DNA from: an uncultured Campylobacterales bacterium
GTDB taxonomy: Bacteria > Campylobacterota > Campylobacteria > Campylobacterales > Arcobacteraceae
Length of the DNA: 49,864 bases
Direction of reading: 5' to 3'
Assembly: GCA_947503785.1 (NCBI GenBank)
Contig: CANNFB010000018.1
Span: 1-49,864 of the forward strand
Both the position numbers and the translations under genes were made by a program. The notes under the pieces were generated by a model. It ran no database searches. It had not been told where the DNA came from and worked only from the letters and a program-made list of their open reading frames with translations. Shown here in pieces: positions 1-49,864 of the stretch (position 1 is its first letter; each line of letters opens with the position of its first letter).

Positions 1-74
1 GTGACCCGTGATGGATTCGAACCATCGGCCACTTCCTTAAAAGGGAAATGCTCTACCAGCTGAGCTAACGGGTC
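1..74 (-). tRNA. tRNA-Lys (anticodon UUU)
   Basis: Read on the minus strand, the sequence folds as a complete cloverleaf. The acceptor arm GACCCGT pairs with ACGGGTC, the D arm is GCTC/GAGC, the anticodon stem TTTCC/GGAAG encloses the loop CTTTTAA, and the T arm GATGG/CCATC encloses TTCGAAT. The anticodon TTT reads lysine AAA/AAG codons. The discriminator base is A, and the first C of an encoded CCA is the first base of the window, so the last two bases lie outside. Confidence 0.96.
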
Positions 75-130
75 ACTACTATCTTAAGAATTATTTCTTA
101 AAATGGAGTGGAATTATAATAGATTTCTTT

Positions 131-637
131 TTATTTGTCAATAGTTTTTTGAATAAATTTTAAAATTTTTTTAAGCCCTGTTTTTGCTGCTTGTATTTGA
201 ACATCTTCTCTTAATCCTTCGAAGTGGTAAATATCTATTTCTCGTGTATTTAAAGGCCCTATACAGCCTATTACAACGGTACCTACTGGTTTATTTAAAG
301 AACCGCCTCCTGGTCCTGCAATTCCAGATACTGCGATTGCATAATCTGCATCAAATTTTTTAATAGTTCCTTCTAGCATTTGACTAACAACTTCTAAGCT
401 TACTGCACCATAATTTTCAAGCGTACTATTTTGAACATTTAACTCTTTATGTTTTATTTTATTTGAATAACTTACAATAGCTCCATTGAAAATATCTGAT
501 GAATTAGGAATTTTAGTAATTAAGTGTGCAATTAATCCGCCTGTACATGATTCAGCTGTAGTAATTGATTGTTTTTTTAATCTTAGTATATTTTGAAGGG
601 TAATCATGTCTTTTTCATTAAATATTTCATCATACAT
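131..637 (-). CDS. pncC: CinA C-terminal-domain protein (nicotinamide-nucleotide amidohydrolase)
   Basis: This 168-aa protein is the stand-alone C-terminal CinA domain, PncC, which deamidates nicotinamide mononucleotide to nicotinate mononucleotide in pyridine nucleotide salvage. The family signatures are visible: TTAESCTGG near residues 26-34, and a SGIAGPGGG loop near 103-111 followed by KPVGTV. The N-terminal molybdopterin-binding-like domain of full CinA is absent, as in E. coli YgaD/PncC. The gene lies downstream of mqo on the same strand, 91 bp away, with a perfect hairpin between them, so it is probably not tightly co-transcribed. The start is ATG at 637. The family call is firm; the reaction is inferred from the family. 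Confidence 0.9.
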   Translation of the reverse strand: MYDEIFNEKDMITLQNILRLKKQSITTAESCTGGLIAHLITKIPNSSDIFNGAIVSYSNKIKHKELNVQNSTLENYGAVSLEVVSQMLEGTIKKFDADYAIAVSGIAGPGGGSLNKPVGTVVIGCIGPLNTREIDIYHFEGLREDVQIQAAKTGLKKILKFIQKTIDK

Positions 638-692
638 TGTAAATATCCTTTGTAAGAGTTTTAAAATAAATGAATTGTAATTGTATGTACAG

Positions 693-720
693 ATAGAGTA
701 AGAAATAAATCTTACTCTAT
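693..720. repeat. Perfect 10-bp inverted repeat between mqo and pncC
   Basis: Arms ATAGAGTAAG (693-702) and CTTACTCTAT (711-720) flank the 8-nt loop AAATAAAT. It sits 9 bp past the mqo stop on the minus strand. No T-run follows on that strand, so it is more like a 3'-UTR stability or processing hairpin, or a weak terminator, than a canonical intrinsic terminator. Confidence 0.55.
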
Positions 721-728
721 ATTAAGTC

Positions 729-2093
729 TTATACTAGCTCAGGGTCAGTTAAGTCTGCTAAAAATTGTTCTTCATCAAATTCTAGATTTAAATAATCACA
801 AACTTCTTTTATATCTCTTTGTGCATTTCCTAAACAAGAAGTTGCACCAGGAGATGGTGTCATGTTAAAGATAATTCCATTACCTTCACTTAACGATGCT
901 TCACCAAGCATTAATTTTTTCTCATTTTTATTTAAAACTTGTGGTCTTACTCCCCCAAATCCTTTTGCATATTCAATATCATCTTTTGTTAAAGAAGGTA
1001 CAATTTTCTGTGCATCTTTAACAAATAAACCTTTATTAATACCAGGAACTTCGAATAAGAAGTTTTTAAATACATAGTTTCTAATTTCTGAATCTTTTAA
1101 TAAGTCCCAGAATATTTTTAGGATACTTCCATCAATATTCATAGTTTTTAAACATTGTCCAACTGAACTAAAACCTTTGTATCTTTCTAATACACCAAGA
1201 GCTAATGCTGTTGGTCCAAATCTTGTTTTACCATCTTCTAAAATATCTGGATCACCATGTAACGCAGCAAATGGCAATTTGTCATTTTGTACCATGTATA
1301 CTTTACCATTTAAGAATTCACCACTAGTAATATAGAATGATCCTGCCATTGATAAAGACCCCATATGTTTACCATAACCCATTTTATGAGCTAAGTATAA
1401 TGAGTGTGCACCTGCATTTACAACTACAAAATCAGCAGTATAAACAGTTCCATTAACAGTTGTTAATTTGTATTTATCACCTACTTTTTCAATCTCTTCA
1501 ACTTCTGAGTTATAAAAAATGTCAGTTGTTTTAGATTCATCTGCTTCTTGACCTGCTTTAGCTAATTCTTCAGTCATTGCACCATAATCAACTGTAGTAT
1601 ACTCATCTCTTGCACCCATTGCAATAATTTCTTCTGGTCTATCTTTAGTTTGTTCTTTATCTGCATAAACTAATTTAGGTTCTAATTCTCTAAGCTTTTC
1701 TTTATCCCATAATTCTAAATAAGGGAAAAGATCTTTAAATTCATTATATCTATTAGTAATAAATTCAACTTCCTCTTTTCCAACACCTAAAGCCATTTTT
1801 TGATGTTTAAACATGATTTTTTCTTCTAAACCATACTGTAAACAGAACTTTTCAATCATTTTTGCAGTTCTTTTTGTGATTTTTGCTTTATCTAAAGTAT
1901 AGTTAGTCTCAATATCACCCACATGGATTGTCTGAGAATTACTACTTCCTTTTGAGTTTAAAGTAGCTAATGCTTCATATTTCTCTAACATACAAATATT
2001 CTTCGCTGTTGAATATTTTGCTAACTCGTAAAATAGAGCGGCACCAGATATTCCTCCACCAACTATTACGACTTCATAATGTTTTTCATTCAT
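729..2093 (-). CDS. mqo: Malate:quinone oxidoreductase (FAD-dependent)
   Basis: This 454-aa protein belongs to the FAD-dependent malate:quinone oxidoreductases. They oxidise malate to oxaloacetate at the inner face of the membrane and pass electrons to menaquinone or ubiquinone, replacing NAD malate dehydrogenase in the TCA cycle. The N-terminus carries the dinucleotide-binding motif VVIVGGGISGAALFYEL (residues about 8-24). A C-terminal GFGGVRPQVLNK segment and a TPSPGATSCLGNA segment are typical of the short Mqo type known from Helicobacter and Campylobacter. The start is ATG at 2093. It is monocistronic or followed loosely by pncC. A 17-bp palindrome lies in the 255-bp region shared with divergent ileS. 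Other FAD oxidoreductases of the DAO fold are the alternative, but the length and C-terminus fit Mqo. Confidence 0.93.
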   Translation of the reverse strand: MNEKHYEVVIVGGGISGAALFYELAKYSTAKNICMLEKYEALATLNSKGSSNSQTIHVGDIETNYTLDKAKITKRTAKMIEKFCLQYGLEEKIMFKHQKMALGVGKEEVEFITNRYNEFKDLFPYLELWDKEKLRELEPKLVYADKEQTKDRPEEIIAMGARDEYTTVDYGAMTEELAKAGQEADESKTTDIFYNSEVEEIEKVGDKYKLTTVNGTVYTADFVVVNAGAHSLYLAHKMGYGKHMGSLSMAGSFYITSGEFLNGKVYMVQNDKLPFAALHGDPDILEDGKTRFGPTALALGVLERYKGFSSVGQCLKTMNIDGSILKIFWDLLKDSEIRNYVFKNFLFEVPGINKGLFVKDAQKIVPSLTKDDIEYAKGFGGVRPQVLNKNEKKLMLGEASLSEGNGIIFNMTPSPGATSCLGNAQRDIKEVCDYLNLEFDEEQFLADLTDPELV

Positions 2094-2238
2094 GTATACT
2101 TCCTATGTATTGTTTAATTATTAGAAGATGTTAACACAAAAAAGTTGTAATTACTCTAAATAAATTTAGAAATTGTGCAATAAATATATAAAATATAGAG
2201 TTTGGTAACATCTATTAAACTTAAATGACAAATTAGAA

Positions 2239-2255
2239 TGTACAATAATTGTACA
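2239..2255. promoter_or_regulatory. 17-bp palindrome, candidate operator between mqo and ileS
   Basis: Arms TGTACAAT (2239-2246) and ATTGTACA (2248-2255) are perfect and separated by a single A. It lies 60 bp upstream of the ileS -10 box and about 146 bp upstream of the mqo start codon. The symmetry and size are those of a dimeric repressor or activator site. The regulator is unknown, and the rest of the 2094-2348 intergenic region shows only AT-rich sequence. Confidence 0.45.
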
Positions 2256-2309
2256 GTAGTGAAAAAAACTGAACTTGTAAAAAAATAGATTATATTAAAT
2301 TTATTTATA

Positions 2310-2322
2310 TTTAGATATAATC
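2310..2322 (+). promoter_or_regulatory. ileS promoter, -10 TATAAT
   Basis: TTTAGATATAATC contains a perfect -10 box (2316-2321) in an AT-rich context without a recognisable -35. The same string, ATTTAGATATAATC, occurs before valS at 33291-33304. Transcription would start near 2328, giving a leader of about 40 nt. Confidence 0.6.
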
Positions 2323-2366
2323 TACGATTTAATGAAAAACAATAAATATTGATAATTGAAGGTATT

Positions 2367-5102
2367 ATGAAAATGGATTATAAAGATAGTTTACTATTAC
2401 CAAAGACAGCGTTTCCAATGAGAGGAAATCTTCCTCAAAATGAACCAAAGAAATATAAGCAATGGGATGAACTTAAAGTTTATGACAGAATGAAAAGTAA
2501 TAGAGAAGGTGCAGAAACTTTCACTTTACATGATGGACCACCTTATGCAAATGGTCATATTCATATAGGACATGCCTTAAATAAAGTACTAAAAGATATT
2601 ATAAATAAATTTCACTATTTTGATGGAAAATCAATCAGATATGTTCCAGGTTGGGATTGTCATGGTTTACCAATTGAGCAAAAAGTTGAAGAAAAAATCG
2701 GAAGTACTAAGAAAAAAGAACTTCCAAAGTCTAAATTAAGACAATTATGTAGAGATCATGCAGGAAGATTTGTTGATATTCAAAGAGAAGAGTTCAAAGC
2801 TTTAGGTGTTATTGCTGATTGGGATAACCCTTATTTAACAATGGATTTCAAATTTGAAGCAAATATTTATAGAGAACTTTGTGCTATTGCAAAGCAAGGT
2901 TTATTAATTCAAAGATCTAAACCAGTTTATTGGTCATGGGCTGCACAAACAGCACTTGCTGAGGCAGAAGTAGAACATGAAGATAAAATATCTCCATCAA
3001 TTTATGTTGCGTTTAAACATGAAACTTTAGATGCTAGTGTTATTATTTGGACGACAACTCCTTGGACACTTCCTGCAAATACAGGTATTTCTTTAAATGG
3101 TGAAGAAGAGTATGTTTTAACAAGTGATAAATTTATTGTGGCACGTAAACTTTATAATTCATTAATTGAAAATGAAGTAATTTCTGGAACTGTTGTTGAA
3201 AATATTGACCCTAATTCTTTAGAAAACACTTTTGCTATTAACCCATTAAATGATAGAAAATCTAAAATCATTTTAGGTGAACATGTAATGATGGATTCTG
3301 GTTCTGGTGCTGTTCATACTGCACCTGGACATGGTGAGGATGATTATAAAGTAGGTTTAAAATATGACCTTGAAGTAATTATGCCTGTTGATGCATTCGG
3401 TAAATATGATCAAACAATTGTTAGAGAAAAACTTTTTAGAGATACAGATAAGTACTTAGGCATTAATGTATTTAAAGCAAATGAGCCAATTTTAGAAGAA
3501 TTAGGTGATGCTTTATTAAAAAGAGTTGATATTAAACATTCGTATCCACATTGTTGGAGAACTCATACTCCTATTATCTTTAGAGCTACTAAACAATGGT
3601 TTATCTCTATTGATGATGAGTATGGAAAAGAAAATAAAACATTAAGAGAAAATGCACTTCAAGTTGTAGAAGACTTAACTTTCTATCCTGAATGGGGAAG
3701 AAATAGATTAAGATCTATGTTAGATGGACGTCCTGATTGGTGTATTTCAAGACAAAGAGATTGGGGAGTTCCAATTGCATTTTTTAGAAACAAAAAGACT
3801 GATGAAATTATTTTTGATGAAGAAGTTTTAACTCATACTGCTAAAATTTTTGAAGAAAAAGGTTGTGATGCTTGGTATGACTTATCAATTGAAGAATTAT
3901 TACCAGCTAATAGTGGATTAAATGCTGATGATTTAGAAAAAACTAAAGATATTTTAGATGTGTGGTTTGATTCAGGTTCTACTCAAAATGCAGTTTTAAG
4001 ATCTGGAAATTATGATGCAGGTACTTTCCCTGCTGATATGTATTTAGAAGGAAGTGACCAGCATAGAGGTTGGTTCCAATCTTCACTTTTAACAACGTTA
4101 GCATCTTCTGAAATTGCACCATATAAGTCAGTTTTAACTCATGGATTCACTGTTGATGAAAAAGGTGAAAAAATGTCTAAATCAAAAGGAAATGTTGTTG
4201 CACCTGATAAGGTTATGAAACAATATGGTTCTGAGATTTTAAGACTATGGGTTGCTATGAGTGATTATCAATCAGATTTAAAAATCTCTGATAATATTTT
4301 AAAACAAAATGCAGAGCTTTATAGAAAAATCAGAAACACAGCTAGATTTTTACTTGCAAATGTTACTGATTTAGAAGAGATTGTAGCCGTTGATAAAATG
4401 GGTCCTTTGGATAAATGGATATTGTCAAAAGCAAAATCTGTATTTGATGAAATTCAAGCTTCATTTGAAGTTTACGAATTCTCAAAAGGTTTAAATAAAT
4501 TAAATAACTTCTTAGTTGTTGATTTATCTGGAATTTATTTGGATGTTTGTAAAGATAGATTATATTGTGATGATAAAAATGATATTCATAGACTTGCATC
4601 TCAAAGTGCAATGGCATTAATTGCTAAAAAGTTAATTTCAACTCTAGCTCCAATCTTAACATATACAATGGATGAGTTATTAACTTATGCTCCAGAGTTT
4701 ATTAAACAAGATTGCGCAGATATTTTTGATTATACAAAAGTAGAATTACCTAGTATTGAGAATAATATTAATGAAGAAATTTTATTAACAGCAAAAGAGA
4801 AATTCTCAGAAATAAAAGATGCATTAAGTAAAGAAAAAGTAATTAAGACTACACTAGAATTATCTATGTATACAAATAATTCTGATATTCTAGCTCTTGA
4901 TGAAGTAGAAGCTTCTGATTGGTTCTTAGTAAGTTCTATTAGTGATACTAAGCAAGATTTAGAAGTACTTGGAACATTTAAAATAGATGAAAATGTTTTT
5001 GAAGTTTATAAAGCAAATGACCATAAATGTCCAAGATGTTGGAAGTTTACGGCAAAAGAAGAAGATACACTTTGTTCAAGATGTGACGAAGTTATAAAGT
5101 AG
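2367..5102 (+). CDS. ileS: Isoleucyl-tRNA synthetase
   Basis: Class I aminoacyl-tRNA synthetase charging tRNA-Ile, cytoplasmic. Visible are the HIGH-type motif HIHIGHAL near residues 64-71, the editing (CP1) domain with TTTPWTLPANTG, the WCISRQRDWGVP segment, the KMSKS loop in EKMSKSKGN, and a C-terminal zinc site of two CxxC pairs (CPRC and CSRC). The frame is open from a TTG at 2349, but ATG at 2367 or 2373 is preferred: GAAGG lies at 2358-2362, and starting at 2373 gives an N-terminus (MDYKDSL) like that of E. coli IleRS. The length of about 911 aa is normal for bacterial-type IleRS. It is the first gene of a run including a 37-aa membrane protein, nfu, an acidic protein and murE. Confidence 0.97.
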   Translation: MKMDYKDSLLLPKTAFPMRGNLPQNEPKKYKQWDELKVYDRMKSNREGAETFTLHDGPPYANGHIHIGHALNKVLKDIINKFHYFDGKSIRYVPGWDCHGLPIEQKVEEKIGSTKKKELPKSKLRQLCRDHAGRFVDIQREEFKALGVIADWDNPYLTMDFKFEANIYRELCAIAKQGLLIQRSKPVYWSWAAQTALAEAEVEHEDKISPSIYVAFKHETLDASVIIWTTTPWTLPANTGISLNGEEEYVLTSDKFIVARKLYNSLIENEVISGTVVENIDPNSLENTFAINPLNDRKSKIILGEHVMMDSGSGAVHTAPGHGEDDYKVGLKYDLEVIMPVDAFGKYDQTIVREKLFRDTDKYLGINVFKANEPILEELGDALLKRVDIKHSYPHCWRTHTPIIFRATKQWFISIDDEYGKENKTLRENALQVVEDLTFYPEWGRNRLRSMLDGRPDWCISRQRDWGVPIAFFRNKKTDEIIFDEEVLTHTAKIFEEKGCDAWYDLSIEELLPANSGLNADDLEKTKDILDVWFDSGSTQNAVLRSGNYDAGTFPADMYLEGSDQHRGWFQSSLLTTLASSEIAPYKSVLTHGFTVDEKGEKMSKSKGNVVAPDKVMKQYGSEILRLWVAMSDYQSDLKISDNILKQNAELYRKIRNTARFLLANVTDLEEIVAVDKMGPLDKWILSKAKSVFDEIQASFEVYEFSKGLNKLNNFLVVDLSGIYLDVCKDRLYCDDKNDIHRLASQSAMALIAKKLISTLAPILTYTMDELLTYAPEFIKQDCADIFDYTKVELPSIENNINEEILLTAKEKFSEIKDALSKEKVIKTTLELSMYTNNSDILALDEVEASDWFLVSSISDTKQDLEVLGTFKIDENVFEVYKANDHKCPRCWKFTAKEEDTLCSRCDEVIK

Positions 5103-5108
5103 GAAAAT

Positions 5109-5222
5109 ATGTTTCAAGAAGAAGTAACATTAACATTTATATTCCAAACAATAGGAGTTATTTTAGCTCTAACTGCTTTTGGGATATATTTAGTGAAAAA
5201 AAAAGCAAAAGAGGAAAAATAA
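5109..5222 (+). CDS. Small 37-aa single-pass membrane protein
   Basis: An ATG at 5109, preceded by AGGAAA seven bases upstream, opens 37 codons ending in TAA at 5220-5222. The predicted peptide has an N-terminal acidic stretch (MFQEEV), one hydrophobic segment of about 20 residues (FIFQTIGVILALTAFGIYLV) and a lysine-rich tail (KKKAKEEK), as expected for a single membrane helix with the positive end inside. It is packed six bases after ileS and one base before nfu, so it sits in the operon with proper spacing. I do not recognise a family. The tight packing and ribosome-binding site favour a real gene over a chance frame. Confidence 0.65.
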   Translation: MFQEEVTLTFIFQTIGVILALTAFGIYLVKKKAKEEK

Positions 5223-5223
5223 T

Positions 5224-5502
5224 ATGATGCCATTTTCAGATGAAGATTTACAAGATCCTGTAAGTTCGATTATAAAAACTAAAATTGCTCCAATGCTAGC
5301 TCGTGATGGTGGTGCAATACAATTATTAGAAATTAGAGATGCAAGAGTGTTTATTCAATTACAAGGTTCTTGTGTTGGTTGTAGTGCTAGTAGCAGTACT
5401 TTAAAATTTGTAGTAGAAAAAGAATTGAAAGCTGCAATTCACCCAGAATTAGAAATAGTTAATGTTCCAATTGGCATGGAAGATAAATTAGAGGAATTTT
5501 AA
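5224..5502 (+). CDS. NifU-like C-terminal (Nfu) iron-sulfur scaffold/carrier protein
   Basis: This 92-aa protein is a stand-alone Nfu domain. Such proteins bind a labile Fe-S cluster between dimers through a CxxC motif and deliver it to apo-proteins. The motif is present as GSCVGCSAS (Cys50 and Cys53), after the family's DGGAIQLL segment. Translation may begin at the first ATG (5224) or the adjacent one (5227). The stop codon overlaps the ATG of the next gene (TAATG), indicating translational coupling. There is no N-terminal A-type or IscU domain, so it is a carrier rather than a full NifU. Confidence 0.92.
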   Translation: MMPFSDEDLQDPVSSIIKTKIAPMLARDGGAIQLLEIRDARVFIQLQGSCVGCSASSSTLKFVVEKELKAAIHPELEIVNVPIGMEDKLEEF

Positions 5503-6092
5503 TGATAAATGAAAGTAGATTATTAAATGAGGCAAATAGTTTTTTCTTAGAAAAAGATTTTGAAAAAGCTATGTTTTTATATGCTCAATTATCATCAACT
5601 TTTAAAGAAAATAAAGAATACCCAATTTATGCATTGTTTTGTGATATAGCAAGTGAAGATGAAGAAAAAGCAATGTCTTTATATGATTACTTTTCTGTTG
5701 TAAAAGAAGATAGTTTAGAAGAAGCTATTCGATATGTTGAAGATATAATTGATGCATATGATGGTGATATTGATAAAATGATGGAAATGTTAAAGGACTT
5801 AAGTCTTTCAACAGTTGATGCTTTAGATGCAATAAAATATGAAGATTTTAAAAAACTAATAAATTCTCGTGGTTCATTTAGAATTGCTTTTGAAGATATT
5901 ATGTTTTCAACAAAAGTAGCTATTGAAAATAAAGATGATTTTTTTGATTTTGTTACAAAATTAATAGACAATGATTTTAATAACACAGCATACACTTATC
6001 TTGATGGTTTCAATGAGTATTTCGCTTATGATGATGAAATTGAAAAGTTATACAAAAAATTAGAAGAGAAAAATTTTGCAGTTAATAATTAA
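5502..6092 (+). CDS. Acidic helical (TPR-like) protein of unknown function
   Basis: This 196-aa protein is rich in Glu/Asp and Phe and predicted to be almost all alpha-helical. The first 60 residues resemble a tetratricopeptide unit (LLNEANSFFLEKDFEKAMFLYAQL). There is no signal peptide, membrane segment or catalytic motif. The start codon shares one base with the nfu stop, and the 3' end overlaps murE by 17 nt, so it is translated as part of the operon. I do not recognise a named family. A cytoplasmic adaptor or assembly protein is the most that can be inferred. Confidence 0.8.
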   Translation: MINESRLLNEANSFFLEKDFEKAMFLYAQLSSTFKENKEYPIYALFCDIASEDEEKAMSLYDYFSVVKEDSLEEAIRYVEDIIDAYDGDIDKMMEMLKDLSLSTVDALDAIKYEDFKKLINSRGSFRIAFEDIMFSTKVAIENKDDFFDFVTKLIDNDFNNTAYTYLDGFNEYFAYDDEIEKLYKKLEEKNFAVNN

Positions 6093-7356
6093 TAATAAAG
6101 TATTTACAGATAATTCAAATGAAGCAGATGGAAATTCTGCTTTTGTTGTTTCTTCACAAAATGAAAAATTTAGACAAAGTGCTATTGACAATGGATGTAA
6201 AGAAATTATTGAATCAAAAGATTTAAAAGATTACTTAGATATGTCTGGTATTAAAATTATTGGAATTACTGGAACTAATGGCAAAACTACAACAGCTGCT
6301 GCTATTTATTCTATTTTATTAGATTTAGGTTATAAAGTTGCACTTCAAGGAACTCGAGGTTTTTATATAAATGATGAGAGAGTTGAAGAATATTCTTTAA
6401 CAACACCAATTCAACTAGGTAACTTTGCTAATATTCAAAAAGCAATGGATTGTGAATGTGATTTTTTTGTAATGGAAGTAAGTTCTCATGCAATACAACA
6501 AAATAGAATTGAAGGTTTAACTTTTGAACTTAAAATTCATACAAATATTACACGAGATCATTTGGATTATCATAAAACTATTGAAGAATATATCAATATT
6601 AAGAACTCATTTTTCTCTGATGATACAAAAAAATTAATCAACAAAGATGACAAAATAGTTAAATATAATGTTAAAAATGGTTTTGCTTACTCACTAGATG
6701 AACCATCAACTTATAAAGTTGGGGCATATTCTTTTAAAAATGGAATGCATGTAATGTTTTCTCATTTTGATGAAATGCACTCTTTCTCTTCCTCTATGAT
6801 GGGTATTTTTAATGTATATAATTTAATAGCTGCACTTAGCGCTGTTCATATTGTTACTTCTAAACCTTTAGATGAGATTTGTGAAGCAGTAGAAAATTTT
6901 GCAGGGGTTAGTGGAAGAATGGAAATCATTTCTTCAGAGCCTTTAGTAATTGTGGATTTTGCTCATACTCCTGATGGAATGAAAGAAGTTTTACAAAGTT
7001 TTGCTCATAAAGATATTATCTGTGTATTTGGTGCAGGTGGAGATAGAGATCAAGACAAAAGACCTCTAATGGGACAAGTTGCTGCTAATTATGCAAAACA
7101 TATAATAGTAACTTCTGATAATCCAAGATTTGAAGACCCTGATTTAATTGTTGAAGATATTTTAAAAGGTATTAAAAATCATCAAAGTGTACAAGTTGAT
7201 ATAAATAGAAAAGAAGCTATTAGAAAAGCAATTGAAATTACAAATGAAGATTCAGTAGTTTTAGTTCTTGGAAAAGGTGATGAGGAAGCTCAAATAATCT
7301 ATGATAAGAAAATTCCTTTTTCTGATAAAGAAGAAATTTTAAAATATATTAAGTAG
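6076..7356 (+). CDS. murE: UDP-MurNAc-tripeptide (meso-diaminopimelate) ligase
   Basis: MurE adds meso-diaminopimelate to UDP-MurNAc-L-Ala-D-Glu in cytoplasmic peptidoglycan precursor synthesis. The Mur-ligase P-loop ITGTNGKTTTA spans about residues 64-74, the carbamylated lysine is expected at K176 (INIKNSFF), GVSGRMEI follows at 277-284, and DNPR (348-351) is the signature of the diaminopimelate-adding type as opposed to lysine. At 426 aa it is shorter than E. coli MurE (about 495) at the N-terminal substrate domain, which is usual in this phylum. The start is a TTG at 6076, inside the preceding gene, supported by AGAAGAGA upstream at 6062-6069. It converges with the VWA gene, 17 bp apart, with no clear terminator hairpin. 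Confidence 0.95.
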   Translation: MQLIINNKVFTDNSNEADGNSAFVVSSQNEKFRQSAIDNGCKEIIESKDLKDYLDMSGIKIIGITGTNGKTTTAAAIYSILLDLGYKVALQGTRGFYINDERVEEYSLTTPIQLGNFANIQKAMDCECDFFVMEVSSHAIQQNRIEGLTFELKIHTNITRDHLDYHKTIEEYINIKNSFFSDDTKKLINKDDKIVKYNVKNGFAYSLDEPSTYKVGAYSFKNGMHVMFSHFDEMHSFSSSMMGIFNVYNLIAALSAVHIVTSKPLDEICEAVENFAGVSGRMEIISSEPLVIVDFAHTPDGMKEVLQSFAHKDIICVFGAGGDRDQDKRPLMGQVAANYAKHIIVTSDNPRFEDPDLIVEDILKGIKNHQSVQVDINRKEAIRKAIEITNEDSVVLVLGKGDEEAQIIYDKKIPFSDKEEILKYIK

Positions 7357-7373
7357 TATATTTTAAATTTTTC

Positions 7374-8279
7374 TTATTCTTTATTCTTTAAATAAATAAA
7401 AAGTACAAGAGCAAAAACTGCAAAAAATAGTGAATAGAAGAATAAGTAATCTTTTAAAACTATTTTGTTTTGATCAATTTTTGACTTCTCTAATTTATTA
7501 ATATCTTCATAAATTGCAATTAAATTATCTTTAGAATATGCAGTATAAGATTTTGCATTAGATTGTGAAGATATTTGATTTAAAACTGCTTTATTTGAGT
7601 TTCCTATTCCAATAGTATATGCTTTTATATTGTATTTTTTTAGAAGCTTTACAACTATTTTTAGTGGAATTTTACTTGCAGTATCTTCTCCATCACTTAA
7701 AACTATAATTACATTTGATTTTGCTTTTTTATCTTTTAAAATATTTACACTTCTAGCAATGGAATCTAATAGTGCTGTATTATTTCCAGCCATTCCTATT
7801 TCTAAATAATCAATTATTTCTTTTTGAGCATTCTTATCAAAACTAAGGGGACTTGCCATCATCACAGAATCTCCAAAAATTACTAAGCCAATATTATCAC
7901 TTTTTCTTTTTGAAATAAAATCTTTAACAATATCTTTTACAACCGCAAATCTATTCTTACTTCTATCATCTTTATCTAAATCTTTATATTTCATAGAACC
8001 ACTTGCATCAAGATTTAGAAGTATGTTTATTCCATCATTTTTTATAAGTTGTGTGTCTTTTTCTTTTATAGGTGAGGCTAGGGAAATTATAGCAAGAGAA
8101 ATTATCAAATATTTTAGTATATTAATTACAAGGCTTGATTTTTGATTAGATTTTTGAAATATATTCAAGTGTGGAATATAATAGCTTGGACTTTTAGCTT
8201 TGCAATAAATTGAGCAAAGTATAAATACAAAAATCAATAATAAAACATAAGGAAATTCAAAAGTAATATTATTTAACAT
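7374..8279 (-). CDS. VWA-domain membrane protein (BatA/BatB-like)
   Basis: This 301-aa protein has two N-terminal membrane helices (about residues 9-26 and 48-69), a periplasmic von Willebrand factor A domain with an intact MIDAS motif DASGS (residues 91-95) plus the later LSDGEDT segment, and a C-terminal helix near 275-296. This is the BatA/BatB architecture. It is the last gene of a minus-strand operon moxR-DUF58-DUF4381-VWA and overlaps the DUF4381 gene by 11 nt. In related systems the MoxR ATPase acts as a chaperone on VWA partners. The name Bat (Bacteroides aerotolerance) is historical, and the target here is unknown. Confidence 0.88.
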   Translation of the reverse strand: MLNNITFEFPYVLLLIFVFILCSIYCKAKSPSYYIPHLNIFQKSNQKSSLVINILKYLIISLAIISLASPIKEKDTQLIKNDGINILLNLDASGSMKYKDLDKDDRSKNRFAVVKDIVKDFISKRKSDNIGLVIFGDSVMMASPLSFDKNAQKEIIDYLEIGMAGNNTALLDSIARSVNILKDKKAKSNVIIVLSDGEDTASKIPLKIVVKLLKKYNIKAYTIGIGNSNKAVLNQISSQSNAKSYTAYSKDNLIAIYEDINKLEKSKIDQNKIVLKDYLFFYSLFFAVFALVLFIYLKNKE

Positions 8280-8667
8280 CTAATATATCCAATAAAGTAG
8301 TAAGTCTATTTTTAATATTTGTATCAATACTTGAAACTTCTTTTTTATACTTGTAATCTTCAAGTTCATTTATCAGCTCGTTCGCTAATCTTTTTTCTCT
8401 ATCTTCACTTACTAGTAATCTTAAGTATTTAGTAATAGTATAAGCATCTTTTTTGGGTTCTTTAAACTCTATATCTTTTAAAATATTAAAATATATTTTT
8501 CTTTTATTTGTTTTTTTGTTTTTAAAGTATTTAATTATAAAAACAATAATACTAATAACAATGATAAAACAAAGAAGTATTAATGCAAAGTAAATAAATA
8601 TAGAGTTATCAGGAATTTTAACAATATCTTTAATATCATGAATTTTTAAAGCAATATTCTCATTCAT
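8269..8667 (-). CDS. DUF4381-like single-pass membrane protein of the Bat operon
   Basis: This 132-aa protein has a short N-terminal extramembrane segment containing IHDIKDIVKIPDNS, one strong membrane helix (about residues 23-47), then a basic, helical cytoplasmic domain. This layout and the position between a DUF58 gene and a VWA gene match DUF4381 proteins of MoxR/VWA operons. It shares its first base with the DUF58 stop and overlaps the VWA gene by 11 nt. No catalytic motif is visible. It probably anchors or bridges the DUF58 and VWA proteins. Confidence 0.72.
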   Translation of the reverse strand: MNENIALKIHDIKDIVKIPDNSIFIYFALILLCFIIVISIIVFIIKYFKNKKTNKRKIYFNILKDIEFKEPKKDAYTITKYLRLLVSEDREKRLANELINELEDYKYKKEVSSIDTNIKNRLTTLLDILDVK

Positions 8668-9500
8668 TATTTTAATAATCCTATAAGTTTTTTAGTCGGG
8701 TCTTCATGTGTATATATTTTTGTAAATCTAATAGCATTGTCTTGTAAGTGGTTAAATAATTTATGATCACTTTCTTTGACACTTTTTATATACGCTTCAA
8801 TAGTGTTTGAGTTTAGTAAACCTTCGAAGTTTTGTTTTGTACTTGGATCATTAAAGTTTACATTACCTAATTCAGCTGGTTCTTCTTCAAATTTATCTCT
8901 TATAATAATTGCAAAAACTTCATGTTTTTTTGATAATAGTTTTAAATCAAGTTTTTCAATATCGAAAAAATCTCCAATTAGAAAGATTATTGATTTATGA
9001 TGTATTGTTTTAAAAAGCTCGTTTGTAATATGAGTATAATCAATAGTTTTACCTATAACATTATAGTTATATATTTGTTCAGACATAAGATTTACATTAA
9101 ATATTTGCTTAGATTTTTTTGTGCAGATTTGACAAGTTTCATTTGCAATATAAGAAGCAAAAGGATCACCTTGTTTTACACAAATAAATCCTAAGGTACT
9201 TGCAACCTCGGTGATAACATCTTGTTTAAATTTTTTTGTTCCAAAATAAGTTGAACCATTTAGTAAACTTACTATTTTAATATTCAATTCTTTTTGTGTA
9301 TGAAAAACCTTTACATAAGGTTTTTGCATCTTGGCACTTGTAATCCAATCAATATTTTTTACATCTTCACCATACTCATACTCTTTTAATTCACAAAAGT
9401 CATAACCTTCACCTTTTTGTAATGATGTGTTATTTCCTATGATTTCAGAGAAAACTTGTTTCTTAGTTTTTATAAGTATTTTTTTTAAAGATTGATTCAT
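8667..9500 (-). CDS. DUF58-domain protein of the MoxR/Bat operon
   Basis: This 277-aa protein has the DUF58 core: an N-terminal KGEGYDFCELKEYEYGED stretch followed by NIDWITSAKMQKPYVK, which corresponds to the family's R.Y..GDD.R.IDW..SAR signature. A degenerate VWA fold follows (IIFLIGDFFDIEKLD). There are no predicted membrane spans, unlike many DUF58 proteins. It lies 3 bp downstream of moxR and directly abuts the DUF4381 gene, so the four genes form one transcription unit. The molecular function of DUF58 is not established; it is linked to MoxR chaperone systems by context. Confidence 0.87.
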   Translation of the reverse strand: MNQSLKKILIKTKKQVFSEIIGNNTSLQKGEGYDFCELKEYEYGEDVKNIDWITSAKMQKPYVKVFHTQKELNIKIVSLLNGSTYFGTKKFKQDVITEVASTLGFICVKQGDPFASYIANETCQICTKKSKQIFNVNLMSEQIYNYNVIGKTIDYTHITNELFKTIHHKSIIFLIGDFFDIEKLDLKLLSKKHEVFAIIIRDKFEEEPAELGNVNFNDPSTKQNFEGLLNSNTIEAYIKSVKESDHKLFNHLQDNAIRFTKIYTHEDPTKKLIGLLK

Positions 9501-9503
9501 TGT

Positions 9504-10457
9504 TTATGGAATATCTACTTTTTCTAAGATTTTTTGAATTACTGTATCTACATTTATCTCTTTTGCTTGTGCTTCATAAGTTAATATAATTCTATGTCTT
9601 AACACATTTTTTATAACCATTGTAATATCAAGAGGAGATACATAATCATTTCCTCTAATAAAGGCATTTGCTTTTACAGCTTTAAACATATCAATAGTAG
9701 CTCTTGGACTTGCGCCAAAATGAATAATATCATTTAAGTCTTCTAAGTCATAATCTTTTGGATTTCTTGTAGCATCAATTATATTTACAATATACTCTTC
9801 AAGTTCTTTATCAATATGAATATTTAAAACTTCTTCTTTTAAAGCTTCTAACGTTTGCTTATCAATAACTTTATTAATTGGTTCAAAAGAGTTCATTGTA
9901 ACTTTTTTTGCAATCTCATACTCTTCTTGCTTATTATTATAATCAACTACAATCTTAAACATAAATCTATCCAGTTGAGCTTCAGGAAGTGTATATGCAC
10001 CTTCTTGTTCAATTGGATTTTGCGTAGCAAGTACTAAAAAAGGAGTATCAACTTTAAAAGAATCATCAGCAATTGTAACTTGTCTTTCTTGCATAACTTC
10101 AAGAAGTGCTGATTGTACTTTAGCTGGAGCTCTATTTATTTCGTCTGCTAGCAAAAGATTTGTAAAAATTGGACCTCTTTTTATTTTGAATGAAGACTCT
10201 TTCATATCATATATTTGTGCACCAATAATATCACTTGGTAATAAATCAGGAGTAAACTGTACTCTTTTAAAATCTAAATCAATAGAATCAGCAACAGCCT
10301 TAACCGCAGTGGTTTTTGCAAGTCCTGGAACACCTTCTAGTAAAATGTGCCCATTTGTAAGAAGTCCAATAAGAATTGAATTAATCATTTCTTCTTGTCC
10401 TATAACACCTTTATGAATCTCTTTTTTTAAGTTAGTTAATTTATCATGAAAACTCAA
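9504..10457 (-). CDS. MoxR-family AAA+ ATPase
   Basis: This 317-aa AAA+ ATPase is the first gene of the minus-strand Bat-type operon. Walker A is GVPGLAKTT (residues 42-50), Walker B follows in LLADEINRAP, and sensor 1 lies in LATQNPIEQEGAYTLPEAQLDRF, split here as LATQNP and LPEAQLDRF. All are diagnostic of the MoxR branch. MoxR proteins are thought to help maturation or remodelling of VWA-containing complexes, often with metal insertion. The start is ATG at 10457, divergent from rpsB. Function beyond ATPase and chaperone is inferred. Confidence 0.93.
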   Translation of the reverse strand: MSFHDKLTNLKKEIHKGVIGQEEMINSILIGLLTNGHILLEGVPGLAKTTAVKAVADSIDLDFKRVQFTPDLLPSDIIGAQIYDMKESSFKIKRGPIFTNLLLADEINRAPAKVQSALLEVMQERQVTIADDSFKVDTPFLVLATQNPIEQEGAYTLPEAQLDRFMFKIVVDYNNKQEEYEIAKKVTMNSFEPINKVIDKQTLEALKEEVLNIHIDKELEEYIVNIIDATRNPKDYDLEDLNDIIHFGASPRATIDMFKAVKANAFIRGNDYVSPLDITMVIKNVLRHRIILTYEAQAKEINVDTVIQKILEKVDIP

Positions 10458-10581
10458 ATATAACCCTTGTTTTTAATTGATTTATTCTATCAAAGATATC
10501 ATTCTAAAAAGTTAAAATAGATAATAGATAAGATTAATATTTAAAATTTACATACTCTTAAAGATAAATTAAACTTAACTT

Positions 10582-10591
10582 AGATAAAATC
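10582..10591 (+). promoter_or_regulatory. rpsB operon promoter, -10 TAAAAT
   Basis: AGATAAAATC carries a -10 box at 10585-10590 in the same context as the ileS and valS promoters (TTAGAT before the box). The start of transcription would fall near 10596-10598, at the base of the first leader hairpin. The 10458-10580 stretch upstream is AT-rich and shows no gene or clear second signal. Confidence 0.55.
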
Positions 10592-10593
10592 AC

Positions 10594-10710
10594 GGTTCTA
10601 ATTTCGTATTAGAAACCTCACATGTATCATTCCTGGTATGGGTTGTGACTAGACTTGTCTAGACATTAAGGGATACAGAGGCTAAACCCAAATTAAAAAT
10701 ATACAAGGAA
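10594..10710 (+). promoter_or_regulatory. Structured rpsB 5' leader with hairpins and a possible pseudoknot
   Basis: The 5' UTR of rpsB contains several nested, non-random pairings. Hairpin 1: GGTTCTAAT (10594-10602) with ATTAGAAACC (10608-10617), one bulged A, loop TTCGT. Stem 2: CCTC (10616-10619) with GAGG (10678-10681), continued after a 3-nt bulge by TGTATC (10623-10628) with GATACA (10672-10677). Hairpin 3: CTAGAC (10649-10654) with GTCTAG (10657-10662). In addition TGGGTT (10639-10644), inside stem 2, can pair with AACCCA (10685-10690) outside it, which makes a pseudoknot just upstream of the ribosome-binding site AAGGAA (10705-10710). This is the form expected of an autogenous S2-binding leader, by analogy with the E. 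coli rpsB leader (t44 RNA). Homology to that element is not claimed. Confidence 0.6.
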
Positions 10711-10716
10711 ATTGTC

Positions 10717-11502
10717 ATGGTTACAATGAAAGATTTATTAGAATGTGGTGTACACTTCGGTCACCAAACTAGAAGATGGAATCCAAAAATGAAAAAGTTC
10801 ATTTTCGGTGTAAGAAAAAATATTTATATTATTGACTTACAAAAAACTTTAAGATATTTCAGATATACATATAATGTAGTAAGAGATAGAGCTGCTGAAG
10901 GTCAAACAATGATCTTTGTTGGTACTAAAAAACAAGCTTCAGAAGCTGTTAAAAGAGCTGCTGAGAATTGTAACATGCCGTACGTTAACCACAGATGGTT
11001 AGGTGGAATGTTAACTAACTACGGAACAATTAAAAAATCAATTAGAAAATTAGAAATCATCAAAAAGATGAGAGAAGAAGGTCAATTAGACTTACTTACT
11101 AAAAAAGAAGCATTAATGCTTACTAGAAAAGAAACTAAGTTAGAATTATACCTTGGTGGAATTAAAGAAATGCATACTATTCCAGACATGATGTTTGTAT
11201 TAGATGCTGTTAAAGAAAAAATTGCTATTGCTGAAGCTAGAAGATTAGGAATTACTGTTGTAGCTCCTTTAGATACTAACTGTGATCCAGATGTTGTTGA
11301 TTTACCAATTCCAGGTAATGATGATGCAATTAGATCAATTCAATTATTCTGTAACGAAATGGCTGCAGCAATGAATGAAGGTAAAGCATCAAGAGAAGAA
11401 GTAGTTGAAGAAGAAGCACCTGTTTCTACTGAAGAAGTAGCTGAAGTTGTAGCAGAAGCTGTAACTGAAGGTGAAGCTGAAGTTAAGACTGAGGAAGCAT
11501 AA
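10717..11502 (+). CDS. rpsB: 30S ribosomal protein S2
   Basis: This 261-aa protein is ribosomal protein S2 of the small subunit. The N-terminus ([20 protein letters not shown]) and the segments [19 protein letters not shown] and [11 protein letters not shown] are those of the family. The C-terminal 40 residues are a Glu/Val/Ala-rich acidic tail, a common lineage-specific extension. It is followed after 2 bp by tsf, the near-universal rpsB-tsf arrangement. Expression is probably feedback-controlled through the structured leader upstream. Confidence 0.98.
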
Positions 11503-11504
11503 TT

Positions 11505-12551
11505 ATGGCAGGAGCAACTCCAAAATTAATTAAAGAACTTAGAGGAATGACTGGTGCAGGTATGCTTGATTGTAAAAATGCACTTAACGAAACTGAAGGT
11601 GATTTAGATAAAGCTGTTCAAAACCTAAGAGAAGCTGGACTTGGGAAAGCTGCTAAAAAAGCTGGTAATGTTGCTGCTGAGGGTGTTATTGCTGTTAAAG
11701 TTAATGCTGATAATACTCAAGCTACAATGTTAGAGCTTAATGCACAAACAGATTTTGTTGCTAAAAATGAAAACTTTTTAAACTTAACTCAAGAAATCGT
11801 ATCTCATGCACAAGAAAATGGAATTACTGATGCTGAAACATTAGCATCTTCATCTATTTCTGGTGTTGATTTTAATGAATTCTTAAATGGTAAAATTGCT
11901 ACTATTGGTGAAAACTTAGTTGCAAGAAAAGTTTCTGCAGTTTCTGGAGACGTTGTAAATGCATACGTTCATACAAATGGTAGAGTTGGAGTTTTATTAG
12001 CTGCAACTTGTGATGAAGCAGCTCGTGAAAAAACTGCTGCATTATTAAAATCATTATGTATGCATGCATCTGCAATGAAACCAACTGTAATTGCTTATAC
12101 TGATTTAGATTCTGCTTTTATTGAATCTGAAAACAAAGCAATTGTTGCCGAAATTGAAGCTGAAAATGATGAGTTAGTTAGATTAAAAAAACCATTAAAA
12201 AATATTCCTCAGTTTGTTTCTAGATCACAATTAACTGAAAGCGCACTTGAAACTGAAAAAGCTTCAATGAAAGCTGCTTTAATTGCTCAAGGTAAACCTG
12301 AGAAAATTATTGATAATATCATCAAAGGTCAAATTGGAAGATGGATTGAAGACAACTCTCAATTAGATACTAGATTCGCACTATTATCGCAAAGCTATGT
12401 AATGGATGACAAAAAAACTGTTGAGCAAGCAATTGCTGACGTTGATGCATCTATTAAATTAACATCTTACATCAGATTTGAACTTGGTGAAGGTATTGAG
12501 AAAAAAGAAGAAGATTTTGCTGCAGAAGTTGCTGCACAAATGGCTAAATAG
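11505..12551 (+). CDS. tsf: Elongation factor Ts
   Basis: This 348-aa protein is EF-Ts, the guanine nucleotide exchange factor for EF-Tu. The UBA-like N-terminus with LIKELRGMTGAGMLDCKNAL and the conserved LNAQTDFVAKN segment are present. It is longer than E. coli EF-Ts (283 aa), with an extended central/C-terminal dimerisation part, as in other members of this phylum. It is cotranscribed with rpsB. A further three genes (ABC ATPase, acidic protein, gmk) follow on the same strand and may read through. Confidence 0.98.
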   Translation: MAGATPKLIKELRGMTGAGMLDCKNALNETEGDLDKAVQNLREAGLGKAAKKAGNVAAEGVIAVKVNADNTQATMLELNAQTDFVAKNENFLNLTQEIVSHAQENGITDAETLASSSISGVDFNEFLNGKIATIGENLVARKVSAVSGDVVNAYVHTNGRVGVLLAATCDEAAREKTAALLKSLCMHASAMKPTVIAYTDLDSAFIESENKAIVAEIEAENDELVRLKKPLKNIPQFVSRSQLTESALETEKASMKAALIAQGKPEKIIDNIIKGQIGRWIEDNSQLDTRFALLSQSYVMDDKKTVEQAIADVDASIKLTSYIRFELGEGIEKKEEDFAAEVAAQMAK

Positions 12552-12585
12552 TCAATATTTAACTTCTAAATAAAAAGGATCAGTT

Positions 12586-13269
12586 GTGAGTGAAAAAGAA
12601 TTTAAAAAGTCACTCATGACTGATGATCTTTTGCTTCAAGCAAATAACATCTCTCATAAATTCGATTATGAACTATTTAACAATATTACATTATCTCTAA
12701 AGAAAAAAGAATCAATTGCAATTATAGGTATGAGTGGAAGTGGTAAATCTACTTTCTTAAATATTTTGTCATCACTATTAACTCCATTTTCAGGTGAAGT
12801 AATTTTTGATAATAAAAATTTATATTCTTTAAAGCAAAAGAAACTTTTAAATATAAGAAGAGAAGATTTCGGTATAATTTTCCAAGCACATTATCTTTTT
12901 AGAGGCTTTACGGCAAGTGAAAATTTGGATATTGCAACACTATTAAGTGGTGAAGATGTATCTCAAGAGTTATTAAAAGATTTAAAGATTGATCATGTTT
13001 TAAATCAAGGCGTAGGTGAGTTAAGTGGTGGACAACAACAAAGACTATCTATTGCTCGAATAATGACTAAGAAACCGAGAATTATATTTGCAGATGAACC
13101 AACTGGAAACTTAGATAAGGAAACAGCGAATATTGTAATGGATACACTATTTAATTATATTAAAAATAACGATGCAGGATTAATACTTGTTACACATGAG
13201 CATGAATTAGCTAATAAATGTGACAAAGTTTATAAATTAGAAAATTTAGTACTACAGGAGTTAAAATGA
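12586..13269 (+). CDS. ABC transporter ATP-binding protein (LolD/MacB type)
   Basis: This 227-aa ATPase is of the LolD/FtsE/MacB class. Walker A GMSGSGKST is at about residues 48-56, the signature LSGGQQQRLS near 145-154, Walker B IIFADEPTGNLD near 166-177 and the H-loop in LVTHEHE. No permease gene adjoins it. The annotated start is GTG at 12586 with AAGGA ten bases upstream. The start codon lies in a 7-bp inverted repeat (TGAGTGA 12587-12593, TCACTCA 12610-12616), and an in-frame ATG at 12616 could give a 217-aa form. It overlaps the next gene by 4 nt (ATGA). From memory, C. jejuni has an ABC ATPase gene in the same place after tsf. The substrate is unknown. Confidence 0.9.
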   Translation: MSEKEFKKSLMTDDLLLQANNISHKFDYELFNNITLSLKKKESIAIIGMSGSGKSTFLNILSSLLTPFSGEVIFDNKNLYSLKQKKLLNIRREDFGIIFQAHYLFRGFTASENLDIATLLSGEDVSQELLKDLKIDHVLNQGVGELSGGQQQRLSIARIMTKKPRIIFADEPTGNLDKETANIVMDTLFNYIKNNDAGLILVTHEHELANKCDKVYKLENLVLQELK

Positions 13270-14111
13270 ATTTGCTATTGATATGTGAAACAGCAATAAT
13301 AGAACAAATTTTTTCACTTGTATGTAAAAAGTTAAGTATTGATTTAACAATAACAAAATCAAATGATATAAATGAAAAATATGACTTAATAGTTATTGAT
13401 CAAAATTTCATAGATGATAAGTTTAATATAATTAAGCAGTTTTCAAAAAAATTAGGTGCAATTTCAAGTGAAGAATTACCTTTTGATAAATCAAGAGACT
13501 TTATAATTCCTAGACCTTTTTTACCTACAAAATTACAAGATATTTTAAAAGAACAGTTTGAAATTATAAATGAAGATGAAATTTCTTCAAAAATACAAAA
13601 AAATAATAACGCTAGTACTTATATTGATACTAATGATTATAAATACAAAAGTGAAGATGAATATGAAGAAGATGAAGAGGTAACAGTTCCTATTATCACT
13701 GATTATGTTGAATCTTTAGCAGAAGATGTTTATTTAGATATAGAAGAAGATAATGATGAAAGCATCGTTACTTTTGCCTCTTTAAAGCATGGTGGTATTT
13801 TGGATAATTCAGAGTTATCTAAAATAAATGATATATTAAAAGAAGAAGTGATTCATAATGAAGTAGTTATGAATAAAAATGACTGGAAAGATATCTCTGA
13901 TATTATTGATGATGCCTTAGATGAAGTTAAAGAATATGAGTTTGATTTAAATGAACCAAGTTCAAGTACTAATCCTTTAAATCTTGTATTAAGTGATTAT
14001 AATATCAATGAGTTAAAGCCTTTACTTGAAAAATTCAATCAAGATACAATAGATAGACTTTCTCATGGTGAAAGCATAGATATTAGGTTAGTATTAAAGG
14101 AAAAAAATTGA
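13266..14111 (+). CDS. Acidic protein, candidate ChePep chemotaxis regulator
   Basis: This 281-aa acidic protein has three parts. Residues 1-95 resemble a receiver (REC) fold (NLLLICE, then YDLIVIDQNF in the phosphoacceptor strand, then a strand ending RDFIIPRPF). A low-complexity Asp/Glu-rich middle follows (about 115-165, with DEYEEDEEVTVP). The C-terminal helical part is near 190-281. Its position directly upstream of gmk and this layout match the poly-E-rich ChePep protein of Helicobacter pylori (HP0322) and the acidic protein before gmk in Campylobacter. ChePep is a polar protein that controls flagellar rotation in chemotaxis. The identification rests on gene order and architecture, not on an alignment. 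The gene overlaps its neighbours by 4 nt on both sides. Confidence 0.62.
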   Translation: MNLLLICETAIIEQIFSLVCKKLSIDLTITKSNDINEKYDLIVIDQNFIDDKFNIIKQFSKKLGAISSEELPFDKSRDFIIPRPFLPTKLQDILKEQFEIINEDEISSKIQKNNNASTYIDTNDYKYKSEDEYEEDEEVTVPIITDYVESLAEDVYLDIEEDNDESIVTFASLKHGGILDNSELSKINDILKEEVIHNEVVMNKNDWKDISDIIDDALDEVKEYEFDLNEPSSSTNPLNLVLSDYNINELKPLLEKFNQDTIDRLSHGESIDIRLVLKEKN

Positions 14112-14725
14112 TTAGTGAAAAAAAAGGTGCAATATTAATATTATCAGGACCTAGTGGTTGTGGAAAGTCTACTTTATTAAAAGAAGTTTATAAAGAAATA
14201 AGTGACTACTACTTTTCAATTTCAACAACAACAAGACAGCCTAGAGTAGGAGAAGAAAATGGAGTTGATTATTTCTTTGTTTCAAAAGAAGAGTTTGAAC
14301 AAGATATAAAAGATGATAATTTTTTAGAATATGCACTTGTTCATGGCAATTATTACGGAACGTCTTTAAAACCTATTAATAAGGCATTAGAAGAAAAAAA
14401 ACTAGTGATTTTTGATATTGATGTTCAAGGACATGAATTAGTACGAAATAAACTTGATTCTATTGTAACTTCTGTTTTTATTACAACACCATCTTTAAAA
14501 GTTTTAGAAGATAGACTAAATAGTAGAAATACTGATAATAAAGATGTAATAGATAATAGAATAAAAAATGCTAAAGCAGAAGTTGAATATTTTAGAGATT
14601 ATGACTATTTAATTATAAATGATAATTTAGAAGAAGCTTCAAGACAATTAGTTTCAATTGCTAATATTACAAGAATAAAAACTAAACTATTTGATAAAAA
14701 TATGATAATATCAAGTTGGTTATAA
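14108..14725 (+). CDS. gmk: Guanylate kinase
   Basis: Guanylate kinase converts GMP to GDP with ATP. The P-loop GPSGCGKSTL is at about residues 11-20, the GMP-binding part shows STTTRQPRVGEENGVDYFFV, and FDIDVQGHE follows. The length of 205 aa is typical. The start is a TTG at 14108 that overlaps the preceding TGA, with AAGGA seven bases upstream, so translation is coupled. In Campylobacter and Helicobacter tatA and argS follow gmk; here a convergent response-regulator gene begins only 3 bp after the stop, so that part of the order is broken. Confidence 0.96.
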   Translation: MISEKKGAILILSGPSGCGKSTLLKEVYKEISDYYFSISTTTRQPRVGEENGVDYFFVSKEEFEQDIKDDNFLEYALVHGNYYGTSLKPINKALEEKKLVIFDIDVQGHELVRNKLDSIVTSVFITTPSLKVLEDRLNSRNTDNKDVIDNRIKNAKAEVEYFRDYDYLIINDNLEEASRQLVSIANITRIKTKLFDKNMIISSWL

Positions 14726-14728
14726 ACC

Positions 14729-16354
14729 TTACTCGATACTTTCATATCCTACGGGTTTATTAAAGTAATAGCCTTGACAATAATCTATTCCTAATGATTT
14801 TACTTTCTCGTAGATTTCTTCACTTGATACGTACTCTGCAACTGTTTTTACTTTAAACTCTTTTGAGAAGTTTGCAATAGTACTTACGATGATTTCTAAA
14901 TCTTTTGATGTTGTAATATTTTCTATTAGTGAACCATCAATTTTTACAAAATCAATATCAAGTAGTGTTAGTAAGTTGAAGTTGGAGTATCCTGCTCCAA
15001 AGTCATCAACTCCTACACTACAATTGAATTTTTTTACATTTGCAATAAATTTTGTAACTTCATTAAAATCAGAAATTTCTTCAGATTCTAAAATTTCAAA
15101 TTCTAAAAGATTCGTATACTCTTTATTTTTTTCTAAAATCTCATATATAAAAGACGTAGTTTCATCATTTGCTATATCTTCAAAAGAAATATTTACAGAA
15201 ACTCTTTTATTTTTATTTTTAATTAATTCAAAAGAATCATTGATAATAATTTTTATTATATTAGGGTAAAGCTTTGTTCTTTTTGCAACATCTAAAAATT
15301 TAGCAGGTGCAATCTCTTTTCCATCATGTGTTATATATCTAATTAAAGCTTCGTATTTATAAACTTTTTGTGTTTTAGCATCTACAATTGATTGGAAATA
15401 AGCTTTAAATAACTTATCTCTAAATCCAATTTTTACTTGTTTAACCCATTTGATATTTTCTTCAAAAGATTCTTGTATATTAAAAGATTCATTATAAATC
15501 ATAATTCTTTGATGTTTAGCTCTTGCATAGTTAATAACTCTTTGTGTATATTTATATGCTCTTGAACCATCACCTTTTGCAATTCCAATAGTTATATTTA
15601 TATCAATTTCTTCTTCATTAATTCGTAAGGCATCTTTTTCAATTTTATCAGCAAAGGCACAACACTGATTATAGAATGTAGAAACTTCTAAGTCTTTTTT
15701 TAATGATATGATTGCAAATTTATCTGCATCCATTCTATAAATAGAAAAATCAGAACTATCAAAATAATTTCTTAAAGAATTTGCTAAATCATGTAAAATA
15801 ATATCACCATTTGCTTCACCAAAAAGGTCATTTATTATTGAAAATTCATCTATATCTAAAAGAGCCATTAGTTCAATATTTGTATTTTCATCTAAATCTT
15901 TTTTTAATCTATTTCTATTTGGAAGATTTGTTAATTTATCAATATATAAATCTTTTAATTCATGATAAAGAAGTGATTGAGACATTACTTGTAATAATTT
16001 TGCAATATCAATTGGTTTTAATACATATTTATCAATACCAATATCAATAGCTTCTAATAAATATTCTTTATTTGAAAAAGCAGTAGCAACTATAATAGGG
16101 ATGTTTAAATTGTGTTTTTTAATCTCTTTTACCATTTCTAGGCCATTTAGAATTGGCATATTAACATCTGTTATGATTAAGTCGATTTCATTTTCATGCT
16201 CTCTAAATAAATCAAGACCTTCTTGACCATTCTTAGCTACAAATTGTTTTTTTGTGAAGCCTTTTAAAATTTGATGAGTAACTTCTCTTAAATCTTTTTC
16301 ATCTTCAGCATATAAAATAGTCACGTTTTTTAGTATTGATATATTGTTTATCAT
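14729..16354 (-). CDS. Response regulator with REC, degenerate GGDEF and active-looking EAL domains
   Basis: This 541-aa protein is a cytoplasmic c-di-GMP-linked response regulator. The REC domain (about 10-125) keeps E17, D18, the phosphoacceptor D63 and K113. The GGDEF domain (about 135-290) carries MDADKF (208-213) where GGDEF is expected, so cyclase activity is unlikely; it may sense GTP. The EAL domain (about 300-535) retains EAL (335-337), the conserved Asn in VSVNISFEDI, DDFGAGYS (450-457), Lys in FVKIDGS, and QGYYFNKP, all consistent with phosphodiesterase activity. No cognate histidine kinase is adjacent. It is divergent from ccoI, and an 8-bp inverted repeat lies in the shared promoter region. 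Confidence 0.93.
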   Translation of the reverse strand: MINNISILKNVTILYAEDEKDLREVTHQILKGFTKKQFVAKNGQEGLDLFREHENEIDLIITDVNMPILNGLEMVKEIKKHNLNIPIIVATAFSNKEYLLEAIDIGIDKYVLKPIDIAKLLQVMSQSLLYHELKDLYIDKLTNLPNRNRLKKDLDENTNIELMALLDIDEFSIINDLFGEANGDIILHDLANSLRNYFDSSDFSIYRMDADKFAIISLKKDLEVSTFYNQCCAFADKIEKDALRINEEEIDINITIGIAKGDGSRAYKYTQRVINYARAKHQRIMIYNESFNIQESFEENIKWVKQVKIGFRDKLFKAYFQSIVDAKTQKVYKYEALIRYITHDGKEIAPAKFLDVAKRTKLYPNIIKIIINDSFELIKNKNKRVSVNISFEDIANDETTSFIYEILEKNKEYTNLLEFEILESEEISDFNEVTKFIANVKKFNCSVGVDDFGAGYSNFNLLTLLDIDFVKIDGSLIENITTSKDLEIIVSTIANFSKEFKVKTVAEYVSSEEIYEKVKSLGIDYCQGYYFNKPVGYESIE

Positions 16355-16369
16355 TAAGAATCACTCCAA

Positions 16370-16390
16370 TGTTATTAAGGTATAATAACA
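16370..16390. promoter_or_regulatory. 21-bp inverted repeat, candidate operator between the REC-GGDEF-EAL gene and ccoI
   Basis: Arms TGTTATTA (16370-16377) and TAATAACA (16383-16390) are perfect and separated by AGGTA. A TATAAT reading rightward (16381-16386) lies inside it, so a bound protein would cover a promoter. It lies 15-35 bp upstream of the minus-strand start codon and 64 bp upstream of ccoI. The pattern is loosely like metalloregulator boxes, but no regulator is assigned. Confidence 0.45.
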
Positions 16391-16453
16391 TAAACTAACA
16401 TAATAAATAAAGCAAAATCAATAAAATAATAAAAAACTAATAGGAAGATATGA

Positions 16454-18901
16454 GTGTCGCAAGTAAAGTGTAATCATTGTCATTTGAGTTTTGATAATGA
16501 AATAATGATAAAAGAAGAAGAATTAAACTTTTGTTGTAAAGGCTGTCAAGGAGTTTACCATTTACTTAAGAGTGATGGCTTAGACTCTTTTTATGACAAG
16601 TTAGGGAATAAGACTATTACTCCACCTTTAAATTTAGATGATGACGATATTTCAAAATTTGATACTCCTAGTTTTATGAATAATTATACAACTATAAATA
16701 AAGATGGTTTTTATGAAGTTGATTTAATAATTGAAGGAATTCACTGTGCTGCTTGTGTTTGGTTGAATGAAAAAATACTGCATGATACAAAAGGTTTAAT
16801 TGAAGCAAATATTAATTTTACAACTAATAAAGCAAAAGTTACTTGGGATGGTGATGAATTAAAACTATCTGATATAATTTTAAGAATTAGATCTATTGGT
16901 TATAACGCTTATGCTTATGATTCTTCTATTGCAGATGAAAAAGCTACACAAGCAAAGCGTGAATACTTTATTAAAATGATGGTTGCAGTAATTGCAAGTA
17001 TGAATATTATGATGTTAAGTGTTGCCAAATATACTGGATTTTTTACAGGAATAACGCCTGAAGTTATGCATATGATTCATATAGGTGAATTCTTATTAGC
17101 TACACCTGTTTTATTTTATTCTGGGTGGGTGTTTTTTAAAGGTGCTTATTTTGGTTTAAAAAATAAAATTTTAAATATGGATTTTCTTGTAAGTTCTGGT
17201 GCACTTCTAACCTACATCTATTCGCTTTTTATTTTATTTGGTGCAAAAGGTGAGAGTTATTTTGACTCTGTTGCTATGATTATCACTTTTGTACTAGTTG
17301 GAAAATATCTTGAAGTAATAGGTAAAAAATCAGCAGTTGATACACTTGATAAAATTAAGTCTTCACTTCCTTTAGAAGCTGTTGTAGTTGATGGTGAGAA
17401 TAAAAAGCAAGTTGCTTTAAATAGCATAAATATTGGAGATATTATTGAAATTAAAACAGGAGAGAAAGTTCCTGTTGATGGGCTTATAATTAAAGGGGAG
17501 GGTACTTTTGATGAAGCTAGTTTAACAGGTGAGTCTGTGCCTATATTTAAAAAAGTAGGAGATGCTGTTTATAGTGGAACAGTAAATAGTAATAATTTAA
17601 TTCACTTTGAAGTTACAAAAGATTTTAAAAACTCTACTTTCTCATCAATTGTTACATTACTTGAAGATTCCTTAAACTCAAAGCCACAAATTCAAGATAA
17701 AGCAAATGAATTCTCAAAAGGGTTTACTGTAAGTATTTTGACTCTATCTTTATTGACTTTTGTTGTTTGGTATTTCTTTGGACTTGATTTAGGTTTTGAT
17801 TATGAAGGAACTAATCATTTTGAAAAGTCATTTATCGTAGCAATCTCTGTAATTGTAATAGCATGTCCTTGTGCGCTTGCCCTTGCAACTCCAATTGCAA
17901 GTTTAATAGGAATCTCAGAGTTAGCTAAAAAAGGCTTATTATTTAAAGAAGCTAAATTTATAGAATCGCTTGCAAAAGTAAATGCTGTAGTATTTGATAA
18001 AACTGGAACTTTAACAAAAGGTGAACTTTCTGTTATAAAAGCTTCAATATTAAATGATGATAAAGAGAAACTTGATTTACTTTACTCACTATTAGATACT
18101 TCAACTCATCCTATTAGTAAATCAGTTAAGAAGTATTTACTATCAAAATATGATTTACAATTACAAAAGTTAAGTAATGTTAAAAATATTGATGCAAGAG
18201 GAATGAGTGCTGAATTTATTAATTTAGACAAAAATACATCTAGAAAATCAAAATTAATAGGTGGAAACCTTGACCTTATTTTAGATGAAGAAATAAAGTA
18301 TGATTTAAAAGTTGAAAATAGTGTATATATTTTTGCAATAGATGGTAAAGTAATTGCAAGTTTTGAACTAGTTGATGAAGTAAAAGATTATGCTTTTGAA
18401 TTAATTGAGTTTTTACAGAAAAAAAATATAGAAGTTATAATGTTAACCGGAGATAATGAACAAGTAGCTTCAAAAATAGCAAGTTCATTAAATATAAGAA
18501 CTCACTTATCAAAGCAAACACCTATTAGTAAAGCTGAATATATAAAAAAGCTAAGAAATGAAAATAAAATAGTTGTAATGGTAGGTGATGGTGTAAATGA
18601 TAGTGTTGCTTTATCAAATAGTGATGTTGCAATTGCAATGGGAACATCTGCTGATATTTCAATGGAAGTTTCAGATATTGTTTTATTAAATTCATCATTA
18701 ACATCTTTAAAAGATGCTTTTGAGATTTCAAGTAGAACATATAAGTTTATAAAACAAAATTTAGCTATATCTTTAGTATATAACTTAATCACAATACCTT
18801 TTGCCATGTTTGGGTATGTGATTCCTTTAGTTGCAGCATTATCTATGAGTTTAAGTTCATTACTTGTTGTATTAAATTCACTTAGAATTAAAATTAAATA
18901 G
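16454..18901 (+). CDS. ccoI: Copper-translocating P-type ATPase for cbb3 oxidase assembly (CcoI/FixI)
   Basis: This 815-aa P1B-type ATPase has an N-terminal cysteine-rich metal-binding region (C6xxC9 and CCKGC at 27-31), an HMA domain with GIHCAACVW (Cys98 and Cys101), membrane helices, the CPCALALATP transmembrane copper site, the phosphorylation motif DKTGTLT, the STHPIS histidine-proline pair and GDGVNDSVAL. The extra N-terminal cysteine domain and the following ccoS gene identify the CcoI/FixI branch, which supplies copper for cytochrome cbb3 oxidase rather than for detoxification. The start is GTG at 16454 with AGGAAG six bases before it; the ATG at 16450 is in another frame and meets a stop after seven codons. 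ccoNOPQ is not in the window. Confidence 0.94.
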   Translation: MSQVKCNHCHLSFDNEIMIKEEELNFCCKGCQGVYHLLKSDGLDSFYDKLGNKTITPPLNLDDDDISKFDTPSFMNNYTTINKDGFYEVDLIIEGIHCAACVWLNEKILHDTKGLIEANINFTTNKAKVTWDGDELKLSDIILRIRSIGYNAYAYDSSIADEKATQAKREYFIKMMVAVIASMNIMMLSVAKYTGFFTGITPEVMHMIHIGEFLLATPVLFYSGWVFFKGAYFGLKNKILNMDFLVSSGALLTYIYSLFILFGAKGESYFDSVAMIITFVLVGKYLEVIGKKSAVDTLDKIKSSLPLEAVVVDGENKKQVALNSINIGDIIEIKTGEKVPVDGLIIKGEGTFDEASLTGESVPIFKKVGDAVYSGTVNSNNLIHFEVTKDFKNSTFSSIVTLLEDSLNSKPQIQDKANEFSKGFTVSILTLSLLTFVVWYFFGLDLGFDYEGTNHFEKSFIVAISVIVIACPCALALATPIASLIGISELAKKGLLFKEAKFIESLAKVNAVVFDKTGTLTKGELSVIKASILNDDKEKLDLLYSLLDTSTHPISKSVKKYLLSKYDLQLQKLSNVKNIDARGMSAEFINLDKNTSRKSKLIGGNLDLILDEEIKYDLKVENSVYIFAIDGKVIASFELVDEVKDYAFELIEFLQKKNIEVIMLTGDNEQVASKIASSLNIRTHLSKQTPISKAEYIKKLRNENKIVVMVGDGVNDSVALSNSDVAIAMGTSADISMEVSDIVLLNSSLTSLKDAFEISSRTYKFIKQNLAISLVYNLITIPFAMFGYVIPLVAALSMSLSSLLVVLNSLRIKIK

Positions 18902-18915
18902 AAATAGGAAAATAA

Positions 18916-19167
18916 ATGATAAATGATACACTTTTTTTTATGTTAATAGTTGGGATAATAATATCAGCGGGTTTACTACTTTTATTTGTATGGGCTGCTA
19001 AAAATGGTCAGTTTGATGATTCAAATAAATTAGTTGATGGAATGCTTTTTGATAGTACAGATGATTTAAATGATGCAATAAATAAAGAAAAGAAAATTAA
19101 AGAAGCCAAAAAAGCAAAGGCTTTGAAAATTGAAGAAAAAGAAAAAGCTAGTCATGAAAATGACTAA
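18916..19167 (+). CDS. ccoS: Cytochrome cbb3 oxidase maturation protein CcoS
   Basis: This 83-aa protein has one N-terminal membrane helix (about residues 7-27), then the CcoS hallmark WAAKNGQFDD and a later LFDSTDD, and a lysine-rich cytoplasmic tail. CcoS is needed for cofactor insertion into cbb3 oxidase. It follows ccoI by 14 bp with AGGAAA as ribosome-binding site, the usual ccoI-ccoS pairing. Confidence 0.93.
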   Translation: MINDTLFFMLIVGIIISAGLLLLFVWAAKNGQFDDSNKLVDGMLFDSTDDLNDAINKEKKIKEAKKAKALKIEEKEKASHEND

Positions 19168-19187
19168 CTTTTAAGAAGTAAATCTAA

Positions 19188-19475
19188 TTACATTGCTGCA
19201 ATTTGTTTTGCTAAATCAGCGATATCAGCGTCAGATAATTTCATAGACTGACCTTTCATAACACCTTTCATAGCTCCACCATAAGAACCGTCTTTGTATC
19301 CGTTTAATGCAGCAGTTGTTTTAGCAACATCCCAACCAGCAATAATTGCAGATTTCCCTAAAGCTTTCTTTTCAGCTTTTTGACCATGACATGCAGCACA
19401 TGCAGCAAAAGATGCAGCAGATAAAGTTACAGCAGCAGTTGCTGCTACTAATGTAGTTAATACAAGTTTTTTCAT
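19188..19475 (-). CDS. Periplasmic cytochrome c (c553-like)
   Basis: This 95-aa protein has a Sec signal peptide (MKKLVLTTLV and an Ala-rich core, cleaved near residue 23-25) directly followed by a single haem-binding motif CAACH (26-30). A C-terminal GVMKGQSMKLSDADIADLA supplies the likely axial Met. The mature protein of about 70 residues is a small class I cytochrome c of the c553 type, a soluble electron carrier likely to donate to the cbb3 oxidase that ccoI/ccoS serve. It is convergent with ccoS (20 bp apart) and transcribed alone from the 19476-19668 region. Confidence 0.92.
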   Translation of the reverse strand: MKKLVLTTLVAATAAVTLSAASFAACAACHGQKAEKKALGKSAIIAGWDVAKTTAALNGYKDGSYGGAMKGVMKGQSMKLSDADIADLAKQIAAM

Positions 19476-19606
19476 TGTTTTATCCTTTAATTTTAAAGCA
19501 ATATTTTAGCTTTACTTTTATTTTGCTTAGCTTAATTTAATAAATTAGTCTAAGGTATAAATATAAGTGTTACATATATTTGTAGATTAATTGTGTTAAT
19601 AATGTT

Positions 19607-19612
19607 TATAAT
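19607..19612 (+). promoter_or_regulatory. Candidate -10 box (TATAAT) for the ABC ATPase-hemH operon
   Basis: TATAAT in a TTTATAATGTT context lies 65 bp upstream of the predicted TTG start. No -35 is recognisable. The rest of the 193-bp intergenic region is AT-rich and holds the minus-strand promoter of the cytochrome gene, which I cannot place. Confidence 0.4.
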
Positions 19613-19677
19613 GTTTTAGTTTTGCAAATATAAAGGCATATTTTTATATAGTATCTTTTAAATTTAAGGTGATAATA

Positions 19678-20280
19678 TTGAATAACGAATTTATTTTAGA
19701 TATAAAAAATCTAGATTTCTCATACAAAGAAAATAATCATATTTATAAAAACTTTTCATTATCTTTAAAACAAGGTGAACTTGTAACTATTTTTGGGAAA
19801 AGTGGAAGTGGGAAAACAACTCTTTTTGAGTTAATAATGGGAACAATAAAACCTCAAAATGGAACTATTAAAAAAGAGAATTTAAGTCTTATTTTTCAAG
19901 ACCCATATAATTCTTTTCACCCAACATACTCAATAGTTGAGCAACTAAATGATGTAGTTCAAAGAGATTTTTCAAAAGAATTAAAAGATTTTTTAAAAGA
20001 ATTAAATTTAGAAAGAAATTTACTTAATAAAAAACCTCACGAATTAAGTGGTGGGCAGTTACAAAGATGTTCAATTTTACGAGCACTTTTAATGAAACCA
20101 AAACTTTTACTTGTAGATGAACCAACATCTGCACTGGATAATATTATGGCCTATGATGTAATGAAACTTCTTATAAAATATTTAGACTCATGTGCAATAT
20201 TATTAATAACGCATGATGAACAAATGGCAAAATGGTGTAGCGATAAAATAATAAGGTTAGAAAATAATGCAAAAAACTAA
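19678..20280 (+). CDS. Orphan ABC ATPase (peptide/nickel-type) upstream of hemH
   Basis: This roughly 200-aa ABC ATPase resembles the DppF/NikE class in length and in its Q-loop segment IFQDPYNSFHPTYS. Walker A GKSGSGKTT, signature ELSGGQLQRCS, Walker B LLLVDEPTSALD and the H-loop LLITHDE are all intact. TTG at 19678 is preferred over GTG at 19669, because a near-perfect ribosome-binding site, AAGGTGA (19666-19672), sits five bases before the TTG and overlaps the GTG. No permease or binding protein is adjacent. The 3' end overlaps hemH by 14 nt, so the two are co-expressed. A link to haem or metal transport is inference from context only. Confidence 0.85.
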   Translation: MNNEFILDIKNLDFSYKENNHIYKNFSLSLKQGELVTIFGKSGSGKTTLFELIMGTIKPQNGTIKKENLSLIFQDPYNSFHPTYSIVEQLNDVVQRDFSKELKDFLKELNLERNLLNKKPHELSGGQLQRCSILRALLMKPKLLLVDEPTSALDNIMAYDVMKLLIKYLDSCAILLITHDEQMAKWCSDKIIRLENNAKN

Positions 20281-21193
20281 TAAAGCAATAGTACTACTGA
20301 ATATGGGTGGTGCAAGAAGTAAAGACGAACTAAAAATGTTTTTAACAAATATGTTTAATGATGAAAATATATTAACAGTAAATCCACTTTTACGAAAATT
20401 AATAGCATTTTTTATTGTTAAATCAAGACTTAACTCTGCATGGAAAAACTATGAGGAAATAGGAAATGAATCTCCAATAAATAAATTAACAGAAGAACTA
20501 GTTTCAAAGGTAAATGATAAAATAAGTGAATATAAAACATATCAAGTTATGAGATATACTCCACCATTTGCACAAGATGTAATAAAACAGATGAAAGAAG
20601 ATGGAATTGAAGAGGTAATACTTCTTCCTTTATATCCTCAGTACTCAACAACTACAACTAAATCTTCATTAGAAGATTTTCAAAGACATGCAAATGATTC
20701 TTTTAAAACAAGAGTAATAGAGCCTTTTTACAAAAATGAATTATTTAATAATTGTATTATTGATGAAATTGTAAAAAATGTAGATAATCATAATGAATAT
20801 AATCTTCTGTTTTCAGCTCATGGTTTACCTCAAAATATAGTTGATGCAGGTGATCCTTATGAAAAGCAGATGATTGAACATGTTGATATTTTAAGTAATA
20901 TTTTAAAGCAAAGAGGTGTTGAATTTAAATCAATATCTTTAGCTTATCAATCAAAAGTAGGGCCATTAAAATGGTTAGAACCATCCCTTGATGATGCACT
21001 ACTTGATTTTAAAGATGATAATGTACTTATTTATCCGCTTGCGTTTATTGTTGATAATTCTGAAACAGATTTTGAACTTAGTATTGAGTATGAAGAAATA
21101 GCAGAAGAAATAGGTGTAAATGAATATAAAATTTGTAAATGCGTAAATGCAAGTGATGAATTTATCGAAGCTATTAAAGATATTATAAAGTAA
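20267..21193 (+). CDS. hemH: Ferrochelatase
   Basis: This 308-aa protein is ferrochelatase, which inserts Fe2+ into protoporphyrin IX in the last step of haem synthesis. The catalytic His lies in LFSAHGLPQ and the conserved Glu in VDNSETDFELSIEYEE. The N-terminal VLLNMGGA and PLYPQYSTTTT are family signatures. The start ATG at 20267 is inside the ATPase gene. It is followed by the AMMECR1 and MEMO1 family genes at 8 bp and overlapping spacing, making a five-gene operon (ATPase, hemH, AMMECR1, MEMO1, ydcF-like). Confidence 0.96.
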   Translation: MQKTNKAIVLLNMGGARSKDELKMFLTNMFNDENILTVNPLLRKLIAFFIVKSRLNSAWKNYEEIGNESPINKLTEELVSKVNDKISEYKTYQVMRYTPPFAQDVIKQMKEDGIEEVILLPLYPQYSTTTTKSSLEDFQRHANDSFKTRVIEPFYKNELFNNCIIDEIVKNVDNHNEYNLLFSAHGLPQNIVDAGDPYEKQMIEHVDILSNILKQRGVEFKSISLAYQSKVGPLKWLEPSLDDALLDFKDDNVLIYPLAFIVDNSETDFELSIEYEEIAEEIGVNEYKICKCVNASDEFIEAIKDIIK

Positions 21194-21201
21194 GGATTTC
21201 T

Positions 21202-21747
21202 ATGAGTACAGATATATTATTAAAAGTTGCACATGATTCAATTAAATCAAAATTTGATGAAACAGTAAAAATAGACAAAGAAGAGCTCCTTAAAAACTAC
21301 CCTTTTTTAGAAGAGCCAGGTGCTTGTTTTGTAACGTTAAAATTAGACAATAAATTAAGAGGATGTATTGGAAGTTTAGAAGTATATGGAATGTTAATAG
21401 ATGATATTGTTGAAAATGCTTATAATGCAGCTTTTATGGATCCAAGATTTTTAGAATTGACAGAAGAAGAGTATGAAAAAATAGACTTAGAAATATCTAT
21501 TTTAACTCCAGCTTTAAAACTAGAATACACTAGTTTAGAAGATTTAAAATCAAAAATAAAAGTCGGAACTCATGGTGTTGTTTTGCAAGATGAAGACTCT
21601 CGTTCAACATTTTTACCCCAAGTATGGGAACAACTTCCTACATTTGAAGCATTTTTTAAACAACTATTACACAAAGGTAGTTTTGAGGCAGATGCATTAG
21701 AAAAAGGTATTGATGTATCTGTTTATGAAGTTATGAAAGTACGATAA
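21202..21747 (+). CDS. amrA: AmmeMemoRadiSam system protein A (AMMECR1 family)
   Basis: This 181-aa protein is a stand-alone AMMECR1 domain. The diagnostic LRGCIGS motif is at about residues 51-57, with FMDPRF and the C-terminal LPQVWEQLP segment. The AMMECR1, MEMO1 and radical SAM proteins co-occur in bacteria and archaea as the AmmeMemoRadiSam set, whose biochemical role is not settled. Its stop overlaps the start of the MEMO1 gene (TAATG), so the two proteins are made together. The radical SAM member is not among the neighbouring genes. Confidence 0.93.
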   Translation: MSTDILLKVAHDSIKSKFDETVKIDKEELLKNYPFLEEPGACFVTLKLDNKLRGCIGSLEVYGMLIDDIVENAYNAAFMDPRFLELTEEEYEKIDLEISILTPALKLEYTSLEDLKSKIKVGTHGVVLQDEDSRSTFLPQVWEQLPTFEAFFKQLLHKGSFEADALEKGIDVSVYEVMKVR

Positions 21748-22529
21748 TGAGTATTAGAAAAACTGTAGTTGCAGGAAGCTTTTATCCAAATGAGAAAGAG
21801 GAACTTCTTTCTTTAATTAATAGTTTTTCTAAACTTGAATCCCAAAATATTTTTGAACATATTAACGCAGTAATCACACCACATGCCGGATTTATTTATA
21901 GTGGAAAACTTGCAAATATCTCATACTCTTTTTGCTCAAAACAAAATCCTAAAAGAGTGATAGTAATCGGACCTTCACATCGGGTATCTTTAAATGGGTC
22001 TAGTATTTGTTTAGATGATGAGTATGAAACGCCTTTAGGAAACATTGAAGTAGATATAGAGTTTTCACGTAACTTAAAAAATAGATATGAATTTTTAGAT
22101 ACAAATGAAGAGTGCGCTTTTGAACACTCAACTGAAACACAAGCTCCTTTTATAAAACACTATTTTCCAAATACAAAAATAGTAGAAATAGTATATGGAA
22201 ATCAAGACTCCGATTCTTTGAGTAAATTAATTGATGAGCTAATAGAAGATAAAGAAAACCTAGTAGTAATTAGTACAGATTTAAGTCATTTTCATTCTTT
22301 AGAAAAAGCAAAAGAATTTGATACATACTGTATTAATGCAATTGCAAAAAAAGACATATCTTTGTTAGAAATTGGTGAAGCTTGTGGAAAAATAGGAATA
22401 AAAGCTATTTTGAAAACAGCAATTAAAAAATCACTAAATACAAAAGTATTAGCTTATAGTACAAGTTGTGATGTGAATAATGACAAATCAAGAGTTGTAG
22501 GATACACAACTGCGTTGATAGGAAAATAG
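21747..22529 (+). CDS. amrB: AmmeMemoRadiSam system protein B (MEMO1 family)
   Basis: This 260-aa protein is a MEMO1-family member, related in fold to non-haem iron dioxygenases. Conserved segments are visible: the N-terminal AGSFYP, the metal-site histidine in ITPHAGFIYSG, VIGPSHRV, VISTDLSHFH and the cysteine in YSTSCDV. The His, Asp, His and Cys set that binds metal in MEMO1 appears intact. It is coupled to AMMECR1 by a one-base overlap and is directly followed by the YdcF-like gene. Position beside hemH suggests, but does not prove, a link to iron. Confidence 0.93.
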   Translation: MSIRKTVVAGSFYPNEKEELLSLINSFSKLESQNIFEHINAVITPHAGFIYSGKLANISYSFCSKQNPKRVIVIGPSHRVSLNGSSICLDDEYETPLGNIEVDIEFSRNLKNRYEFLDTNEECAFEHSTETQAPFIKHYFPNTKIVEIVYGNQDSDSLSKLIDELIEDKENLVVISTDLSHFHSLEKAKEFDTYCINAIAKKDISLLEIGEACGKIGIKAILKTAIKKSLNTKVLAYSTSCDVNNDKSRVVGYTTALIGK

Positions 22530-23285
22530 ATGTTTGTTTTCAAAAAAATTGTTTCAGCTTTTTTATTACCAATTCCAATTGGCCTTTTTTTACTTTTTCT
22601 AGCTTTGTATTTTTTACTTACACATTCACATACAAAAGCAAAAGTTTTTTTGTCTTTAGGCTTTTTATGGTTTGCACTTTTGTCTTTTCAACCAATTTCA
22701 AATGCAATTATTAATCCTTTAGAAAACTCACATAAAGCACTACTGAATATCCCAAAAGTAGAATATGTATTAGTTTTAGGTTCAGGACATAATACAAATA
22801 AAAACTTAAGTATCACATCTCAAATGTCAAGTGTTGCAAGTGTACGAATAAATGAAGGTATTAGAGTTTTTAAAATATTAGAAAAAAAAGATGAAAATGT
22901 AAAGATTGTATTTTCAGGATATAAAGGCTTTGATAAAAACTATCACTCTTTTATGGCTTCAAAACTTGCTCTTTCTTTAGGTGTAAAAAAAGAAAAAATC
23001 ATAAAACTTGAAAAGCCAGTAGATACAAGACAAGAAGCAATTGAGATGAAAAAGATTGTAGGAAATAAACCATTTATACTAGTTACAAGTGCTTCACATA
23101 TGAAGCGTTCAATTTTATTATTTAAAAAGCAGGGTTTAAATCCAATAGCAGCTCCAACCTATCATTTAGGACATGAATCAAAAGATTATAGTAGTATTTT
23201 CTCAAGTGAAAATTTATATAAAGTAAAAGTAGCATTTCATGAATATTTAGGACTTATATGGTCTTACCTAAGAGGTTATATTTAA
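22530..23285 (+). CDS. YdcF/ElyC family (DUF218) membrane protein
   Basis: This 251-aa protein has two N-terminal membrane helices (about residues 7-30 and 37-55) followed by a DUF218 domain with YVLVLGSGHNTN near residues 78-89 and FILVTSASHMKRS near 180-192. This layout is that of ElyC/YdcF, an envelope-biogenesis factor linked to peptidoglycan and enterobacterial antigen metabolism in E. coli. The catalytic role is unknown. It starts on the base after the MEMO1 stop and ends the operon; a separate promoter precedes znuC. Confidence 0.85.
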   Translation: MFVFKKIVSAFLLPIPIGLFLLFLALYFLLTHSHTKAKVFLSLGFLWFALLSFQPISNAIINPLENSHKALLNIPKVEYVLVLGSGHNTNKNLSITSQMSSVASVRINEGIRVFKILEKKDENVKIVFSGYKGFDKNYHSFMASKLALSLGVKKEKIIKLEKPVDTRQEAIEMKKIVGNKPFILVTSASHMKRSILLFKKQGLNPIAAPTYHLGHESKDYSSIFSSENLYKVKVAFHEYLGLIWSYLRGYI

Positions 23286-23313
23286 ATAAAAGATAGTTTA
23301 ACCAAAAGTTTGA

Positions 23314-23319
23314 TAAAAT
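23314..23319 (+). promoter_or_regulatory. znuCB promoter, -10 TAAAAT
   Basis: TTTGATAAAATTGCG has a -10 box at 23314-23319, 30 bp before the TTG start of znuC. A weak inverted pair, ATTGC and GCAAAT, lies between the box and the start and would fall at the transcription start. It is too imperfect to call a Zur or Fur site. Confidence 0.45.
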
Positions 23320-23348
23320 TGCGACTTTGTTGCAAATAAAGGTAAACA

Positions 23349-24092
23349 TTGGAAATATTAAATATAAAAGAACTCGCTTATTCTTACAAAGATAACTTTA
23401 AAGTTTTAGAAAATATCAATCTAACTATTCAAGATGATGATTTCTTAGCAATCATTGGTCCAAATGGTGGTGGAAAATCAACTCTATTAAAACTTATTTT
23501 AGGTTTATTAAAACCTCAAAGTGGCGTAATAACAAAAAATATAAAAAATGAATCAATAGGTTATGTTCCTCAAAATACAAACTTAAACCTTGACTTTCCA
23601 ATTACAGCTTTAGAAGTTGTTCTAATGGGACATATTGGAGGAAAGAAGAAACTTTTTGGATATAACAAAGAAGATACTGCTTGTGCTATGCATTCTTTAG
23701 AAAAAGTAGGAATGGAAGATTTCGCAAATAGAAAAATAGGGGATTTATCTGGAGGTCAAAGACAAAGAGTATTTATCGCTCGTGCTTTATGCTCAAACCC
23801 AAAAGTAATGCTTTTAGATGAACCAACTGCAAGTATAGATGTAAAAGGTCAAAATGAGATTTATGAACTATTAAAAGAATTAAATAAGTCTATATGTATA
23901 GTAGTAGTTAGTCATGATATTTCTATTTTATTAAATTATGCAAAAAATGTTGCTCATGTAAATAAAAACATTGTTTATCACGGCTTAGAAAAAATACAAA
24001 AAAATATAAATACTACAGATGAACACTTATGTGAAGTTGAACTTTTATCAGCTTTAGGTAAAACACAAGTTTGTTGTGATCACAATCACTAA
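23349..24092 (+). CDS. znuC: Zinc/manganese ABC transporter ATPase (ZnuC-like)
   Basis: This 247-aa ATPase is of the metal-chelate (ZnuC/MntB) family. Walker A GPNGGGKST is at about residues 38-46, with YVPQNTNLNLDFPIT, signature LSGGQRQRVFIAR and Walker B MLLDEPTASID. The C-terminus ends in a Cys/His tail (QVCCDHNH), suited to binding zinc. The TTG start at 23349 has AAAGG six bases upstream. The permease znuB follows at 12 bp, but no ZnuA-type binding protein gene is next to the pair. Zinc rather than manganese is likely but not proven. Confidence 0.9.
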   Translation: MEILNIKELAYSYKDNFKVLENINLTIQDDDFLAIIGPNGGGKSTLLKLILGLLKPQSGVITKNIKNESIGYVPQNTNLNLDFPITALEVVLMGHIGGKKKLFGYNKEDTACAMHSLEKVGMEDFANRKIGDLSGGQRQRVFIARALCSNPKVMLLDEPTASIDVKGQNEIYELLKELNKSICIVVVSHDISILLNYAKNVAHVNKNIVYHGLEKIQKNINTTDEHLCEVELLSALGKTQVCCDHNH

Positions 24093-24103
24093 TAGGAAAT
24101 GAA

Positions 24104-24901
24104 ATGTTAGAAATATTAGAATATGATTTTATACAAAATGCACTATTAGCGGGAGTTTTAATTTCAATTGCTGCTGGGATTATTGGTTCCTTAGTTGTTG
24201 TAAATAAGATTACTTTTTTAGCTGGAGGAATTGCACATAGTTCTTATGGTGGAATTGGAATTGCTATTTATTTGGGCTTACCAGTATTATTTGGAGCTAC
24301 CGTTTTTGCAATTATAACAGCTGTAATAATTGCTATGTTAACTCTTAATAATAGAAATAGAGTAGATGCAATAATAGGTATGATGTGGGCTTTTGGAATG
24401 GCAATAGGAATTGTTTTTGTAGATTTAACACCAGGATATAATGTAGACTTGATGTCATATTTATTTGGTTCAATAATTGCAGTTTCAAGTGATGATATTA
24501 TGTATATGACTTTTTTAGATATTTTTATAATCTCAATAGTTGTATATTTTTATAAAGAGATATTAACAGTTTCCTATGATAGTCAATTTGCAAGATTACG
24601 TGGAATAAATGTAAAGTTTTTTTACACACTTATTTTAATACTTGCAGCCTTATGTGTAGTTGCTGCTATTAAAGCAGTTGGTTTAATTTTAGTAATTGCA
24701 CTTTTAACAATACCCACATACTTAGCAGAAACTTTTGCAAATAAATTATCTTCAATGATGATTTTAAGTTCAATTCTAGCAACTGTATTTACAATACTTG
24801 GACTTGGAATATCTTATGCTTATGACATTAGTTCAGGGGCTAGTATTATAATTGTTGCAGTTGTGATTTTAACAATAGTGAAATTGATAAAAAGAAAATG
24901 A
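24104..24901 (+). CDS. znuB: Zinc/manganese ABC transporter permease (ZnuB-like)
   Basis: This 265-aa integral membrane protein of the ABC-3 metal permease family has about eight membrane helices. Characteristic segments are FLAGGIAHSSYGGIGIAIYLG (given here as FLAGGIAHSSYGG) and a long hydrophobic C-terminus, with VVAAIKAVGLILVIALL in the coupling region. It follows znuC with a GGAAA ribosome-binding site. It forms the membrane channel of the znuCB uptake system; the periplasmic partner must be encoded elsewhere. Confidence 0.92.
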   Translation: MLEILEYDFIQNALLAGVLISIAAGIIGSLVVVNKITFLAGGIAHSSYGGIGIAIYLGLPVLFGATVFAIITAVIIAMLTLNNRNRVDAIIGMMWAFGMAIGIVFVDLTPGYNVDLMSYLFGSIIAVSSDDIMYMTFLDIFIISIVVYFYKEILTVSYDSQFARLRGINVKFFYTLILILAALCVVAAIKAVGLILVIALLTIPTYLAETFANKLSSMMILSSILATVFTILGLGISYAYDISSGASIIIVAVVILTIVKLIKRK

Positions 24902-24933
24902 TACTGAAATAAACCTTGAGGCTTATATTTAGC

Positions 24934-24939
24934 TATAAT
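24934..24939 (+). promoter_or_regulatory. cvfB-like gene promoter, -10 TATAAT
   Basis: TATTTAGCTATAATAAG has the -10 box at 24934-24939 and resembles the ileS and valS promoter context. It is 34 bp before the ATG. Confidence 0.5.
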
Positions 24940-24972
24940 AAGAAAAATTTAAAATAAACGGAATAACTAAGA

Positions 24973-25866
24973 ATGATTGAAAATCAAGAAGTACTAGAAG
25001 TACAAGAAACACAACAAGAAGAAGCTAAAGAACAAATAATAAATCTAAAAATATATGTAGGTGAAATAAATAAACTTGCAGTATATAGAAAAAGTGAACC
25101 AGGTATTTACTTAATAAGTGAAGATAGAGAAGAAGTACTTCTTCCAAATGCTTATGTAACAAATGAAATGGAATTAGGGTCTTTCTTAGATGTATTTATT
25201 TATACAGATAGTGAAGATAGACTAGTGGCAACTACACTAGATCCATATCTTTATGTAAATGAATATGCTTATTTAGAAATAGTAGATACAGCGCCTTTTG
25301 GTGCCTTTGTTGATATTGGATTACCTAAAGATATTTTAGTTCCTAAAAATAAACAAAGAACTATTTTTCATAAAGGACATAGTAAAGTTCTTAAAATGAT
25401 TCTAGATGAAAAAACCGATAGATTAATAGCAACAGAAAAATGGACTTTAGATCCAGATATTAAAGGCTTAGAAGAAAAAGATGAGGTTGAGATATTAGTA
25501 TATTCTAAAACTCCTCTAGGATATAAAGTAATAGTTAATGACCAATATGATGGAATGATTTTTCATTCAGAAATTTTTGAAAATGTTTATTTTGGTGATA
25601 GAAAAAGAGCATACGTTAAAAAAGTAAGAGCAGATAATAAACTTGATTTATCTCTTCAAGAAATTGGTAAAAAAGTTAAAGATGATAAAGTTTATGAGCT
25701 ATTAGTTCAAAATGGTGGAAAAATGAACTTTACATATAAAAGTGATGCTGAAGAAATAAAAAAAGCATTTGGTGTTAGTAAAAAAGCATTTAAAGCAACA
25801 CTAACAAAATTATTAAATGATGAAAAAATTATCTTAGAAGATAAGTGTATTAGAGTTAAATCGTAA
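24973..25866 (+). CDS. S1-domain RNA-binding protein (CvfB family)
   Basis: This 297-aa cytoplasmic protein has a short Gln/Glu-rich N-terminal stretch, then consecutive S1-like beta-barrel domains (EINKLAVYRKSEPGIYL, then APFGAFVDIGLPKDILVP, then a third around KVIVNDQYDGMIF), and a C-terminal winged-helix (FGVSKKAFKATLTKLL, then KIILED). That order is the CvfB/YitL layout. CvfB proteins bind RNA and influence virulence-factor expression in Firmicutes; the role here is not known. It is monocistronic, with tpx beginning 88 bp later from its own promoter. Confidence 0.88.
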   Translation: MIENQEVLEVQETQQEEAKEQIINLKIYVGEINKLAVYRKSEPGIYLISEDREEVLLPNAYVTNEMELGSFLDVFIYTDSEDRLVATTLDPYLYVNEYAYLEIVDTAPFGAFVDIGLPKDILVPKNKQRTIFHKGHSKVLKMILDEKTDRLIATEKWTLDPDIKGLEEKDEVEILVYSKTPLGYKVIVNDQYDGMIFHSEIFENVYFGDRKRAYVKKVRADNKLDLSLQEIGKKVKDDKVYELLVQNGGKMNFTYKSDAEEIKKAFGVSKKAFKATLTKLLNDEKIILEDKCIRVKS

Positions 25867-25874
25867 CAGTTTAA

Positions 25875-25892
25875 AATTGATTGACCTCAATT
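25875..25892. repeat. 18-bp inverted repeat upstream of tpx
   Basis: Arms AATTGA (25875-25880) and TCAATT (25887-25892) flank TTGACC. Its centre is about 46 bp upstream of the likely tpx transcription start, the position of an activator or repressor site. It also lies 9 bp past the cvfB stop but lacks a T-run, so it is not a convincing terminator. Confidence 0.3.
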
Positions 25893-25916
25893 AAGACAAT
25901 TTTTATCCGAATTTAT

Positions 25917-25922
25917 TATAAT
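25917..25922 (+). promoter_or_regulatory. tpx promoter, -10 TATAAT
   Basis: A perfect -10 box in TTTATTATAATGTC lies 32 bp before the tpx ATG. TTGACC at 25881 is 30 bp upstream, too far to act as a -35. Confidence 0.55.
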
Positions 25923-25954
25923 GTCAAGAAATATTTAAAATAAAAGGAAATTAT

Positions 25955-26491
25955 ATGGCAACAACAATGTTAAAAGGTAATGAAGTAAATTTAAGTGGAA
26001 CAGAATTAAACGTTGGAGATAAAGCTCCAGTTGTAACTGTAGTAGCAAAAGATTTATCAGATGTTCAAATTGGTGGAGAAAATGGTAAATCACAAGTAGT
26101 AGTTGTAGTACCATCTTTAGATACTCCTGTATGTGCTGCAGAAACTAGAAAGTTCAATGAAGAAGCTGCAAAAATAGAAAATGCGGAAGTTATCGTTGTT
26201 TCTATGGATTTACCATTTGCAATGGGTAGATTTTGTACAACTGAAGGTATTGAAAACTTAACAGTTGGTTCAGATTTTAGAGCAAAAGCTTTTGCTAAAT
26301 CTTATGGTGTATTAATATCATCAGGACCTCTTGCAGGTGTTACTTGTAGAGCAATTTTTGTAATTAATGCTTCAGGTGTTATTACTTATAAAGAAATTTG
26401 CCCAGAAATTACTGAAGAACCAAAATATGATGCTGCACTTGCTGCATTAAGTGATGCTACATCAACTTCTTGTTGTGGGACTTGTCAATAA
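25955..26491 (+). CDS. tpx: Thiol peroxidase
   Basis: This 178-aa atypical 2-Cys peroxiredoxin reduces hydroperoxides using thioredoxin. The peroxidatic Cys60 is in PSLDTPVCAAETRKF and the resolving Cys94 in MGRFCTTEG, the exact spacing of the family. The start ATG follows AAAAGGAAA. The C-terminus is unusual: after the normal end near residue 168 there is a short tail STSCCGTCQ with three extra cysteines, which could bind metal or form extra disulfides. The gene is monocistronic with a strong terminator. Confidence 0.96.
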   Translation: MATTMLKGNEVNLSGTELNVGDKAPVVTVVAKDLSDVQIGGENGKSQVVVVVPSLDTPVCAAETRKFNEEAAKIENAEVIVVSMDLPFAMGRFCTTEGIENLTVGSDFRAKAFAKSYGVLISSGPLAGVTCRAIFVINASGVITYKEICPEITEEPKYDAALAALSDATSTSCCGTCQ

Positions 26492-26534
26492 TCAAGGTTT
26501 TGATTCTTACAATTTGATATACTTCAAAAAGTTA

Positions 26535-26567
26535 AAAAAAGCCACTTTTTAAGTGGCTTTTTTATTT
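26535..26567 (+). terminator. Rho-independent terminator of tpx
   Basis: GCCACTT (26541-26547) pairs with AAGTGGC (26551-26557) around TTT, extended by flanking A and T runs, and is followed by TTTTTTATTTT. It is the clearest terminator in the window and closes the tpx transcript before nnrS. Confidence 0.9.
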
Positions 26568-26578
26568 TAGGAGATTAT

Positions 26579-27781
26579 ATGTCAGATACATTTACTACAT
26601 GGTACAAGAAGTTTTCTTCTCAGCCTCACCAGCCATTTTTTACAAATGGAATTATATTTTTTATTTTATTTATGATGCTTTTTATAGCTTCATTTTCAAA
26701 TGTTTTAAGTTTAGACTCTAGTGTTTTAACTTATCATTCATATACAATAGTTTTCGTTGTATTTATTCAATTTTTTCTAGGTTTTCTTTTTGTTGTTTTT
26801 CCAAGATTCTTATCACAAGCAGAAATCTCACCAAAAATATATATGCAACAGTTTCAATTATATTTTATAAGTTCTCTAGGTATTCTTCTAACTTTAATAG
26901 TTCTACCAAGTATTACTATAGTTTTCCAACTTTTAATGCTTCTTGCTCAAGTATTGAGTTTTAAACTACTATATTCTATACATAAAAAAAGTATTGTAGC
27001 TGTAAAAGAAGATACGAAATGGATATTAATAGCATTTTTGACAGGAATTTTAGCTCACTTCTTATTTATCATTAGTTCTTTTGATTTTGTATACTCATTA
27101 ACAGTTGCACATTTTGCTACAAATGTAGGTTTTTATCTATTTTTATTTATGATAATATTTACTGTTTCACAAAGAATGATTCCATTTTTTACAAAAACAA
27201 AAGTACCTACTTATGTAATAAATAAATCAAAAAATTTACTTCCTATTATTTATGGATTATTAACATTTAAAATATTTTTACTTAGCTTTGAAAATTCTGC
27301 ATTAAATCTTTTTGCAGATATTCCATTATTGATTGTATTTACAAGAGAACTAATCAAGTGGAATCTTCCTACGTTTAAAGTAACAGCTATTATGTGGGTT
27401 TTATTTATCTCATTATATTGGATACCTTTTGCTTTTTTAATTTCTGTTATTGAATCTTTTATGTATCTATATAATCCAGAAATTATTTTTGAAAAAGCTG
27501 TAATTCATACTTTAGCCTTAGGTTATTTTGTTACAGTATTAGTGGGATTCGGAACTAGAGTTGTTCTTGGACATTCTGGAACTACACCCTTTGCAGGTAA
27601 GTTTGCAATATCAATATTTATTGCAATTCAAATAATTGCATTTTTACGAATATTTACTTCTTTTTCTTTAAATTTTGATTTAAACTATATTTTCTTACTA
27701 AACTTTACAGCCTTTCTTTTAGTCGCTGGTTTAATTGTTTGGTCAACAAAATATCTTACAATTTTAATTAAGGGGAAGTAG
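26579..27781 (+). CDS. NnrS family membrane protein
   Basis: This 400-aa polytopic membrane protein has about ten to twelve hydrophobic helices. NnrS hallmarks are visible: HPFFTNG-like QPFFTNG at the N-terminus, FTVSQRMIPFF in the middle, and HTLALGYFVTVLVGFGTRVVLGHSG near the end (given in part). NnrS is a haem/copper membrane protein linked to nitric oxide tolerance or metabolism. The ATG start at 26579 is preceded by TAGGAG. It stands alone after the tpx terminator, with a promoter for msrP downstream. No norB or denitrification gene adjoins. Confidence 0.85.
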   Translation: MSDTFTTWYKKFSSQPHQPFFTNGIIFFILFMMLFIASFSNVLSLDSSVLTYHSYTIVFVVFIQFFLGFLFVVFPRFLSQAEISPKIYMQQFQLYFISSLGILLTLIVLPSITIVFQLLMLLAQVLSFKLLYSIHKKSIVAVKEDTKWILIAFLTGILAHFLFIISSFDFVYSLTVAHFATNVGFYLFLFMIIFTVSQRMIPFFTKTKVPTYVINKSKNLLPIIYGLLTFKIFLLSFENSALNLFADIPLLIVFTRELIKWNLPTFKVTAIMWVLFISLYWIPFAFLISVIESFMYLYNPEIIFEKAVIHTLALGYFVTVLVGFGTRVVLGHSGTTPFAGKFAISIFIAIQIIAFLRIFTSFSLNFDLNYIFLLNFTAFLLVAGLIVWSTKYLTILIKGK

Positions 27782-27824
27782 TAGAATCTAATTCTTTCTA
27801 AACATACTCTTTACACTAACTATA

Positions 27825-27830
27825 TATAAT
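27825..27830 (+). promoter_or_regulatory. msrPQ promoter, -10 TATAAT
   Basis: ACTATATATAATTACC contains TATAAT 30 bp before the msrP ATG. It would drive msrP and the overlapping msrQ. Confidence 0.5.
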
Positions 27831-27860
27831 TACCAATATAAATAGAGTAAAGGGTAAATT

Positions 27861-28820
27861 ATGAATATAATAAAAAAACCAACTTGGGATATTTCATCAT
27901 CAGAAGTAACACCTGAAGAGTTATTTAATAAAAGAAGAACTTTTATAAAACTAGGTGCTGCTTCTTTAGTTGCATCTGGTGCTTTAATAGAAGCACTTGC
28001 AAAAGAGAATATTCCCGTTCCAAACTTAAAATACTTAAAAGATAAAAATATCAATAATCTAAAACTAAATACTTATGAGCAAATTACAACTTATAATAAT
28101 TTTTATGAGTTTACAACATCTAAAAAAGGTGTGAAAGATATGGCTCATACTTTAAAAACTGATAATTAGGAAATAGAAATAGATGGTTTAGTAGAAAAAC
28201 CAATGAAAATCCAATTAGATGATTTAGTAAAAAACTTTTCAATTGAAGAGAGAATTTATAGATTTAGATGTGTTGAAGGTTGGTCTATGGTTGTTCCTTG
28301 GAATGGCTTTTCATTGCTAAGCTTAATTAAATTTGCAAAGCCATTATCTAGTGCAAAATATATTAGATTTGAAACTAAATATGATGAAGAGATGTTCCCT
28401 GACCAATCACGTGGAGTTTTTGCATCTATTGATTACCCTTATGTAGAAGGATTAAGAATGGATGAAGCTATGAATGAGTTATCATTTATGGCAACAGGTC
28501 TTTATGGTTCAACACTTCCCAATCAAAATGGAGCACCTTTGCGATTGGTAGTTCCTTGGAAATATGGATTTAAATCTATTAAATCAATTTCTAAAATATC
28601 TTTTGTAGATAAAGAACCACTAAATACTTGGCAACGTTCAAATAAAAAAGAGTATGGATTCTTTGCAAATGTGAATCCAAATGTTGATCATCCAAGGTGG
28701 TCTCAAAAAAGAGAAAGAGTTTTAGGAAAGTTTTTAAAACAAAAAACACTAATGTACAATGGTTATGAAAAAGAAGTTGCACATATGTACACTGGAATGG
28801 ATTTAAGAAAGTTTATATAA
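27861..28820 (+). pseudogene. msrP: msrP (periplasmic methionine sulfoxide reductase, catalytic subunit) interrupted by one in-frame TAG
   Basis: MsrP (YedY) is the Tat-exported molybdopterin enzyme that repairs oxidised methionines in periplasmic proteins, with MsrQ as its membrane haem partner. The frame runs from ATG at 27861 with a twin-arginine signal (NKRRTFIKLGAA), through NNFYEF and TLKTDN, to a TAG at 28167-28169 (codon 103), and then continues in the same frame to 28820. There it shows [14 protein letters not shown] (molybdenum-ligand Cys137), [18 protein letters not shown] in its NQNGAP form, and [12 protein letters not shown]. coli MsrP has Trp at the TAG position (DPWTLKISG against DN-stop-EIEIDG), so TGG to TAG by one base explains it. 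The rest is intact and 319 codons long. It is either a recent nonsense mutation, readthrough, or a base error. msrQ overlaps the stop by one base. Confidence 0.88.
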
Positions 28821-29386
28821 TGAAACGATTATTAATATATGTAATACTACTAACTCCCTTAGTAGTATTAAGCATGCAAATCCTAATTTTTGATAATGTA
28901 GTTGACCCTATAAAATATATATATACAGTAACAGGTGCAACAGCAGCTGTAGTACTGTTTTTTTCAATTACAATTTCTCTGATAAGTAAAAAAATAAATC
29001 TTATAAAATATAGAAGATTAGTAGGTTTATTTGGATTTTTTTATGCTCTTTTACATTTATTGAATTTTGTAGTTTTTGATGCAGAATATGATATTGGTTT
29101 TATTATTGAAGAGACACTTGATAAGCCATTTATTTATTTAGGAATGATTGCTTTTTTTATTCTTTTATTTATGAGCCTTACTTCTTCTAAAAGTTTATTT
29201 AAAAAGTATAAAAAACAACATCAGTTTATATATTTAGCTTTGATTTTAATAACAATACATTTTATAATGGCTCAAAAATCAATAACTATCCTTCAATTAG
29301 GATATATCGTAATGATTTTTATTTTAGCTTATTGTAAACTTTTACAAAAAATTGTAGAAAAAAATAAGAATAGATATTTAGATTAA
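28820..29386 (+). CDS. msrQ: MsrQ, haem-binding membrane subunit of the MsrPQ system
   Basis: This 188-aa membrane protein has about five or six helices of the ferric-reductase-like (YedZ/MsrQ) type. GLFGFFYALLHLLNF contains a likely haem histidine, and others are in KKQHQFIYLALILITIHF. MsrQ carries electrons from the quinone pool or flavin reductase to MsrP. Its ATG overlaps the msrP stop (TAATG), so translation is normally coupled to msrP; the TAG inside msrP could therefore lower MsrQ synthesis too. The frame itself is intact. Confidence 0.9.
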   Translation: MKRLLIYVILLTPLVVLSMQILIFDNVVDPIKYIYTVTGATAAVVLFFSITISLISKKINLIKYRRLVGLFGFFYALLHLLNFVVFDAEYDIGFIIEETLDKPFIYLGMIAFFILLFMSLTSSKSLFKKYKKQHQFIYLALILITIHFIMAQKSITILQLGYIVMIFILAYCKLLQKIVEKNKNRYLD

Positions 29387-29430
29387 CTCTTCATTAATCT
29401 TTTATTAGGATTCAGTTAACAGTGTAAGTG

Positions 29431-29436
29431 TATAAT
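29431..29436 (+). promoter_or_regulatory. -10 TATAAT of a candidate small RNA
   Basis: AAGTGTATAATTTTTAC places a perfect -10 box 45 bp after msrQ and about 99 bp upstream of a strong terminator, with no convincing coding frame between. Transcription would begin near 29443. Confidence 0.5.
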
Positions 29437-29442
29437 TTTTAC

Positions 29443-29565
29443 ATAGATAGGTTGACGCAGCGACTTATTTATAAAACAGAATTTTAAGATAGATCTCTTA
29501 AATATGAATAATTTTTTTATGTTTCCTTGTGTTAGGGTGTCATCCTAGATGGCACCCTTTTTTTT
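29443..29565 (+). ncRNA. Candidate small RNA between msrQ and the helicase gene
   Basis: The roughly 120-nt segment between the -10 box and the terminator has one internal hairpin (TTTAAGA 29483-29489 with TCTTAAA 29496-29502) and a less AT-rich 5' end (GGTTGACGCAGCGAC). It ends in the terminator below. I do not recognise 6S, SRP, tmRNA or RNase P motifs in it. An orphan promoter plus terminator without a credible reading frame is the pattern of an independent sRNA; a long msrQ 3' UTR is the alternative. A 14-codon frame (29504-29548) has no ribosome-binding site. Confidence 0.42.
29535..29565 (+). terminator. Rho-independent terminator
   Basis: GGGTGTCAT (29535-29543) pairs with ATGGCACCC (29549-29557), one G-T wobble, loop CCTAG, followed by eight T residues. 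It is GC-rich for this genome, so it is a deliberate element. The following 29566-29670 stretch before the helicase gene is AT-rich and I see nothing definite in it. Confidence 0.9.
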
Positions 29566-29670
29566 ATTCTAATTAATCAAGTACTTCTTTCATTTATTAA
29601 ATGAATAATAAGTCTTTTATGTTACTATTTCAAAACGAGAAAAAAACTACTATAAAGAATCAGCTAATAC

Positions 29671-31719
29671 ATGCCATTATCAAATTTAAATCAAGAACAA
29701 TTAAGTGCTGCAACTTGTCCTAAAGGATATAACCTAATAATTGCAAGTGCTGGTACAGGTAAAACTTCTACAATTGTAGGAAGAATTGCTAACTTAATTA
29801 ACAATGGAGTTAAGCCAGAAGAGATTCTTTTATTAACTTTTACAAACAAAGCTGCTGCAGAAATGGTTAATAGAATTGCTAAATTCTTTGGAAAAGATAT
29901 GGCAAAACAAGTTATGGCAGGAACTTTTCATTCTGTTTCTTATAAGTTACTAAAACAATTAAATATTAATATTTCATTGAAACAACCAAATGAACTAAAA
30001 ACACTTTTTAAATCAGTTTATGAAAAAAGAGTTTTTTATGATAGAGATGATGAAGCAAATCCTTATGATGGTGGATATTTATATGATATGTACTCTTTAT
30101 ATCTTAACTCAAATACAGGTGAAGAATTTGGAACTTGGATAAAAGACAAGAACTCTTCACATGAAATTTATACATTAATTTATGAAGATGTAGTTGATGA
30201 GTTTAATGCTTTAAAAATTAAATATGGCTATGCAAATTTTGATGATTTACTTACTATTATGCTTGATACTTTAAAAACACAAAGATTTGATTTTAAAGAA
30301 ATTTTAGTTGATGAATACCAAGATACAAATCCCTTACAGGGAAGACTATTGGATGGATTTAAGCCAAATTCTTTGTTTTGTGTTGGGGATTATGATCAAA
30401 GTATCTATGCTTTTAATGGTTCTGATATTGGTATTATTTCTACTTTTTCAACAAGATATGATAATGCTACGGTTTTTACATTAAGAAAAAATTATCGTTC
30501 TACTAAACCTATTTTAGATTTAGCTACAAAAGTAATCGAACATAATGAAAGAATTTATGATAAAAACTTAGAAGTTATAAGAACAGATGAAACAATAAGG
30601 CCAAAACTTTTAGCTTTTAATGAACTATTTGCTCAATATCAGTATATTTCTAAACTGATTTCTGAAAGTACAACTCATCATAATGATATTGCAATAATTT
30701 ATAGAAACAATTCAAGTGCAGATGGAATAGAGGCAAACTTACGTGAATATGAAATTCCAGCAAAAAGAAAAGGTGGAATGTCCTTTTTTGATTCTGTTGA
30801 AATAAAGTTTATTTTAGATGTTTTAGTTATGCAAATGTCTCATAATGATATGATGGCATTTATTCACGTTTTAGAGCATGGTAAGGGTATTGGAAAGGCA
30901 ATTGCCAAAGATATCTTTGATGCTTTGATAAAACTAGGTGATGGAGATATTTTAAGAGGATTATTTCATCCTAATCCAGATATTAATAACCCCTATGATA
31001 CTAAAAAAGTAAAAAATAGACAACTAGGTTTATTTGATGATTTTTTAGAGTTAGGTTCTATTTCAAAGTTTAAAGATTGTGGTTTTGAAGAAGCTTTTTT
31101 ATCAAACCCAATTTTAAAACATCCAAAGTTAGGTGTTGATGGTGGTAAATATATTTATGATTTTTACTTACTGATGAAGCATTTAAGAAGAACAAAAAAC
31201 CCTGAATCTTTAGTTACTAGTATTAGTTCCTCTATGATGTATTCTAGATTGAAGGATTTTTTATCCACAAAAAGAGCAACGGCAAAAGATGGAACAGTAA
31301 ATCCAATGCAAAAAACAAAATCTTTGGCAAAGATAAATCGTAAGTGTATGATTTTAAAAAACTTATCAAAAAACTTTAAAGAGCTAACAAAGTTTATTAA
31401 CTCTATGATTTTAGGTGGTTCTGAGATGAGTGAGGGTGATGGTGTAAATCTATTATCAGTTCATGCAAGTAAAGGCTTAGAGTTTAAAGAAGTATATGTA
31501 ATTGATTTAATGGATGGACGTTTCCCAAATAGAAAGCTTATGAGTAAAGGTGGAAGTTTAGAAGAAGAAAGACGTTTATTTTATGTTGCAGTTACAAGAG
31601 CTAAGGATATACTTTATTTATCTTATGCAAAATTTGATAGGATTAAGAAAATGGCATTTGTTGCCTCTCCATTTTTAAGAGAAGCTGGATTAGTTAAGGA
31701 TGATGAAAAGACTTCTTAG
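29671..31719 (+). CDS. UvrD/Rep-family ATP-dependent DNA helicase
   Basis: This 682-aa superfamily 1A helicase moves 3' to 5' on single-stranded DNA in repair or replication restart. The N-terminal Q-motif region NLNQEQLSAAT precedes Walker A SAGTGKTS (about residues 26-33). Next come motif Ia LLLTFTNKAAAEM, motif II LVDEYQDTNP, motif III GDYDQSIYAFNG, motif IV around LRKNYRS, motif V LLSVHASKGLEF and motif VI YVAVTRAKD. It is closer to Rep/PcrA than to AddA by length. The 3' end overlaps the convergent diguanylate cyclase gene by 4 nt. Confidence 0.93.
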   Translation: MPLSNLNQEQLSAATCPKGYNLIIASAGTGKTSTIVGRIANLINNGVKPEEILLLTFTNKAAAEMVNRIAKFFGKDMAKQVMAGTFHSVSYKLLKQLNINISLKQPNELKTLFKSVYEKRVFYDRDDEANPYDGGYLYDMYSLYLNSNTGEEFGTWIKDKNSSHEIYTLIYEDVVDEFNALKIKYGYANFDDLLTIMLDTLKTQRFDFKEILVDEYQDTNPLQGRLLDGFKPNSLFCVGDYDQSIYAFNGSDIGIISTFSTRYDNATVFTLRKNYRSTKPILDLATKVIEHNERIYDKNLEVIRTDETIRPKLLAFNELFAQYQYISKLISESTTHHNDIAIIYRNNSSADGIEANLREYEIPAKRKGGMSFFDSVEIKFILDVLVMQMSHNDMMAFIHVLEHGKGIGKAIAKDIFDALIKLGDGDILRGLFHPNPDINNPYDTKKVKNRQLGLFDDFLELGSISKFKDCGFEEAFLSNPILKHPKLGVDGGKYIYDFYLLMKHLRRTKNPESLVTSISSSMMYSRLKDFLSTKRATAKDGTVNPMQKTKSLAKINRKCMILKNLSKNFKELTKFINSMILGGSEMSEGDGVNLLSVHASKGLEFKEVYVIDLMDGRFPNRKLMSKGGSLEEERRLFYVAVTRAKDILYLSYAKFDRIKKMAFVASPFLREAGLVKDDEKTS

Positions 31720-33200
31720 CAGAAGTTTAATCTACTTCTTACGAGGTTTCTACCTGATTCTTTTGCTGTATATAATAACTTATCCGCTTTTTGAAGCATC
31801 TCATCAATATTATCACAGTTTTGATTATCACTAACACCAAAACTTGCTGTGATCTTTAGAATTTTATCATCAACTTTTAATTCTATATCTTCAATCTTCT
31901 TTTTAAGTTTTTCGGCTTTCTTAATTGCATCTTCTAGATTTGTATTCTTAATAACTAAGGCAAACTCTTCTCCACCTAATCGTCCTAGAATAGTTTTTTC
32001 ACTAATATTTTGTTTGATTTTATCAGCAAAAAGAGTCAAAACTCTATCTCCTGTATTATGTCCATATTTATCATTGAACTTTTTGAAGTTATCAATATCT
32101 ATCATTACAACACAAAGTAATTCATTATTCTTTTTTGCTTCTGTAAAATTTATTTGGGCATGAATAAAGAAGTTCCTTCTATTCATTGTTTTAGTTAAAT
32201 AATCAGTATGTGCAATTTCATATAAGTGCTTATTGGTTTTTTTAAGATCTTCTATCGTGACTTTCATTTGACTAGTTTTATTCTTTACTATTTTATCAAT
32301 TGATTCATTTTGCTCTTTTACTTGAGCTGTATATTTATTGCTAATATAAAGAAGTGATAAAATAGTCATTATTAGTAAACATAAAAATATTATTATAGTG
32401 AATTTTTTAATGTCATTTAATAGATGTATTTCTTTTTTAACTTTTACTGTGAATAATATCTTTGAATTATAATCATAAAAAGATATTTCATTTATATTAA
32501 TATTATTTACTATTTTTGATTTAACTTTTATTTTAACAGGTCCAGCTTCATTATTATTTGAATTGATTTTTTTTATACTAGCTTTTGGATTTGATATAAA
32601 CTTAATATTTATAAAATCTTTAGATAGATTTTTAATTACATTATTATCAATTTTAGAACCTAAATATAAAAACCCATTGGAGTTATCCTCATAATCAGTT
32701 TTATAAATAGGACTTTTTGCTATATAATATGCTTGATTATTGTAAATAATAACTTCATTTACTTTATTTATGTCTTTTAGTTTTTCAAGAATAAAAGCAC
32801 TGAAATTAGCACTTTCTTCTTTGTTTATATCTCTAGTAAAGTTTGAATATTTAATATTGTTCTTTTTATCAATTAAAATAAAATAGGATAAATCTAAATC
32901 TTCAAGTGTGTATGAACCTTGACGAAAGTTCTTATAAATATAATCTTTATTGCCATTTTCAATAAACTCGTAAACTTCATCAGAACTTGAATACTCTAGA
33001 GCAATTTTGTGGTTGTATTCAATTTGAGATTTAATTTTATAGATTAAATTTGAAATACTAGCATCTCTATTATTTTTTTCTAGTTTTGAATAAATATTTG
33101 TTATTATTAGAAAAGATAGTAAAGAAAATACAATGAAGATTGCAATTAAGATATTAACAAGTTTTCTATTTCTCTCTATAAAACTATTTTTCATATTCAA
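31716..33200 (-). CDS. Membrane diguanylate cyclase with periplasmic sensor domain
   Basis: This 494-aa protein makes c-di-GMP. One helix (about 15-36) is followed by a periplasmic sensor domain (about 40-265, CHASE4-like by arrangement), a second helix (about 266-287), a short coiled linker, and a C-terminal GGDEF domain with HTDYLTKTMNRRNFF and the catalytic GGEEF at residues 409-413. An RxxD inhibitory site is not seen five residues upstream (EKTI at 401-404), so product inhibition at the I-site is unlikely. The stop overlaps that of the helicase gene. The signal sensed is unknown. Confidence 0.9.
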   Translation of the reverse strand: MNMKNSFIERNRKLVNILIAIFIVFSLLSFLIITNIYSKLEKNNRDASISNLIYKIKSQIEYNHKIALEYSSSDEVYEFIENGNKDYIYKNFRQGSYTLEDLDLSYFILIDKKNNIKYSNFTRDINKEESANFSAFILEKLKDINKVNEVIIYNNQAYYIAKSPIYKTDYEDNSNGFLYLGSKIDNNVIKNLSKDFINIKFISNPKASIKKINSNNNEAGPVKIKVKSKIVNNININEISFYDYNSKILFTVKVKKEIHLLNDIKKFTIIIFLCLLIMTILSLLYISNKYTAQVKEQNESIDKIVKNKTSQMKVTIEDLKKTNKHLYEIAHTDYLTKTMNRRNFFIHAQINFTEAKKNNELLCVVMIDIDNFKKFNDKYGHNTGDRVLTLFADKIKQNISEKTILGRLGGEEFALVIKNTNLEDAIKKAEKLKKKIEDIELKVDDKILKITASFGVSDNQNCDNIDEMLQKADKLLYTAKESGRNLVRSRLNFC

Positions 33201-33290
33201 TCTCTTTTAAATATTATTTATTTATGTTTAGTTAATCATTGTATCTAAAATAATTTTATATAGCAATATTGAATTTGATATATTAACTAT

Positions 33291-33304
33291 TATTTAGATA
33301 TAAT
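33291..33304 (+). promoter_or_regulatory. valS promoter, -10 TATAAT
   Basis: TATTTAGATATAAT, continued by CGCG, has the -10 box at 33299-33304 and shares ATTTAGATATAATC with the ileS promoter. It lies 30 bp before the valS ATG. Confidence 0.6.
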
Positions 33305-33334
33305 CGCGAATAATAAAGAGAGATAGGATTTTAA

Positions 33335-35971
33335 ATGAGTGAAAAGTACGAACCATCAAAAGTAGAAGATAATTATTATAAAATTTGGGAAGATAGAGGC
33401 TATTTTGAAATTGAGGGAAATAAATCAATTCAAGACTGTGACGAAAATGGAAAAACAAAAACATTTTCTATTATGATGCCACCTCCAAATGTAACAGGTA
33501 GTTTGCATATTGGACATGCATTAACATTTACATTACAAGATATTATTACTAGATACAAAAGAATGGATGGTTTCAAAACTCTTTGGCAACCAGGGACTGA
33601 TCATGCGGGAATTGCAACACAAAATGTTGTTGAAAAACAATTACTTGCAGAAGGTACTACAAAAGAAGAACTAGGACGTGAAAAGTTTTTAGAAAGAGCT
33701 TGGCTTCAAAAAGAAACATCTGGTGGAAATATAGTTCATCAAATGAGAAAACTTGGTGTTACACCAGCTTGGAAACGTGAAAGATTTACTATGGATGAAG
33801 GTCTTAAAGAAGCTGTTAAAGAAGCTTTTGTAGCTTTATTTAATGAAGGTAAAATCACTCAAAATAACTATATGGTTAACTGGTGTACACACGATGGTGC
33901 ATTATCAGATATCGAAGTTGAGCATGAAGAAGTAAATGGTAAGTTCTATACTATGATTTACAAATTTGCTGATGGTTCAGGTGAACTTGAAGTTGCAACT
34001 ACTAGACCTGAAACATACTTTGGTGATACTGCAATTATGGTTCATCCTGATGATTCTAGATACTCTTCAATTGTTGGAAAAGAAGTTTTACTTCCACTAA
34101 CAGATAGAACTATTAAAGTTATTACAGATTCTCATGTTGATATGGAATTTGGAACAGGTGTTGTTAAAGTAACTCCTGCTCATGATCAAAATGACTACGA
34201 AGTTGGGAAAAGACACGACTTAGAATTTATCAAAGTGTTTGATGAAAAAGGTATTTTAAATGATTACTGTGGAGAATTTGCAGGACTTGAAAGACTAGAA
34301 GCTAGACCTGTTATTGTAAAAGCTTTAGAAAATGCTGGCTATATTGTAAAAATTGAAGACCATGTTCATCAAGTAGGACATTGTTATAGATGTAAAAATA
34401 TTGTTGAGCCATTTATTTCTCAACAATGGTTTTTATCTGAAAAAATTGCAAAATCTTCAATTGAAAAAACAAAAGCTCACAACAACTTCCATCCACAACA
34501 CTGGATTAATTCATATACAGCTTGGATGGATGAATTAAGACCTTGGTGTATTTCTAGACAATTATGGTGGGGGCATCGAATTCCTGTATTTACTTGTAAT
34601 GATTCAAAATGTAATCACCAATGGGCTGATAAAAATGATGAACCAGAAGCTTGTCCTAAATGTGGAGGAAAAGAATATACTCAAGATCCTGATGTTTTAG
34701 ATACTTGGTTCTCGTCTGCTTTATGGGCAATGTCACCATTAGGTTGGGGTAACAACGATAAACTTCAAGACTTATACAATGAAGCACAAGATATGAAAGA
34801 TTTCTATCCAAATTCACTTCTTATTACAGGGTTTGATATTATGTTCTTTTGGGTTGCTAGAATGATGATGATGGGTGATCACTTCACTGGTGAATTACCA
34901 TTTAAAGATATCTATATGCATGCTTTAGTAAGGGACGAAACAGGTGCAAAAATGTCTAAATCAAAGGGGAATGTAATTGATCCTTTAGATATGGTTGAAG
35001 AACACTCTGCTGATATTATTAGATTTACACTTGCATACTTAGCTGTTCAAGGTAGAGATATTAAATTAGGTGAAAAGAATTTAGAGCAATTTAGAAACTT
35101 TACAAATAAACTTTATAATGCAACAAATTTCTTACAGTTAAATATTGATACTTTCCCTGATTTAAAAGATATTGAAATCAAAACACCACTTGGTTTATAT
35201 ATGCAAAGTAGATTAAGTAAATCTGTTGATGAGTTAAGAGATAACTTAGAAACTTTCAAATTTAATGAAGCTGCTAGTACACTTTACAAGTTCGTATGGA
35301 ATGAATTTTGTAACTGGGGTATTGAGTATTCAAAAGGTTCAAAAGATTCTATTTTAGAGCTTGGTGCTATTTTCAAAGAAACTTTAAAAATGATATCACC
35401 ATTTATGCCATTTATTGCAGATTATTTATATCACAAGTTATCAGGAACAACTCTAGAAGAGGGTGAGTCTTTAATGATTAATAACTTCCCTAAAAATATT
35501 GCAAAGAATCAAGAAGTAGAAGATATGTTTGCAATTATTGAGGAAGCTATTATTTCTGTAAGACGTGCAAAAGTTATAATTGATATGGGTAACTCAAAAA
35601 TTGCAAAAGCTTATATTAAATTAGATGCAAATATTGATAAAGAAGTTGCAAAACCATTTATTGAAAAACTTGGAAAAGTTTTAAGTATTGAGTTTGTAGA
35701 TGCAAAAGTTGAAAACTCTATTACCGATGTATCTGATAATTTAGAAGTATATCTTCCAACATCTGAGATTGATATGAGTCCAATTATTGATAAACTAAGT
35801 AAACAGCAAATAAAAACTCAAAAAGAGTTTGATAAACTAAATGGAATGTTATCAAATGAAAGATTTGTAGCAAATGCTCCTGAAGCTGTAATTGCTGAAA
35901 ATAGAAAAGCTCTTGAAGATGCAAAAAATAAACTAGAAAAAATTGAAAATGAATTAAAAGCTATTTCTTAA
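33335..35971 (+). CDS. valS: Valyl-tRNA synthetase
   Basis: This 878-aa class I synthetase charges tRNA-Val. Visible motifs are PPPNVTGSLHIGHAL (HIGH), WQPGTDHAGIATQ, the editing-domain TTRPETYFGD, WCISRQLWWGHRIP, and KMSKSKGN. A paired-cysteine region (CYRCKN, then CNDSKCNH and CPKCGG) is consistent with a zinc knuckle. The last 70 residues form a coiled-coil arm (KEFDKLNGMLSNERF onward). A short promoter region precedes it, and a lipoprotein gene follows 33 bp after its stop. Confidence 0.98.
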   Translation: MSEKYEPSKVEDNYYKIWEDRGYFEIEGNKSIQDCDENGKTKTFSIMMPPPNVTGSLHIGHALTFTLQDIITRYKRMDGFKTLWQPGTDHAGIATQNVVEKQLLAEGTTKEELGREKFLERAWLQKETSGGNIVHQMRKLGVTPAWKRERFTMDEGLKEAVKEAFVALFNEGKITQNNYMVNWCTHDGALSDIEVEHEEVNGKFYTMIYKFADGSGELEVATTRPETYFGDTAIMVHPDDSRYSSIVGKEVLLPLTDRTIKVITDSHVDMEFGTGVVKVTPAHDQNDYEVGKRHDLEFIKVFDEKGILNDYCGEFAGLERLEARPVIVKALENAGYIVKIEDHVHQVGHCYRCKNIVEPFISQQWFLSEKIAKSSIEKTKAHNNFHPQHWINSYTAWMDELRPWCISRQLWWGHRIPVFTCNDSKCNHQWADKNDEPEACPKCGGKEYTQDPDVLDTWFSSALWAMSPLGWGNNDKLQDLYNEAQDMKDFYPNSLLITGFDIMFFWVARMMMMGDHFTGELPFKDIYMHALVRDETGAKMSKSKGNVIDPLDMVEEHSADIIRFTLAYLAVQGRDIKLGEKNLEQFRNFTNKLYNATNFLQLNIDTFPDLKDIEIKTPLGLYMQSRLSKSVDELRDNLETFKFNEAASTLYKFVWNEFCNWGIEYSKGSKDSILELGAIFKETLKMISPFMPFIADYLYHKLSGTTLEEGESLMINNFPKNIAKNQEVEDMFAIIEEAIISVRRAKVIIDMGNSKIAKAYIKLDANIDKEVAKPFIEKLGKVLSIEFVDAKVENSITDVSDNLEVYLPTSEIDMSPIIDKLSKQQIKTQKEFDKLNGMLSNERFVANAPEAVIAENRKALEDAKNKLEKIENELKAIS

Positions 35972-36004
35972 TAGCATAGTTTGTAAATTTAAAAGGAGAG
36001 TGCT

Positions 36005-36766
36005 TTGAATATAAAGCTAGTAAATATTCTTGTTATTGTATTTTTAGTACTCTTTTTTTATGGATGTGGTTTTAACAAGCAAAGTATCCAAAGTATGGTT
36101 CGAACTAATTCTTCAAGTGAAATAGAAAAATATAAAAATGAAATCACAACTTCTTTACTAAAATACAAAAAGAAACTAGACTTACGAAACCCAAACTCTT
36201 ATAATAAGAAACTATCAAAAAATATAAAATTTCAGATTGAAACAAATCAAGATTATATTACTATTTTACAAAATAATATAAAATTAAAAACTTATGATGA
36301 ATATTTACATTATGCTTTTTTAGATGAAAAAGTAGAAAATAGAAATGATTTTTTAATTATAGGTTTGTATAAACTTATATATAAGGCTTACAGTTTAGAT
36401 GATCAACATAAGTTTACAGCACTCGAACATAATAAAGATGAGCTATCAAAACTTTATAAATATTTGCAAGTATTAAGATGGAAAATAAGAACACAAAAAG
36501 ATATTAATGGCAAGTATCTTTTTAATACATGGCAAAATAACTGGCAGTTAGAACTTTTAAAAAGAGATAGAAATGACTTAAATATTATAAAAGATTTAGA
36601 ATATATAAAATCAAAGAAAGAAAATATCCTATCTCCTTCAAACTTTTCTTTTGAGATATTGTTTTCAAGAATATTATTAAATGTAGAATATACATTAAGA
36701 AAGATAAATATTGAACCTTATGAAATGAGTACTCAAGCTATACGAAGTTTTATATTTATTCTTTAG
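36005..36766 (+). CDS. Putative lipoprotein of unknown function
   Basis: This 253-aa protein starts at a TTG with AAGGAGAG in good position. It has a signal sequence with a hydrophobic core (ILVIVFLVLFF) ending in a lipobox-like YGC, so Cys21 is the likely lipidated residue. The mature part is helical, rich in Lys, Asn and Leu, without recognised motifs or repeats. It lies 33 bp after valS, and a terminator hairpin follows its stop, so it is probably cotranscribed with valS. I do not recognise a family. It has no sequence likeness to the duplicated lipoproteins at the right end of the window. Confidence 0.8.
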   Translation: MNIKLVNILVIVFLVLFFYGCGFNKQSIQSMVRTNSSSEIEKYKNEITTSLLKYKKKLDLRNPNSYNKKLSKNIKFQIETNQDYITILQNNIKLKTYDEYLHYAFLDEKVENRNDFLIIGLYKLIYKAYSLDDQHKFTALEHNKDELSKLYKYLQVLRWKIRTQKDINGKYLFNTWQNNWQLELLKRDRNDLNIIKDLEYIKSKKENILSPSNFSFEILFSRILLNVEYTLRKINIEPYEMSTQAIRSFIFIL

Positions 36767-36767
36767 T

Positions 36768-36799
36768 GCAAAGCTTAAAAAGCTTTGCTTATTGTTTTT
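36768..36799 (+). terminator. Rho-independent terminator of valS-lipoprotein operon
   Basis: GCAAAGCTT (36768-36776) pairs perfectly with AAGCTTTGC (36780-36788) around AAA and is followed by TTATTGTTTTTTT. It starts two bases after the lipoprotein stop codon, and its T-run lies inside the 3' end of the convergent RND gene. Confidence 0.85.
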
Positions 36800-39700
36800 T
36801 TAGTTTGTGAGTAATTGTATATAATACTGGTAAATAAATTAAATTTAGAATTGTTCCCCATGCAAGACCAAAACCTAATGCAATAGCAATTGGTTGGAAG
36901 ATTACAGCTTGTCCTGTTGGGAAGAATATTAATGAACTCATACCTATTAACGTTGTAATTGTTGTAATAAAAATTGGCCTAAATCTTTTAGTTGCTTTTA
37001 CAAATATTTCGTCTAAAGTTTTTGCTTTTTTAAGATAAGTCATCATAATAATACCATCATTAATAACAACTCCAGCAAGTCCTAAAGCACCTATCATTGA
37101 AGGCATTGATAAGTTTAAGCCCATTACTTTGTGACCTATTAAAACTCCTAAAACTGAGAAAGGAATAATACTCATAACTATAAATGTTTCTCTAAATGAG
37201 TTAAATAAGTAAAGCATCGCTAACATGATTAAAACTATTGCTAAAGCAGAAGCCAATAACATATCATTCTTCAAGTCTTCTTTCTTTTGAGCTTCACCTT
37301 TAAAAACTAAAGTAATTCCATCTGCCTTAATTTTTTCTAATGCTGGTTGTAAGAAGTCTACAACTTCTGTAGAAGTTACAATATCAGGATCAACATTTGC
37401 AAAAATGTAAAAGTTCTTTTGTCCTTCATCTTTTAGAAGTTGCTCAAAAGCTTGTATAGTATTAAACTCTACAACTTGACTTAAAGCTACAAATGAACCA
37501 CCAGTTAATGGTATTTGTGTATTTTTAAAAGCTTGAAAATTATCTTTATTTTTAGATGAAATTTTTATATCAAGCATTTCTTTTTCATCAAAGGATACAG
37601 CTTTTTTCTTTTCTAAATAAAGGTTAGAAAGATATGAACCTATGAATGCTTCAGTAATTCCAAGTGATTGACCATATAAATTTACTTTTAATTTTATCTC
37701 ATCAATACCGAATTTTAAGGAATTTGATACAGATTTTATTCCCTCAATTTTATTTATTTCATTTGTTAAAATATCAATTGCATTTATAATTTTTTGATTA
37801 TCATTTGAAATAAGACCTATTTTTACATCTGCTTTTATTGGACCTACTTTTTTCTCTACAACTGCAATTTCTTCAAGATTATATTTATCTTTATAATTTT
37901 TTTCTTCTAAATACTTTTTTAATCTACTTGCAATTTCTCTTGATTTCTCAGCTCTTGTTCTTCCTTCATTATCATAATAAAAACTAAGATAAGGAGTTAC
38001 ATATTTATCTAGAATATTTGCAGCTTTTAGTTTTTGAAGCTCAACTGTCATATACATAGAGTAAGGAAATCTTTCTGTATTACTACCTGTATCCTTTCTA
38101 TATCCTGCAACTGAATCAATACTTCTAATAAAGAATTTATCTTCTTCTTTCATTAAGTCCTGTTCTATTTCTTGAACAATTTTAAATGATTCTTCAAGTG
38201 TAGTATTTACATTTGCCTTTAGTGTTATTTTGACATCTGTTGCATCAAATTTTGGAAACATTTGAAACTTTGATGACTTAACAGCAGTAATAGTAGCAAT
38301 TGGAACCATTATTATAAAAATAAGTAAAAACGTCTTTTTCCAATTCATAAAAAAGTGGATAATTTTATTGTAATATTTATTTGGTCTAGCCCACGATGTA
38401 ACTTTTGCACCATTTTTTAATGTATGTGCTGCATGTATTGGAAGAAAAATAAATGACTCGATAAGTGAAGCAACTACTAATGCACTAAGAGCAATAGGAA
38501 TAAGCTTCATAACCTCTCCCATATGCCCACTAATCATTAATATAGGTAAGAATGAGAATAGAGTAGTAATAGAAGCTACAGTTACTGGTTTAACCATTTC
38601 ACTAGCACCTTGAATTGCTGCTTCTTTTGGTTCCATTCCTTCTTCAATATGTTGTTGAATATTTTCACTTACAACAATTGCATCATCAACAACAATACCA
38701 ATTGCTATTAAAACTCCTACAAGAGAAATCATATTTATTGTGTAACCTGAAAAATACATATAAATAGCTGCAATTACGAAAGATGTAGGGATTCCAAGGG
38801 CAATAATAATTGACATTCTAAAGTTGATTAGTATCATTACTAAGATTGTAATTAAGATGATTCCTAATAAAATATTTGATACTACGATATTTAATCGATC
38901 TGTAATTCTTTCACTATTATCATCAGATATTGAAATTTGAATTTCTGGATTAGTTTTATTTAAAGTAGGGAGTAATTCTTTTACTTTTTGAGCTAATACA
39001 ATAGCATCGGCAGTTACAGCTTGTTCAATTGCCAAAGATAGTGCATTTTTTCCATTAAAAGAGTACATAGTAGATGAATCTGCATATTTTTTTGATATTT
39101 TTGCAATATCTCTTAAATATACATTTGTAGTACCAATTCTAATTAAAGTATTCCCAAAATCAACTGCATTTTTTGCACCATTATATGTAGAAATATAGTA
39201 ATGCTTTTCTTTATCTTCAATTTTTCCAATAGGAAAGATATATGATAATGTTGAGATTGATTCAAAAATTTCATTTTTATTTAAATTTAATGCGTCAATT
39301 TTTTTATCATCAATTAAAACTTCAAAGTATTTATCTGAATCTCCAAAAATAGTAACATCATTTACACCCCGAACTCCTAGAATACGACTTTTTAAAGTAT
39401 CTGCAAAGGGTTTAAGTTCATCTGTTGTATATTTTTTGGAAGTTAAAGTAACATCAATCAAGGCACTAGATCGTTCTAAAACACTTACACTTGGTTCATC
39501 CATATCTGAGGGAAGGTTAGATTTTATTAAAGCTATTGCATCTTTGATTTTATTTGCTTCGTTGTATTTGTTTTTACCCTTTTTTAATTCTAATACAATA
39601 GTAAAAGAGCCTGGGCTTATGATAGTTGACATAGTATCAACACTATCTATATTTTTTATATTATCTTCAATTTCAACAACAGCCATTTTATCCAGAATAT

Positions 39701-39875
39701 CAACTGAAGCTCCTGTATATGAACCTTTTATTGAAATCATATCTAAATCAAAACTTGGAAATATTTCTTTTGGAGTTTTAGTATAAGACCAAACACCAAT
39801 GGCAAAAACTAAAATAAATAGAGTATAGTTAACTCGAGAGTTTTCAACAAAAAATCTTAAGACTTTATCAAACAT
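36789..39875 (-). CDS. RND-family efflux permease
   Basis: This 1028-aa protein has the RND inner-membrane transporter layout: a first helix at about 12-30, a large periplasmic loop, helices 2-6, a second loop, and helices 7-12. The proton-relay aspartates are present as Asp397-Asp398 in AIGIVVDDAIVVSENI. It is proton-driven and exports hydrophobic compounds or metabolites, with unknown specificity. No membrane-fusion or outer-membrane channel gene adjoins it, so it must use partners encoded elsewhere or act alone. A perfect 9-bp inverted repeat lies directly upstream of its -10 box. The gene follows lapD on the same strand at 85 bp. Confidence 0.93.
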   Translation of the reverse strand: MFDKVLRFFVENSRVNYTLFILVFAIGVWSYTKTPKEIFPSFDLDMISIKGSYTGASVDILDKMAVVEIEDNIKNIDSVDTMSTIISPGSFTIVLELKKGKNKYNEANKIKDAIALIKSNLPSDMDEPSVSVLERSSALIDVTLTSKKYTTDELKPFADTLKSRILGVRGVNDVTIFGDSDKYFEVLIDDKKIDALNLNKNEIFESISTLSYIFPIGKIEDKEKHYYISTYNGAKNAVDFGNTLIRIGTTNVYLRDIAKISKKYADSSTMYSFNGKNALSLAIEQAVTADAIVLAQKVKELLPTLNKTNPEIQISISDDNSERITDRLNIVVSNILLGIILITILVMILINFRMSIIIALGIPTSFVIAAIYMYFSGYTINMISLVGVLIAIGIVVDDAIVVSENIQQHIEEGMEPKEAAIQGASEMVKPVTVASITTLFSFLPILMISGHMGEVMKLIPIALSALVVASLIESFIFLPIHAAHTLKNGAKVTSWARPNKYYNKIIHFFMNWKKTFLLIFIIMVPIATITAVKSSKFQMFPKFDATDVKITLKANVNTTLEESFKIVQEIEQDLMKEEDKFFIRSIDSVAGYRKDTGSNTERFPYSMYMTVELQKLKAANILDKYVTPYLSFYYDNEGRTRAEKSREIASRLKKYLEEKNYKDKYNLEEIAVVEKKVGPIKADVKIGLISNDNQKIINAIDILTNEINKIEGIKSVSNSLKFGIDEIKLKVNLYGQSLGITEAFIGSYLSNLYLEKKKAVSFDEKEMLDIKISSKNKDNFQAFKNTQIPLTGGSFVALSQVVEFNTIQAFEQLLKDEGQKNFYIFANVDPDIVTSTEVVDFLQPALEKIKADGITLVFKGEAQKKEDLKNDMLLASALAIVLIMLAMLYLFNSFRETFIVMSIIPFSVLGVLIGHKVMGLNLSMPSMIGALGLAGVVINDGIIMMTYLKKAKTLDEIFVKATKRFRPIFITTITTLIGMSSLIFFPTGQAVIFQPIAIALGFGLAWGTILNLIYLPVLYTITHKLKKQ

Positions 39876-39911
39876 TATTATCCTTCTTTATAAGGAATAA
39901 TTATAATATAT

Positions 39912-39936
39912 CAATATTAACACAGTATTAATATTG
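39912..39936. promoter_or_regulatory. 25-bp inverted repeat, candidate operator of the RND gene
   Basis: Arms CAATATTAA (39912-39920) and TTAATATTG (39928-39936) are perfect around CACAGTA. A minus-strand -10 box, TATAAT (39905 down to 39900), lies seven bases away on the RND side, so the repeat covers the -35 region of the RND promoter. This is the position of a TetR- or MarR-type repressor site. No such regulator is encoded next to it. Confidence 0.45.
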
Positions 39937-39960
39937 GGGTAATTTTGGGCAAAGTAGAGA

Positions 39961-42168
39961 TTATCTACTTGCTGCGTATAAATTATAAGCTTTAACAACC
40001 TCTAAATCATCTTCATCTTTTACATTTTCAGCAAAAACTTTGATATTTAGTAAAGTTGATAGTTCTTGGATAGATTCAACAAAGTTTTGTTTTGATGAGT
40101 CGTTACAAATATTACAAGTATAATCTCTAGCTAATCTAATATAATCGAGATTAAAATCTTTAATATTATCTAAAGGAATAAACTTACTTTCAAATCTTTT
40201 TATAATGATTTTTGCTCCACATTGATGCATTTCATCTACAAAGAATTTAAATGTTGCCATATCTTTAGCAACTGCGTAAGCAGTAATTGAAAATACTAAC
40301 TGGCTAGCAATATTTTTATGTTGTAATATTGTATTTTCAAGCCATGCTATAAAGGCCGTATTATTAATAGATTCTAATGATAAGTTAATTGAAATATTAT
40401 GATTTATTTTATTAACTAAGATATGATTGATTACTTTTGAAATAACTTTTTTATCAAAGTCCATAATTTTTTCGTATTTTTCTGCAATTGATACAAATGT
40501 TCCAATAGGAATATCAACACCATCTTTATCGCAAGCACTTGTAAAAGCTTCTTGCATAACTAATTCATTTGCTTGATTAAGTAGAGTTGCATCTCCAATA
40601 TATTTGACATTAAAGTTTGAGTTATCAATAATATCGAAAATTAAATCTCTCCATTCTTCCATATCTCTTGAAAGGTCATTTGAATCTCTTAAATAAGCTT
40701 CATTTGTACCAATTAATCTAGCTTTTTCATAAGCTTCATTTGCAGATTGTAGCATCTCTGGAGTTGTACCAATTGGATTAAAAGGAGTTGCTCCAATATG
40801 AGCAATATCTTTTTTATCAAATTTTGAAGTAAGCTTTTCTAAATTGTTTTGTAATATTTTAGTGTATTTAACTGCATCTTCATATAAGAAATTTTCGCCA
40901 ATTAATGTAAATTCAGAACCAAAAAATCTGTAGGCTACAGTTTTTTTATTTTCAAGAGCAGTATTTTTTAAAATAGAAGCAAACTCTTTAATAAAGTTAT
41001 TTACTTCCTTATCTGTATGTGCTTTTGCAAATGTACCCAAATCAAATATTTTAATCACAAATACATATCCACTTCTCTTATGAATAAACATATTTTTCAT
41101 ATCTGTTTCAAAGCTTTGTTTTAAACTAAGATGTGTTAAATCATCTTGAGATAATAGTTTTGTACTGCTTTCTAAGTTTCTATTTAGTTTATTAATAATT
41201 GCTTCAATTTTTGTTGACATATCATTCATCGCAATTGCAACACTTTTAATTTCACTTGTCCATGGAAGTTCTTTAATAGTGCCAAATTTTCCTATTGCAA
41301 TATTATTTGCAAGTTTTTCAATTCTTTTTAAAGGTTTTAAGATGTATTGAACGAAAATAAATAAAATTAGCATTGAAATTAGAAAAGCTATTATCGCATA
41401 AATTATTGCACCTTTAACTTGGTCATATAACTTTGCATAGGCATCACCAGGGTTTGCACTTACGTATATAATTGCAGTTGTTTTCCACCCATTACTTATT
41501 TCACTACTTTGCTCTTCAAGGTTTATTGGAATCATATTTATAAACCAACTTGGAATATAATCAAACTTTACATCTCTTGTAGCTTTTGCAATTACTTTTG
41601 TAATTGAAAGTTTTGCAGAAGTGTCAACTTTTGAATCATTTTCATTTGTTGCTGTAAAATTAAATGTAATCTTTCCACCATTTTTATATTCCTTGCTTGG
41701 TACATAAAAATATCTATCTTCTTCAATTTCATCATTTAAATTAATTTCTTCATTTTCTAAGGCTGATAATTGATTTGATATATCCGTATCTGAAGTAATT
41801 TTTTCAATTTTTCCAAATGAGGCATCCGTTTCTAAGTTAGAAATTTTCCATAAAGAATCATCTAGGTCTATGCTTGCTCTAATTAATTGACTTTCACTTA
41901 TTGTGAAATGTGCATCAACTAATCGAATTTCTTTATAAAAACCTCTATTTGAGATTGCTTTTATAATTGTTTGTATTTCTGGATCTTCTTTGTCTTTTAA
42001 TAAAGATTTTAAACCCATTCCTAAAGAAGTAGCAGTATCTTGAGCTTTTGTAATAGATTCTATTTCTAGATACTCTTTAGTATTCTTTACGCTAATAATA
42101 AAATTACCAGTAAAAATCATTAAAAATATAAAAGCAATTATTATATACAGTTGTTTTGATAAAGACAT
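39961..42168 (-). CDS. lapD: LapD-like c-di-GMP receptor with degenerate GGDEF and EAL domains
   Basis: This 735-aa protein has a membrane helix at about 7-26, a periplasmic domain (27-252), a second helix (about 253-277), a HAMP linker, a GGDEF domain with FGSEF (416-420) in place of GGDEF, and a C-terminal EAL domain with QEAF (about 539-542) and KRFESKF where EAL and DDFGxGYS are expected. Both catalytic sites are therefore lost, as in LapD, which binds c-di-GMP through the EAL domain and in response holds the periplasmic protease LapG. The lapG-like gene lies 13 bp upstream on the same strand, which strongly supports the role. The adhesin (LapA type) is not in the window. Confidence 0.88.
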   Translation of the reverse strand: MSLSKQLYIIIAFIFLMIFTGNFIISVKNTKEYLEIESITKAQDTATSLGMGLKSLLKDKEDPEIQTIIKAISNRGFYKEIRLVDAHFTISESQLIRASIDLDDSLWKISNLETDASFGKIEKITSDTDISNQLSALENEEINLNDEIEEDRYFYVPSKEYKNGGKITFNFTATNENDSKVDTSAKLSITKVIAKATRDVKFDYIPSWFINMIPINLEEQSSEISNGWKTTAIIYVSANPGDAYAKLYDQVKGAIIYAIIAFLISMLILFIFVQYILKPLKRIEKLANNIAIGKFGTIKELPWTSEIKSVAIAMNDMSTKIEAIINKLNRNLESSTKLLSQDDLTHLSLKQSFETDMKNMFIHKRSGYVFVIKIFDLGTFAKAHTDKEVNNFIKEFASILKNTALENKKTVAYRFFGSEFTLIGENFLYEDAVKYTKILQNNLEKLTSKFDKKDIAHIGATPFNPIGTTPEMLQSANEAYEKARLIGTNEAYLRDSNDLSRDMEEWRDLIFDIIDNSNFNVKYIGDATLLNQANELVMQEAFTSACDKDGVDIPIGTFVSIAEKYEKIMDFDKKVISKVINHILVNKINHNISINLSLESINNTAFIAWLENTILQHKNIASQLVFSITAYAVAKDMATFKFFVDEMHQCGAKIIIKRFESKFIPLDNIKDFNLDYIRLARDYTCNICNDSSKQNFVESIQELSTLLNIKVFAENVKDEDDLEVVKAYNLYAASR

Positions 42169-42181
42169 TTTGATTCCTTTT

Positions 42182-42823
42182 TTAAATTCTACTCATAAGA
42201 TCTTTCCATGATCTTAAGTTATTTGTTCCAACTCTTACGGAACCTTTATTTTTGGCTTGCCATAAACCACCTGCATTAAAACTATATACAGGCTTTAAAT
42301 CTTTTCTTTTTGTTGCAAGCTTTAATTTTTTATTAATATTATCAAGTACAATTGGAGTTGAACCTGGCTTGTGCTGATAAGTTAAAACCATATGTGCTTG
42401 TTCAAACTTACTTCTTGTTCTCTTGTATTTTACATACATTATTCTAAGCTTACTATCGGGAACACCAATTTTTCTAAGACTAAAATACTTTGCAATTGCA
42501 TAATCTTCACAATCACCCGCACCTGTTCCCATAAACTCAAAAGGAGTTGCCCAATAGTCATTCTTCTTCCAATGCCTTGCATCAGTTTTATATCTAATTT
42601 TATTGAAAAAATCATTTACATTTTTAAGTTTATTAAGAATCTTTTCATTTTTAGAGGCTTGAAGCATATTGTCCCAAATTTCAACACGAGACTTGGCACT
42701 TGTACCGTATTTTGTTGAAATAGAATTTAATTTGGAATTTGATATAAAGAAAGTTTTCGAGGCAATTGTAGTAATTGTAACAAAGGAAATAATCAAAAAA
42801 GATATTAGTAATATTTTCTTCAA
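42182..42823 (-). CDS. lapG: LapG-like periplasmic transglutaminase-type cysteine protease
   Basis: This 213-aa protein has an N-terminal signal or membrane segment (about 3-20) and a bacterial transglutaminase-like cysteine protease domain. The catalytic Cys105 is in GAGDCEDYA, His144 in FEQAHMVLTY and Asp161 in PIVLDN, with the upstream Trp-rich DYWATPFEF. In Pseudomonas, LapG cuts a giant adhesin from the surface when c-di-GMP falls, unless sequestered by LapD. Its position directly before lapD gives a two-gene operon. A calcium requirement is known for the family and is not visible here. Confidence 0.9.
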   Translation of the reverse strand: MKKILLISFLIISFVTITTIASKTFFISNSKLNSISTKYGTSAKSRVEIWDNMLQASKNEKILNKLKNVNDFFNKIRYKTDARHWKKNDYWATPFEFMGTGAGDCEDYAIAKYFSLRKIGVPDSKLRIMYVKYKRTRSKFEQAHMVLTYQHKPGSTPIVLDNINKKLKLATKRKDLKPVYSFNAGGLWQAKNKGSVRVGTNNLRSWKDLMSRI

Positions 42824-42850
42824 ATCATTTCCTCTCTTGTATTAATCTTT

Positions 42851-42874
42851 AGAGTTATTTTATAATATAACTCT
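42851..42874. repeat. 8-bp inverted repeat between the MFS gene and lapG
   Basis: Arms AGAGTTAT (42851-42858) and ATAACTCT (42867-42874) flank TTTATAAT. It is upstream of lapG and downstream of the MFS gene (both minus strand). It could be the MFS transcript end or a lapG operator. No T-run follows, so the role is undecided. Confidence 0.3.
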
Positions 42875-42896
42875 TTAAAATAAGGTATTTAAAAAA

Positions 42897-44210
42897 TTAT
42901 ATTAATGAACCTTTGATTTTATGCTCACTAATTTTATCATCATCATATTTGATTGCGATAACATTTTCTGTATTATTTATATACCATTCATCAATAGCAT
43001 CATTATTTTCTAAGACAGAAGTTTTTTCTATATCATATTTATCTAAAGGTAAATAAACAAACTTTTTCTTCTGCGGATTTGGCATTGTAACTATTAACAC
43101 AGCCCATAATGCACAAACAACAGCAATAACAACAACTAAAGTTGATAATGAAACATCTTCATAGAAGATTCCACCAATAACACCACCTAAGAATGTACCT
43201 AAGTACCCAGCTGAATTAAAGATTCCTAAAACAAGTCCTCTTTGATGAACCTTTGCAAATTTAACTGCAAGAGATTGCATAATAGGTTCGTGCATATTAA
43301 ATCCAATAAAGAAAATAGCAACACCAATAGCGAATATAGTAGCACTTGTAGCAAATCCAATTACTAAATAAGAAATTGCAAAGAAAATAATACCAACGAT
43401 TAAAATCTCTTTAAATTTTCCTTTTTTCTCAGCAAATACAGCAGCAGGCCCCATTGCTAAAACTCCAAAAATCATTGCAGGAACGTAAACTTTCCATAAC
43501 TCAGAAAGTACCCAATCAAAATCTTTGATTAATACCATTGGAATAATCATAAATGCAAATGTCATTAACCCTTTTTGTAAAAAGTTTGTGATATTCATTT
43601 TAATTGAATTTGAGTTTAAAAGTACTTCTTTTAAGTTTGCTTTTCCATTATATGTATGTGTAATATGAGGAGGATTTGGTACTTTCTTTAATAAAACAAA
43701 AATAGAAACTAAGGCTAAAACCATTGTAATATAAAATAAAATTTCAATTCCAAAAGCAGCACCTAAAGTAGGACCTGCAACCATAGAAATTGCAAATGCC
43801 CCTGCAATACTCATACCCATAATAGCCATAGCTTTTGGACGTTGCTCTTCTTTAACTAAATCACTAATCATTGCAGTAACAACTGCTCCAATAGCTCCAG
43901 CACCTTGTAAAAGTCGTCCAACTAATAGTGTATAAATATCTGTAGAAATTGCACAAATTAATGAACCAATAGCAAATAAAAGTAATCCAAGTACAATAGT
44001 ACCTTTTCTACCTAACTTATCACTCATTACACCAAATGGAACTTGGAATATCATTTGAGTTAATGCATATCCTCCAATTACAACTCCAATCAAAGTTGTA
44101 CTTGTACCTTCTAAATTCATAGCATAAACTGATATAACTGGTAATACTAAAAATAGACCTAAAAATCTTAGTGCAATAATCGAACTAAGAGGTAATATTG
44201 TTTTAAACAT
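42897..44210 (-). CDS. Major facilitator superfamily transporter
   Basis: This 437-aa protein has twelve predicted helices and the MFS signature between helices 2 and 3 (GVMSDKLGRKGTIVLG). The N-terminus (IALRFLGLFLVLPVISVYA) and the GGYALTQMIFQVPFG segment are like drug:proton antiporters of the DHA1 type. The last 50 residues form a hydrophilic cytoplasmic tail. The substrate is unknown. It is divergent from rdgB, and the two promoters share a 12-bp palindrome. lapG lies downstream on the same strand at 73 bp. Confidence 0.9.
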   Translation of the reverse strand: MFKTILPLSSIIALRFLGLFLVLPVISVYAMNLEGTSTTLIGVVIGGYALTQMIFQVPFGVMSDKLGRKGTIVLGLLLFAIGSLICAISTDIYTLLVGRLLQGAGAIGAVVTAMISDLVKEEQRPKAMAIMGMSIAGAFAISMVAGPTLGAAFGIEILFYITMVLALVSIFVLLKKVPNPPHITHTYNGKANLKEVLLNSNSIKMNITNFLQKGLMTFAFMIIPMVLIKDFDWVLSELWKVYVPAMIFGVLAMGPAAVFAEKKGKFKEILIVGIIFFAISYLVIGFATSATIFAIGVAIFFIGFNMHEPIMQSLAVKFAKVHQRGLVLGIFNSAGYLGTFLGGVIGGIFYEDVSLSTLVVVIAVVCALWAVLIVTMPNPQKKKFVYLPLDKYDIEKTSVLENNDAIDEWYINNTENVIAIKYDDDKISEHKIKGSLI

Positions 44211-44242
44211 ATATAATCCTAAATATAATATAATTTATCGTG

Positions 44243-44254
44243 ATTATATATAAT
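44243..44254. promoter_or_regulatory. Abutting divergent -10 boxes (MFS gene and rdgB)
   Basis: The palindrome ATTATATATAAT contains TATAAT on the plus strand (44249-44254), 31 bp before the rdgB GTG, and TATAAT on the minus strand (44248 down to 44243), 32 bp before the MFS ATG. The two hexamers touch without overlapping, so only one polymerase could occupy the site at a time. Confidence 0.5.
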
Positions 44255-44285
44255 TAAAGTTAATAATAGGTTGAAAAGGAAGAAA

Positions 44286-44885
44286 GTGAAAATAATTTTA
44301 GCTTCAGGAAACAAGGGAAAAATAAAAGAGTTTGAAAAGTTGATGCCAAATGATGATGTAGTCGCATTTAAAGAAATTTTAGGAGATATTGAGATAATTG
44401 AAGATCAAGATACTTTTAAAGGTAATGCGATTAAAAAAGCACAGACTATTTATGATGAATTAATAAAAAAAGGTCATAAAGATATTATCGTAATTTCTGA
44501 TGATTCTGGAATTACAGTTCCTGATTTAAATAATGAACCAGGTATTTATTCTGCAAGATATGCAGGAGAGAATGCTAGTGATAAAGAAAACAATAAAAAA
44601 CTAATAGAAAATTTAAATAAAAATAATTATCAGAAAACAAAAGCATACTACACCGCTTGTATTGCAATTATTTACAAGAGCCAAGTTTATACTGTTCATG
44701 GTTGGATGCATGGGAATGTTATAAATAAAGAAAAAGGTGAGGGTGGGTTTGGTTATGATCCTATGTTTATTGCAAATGGTTTTGATAAGACACTTGGTGA
44801 ATTAGGCTATGAAGCTAAAAAAGAGTTTTCTCATAGAACAAAGGCTTTAAATTTGGCTAAAAAAGTTTTGGATGTGATTCTTTAG
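44286..44885 (+). CDS. rdgB: RdgB/HAM1 family non-canonical purine NTP pyrophosphatase
   Basis: RdgB hydrolyses dITP, XTP and ITP to monophosphates, keeping deaminated purines out of DNA. Motifs [26 protein letters not shown] and [11 protein letters not shown] are all present. GTG at 44286 is preferred over the TTG at 44271, since AAGGAAG (44276-44282) lies just before it and the protein then begins with MKIILASGN as usual. The length is 199 aa. It is monocistronic with a hairpin terminator shared with the convergent DUF1287 gene. Confidence 0.95.
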
Positions 44886-44893
44886 CTTATATG

Positions 44894-44930
44894 AAAACAT
44901 ATGAAATATTTTCATATGTTTTTATTTTGA
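44894..44930. terminator. Bidirectional terminator between rdgB and the T6SS-linked island
   Basis: AAAACATATGAAA (44894-44906) pairs perfectly over 13 bp with TTTCATATGTTTT (44910-44922) around TAT. A T-run (TTTTTATTTT) follows on the plus strand, and the matching A-run gives T residues on the minus strand. It separates the core gene rdgB from the accessory island. Confidence 0.8.
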
Positions 44931-44935
44931 AATGA

Positions 44936-45517
44936 TTACTTTACAGGATTATATCTATAGTGACCAGTTATCTTATAGCTAAACAAAAAATCATCTATTT
45001 GAGGACCACTGTTTATATTATGAATAATCATTGGATTTTTACTCTGCCAATGTTTTTTATCCACTACAATACCAATATGAGGAAGATTTCTAGGTAATAT
45101 CCAAGTTACTATGTCTCCAGGGTTATAGTCATTTTGATTAGAAGTAATTGGCAGGTTTTTACCATTTCGTTTAAAAAATGCTTGTAAATTTGGAACACGC
45201 CTATGGTCAATATTTGTATCAGTACGAGTAAGTCCCCACATACGTTTTGATGGATACTTAGAATATGACTTCTTCATATCTTCATGTACAAGTTTTTGTA
45301 AATCAATACCTACTTTTCTATAAGAACGAATAATTACATCCGTACAAACACCAATATCTTTAGGAATATCACCATTTGGGTATTTTATGGAATGGGATGA
45401 ACCATCATATCTTACATTTGACTGTAGTCTTTCATAAGCCGCGTCAACTAAGTCTTCTGAAAAACTTGCGAAAGATTTATATGAGAGTATAAAGATTAGT
45501 ATTAGTATAATTTTCAT
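44936..45517 (-). CDS. Secreted DUF1287 protein (NlpC/P60-like fold candidate)
   Basis: This 193-aa protein has a Sec signal peptide (MKIILILIFILSYKSFAS) and the complete DUF1287 (YijF) signature: DIGVCTDVIIRSYR with Cys58, DLQKLVHEDM, a DTNIDHRRVPNL segment, YNPGDIVTW and LPHIGIVVD with His147. The Cys and His are arranged as in NlpC/P60-like papain-fold hydrolases, so a cell-wall or amide-bond enzyme is possible, but no activity is established for the family. It is the last gene of the vgrG operon. Its first codons match those of the upstream lipoprotein, and the 42-bp gap before it is a copy of the gap between the two lipoproteins. Confidence 0.85.
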   Translation of the reverse strand: MKIILILIFILSYKSFASFSEDLVDAAYERLQSNVRYDGSSHSIKYPNGDIPKDIGVCTDVIIRSYRKVGIDLQKLVHEDMKKSYSKYPSKRMWGLTRTDTNIDHRRVPNLQAFFKRNGKNLPITSNQNDYNPGDIVTWILPRNLPHIGIVVDKKHWQSKNPMIIHNINSGPQIDDFLFSYKITGHYRYNPVK

Positions 45518-47133
45518 TTATATTTCTAGTATCCTATTTTATTTTGAAATAGTTATTTTTTATTTCCATCTATTTGGTTTATGAACTATTTTATCTTTTA
45601 TAGTCCATCTTTTATCTTGACTCCATTTAGTATTTTCTACGTACTCTTTTTGCTCTTTTGTTAAAGCTTTTTTATAATCATTTAGATGGCAAAACTTCCA
45701 CCCACTTTTACATCTTTCAAATAAATAGTCATATATTGTCTTATCTATTTTTATACCTTTTATTTCATGCCAATCTAGAGGTGGTGAAACTCTTACATCA
45801 TTTAAAGATGCTGTAGAAGTAGAATATTTAGCATCACTTTGTGTTTTATGATATAGTTCTTCTCTTATTGAATAATAAATATTTTCATCTTTCCCTGGTA
45901 AATCTCTACATATTGGAGAACCCCATTTTTGGCATTTATGACTTCTTAATTCATTTAAAGTATTTTTATATTTATCGGGTATTGCTTTAGGCGATAAATC
46001 ATTTACTCTTCCATTATACAAGGTAATCTGCCATGATGCATGTCTTGGACTTTTTGTTTTTGGGTAGATTAGTTTATAATCTTGGGGCATTCTTGCATAG
46101 AAATATTCTGTTGATTTTTTTGAATTGTATTTATTGGCTACTTCTCTTATACAATTTCTATATTTATCATATTCATTATCATAAATATTTTTTTGAAGTT
46201 CCCATTCTTCATCAGTTACTCCTTTTGTCCAGCTTTTTAATTCAGGTTTTTCTCCACAACTATCATAATTAATTCTATGTCCATCGGGACTTCTTACTAT
46301 TTTCCAAAGAGAACGAAGTGGTTCTTCTATTAAACCATCATTTTTATATCTTGATATTATGCTTCCAAATCTATCACCAAGTCTTGTGATTACTTTTCCT
46401 TCCTCTACTAAATATCCTCCTTTTTGCTCATCATACAATGGTGGTATTGTCATTGCTACGAAAGAGTATTTTTCTTCTTCTTTATTACTACATCCTTGCA
46501 GTATTAATATTATAAATAGTATTTGTATAATTTTCATTTATATTTCTAGTATCCTATTTTATTTTGAAATAGTTATTTTTTATTTCCATCTATTTGGTTT
46601 ATGAACTATTTTATCTTTTATAGTCCATCTTTTATCTTGACTCCATTTAGTATTTTCTACGTACTCTTTTTGCTCTTTTGTTAAAGCTTCTTTATAATCA
46701 TTTAGATGGCAAAACTTCCATCCACTTTTACATCTTTCAAATAAATAGTCATATATTGTCTTATCTATTTTTATACCTTTTATTTCATGCCAATCTAGAG
46801 GTGCTGAAACTCTTACATCACTTAAAGATGCTGTAGAAGTAGAATATTTAGCATCACTTTGTGTTTTATGATATAGTTCTTCTCTTATTGAATAATAAAT
46901 ATTTTCATCTTTCCCTGGTAAATCTCTACATATTGGAGAACCCCATTTTTGACATTTATGACTTCTTAATTCATTTAAAGTATTTTTATATTTATCGGGT
47001 ATTGCTTTAGGCGATAAATCATTTACTCTTCCATTATACAAGGTAATCTGCCATGATGCATGTCTTGGGCTTTTTGTTTTTGGGTAGATTAGTTTATAAT
47101 CTTGGGGCATTCTTGCGTAGAAGTATTCTGTTG
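45505..47133. repeat. Tandem duplication, period 1020 bp, covering the two lipoprotein genes
   Basis: Positions 45505-46113 and 46525-47133 are aligned without gaps at a constant offset of 1020 bp, and I count eight base differences in 609 bp (about 98.7% identical). This includes the 42-bp intergenic sequence and the C-terminal two thirds of each gene. Upstream of 46114/47134 the copies diverge strongly for about 135 bp, then regain clear but lower similarity through the N-terminal part. The left junction falls in the signal-peptide codons shared with the DUF1287 gene. Confidence 0.93.
45560..46537 (-). CDS. Putative T6SS immunity lipoprotein, copy 1
   Basis: This 325-aa lipoprotein precursor has a signal peptide ending in a lipobox (LILQGC, Cys16) and a mature hydrophilic domain without known motifs. 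It is a paralogue of the next upstream gene. The C-terminal segment from EYFYARMPQDY to the end is almost identical, and the N-terminal part is similar, but residues about 97-145 (a charged helical block with SWTKGVTDEEWE) differ completely. Its place downstream of a lipase effector and vgrG, and its export to the periplasm, are what Tle1-type effector immunity proteins show. The family is not recognised. Its first codons resemble the DUF1287 gene more than its paralogue, pointing to a hybrid made by the duplication. Confidence 0.72.
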   Translation of the reverse strand: MKIIQILFIILILQGCSNKEEEKYSFVAMTIPPLYDEQKGGYLVEEGKVITRLGDRFGSIISRYKNDGLIEEPLRSLWKIVRSPDGHRINYDSCGEKPELKSWTKGVTDEEWELQKNIYDNEYDKYRNCIREVANKYNSKKSTEYFYARMPQDYKLIYPKTKSPRHASWQITLYNGRVNDLSPKAIPDKYKNTLNELRSHKCQKWGSPICRDLPGKDENIYYSIREELYHKTQSDAKYSTSTASLNDVRVSPPLDWHEIKGIKIDKTIYDYLFERCKSGWKFCHLNDYKKALTKEQKEYVENTKWSQDKRWTIKDKIVHKPNRWK

Positions 47134-47581
47134 TATATAGAGAATTGAAGTGATTATATATCTTATCTGAACATTCATCATATTTATCTCTATCAATTCT
47201 ATATTTTTCCAAATCTTTTTTTCTTTTTTCTTCACCAAGTTCAACAATATATTGTGGACTTCTCGGCTCTTCCCCACAACTACTATAATCAGTTCTATGC
47301 CCATCTGGATTTCTCACTATCTTCCAAAGAGAACGAAGTGGTTCTTCTATAAGTCCATCATTTTTATGTGTTTTAATAATACTTCCAAATCTATCTCCAA
47401 ATTGACTTATTATTTTACTTCCATATTCATAGTTTACAGAAGGTACCAGATATCCTCCTTTTTCTTTATCATACAAAGGTGGTATTGTCATTGCTACGAA
47501 AGAATATTTTTCTTCTTCTTTAATACTACATCCTTGTAGTATCAATATTATAAATAGTATTTGTATTATATTTCTTATCAT
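46580..47581 (-). CDS. Putative T6SS immunity lipoprotein, copy 2
   Basis: This 333-aa lipoprotein precursor (lipobox LILQGC, Cys18) starts 3 bp after the stop of the DUF2235 effector gene, the standard effector-immunity arrangement. Compared with copy 1 it has an insertion near residues 45-53 (PSVNYEYGSK) and a different central block (around residues 105-155, with ELGEEKRKKDLEKY). The C-terminal 180 residues differ at only two or three positions. A periplasmic lipid-anchored protein could meet an effector that acts on phospholipids of the inner or outer membrane. Neutralisation of the adjacent lipase is inferred from position. Confidence 0.75.
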   Translation of the reverse strand: MIRNIIQILFIILILQGCSIKEEEKYSFVAMTIPPLYDKEKGGYLVPSVNYEYGSKIISQFGDRFGSIIKTHKNDGLIEEPLRSLWKIVRNPDGHRTDYSSCGEEPRSPQYIVELGEEKRKKDLEKYRIDRDKYDECSDKIYNHFNSLYTTEYFYARMPQDYKLIYPKTKSPRHASWQITLYNGRVNDLSPKAIPDKYKNTLNELRSHKCQKWGSPICRDLPGKDENIYYSIREELYHKTQSDAKYSTSTASLSDVRVSAPLDWHEIKGIKIDKTIYDYLFERCKSGWKFCHLNDYKEALTKEQKEYVENTKWSQDKRWTIKDKIVHKPNRWK

Positions 47582-47584
47582 ATT

Positions 47585-49369
47585 TTAGTAATCCTCAAAT
47601 TTTTCTGCTTTTAACTTTGCAAAACTTTTATTCATTCTTGATAGAGCAACTCCAGCATTTCCACCATATGGACTATAACTTGGAGTAGATAGGATGTTAA
47701 TTGTTTCATCATTTAGATTTTGCATATTCTCTTTTTGTGGAATAAAATAGTCTCTATGTAAAATAGAACCATCATCTTGAGGACTCATCCCAATATCGCC
47801 GCTACCATGAGATATATGTACATACTTATCATGGAACTCATTTGATTTTTTTATAAAATCTATAAATTTGTTTTTATCTCCTGCAAATATATCTAAAATA
47901 TCTTTAGCATAAGAAATATCTTCTACTTTTACAGGATCTTTAAAGTCAATATTTCCATTACCTAATATTCTTCCATAAAAGTTAGCTTGTCTTTTATATC
48001 TGTTAGCAATATTTCTTTCAACTTTAAAAGAGAAAGAATCTTTATCAAAGTATGAAATAAACTTATCCTCTTGATTTGATTGCCATTCTCTTATCTTTTT
48101 ATGAGCTATTTTTAAGGATGGATAATTAAGATAAGAGTCATCAAAATAAGTAAATAAATCTTCTAATTTTTTATCTATTTTCCAATCAAGATCTTTAGTA
48201 GGCTTATTTCCCAATGGAACATCTTCATATAAACACTTTTTATACATCAAGTCTAAATAATACTTACTAAGTTCATTATTTGTTACTTGATGATAAATAC
48301 TATTTGGATATCCACCACCTATATCTGAGTGGGCTCCAAAGAGAACTCTTTCTTCAAATTTTCTATCATTTATATTTCTTGGATAGTCTGTGTTATTGTT
48401 TGTTGATAATTGACCATCAAAATTGGACCTATATTCATCATTAGCTACAAAGTGATGTACTTTTCTTTCTATATAACTAGGATCTATATGATAAGTAAAT
48501 CCTGGATCTATATTTCTTCCTGGAATACCTGATGAACCAACTGTATCAAATATATTTAATGTAATAATTTTTGTATTATCAATACTATATTTTACTTCTT
48601 TTCCATCTATTTTAATACTCCAAAAACCACCTTCTTGTTTTAATATATTTACAAAGTGTCTAGCAGTTGCTGCTCCTCTTGAGAAGCCAAATATATCAAA
48701 CTCTAGAGTTTCTGGAAAATATCCTACCCCTAATTTTTCCAGTTTTCTAAGTTTATAAGCTTCTACCGCAGATTGAATATAAAAAAGCATTCCACTCATT
48801 CTATCCGTCATCCCTAAAGCAAAACCAGAACTTAAAGCTCCATCCTTTTCACCATTTTTTGAATCTGAACCTACACCTCTTATATATGCACTCATTGTGC
48901 TTGGGAAAATAGATTCTTTATTAATATTTACATTTCCTTCACCATCTATTTGATTTGGATATAAATCAAATAGTTTTTTTACATTCGAGTATTCTTCTTG
49001 ATTATAAGGATCATTTCCTGTACCATCAAAGAATATTCCCATTCTCAGGGTCCCTTTTCTTTTTACAATTTCTATTTCTAATTCAGAATCATAGTCAATA
49101 TCTACTTCTCCATCAGCATCCATCCAAGCATGTATATATTTTACTTTTTCTACATCAACACTTAACTCTTTACATAAGTCACTAGTTTTAAACTGATAAG
49201 AAGCTTTACTATTACTTATCTCTGCCTCATAATCTTTTGTTTTTAGTTCTTTTTTCTTTCCATCTAATAAAGTGTATAAGGTAATTCGAACTTTAGCTTT
49301 TTCCCCATCTTCAAAACTTATAGCATCTACTTTTAAGTCTATTATCTCATCTATTACAAACTTAAGCAT
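47585..49369 (-). CDS. DUF2235 (Tle1-like) type VI lipase effector
   Basis: This 594-aa protein has an N-terminal all-beta domain (residues 1-105, acidic, not recognised) followed by a DUF2235 alpha/beta hydrolase: IFFDGTGND (112-120), nucleophile elbow FGFSRGAA with Ser230, GAHSDIGGGY with Asp349, and a C-terminal YVHISHGSG with His518. These make a plausible Ser-Asp-His triad of a phospholipase of the Tle1 family, injected by type VI secretion to attack membranes of neighbouring cells. The gene overlaps vgrG by 8 nt, so it is translated with the spike protein that would carry it. There is no signal peptide, as expected for a T6SS cargo. The immunity candidate follows at 3 bp. Confidence 0.9.
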   Translation of the reverse strand: MLKFVIDEIIDLKVDAISFEDGEKAKVRITLYTLLDGKKKELKTKDYEAEISNSKASYQFKTSDLCKELSVDVEKVKYIHAWMDADGEVDIDYDSELEIEIVKRKGTLRMGIFFDGTGNDPYNQEEYSNVKKLFDLYPNQIDGEGNVNINKESIFPSTMSAYIRGVGSDSKNGEKDGALSSGFALGMTDRMSGMLFYIQSAVEAYKLRKLEKLGVGYFPETLEFDIFGFSRGAATARHFVNILKQEGGFWSIKIDGKEVKYSIDNTKIITLNIFDTVGSSGIPGRNIDPGFTYHIDPSYIERKVHHFVANDEYRSNFDGQLSTNNNTDYPRNINDRKFEERVLFGAHSDIGGGYPNSIYHQVTNNELSKYYLDLMYKKCLYEDVPLGNKPTKDLDWKIDKKLEDLFTYFDDSYLNYPSLKIAHKKIREWQSNQEDKFISYFDKDSFSFKVERNIANRYKRQANFYGRILGNGNIDFKDPVKVEDISYAKDILDIFAGDKNKFIDFIKKSNEFHDKYVHISHGSGDIGMSPQDDGSILHRDYFIPQKENMQNLNDETINILSTPSYSPYGGNAGVALSRMNKSFAKLKAEKFEDY

Positions 49370-49864
49370 TTTTAACCTCTACTTCTTCTGCTCTTAAAGA
49401 GGATAAGCTTTTTCTTTTTTTGACTTCCTTCGCCTCAACCCCACCATTAGAAGAAGCAGTATCAACATTAGGAGCTTTTAGATGAATTCCTCCACCGTCA
49501 ACTGTTAAAACTGAACCTCCAACTTTTAGTGATACTCCAGAGTTTGCTGTTAGTTCCATATTATCTACATTGTATTTAATAGTGTTTGCGTTTAAATTAT
49601 ATGCTTGGTTTACGTCTAATCTAAAATCTTTTGCTATTTGTGTAAAAAGATTTTGTAGGTATTTAGCTTTTACATCATTTTCCACAAAGGTAGTTTTAGT
49701 ACCTTTTACTCTTTGTGTTAAATTGTTCTCAATAATATTCTTTAAATCATTTTTAACTATTGTATTTAAATCTTTAAGTACATGTAATTCATAATCTTCC
49801 TGAACAGTAGTAATCTTCTCTTTCTCAACTGTAGAGATATGATTAAACTTTATATTCTCATTTA
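49362..49864 (-). CDS. vgrG: VgrG (TssI) spike protein, C-terminal part, cut by the window end
   Basis: The frame is open from the window edge at 49864 without a stop, so only the last 166 or so codons are visible. The annotated GTG at 49685 is internal and not a true start. Residues show helical heptad-like sequence (EKITTVQEDYELHVL and DLNTIVKNDLKNIIE) followed by the C-terminal beta-helix with repeated VGGSVLTVDGGGIHLKAP, typical of VgrG gp5-like tails. The last 30 residues are a charged tail (VEAKEVKKRKSLSSLRAEEVEV) that might dock the effector. VgrG trimers cap the T6SS tube and carry effectors. The stop overlaps the DUF2235 gene. Confidence 0.88.
   Translation of the reverse strand, partial: NENIKFNHISTVEKEKITTVQEDYELHVLKDLNTIVKNDLKNIIENNLTQRVKGTKTTFVENDVKAKYLQNLFTQIAKDFRLDVNQAYNLNANTIKYNVDNMELTANSGVSLKVGGSVLTVDGGGIHLKAPNVDTASSNGGVEAKEVKKRKSLSSLRAEEVEVKNA

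Follow-up and report, generated by a model that had tools for sequence, protein, structure and literature searches.

A conserved candidate small RNA gene between msrQ and a helicase gene in Arcobacteraceae, with predicted pairing to Shine-Dalgarno sites

The OmrA and OmrB RNAs of enterobacteria are encoded by tandem genes under OmpR control and, in the account given in PMC10342277, include ferric siderophore receptors among their targets, with their 5' ends named as the part involved. Campylobacter jejuni is described as lacking Hfq, and its non-coding RNAs and those of Helicobacter pylori as unshared except for stable RNAs such as 6S (both PMC3847290). RepG, whose target is described as a G-repeat, had no homologue beyond Helicobacter in its authors' own search, as stated in PMC8295292. 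HP1043 (HsrA) of H. pylori is presented as an OmpR/PhoB-family regulator, and its sites, as outlined in PMC5253667, consist of a pair of direct repeats whose centres are spaced by 11 bp. Within the Arcobacteraceae, Stav et al. (2019) analysed 38 intergenic regions of Arcobacter sp. L, and the text of PMC6429828 describes most of the remaining novel motifs as confined to Arcobacter and left unnamed.

The window, which is the whole 49,864-nucleotide stretch analysed here, comes from an uncultured Campylobacterales bacterium of the Arcobacteraceae (contig CANNFB010000018.1 of assembly GCA_947503785.1). The gap between msrQ and a UvrD/PcrA-like helicase gene contains a -10 box, two hairpins and a terminator (Table 1). 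A sequence-only reading had proposed a stand-alone small RNA (sRNA) gene here from a perfect -10 box, about 120 nt with no credible reading frame, an internal 7-bp hairpin and a GC-rich terminator with eight T residues, and all of these parts are present. No open reading frame of at least 30 aa lies over 29431-29565 on either strand, 6 of the 11 pairs of the terminator stem are G-C, and the 7-bp hairpin can be drawn by eye, its region being paired slightly differently in the minimum-energy fold. The predicted folding energy of the element strand is -32.5 kcal/mol (z = -4.1), a value as good as this being reached by 1 of 200 shuffles, and a terminator scan of 3 kb lists 2 terminator-like sites with 0.5 expected. 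The element thus has its own promoter and intrinsic terminator and no coding sequence, as looked for in an sRNA gene and as judged by sequence only. From the position of the -10 box we infer a 5' end at 29442-29445. Elsewhere in the window, an in-frame TAG at 28167-28169 interrupts msrP (27861-28820); the two parts match MsrP at profile positions 3-99 and 114-319, respectively, and in relative L006 msrP is mostly covered by one open frame.

Table 1. Coordinates of features in and beside the msrQ-helicase gap (window numbering)
Feature	Coordinates	Strand	Basis
msrQ	28820-29386		NCBIfam match under curated cut-off
Promoter array TTAAC-TTAAT-TTAGG-TTAAC, four boxes at 11-bp spacing	29383-29420	+	sequence
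-10 box TATAAT	29431-29436	+	read directly in the sequence
Predicted sRNA transcript, about 120-124 nt	29442-29565	+	covariance model match; extent inferred
Hairpin 1, 11 bp, loop ACGCAG	29444-29471	+	fold and covariation
Hairpin 2, 7 bp, TTTAAGA-TAGATC-TCTTAAA	29483-29502	+	by eye and covariation
Near-invariant stretch TTTTATGTTTCCTTGTGT, proposed seed, not in conserved stems	29515-29532	+	run of invariant columns
Intrinsic terminator	29534-29565	+	stem 29534-29558, T run 29558-29565 (eight T)
Extended -10 TATGTTACTAT, separate promoter-like site for the downstream helicase gene	29618-29628	+	TATGnTAnnAT pattern
UvrD/PcrA-like helicase gene	29671-31719		matches under curated cut-offs

The conservation search in relatives that had been suggested as a check finds the element in all ten genomes searched of the window's genus (E 2.0e-26 or better). 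We derived a covariance model from 39 sequences, and it matches the window at 29442-29561 (E 7.7e-15); under stricter filters, by which weak matches are lost, it has matches in 64 of the 104 Arcobacteraceae genomes, spread over 7 of the 20 genera, and, in an order sample of 248 genomes with family members included, in 15 genomes, all of them Arcobacteraceae. By genus, all 10 genomes from the window's genus have matches, as do 29 of 31 in g10, all 6 in g12, all 16 in g19 and the only genome of each of g3, g16 and g18; the window's genus appears to be Poseidonibacter, g10 Aliarcobacter in the wide sense and g12 Malaciobacter. Matches in g19 score lower (best E per genome from 2e-5 to 6e-3), but stretches from 11 of the 16 g19 genomes show the same layout of two hairpins, TTTCCTTGTGT and terminator. 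Tandem pairs with a separate promoter for each copy are present in three g12 genomes (G020, G046 and G056), and in g19 the number of matches per genome reaches four (in G137), some g19 matches lying in stretches without a helicase motif. Paired copies in g12 and g19 (L020, L026, L027, L132, L134, L137, L138 and L141) are mostly spaced by about 200 bp, two pairs (L132 and L137) by about 1 kb.

Across all genome contigs the core 18-mer is found in 37 stretches, and a hairpin and T run follow it in 17 of these, all in Arcobacteraceae or Campylobacterales records. In the remaining 20, from Flavobacteria, Firmicutes, one Sulfurimonas MAG and others, inspection by eye shows no hairpin and T run, and we regarded these as chance or coding occurrences. 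With at most one mismatch the core is present in 48 of the 104 family genomes, a count that includes false hits, since G013 and G035 (loci L149 and L150) have a one-mismatch core but lack the architecture.

In an alignment of 70 model matches (68 distinct), which was fitted to the model and contains the sequences used to build it and so favours the structure, 90.2% of cells are standard pairs, versus 72.9% in shuffles and 44-59% in a control in which the partners were slid. Changes on both sides are seen in 30 of 33 pairs, which 0 of 500 shuffles reach, and they include 12 of the 13 model pairs in hairpin 1, all 7 in hairpin 2, and 11 of 13 in the terminator, where 93.4% of cells are paired. 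Between hairpin 2 and the terminator, UUUUAUGUUUCCUUGUGU is nearly invariant and the terminator stems vary, so that a conserved seed is flanked by less conserved sequence, the pattern looked for in a trans-acting base-pairing sRNA. In G002, a genome of the window's genus, AUAUUUCCUUAU replaces the near-invariant stretch. The GC-rich 5' end had earlier been suggested as a possible seed; the GC-rich segment is real, but its seed role is rejected because it forms part of the 11-bp hairpin 1 and other sequences take its place among genera, and to judge from the alignment 29515-29532 appears the better seed candidate.

A -10 hexamer with at least 4 of 6 matches precedes the RNA in all 48 distinct loci. 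Among the 47 promoters that could be aligned, the remaining one being cut by a contig end, TTAA starts at -48 from the -10 hexamer in 29, at -37 in 36, at -26 in 11 (otherwise often TTA or TTG) and at -15 in 44; some Aliarcobacter loci have two boxes only, those closest to the -10. The full array has one exact match in the window, with 0.01 expected at three mismatches, and the occurrence of its first half alone in the window is not unusual. A consensus promoter scan does not list the -10 box at 29431 because it requires a TTGACA-like -35. The array is likely the site of a direct-repeat regulator. Campylobacter promoters carry a periodic A/T signal, and this may account for part of the 11-bp phasing.

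The terminator scan lists no terminator-like site between msrQ and the element, as would fit an element that is only the 3' end of the msrQ transcript, with the -10 box arising by chance. The reading frame upstream of the element differs between genera, however, with the -10 box and the RNA staying in place where it changes, and each tandem copy has its own promoter, which makes an origin as msrQ read-through very improbable. Downstream, the helicase gene lies within 700 bases in 43 of the 48 distinct loci, an arrangement suited to a cis-acting leader or attenuator whose terminator keeps transcription from reaching the helicase until a signal is sensed. Against this, the pattern TATGnTAnnAT lies between the terminator and the helicase start in 40 of the 43 loci, the terminator stems vary in sequence, and a helicase motif is absent from L026, L027, L086, L131, L133, L135, L136, L146 and L147, for most of which about 3 kb was examined. 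Attenuation of the helicase gene was rejected on the copies without a helicase motif and the separate promoter-like site, and we give it little chance.

A small protein gene beginning at ATGTTTCCTTGTG and encoding the peptide MFPCV was also considered, the ATG being present in 47 of 48 distinct sequences. The frame diverges past MFPC and its stops vary, however, with MFPCV followed by a stop in 10 of 47, and the peptide reading was rejected on these two features; the ATG is preceded by a T run and not by a Shine-Dalgarno sequence, and g19 copies mostly have TTTGTTTCC in its place, so that a coding role is scarcely credible. Taken together, conservation, covariation, the promoter array and terminator of its own, the copies in other contexts and the separate promoter-like site for the next gene agree with the stand-alone sRNA gene first proposed, and the comparison among genomes strongly supports an independent sRNA gene.

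The whole-window Rfam scan, another of the suggested checks, has no match in the gap at the gathering score. Among matches up to E 10 in 29380-29680 there are six, all weak and at chance level and none of them OmrA/B, and the covariance models of 6S, SRP, tmRNA and other curated RNA families have no match in the gap. The sole Rfam match in the window at the gathering score is a tRNA gene at 2-74 on the minus strand. No description of the sRNA came up in the literature searched on small or noncoding RNA of Arcobacter and Aliarcobacter, and we would class it as a new family within a known kind.

The proposed seed UUUCCUUGUGU is only partly accessible in predicted folds, though it lies outside the conserved stems. 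Its mean unpaired probability is 0.68 over 48 sequences and 0.52 in the window's own; in the minimum-energy fold it is wholly unpaired in 18 of the 48, and fewer than 6 of its 11 bases are unpaired in 20. This limited accessibility, together with hairpin loops that repeatedly contain CG (ACGCAG, UGCGAA), would suit a structured RNA that binds a protein, such as a regulator, RNA polymerase or a nuclease, rather than one that acts by base pairing. We consider protein binding unlikely, given that the best-conserved stretch is not part of the conserved stems and complements the Shine-Dalgarno sequence, and that Rfam holds no matching family.

The reading we favour, and consider probable from these comparisons, is a stand-alone gene whose product is a small regulatory RNA acting in trans, without Hfq, at Shine-Dalgarno sites. 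A search of 31 genomes, 19 from the family and 12 from elsewhere in the order, found no Hfq, with 5 of 14 control genomes positive; H. pylori is not known to have it either. In the mechanism we propose, a regulator of the OmpR/PhoB kind would bind the 11-bp direct repeats and control the sRNA gene, and the sRNA, working without Hfq, would pair through UUUCCUUGUGU with ACACAAGGAAA at Shine-Dalgarno sites and block ribosomes. The main targets, in Malaciobacter at any rate, may include outer-membrane proteins (TonB receptors and porins), although we are less sure of this step.

The window's genome has 38 ACAAGGAAA sites, of which 30 were read and 13 lie shortly before a start codon, and the genes at these sites include an outer-membrane efflux protein, a nitrous-oxide reductase and a DUF3373 protein. 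Among the proteins compared, none of the genes at these sites (30 of 38 read) is shared with those at the sites of G003, of the same genus. In G003, G107 and G020, ACAAGGAAA with ATG is found at 25 sites, 21 of them with an open reading frame of at least 40 aa, and these 21 include four TonB receptors and two porins, one porin being assigned by 41% identity to the other and having no Pfam match. Three further g12 genomes contain 33 matches; among 30 loci 19 have an open reading frame of at least 40 aa, and four of these are TonB receptors or a porin by at least 85% identity to the first set. In duplexes computed over 40 sites, a comparison made after the first hits were seen and with most proteins sorted by eye, ten outer-membrane genes have a mean of -19.2 kcal/mol versus -15.2 kcal/mol for 30 others (p = 0.0007), or p = 0.006 for 6 versus 24 when collapsed to gene families; nine of the ten outer-membrane rows are from Malaciobacter, and G036, one of four Malaciobacter genomes, gave none. 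The longest pairing is at a porin site in G046 (15 contiguous pairs), followed by 13 pairs at L296, before a solute-binding-type protein as classed by eye, and a TonB receptor site has 12 contiguous pairs in two genomes.

A control pattern composed of the same letters, CAAAGGAAA with ATG, has 35 matches in G003, G107 and G020, 30 taken as loci, with 17 distinct proteins of at least 40 aa. None of these 17 is a TonB receptor or porin, whereas 6 of the 21 ACAAGGAAA proteins are (p = 0.02; counting an outer-membrane efflux protein among the controls raises this to 0.08). Pfam was used for 8 of the 21 ACAAGGAAA proteins and for 2 of the 17 controls, the others being assigned by eye from their first residues. 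The numbers of ACAAGGAAA sites in these three genomes are 10, 6 and 9, versus 5, 8 and 13 for the reversed pattern, an excess being absent in two of the three. Across the family ACACAAGGA-N-ATG is not clearly enriched in genomes that have the RNA, with a mean of 4.86 in 64 genomes with the RNA versus 3.97 in 38 without (p = 0.12); read backwards, the pattern averages 1.6 and 1.2 respectively. Among 30 porin starts, CACACAAGG precedes 4 of 5 in g19 and ACAAGGAAA precedes 10 of 17 in Aliarcobacter, and neither precedes any of the 5 in the window's genus or of the 3 in g12, g16 and g18. Setting the longer and stronger outer-membrane duplexes against the mixed porin and site counts, we regard base pairing at Shine-Dalgarno sites as likely, and outer-membrane targets as a lead.

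Two further sequence patterns were seen. Many of the porin leaders L236-L255 have a GCGCG, GCGAA or GCGAT motif about 25-50 bases before the start, which resembles the GCGAA hairpin loops of the g19 sRNA copies, and it is possible that the two share a protein-binding hairpin. The sequence ACACAAGGAAATTTTATAAATG is present in six Aliarcobacter genomes, with a one-base-shorter form in a seventh, and in L266, L276, L290 and L294 (Aliarcobacter) it precedes a 173-aa gene.

The sRNA spans 7 of the 20 genera of Arcobacteraceae, whereas the C. jejuni and H. pylori non-coding RNAs are described as unshared and RepG as confined to Helicobacter. With this range, and with no Hfq found in the 19 family genomes searched, it lends itself to the study of riboregulation without Hfq, and the copies in tandem and at dispersed places represent sRNA gene duplication inside one family. 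The outer-membrane link, if true, would represent convergent evolution of envelope control.

RepG of H. pylori and the CJnc sRNAs of C. jejuni are likewise sRNAs of Campylobacterota, although RepG is described as reading a G-repeat and the Arcobacteraceae sRNA would read AAGGA. The sRNA promoter has direct repeats in the same 11-bp phase as that described for HP1043/HsrA, which makes a regulator of this type a candidate here, with the repeat being TTTAAG there and TTAAC or TTAAT, up to four times, here. The strongest Malaciobacter sites favour TonB receptors and a porin, and the sRNA may for this reason work like OmrA/OmrB. Tandem genes are common to both, and OmpR control and TonB receptor targets, reported for OmrA/OmrB, are here only proposed. 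The two differ in that the 5' ends are described as the part involved in OmrA/OmrB and the stretch before the terminator is probably that part here, and in that the gap has no Rfam match and Hfq was not found in the 31 genomes. The fullest form of the parallel, in which an Hfq-free Arcobacteraceae family of one to four copies, controlled by a phased-repeat regulator, silences TonB receptors and porins as an independent counterpart of OmrA/OmrB, is one that we put forward tentatively and with some doubt.
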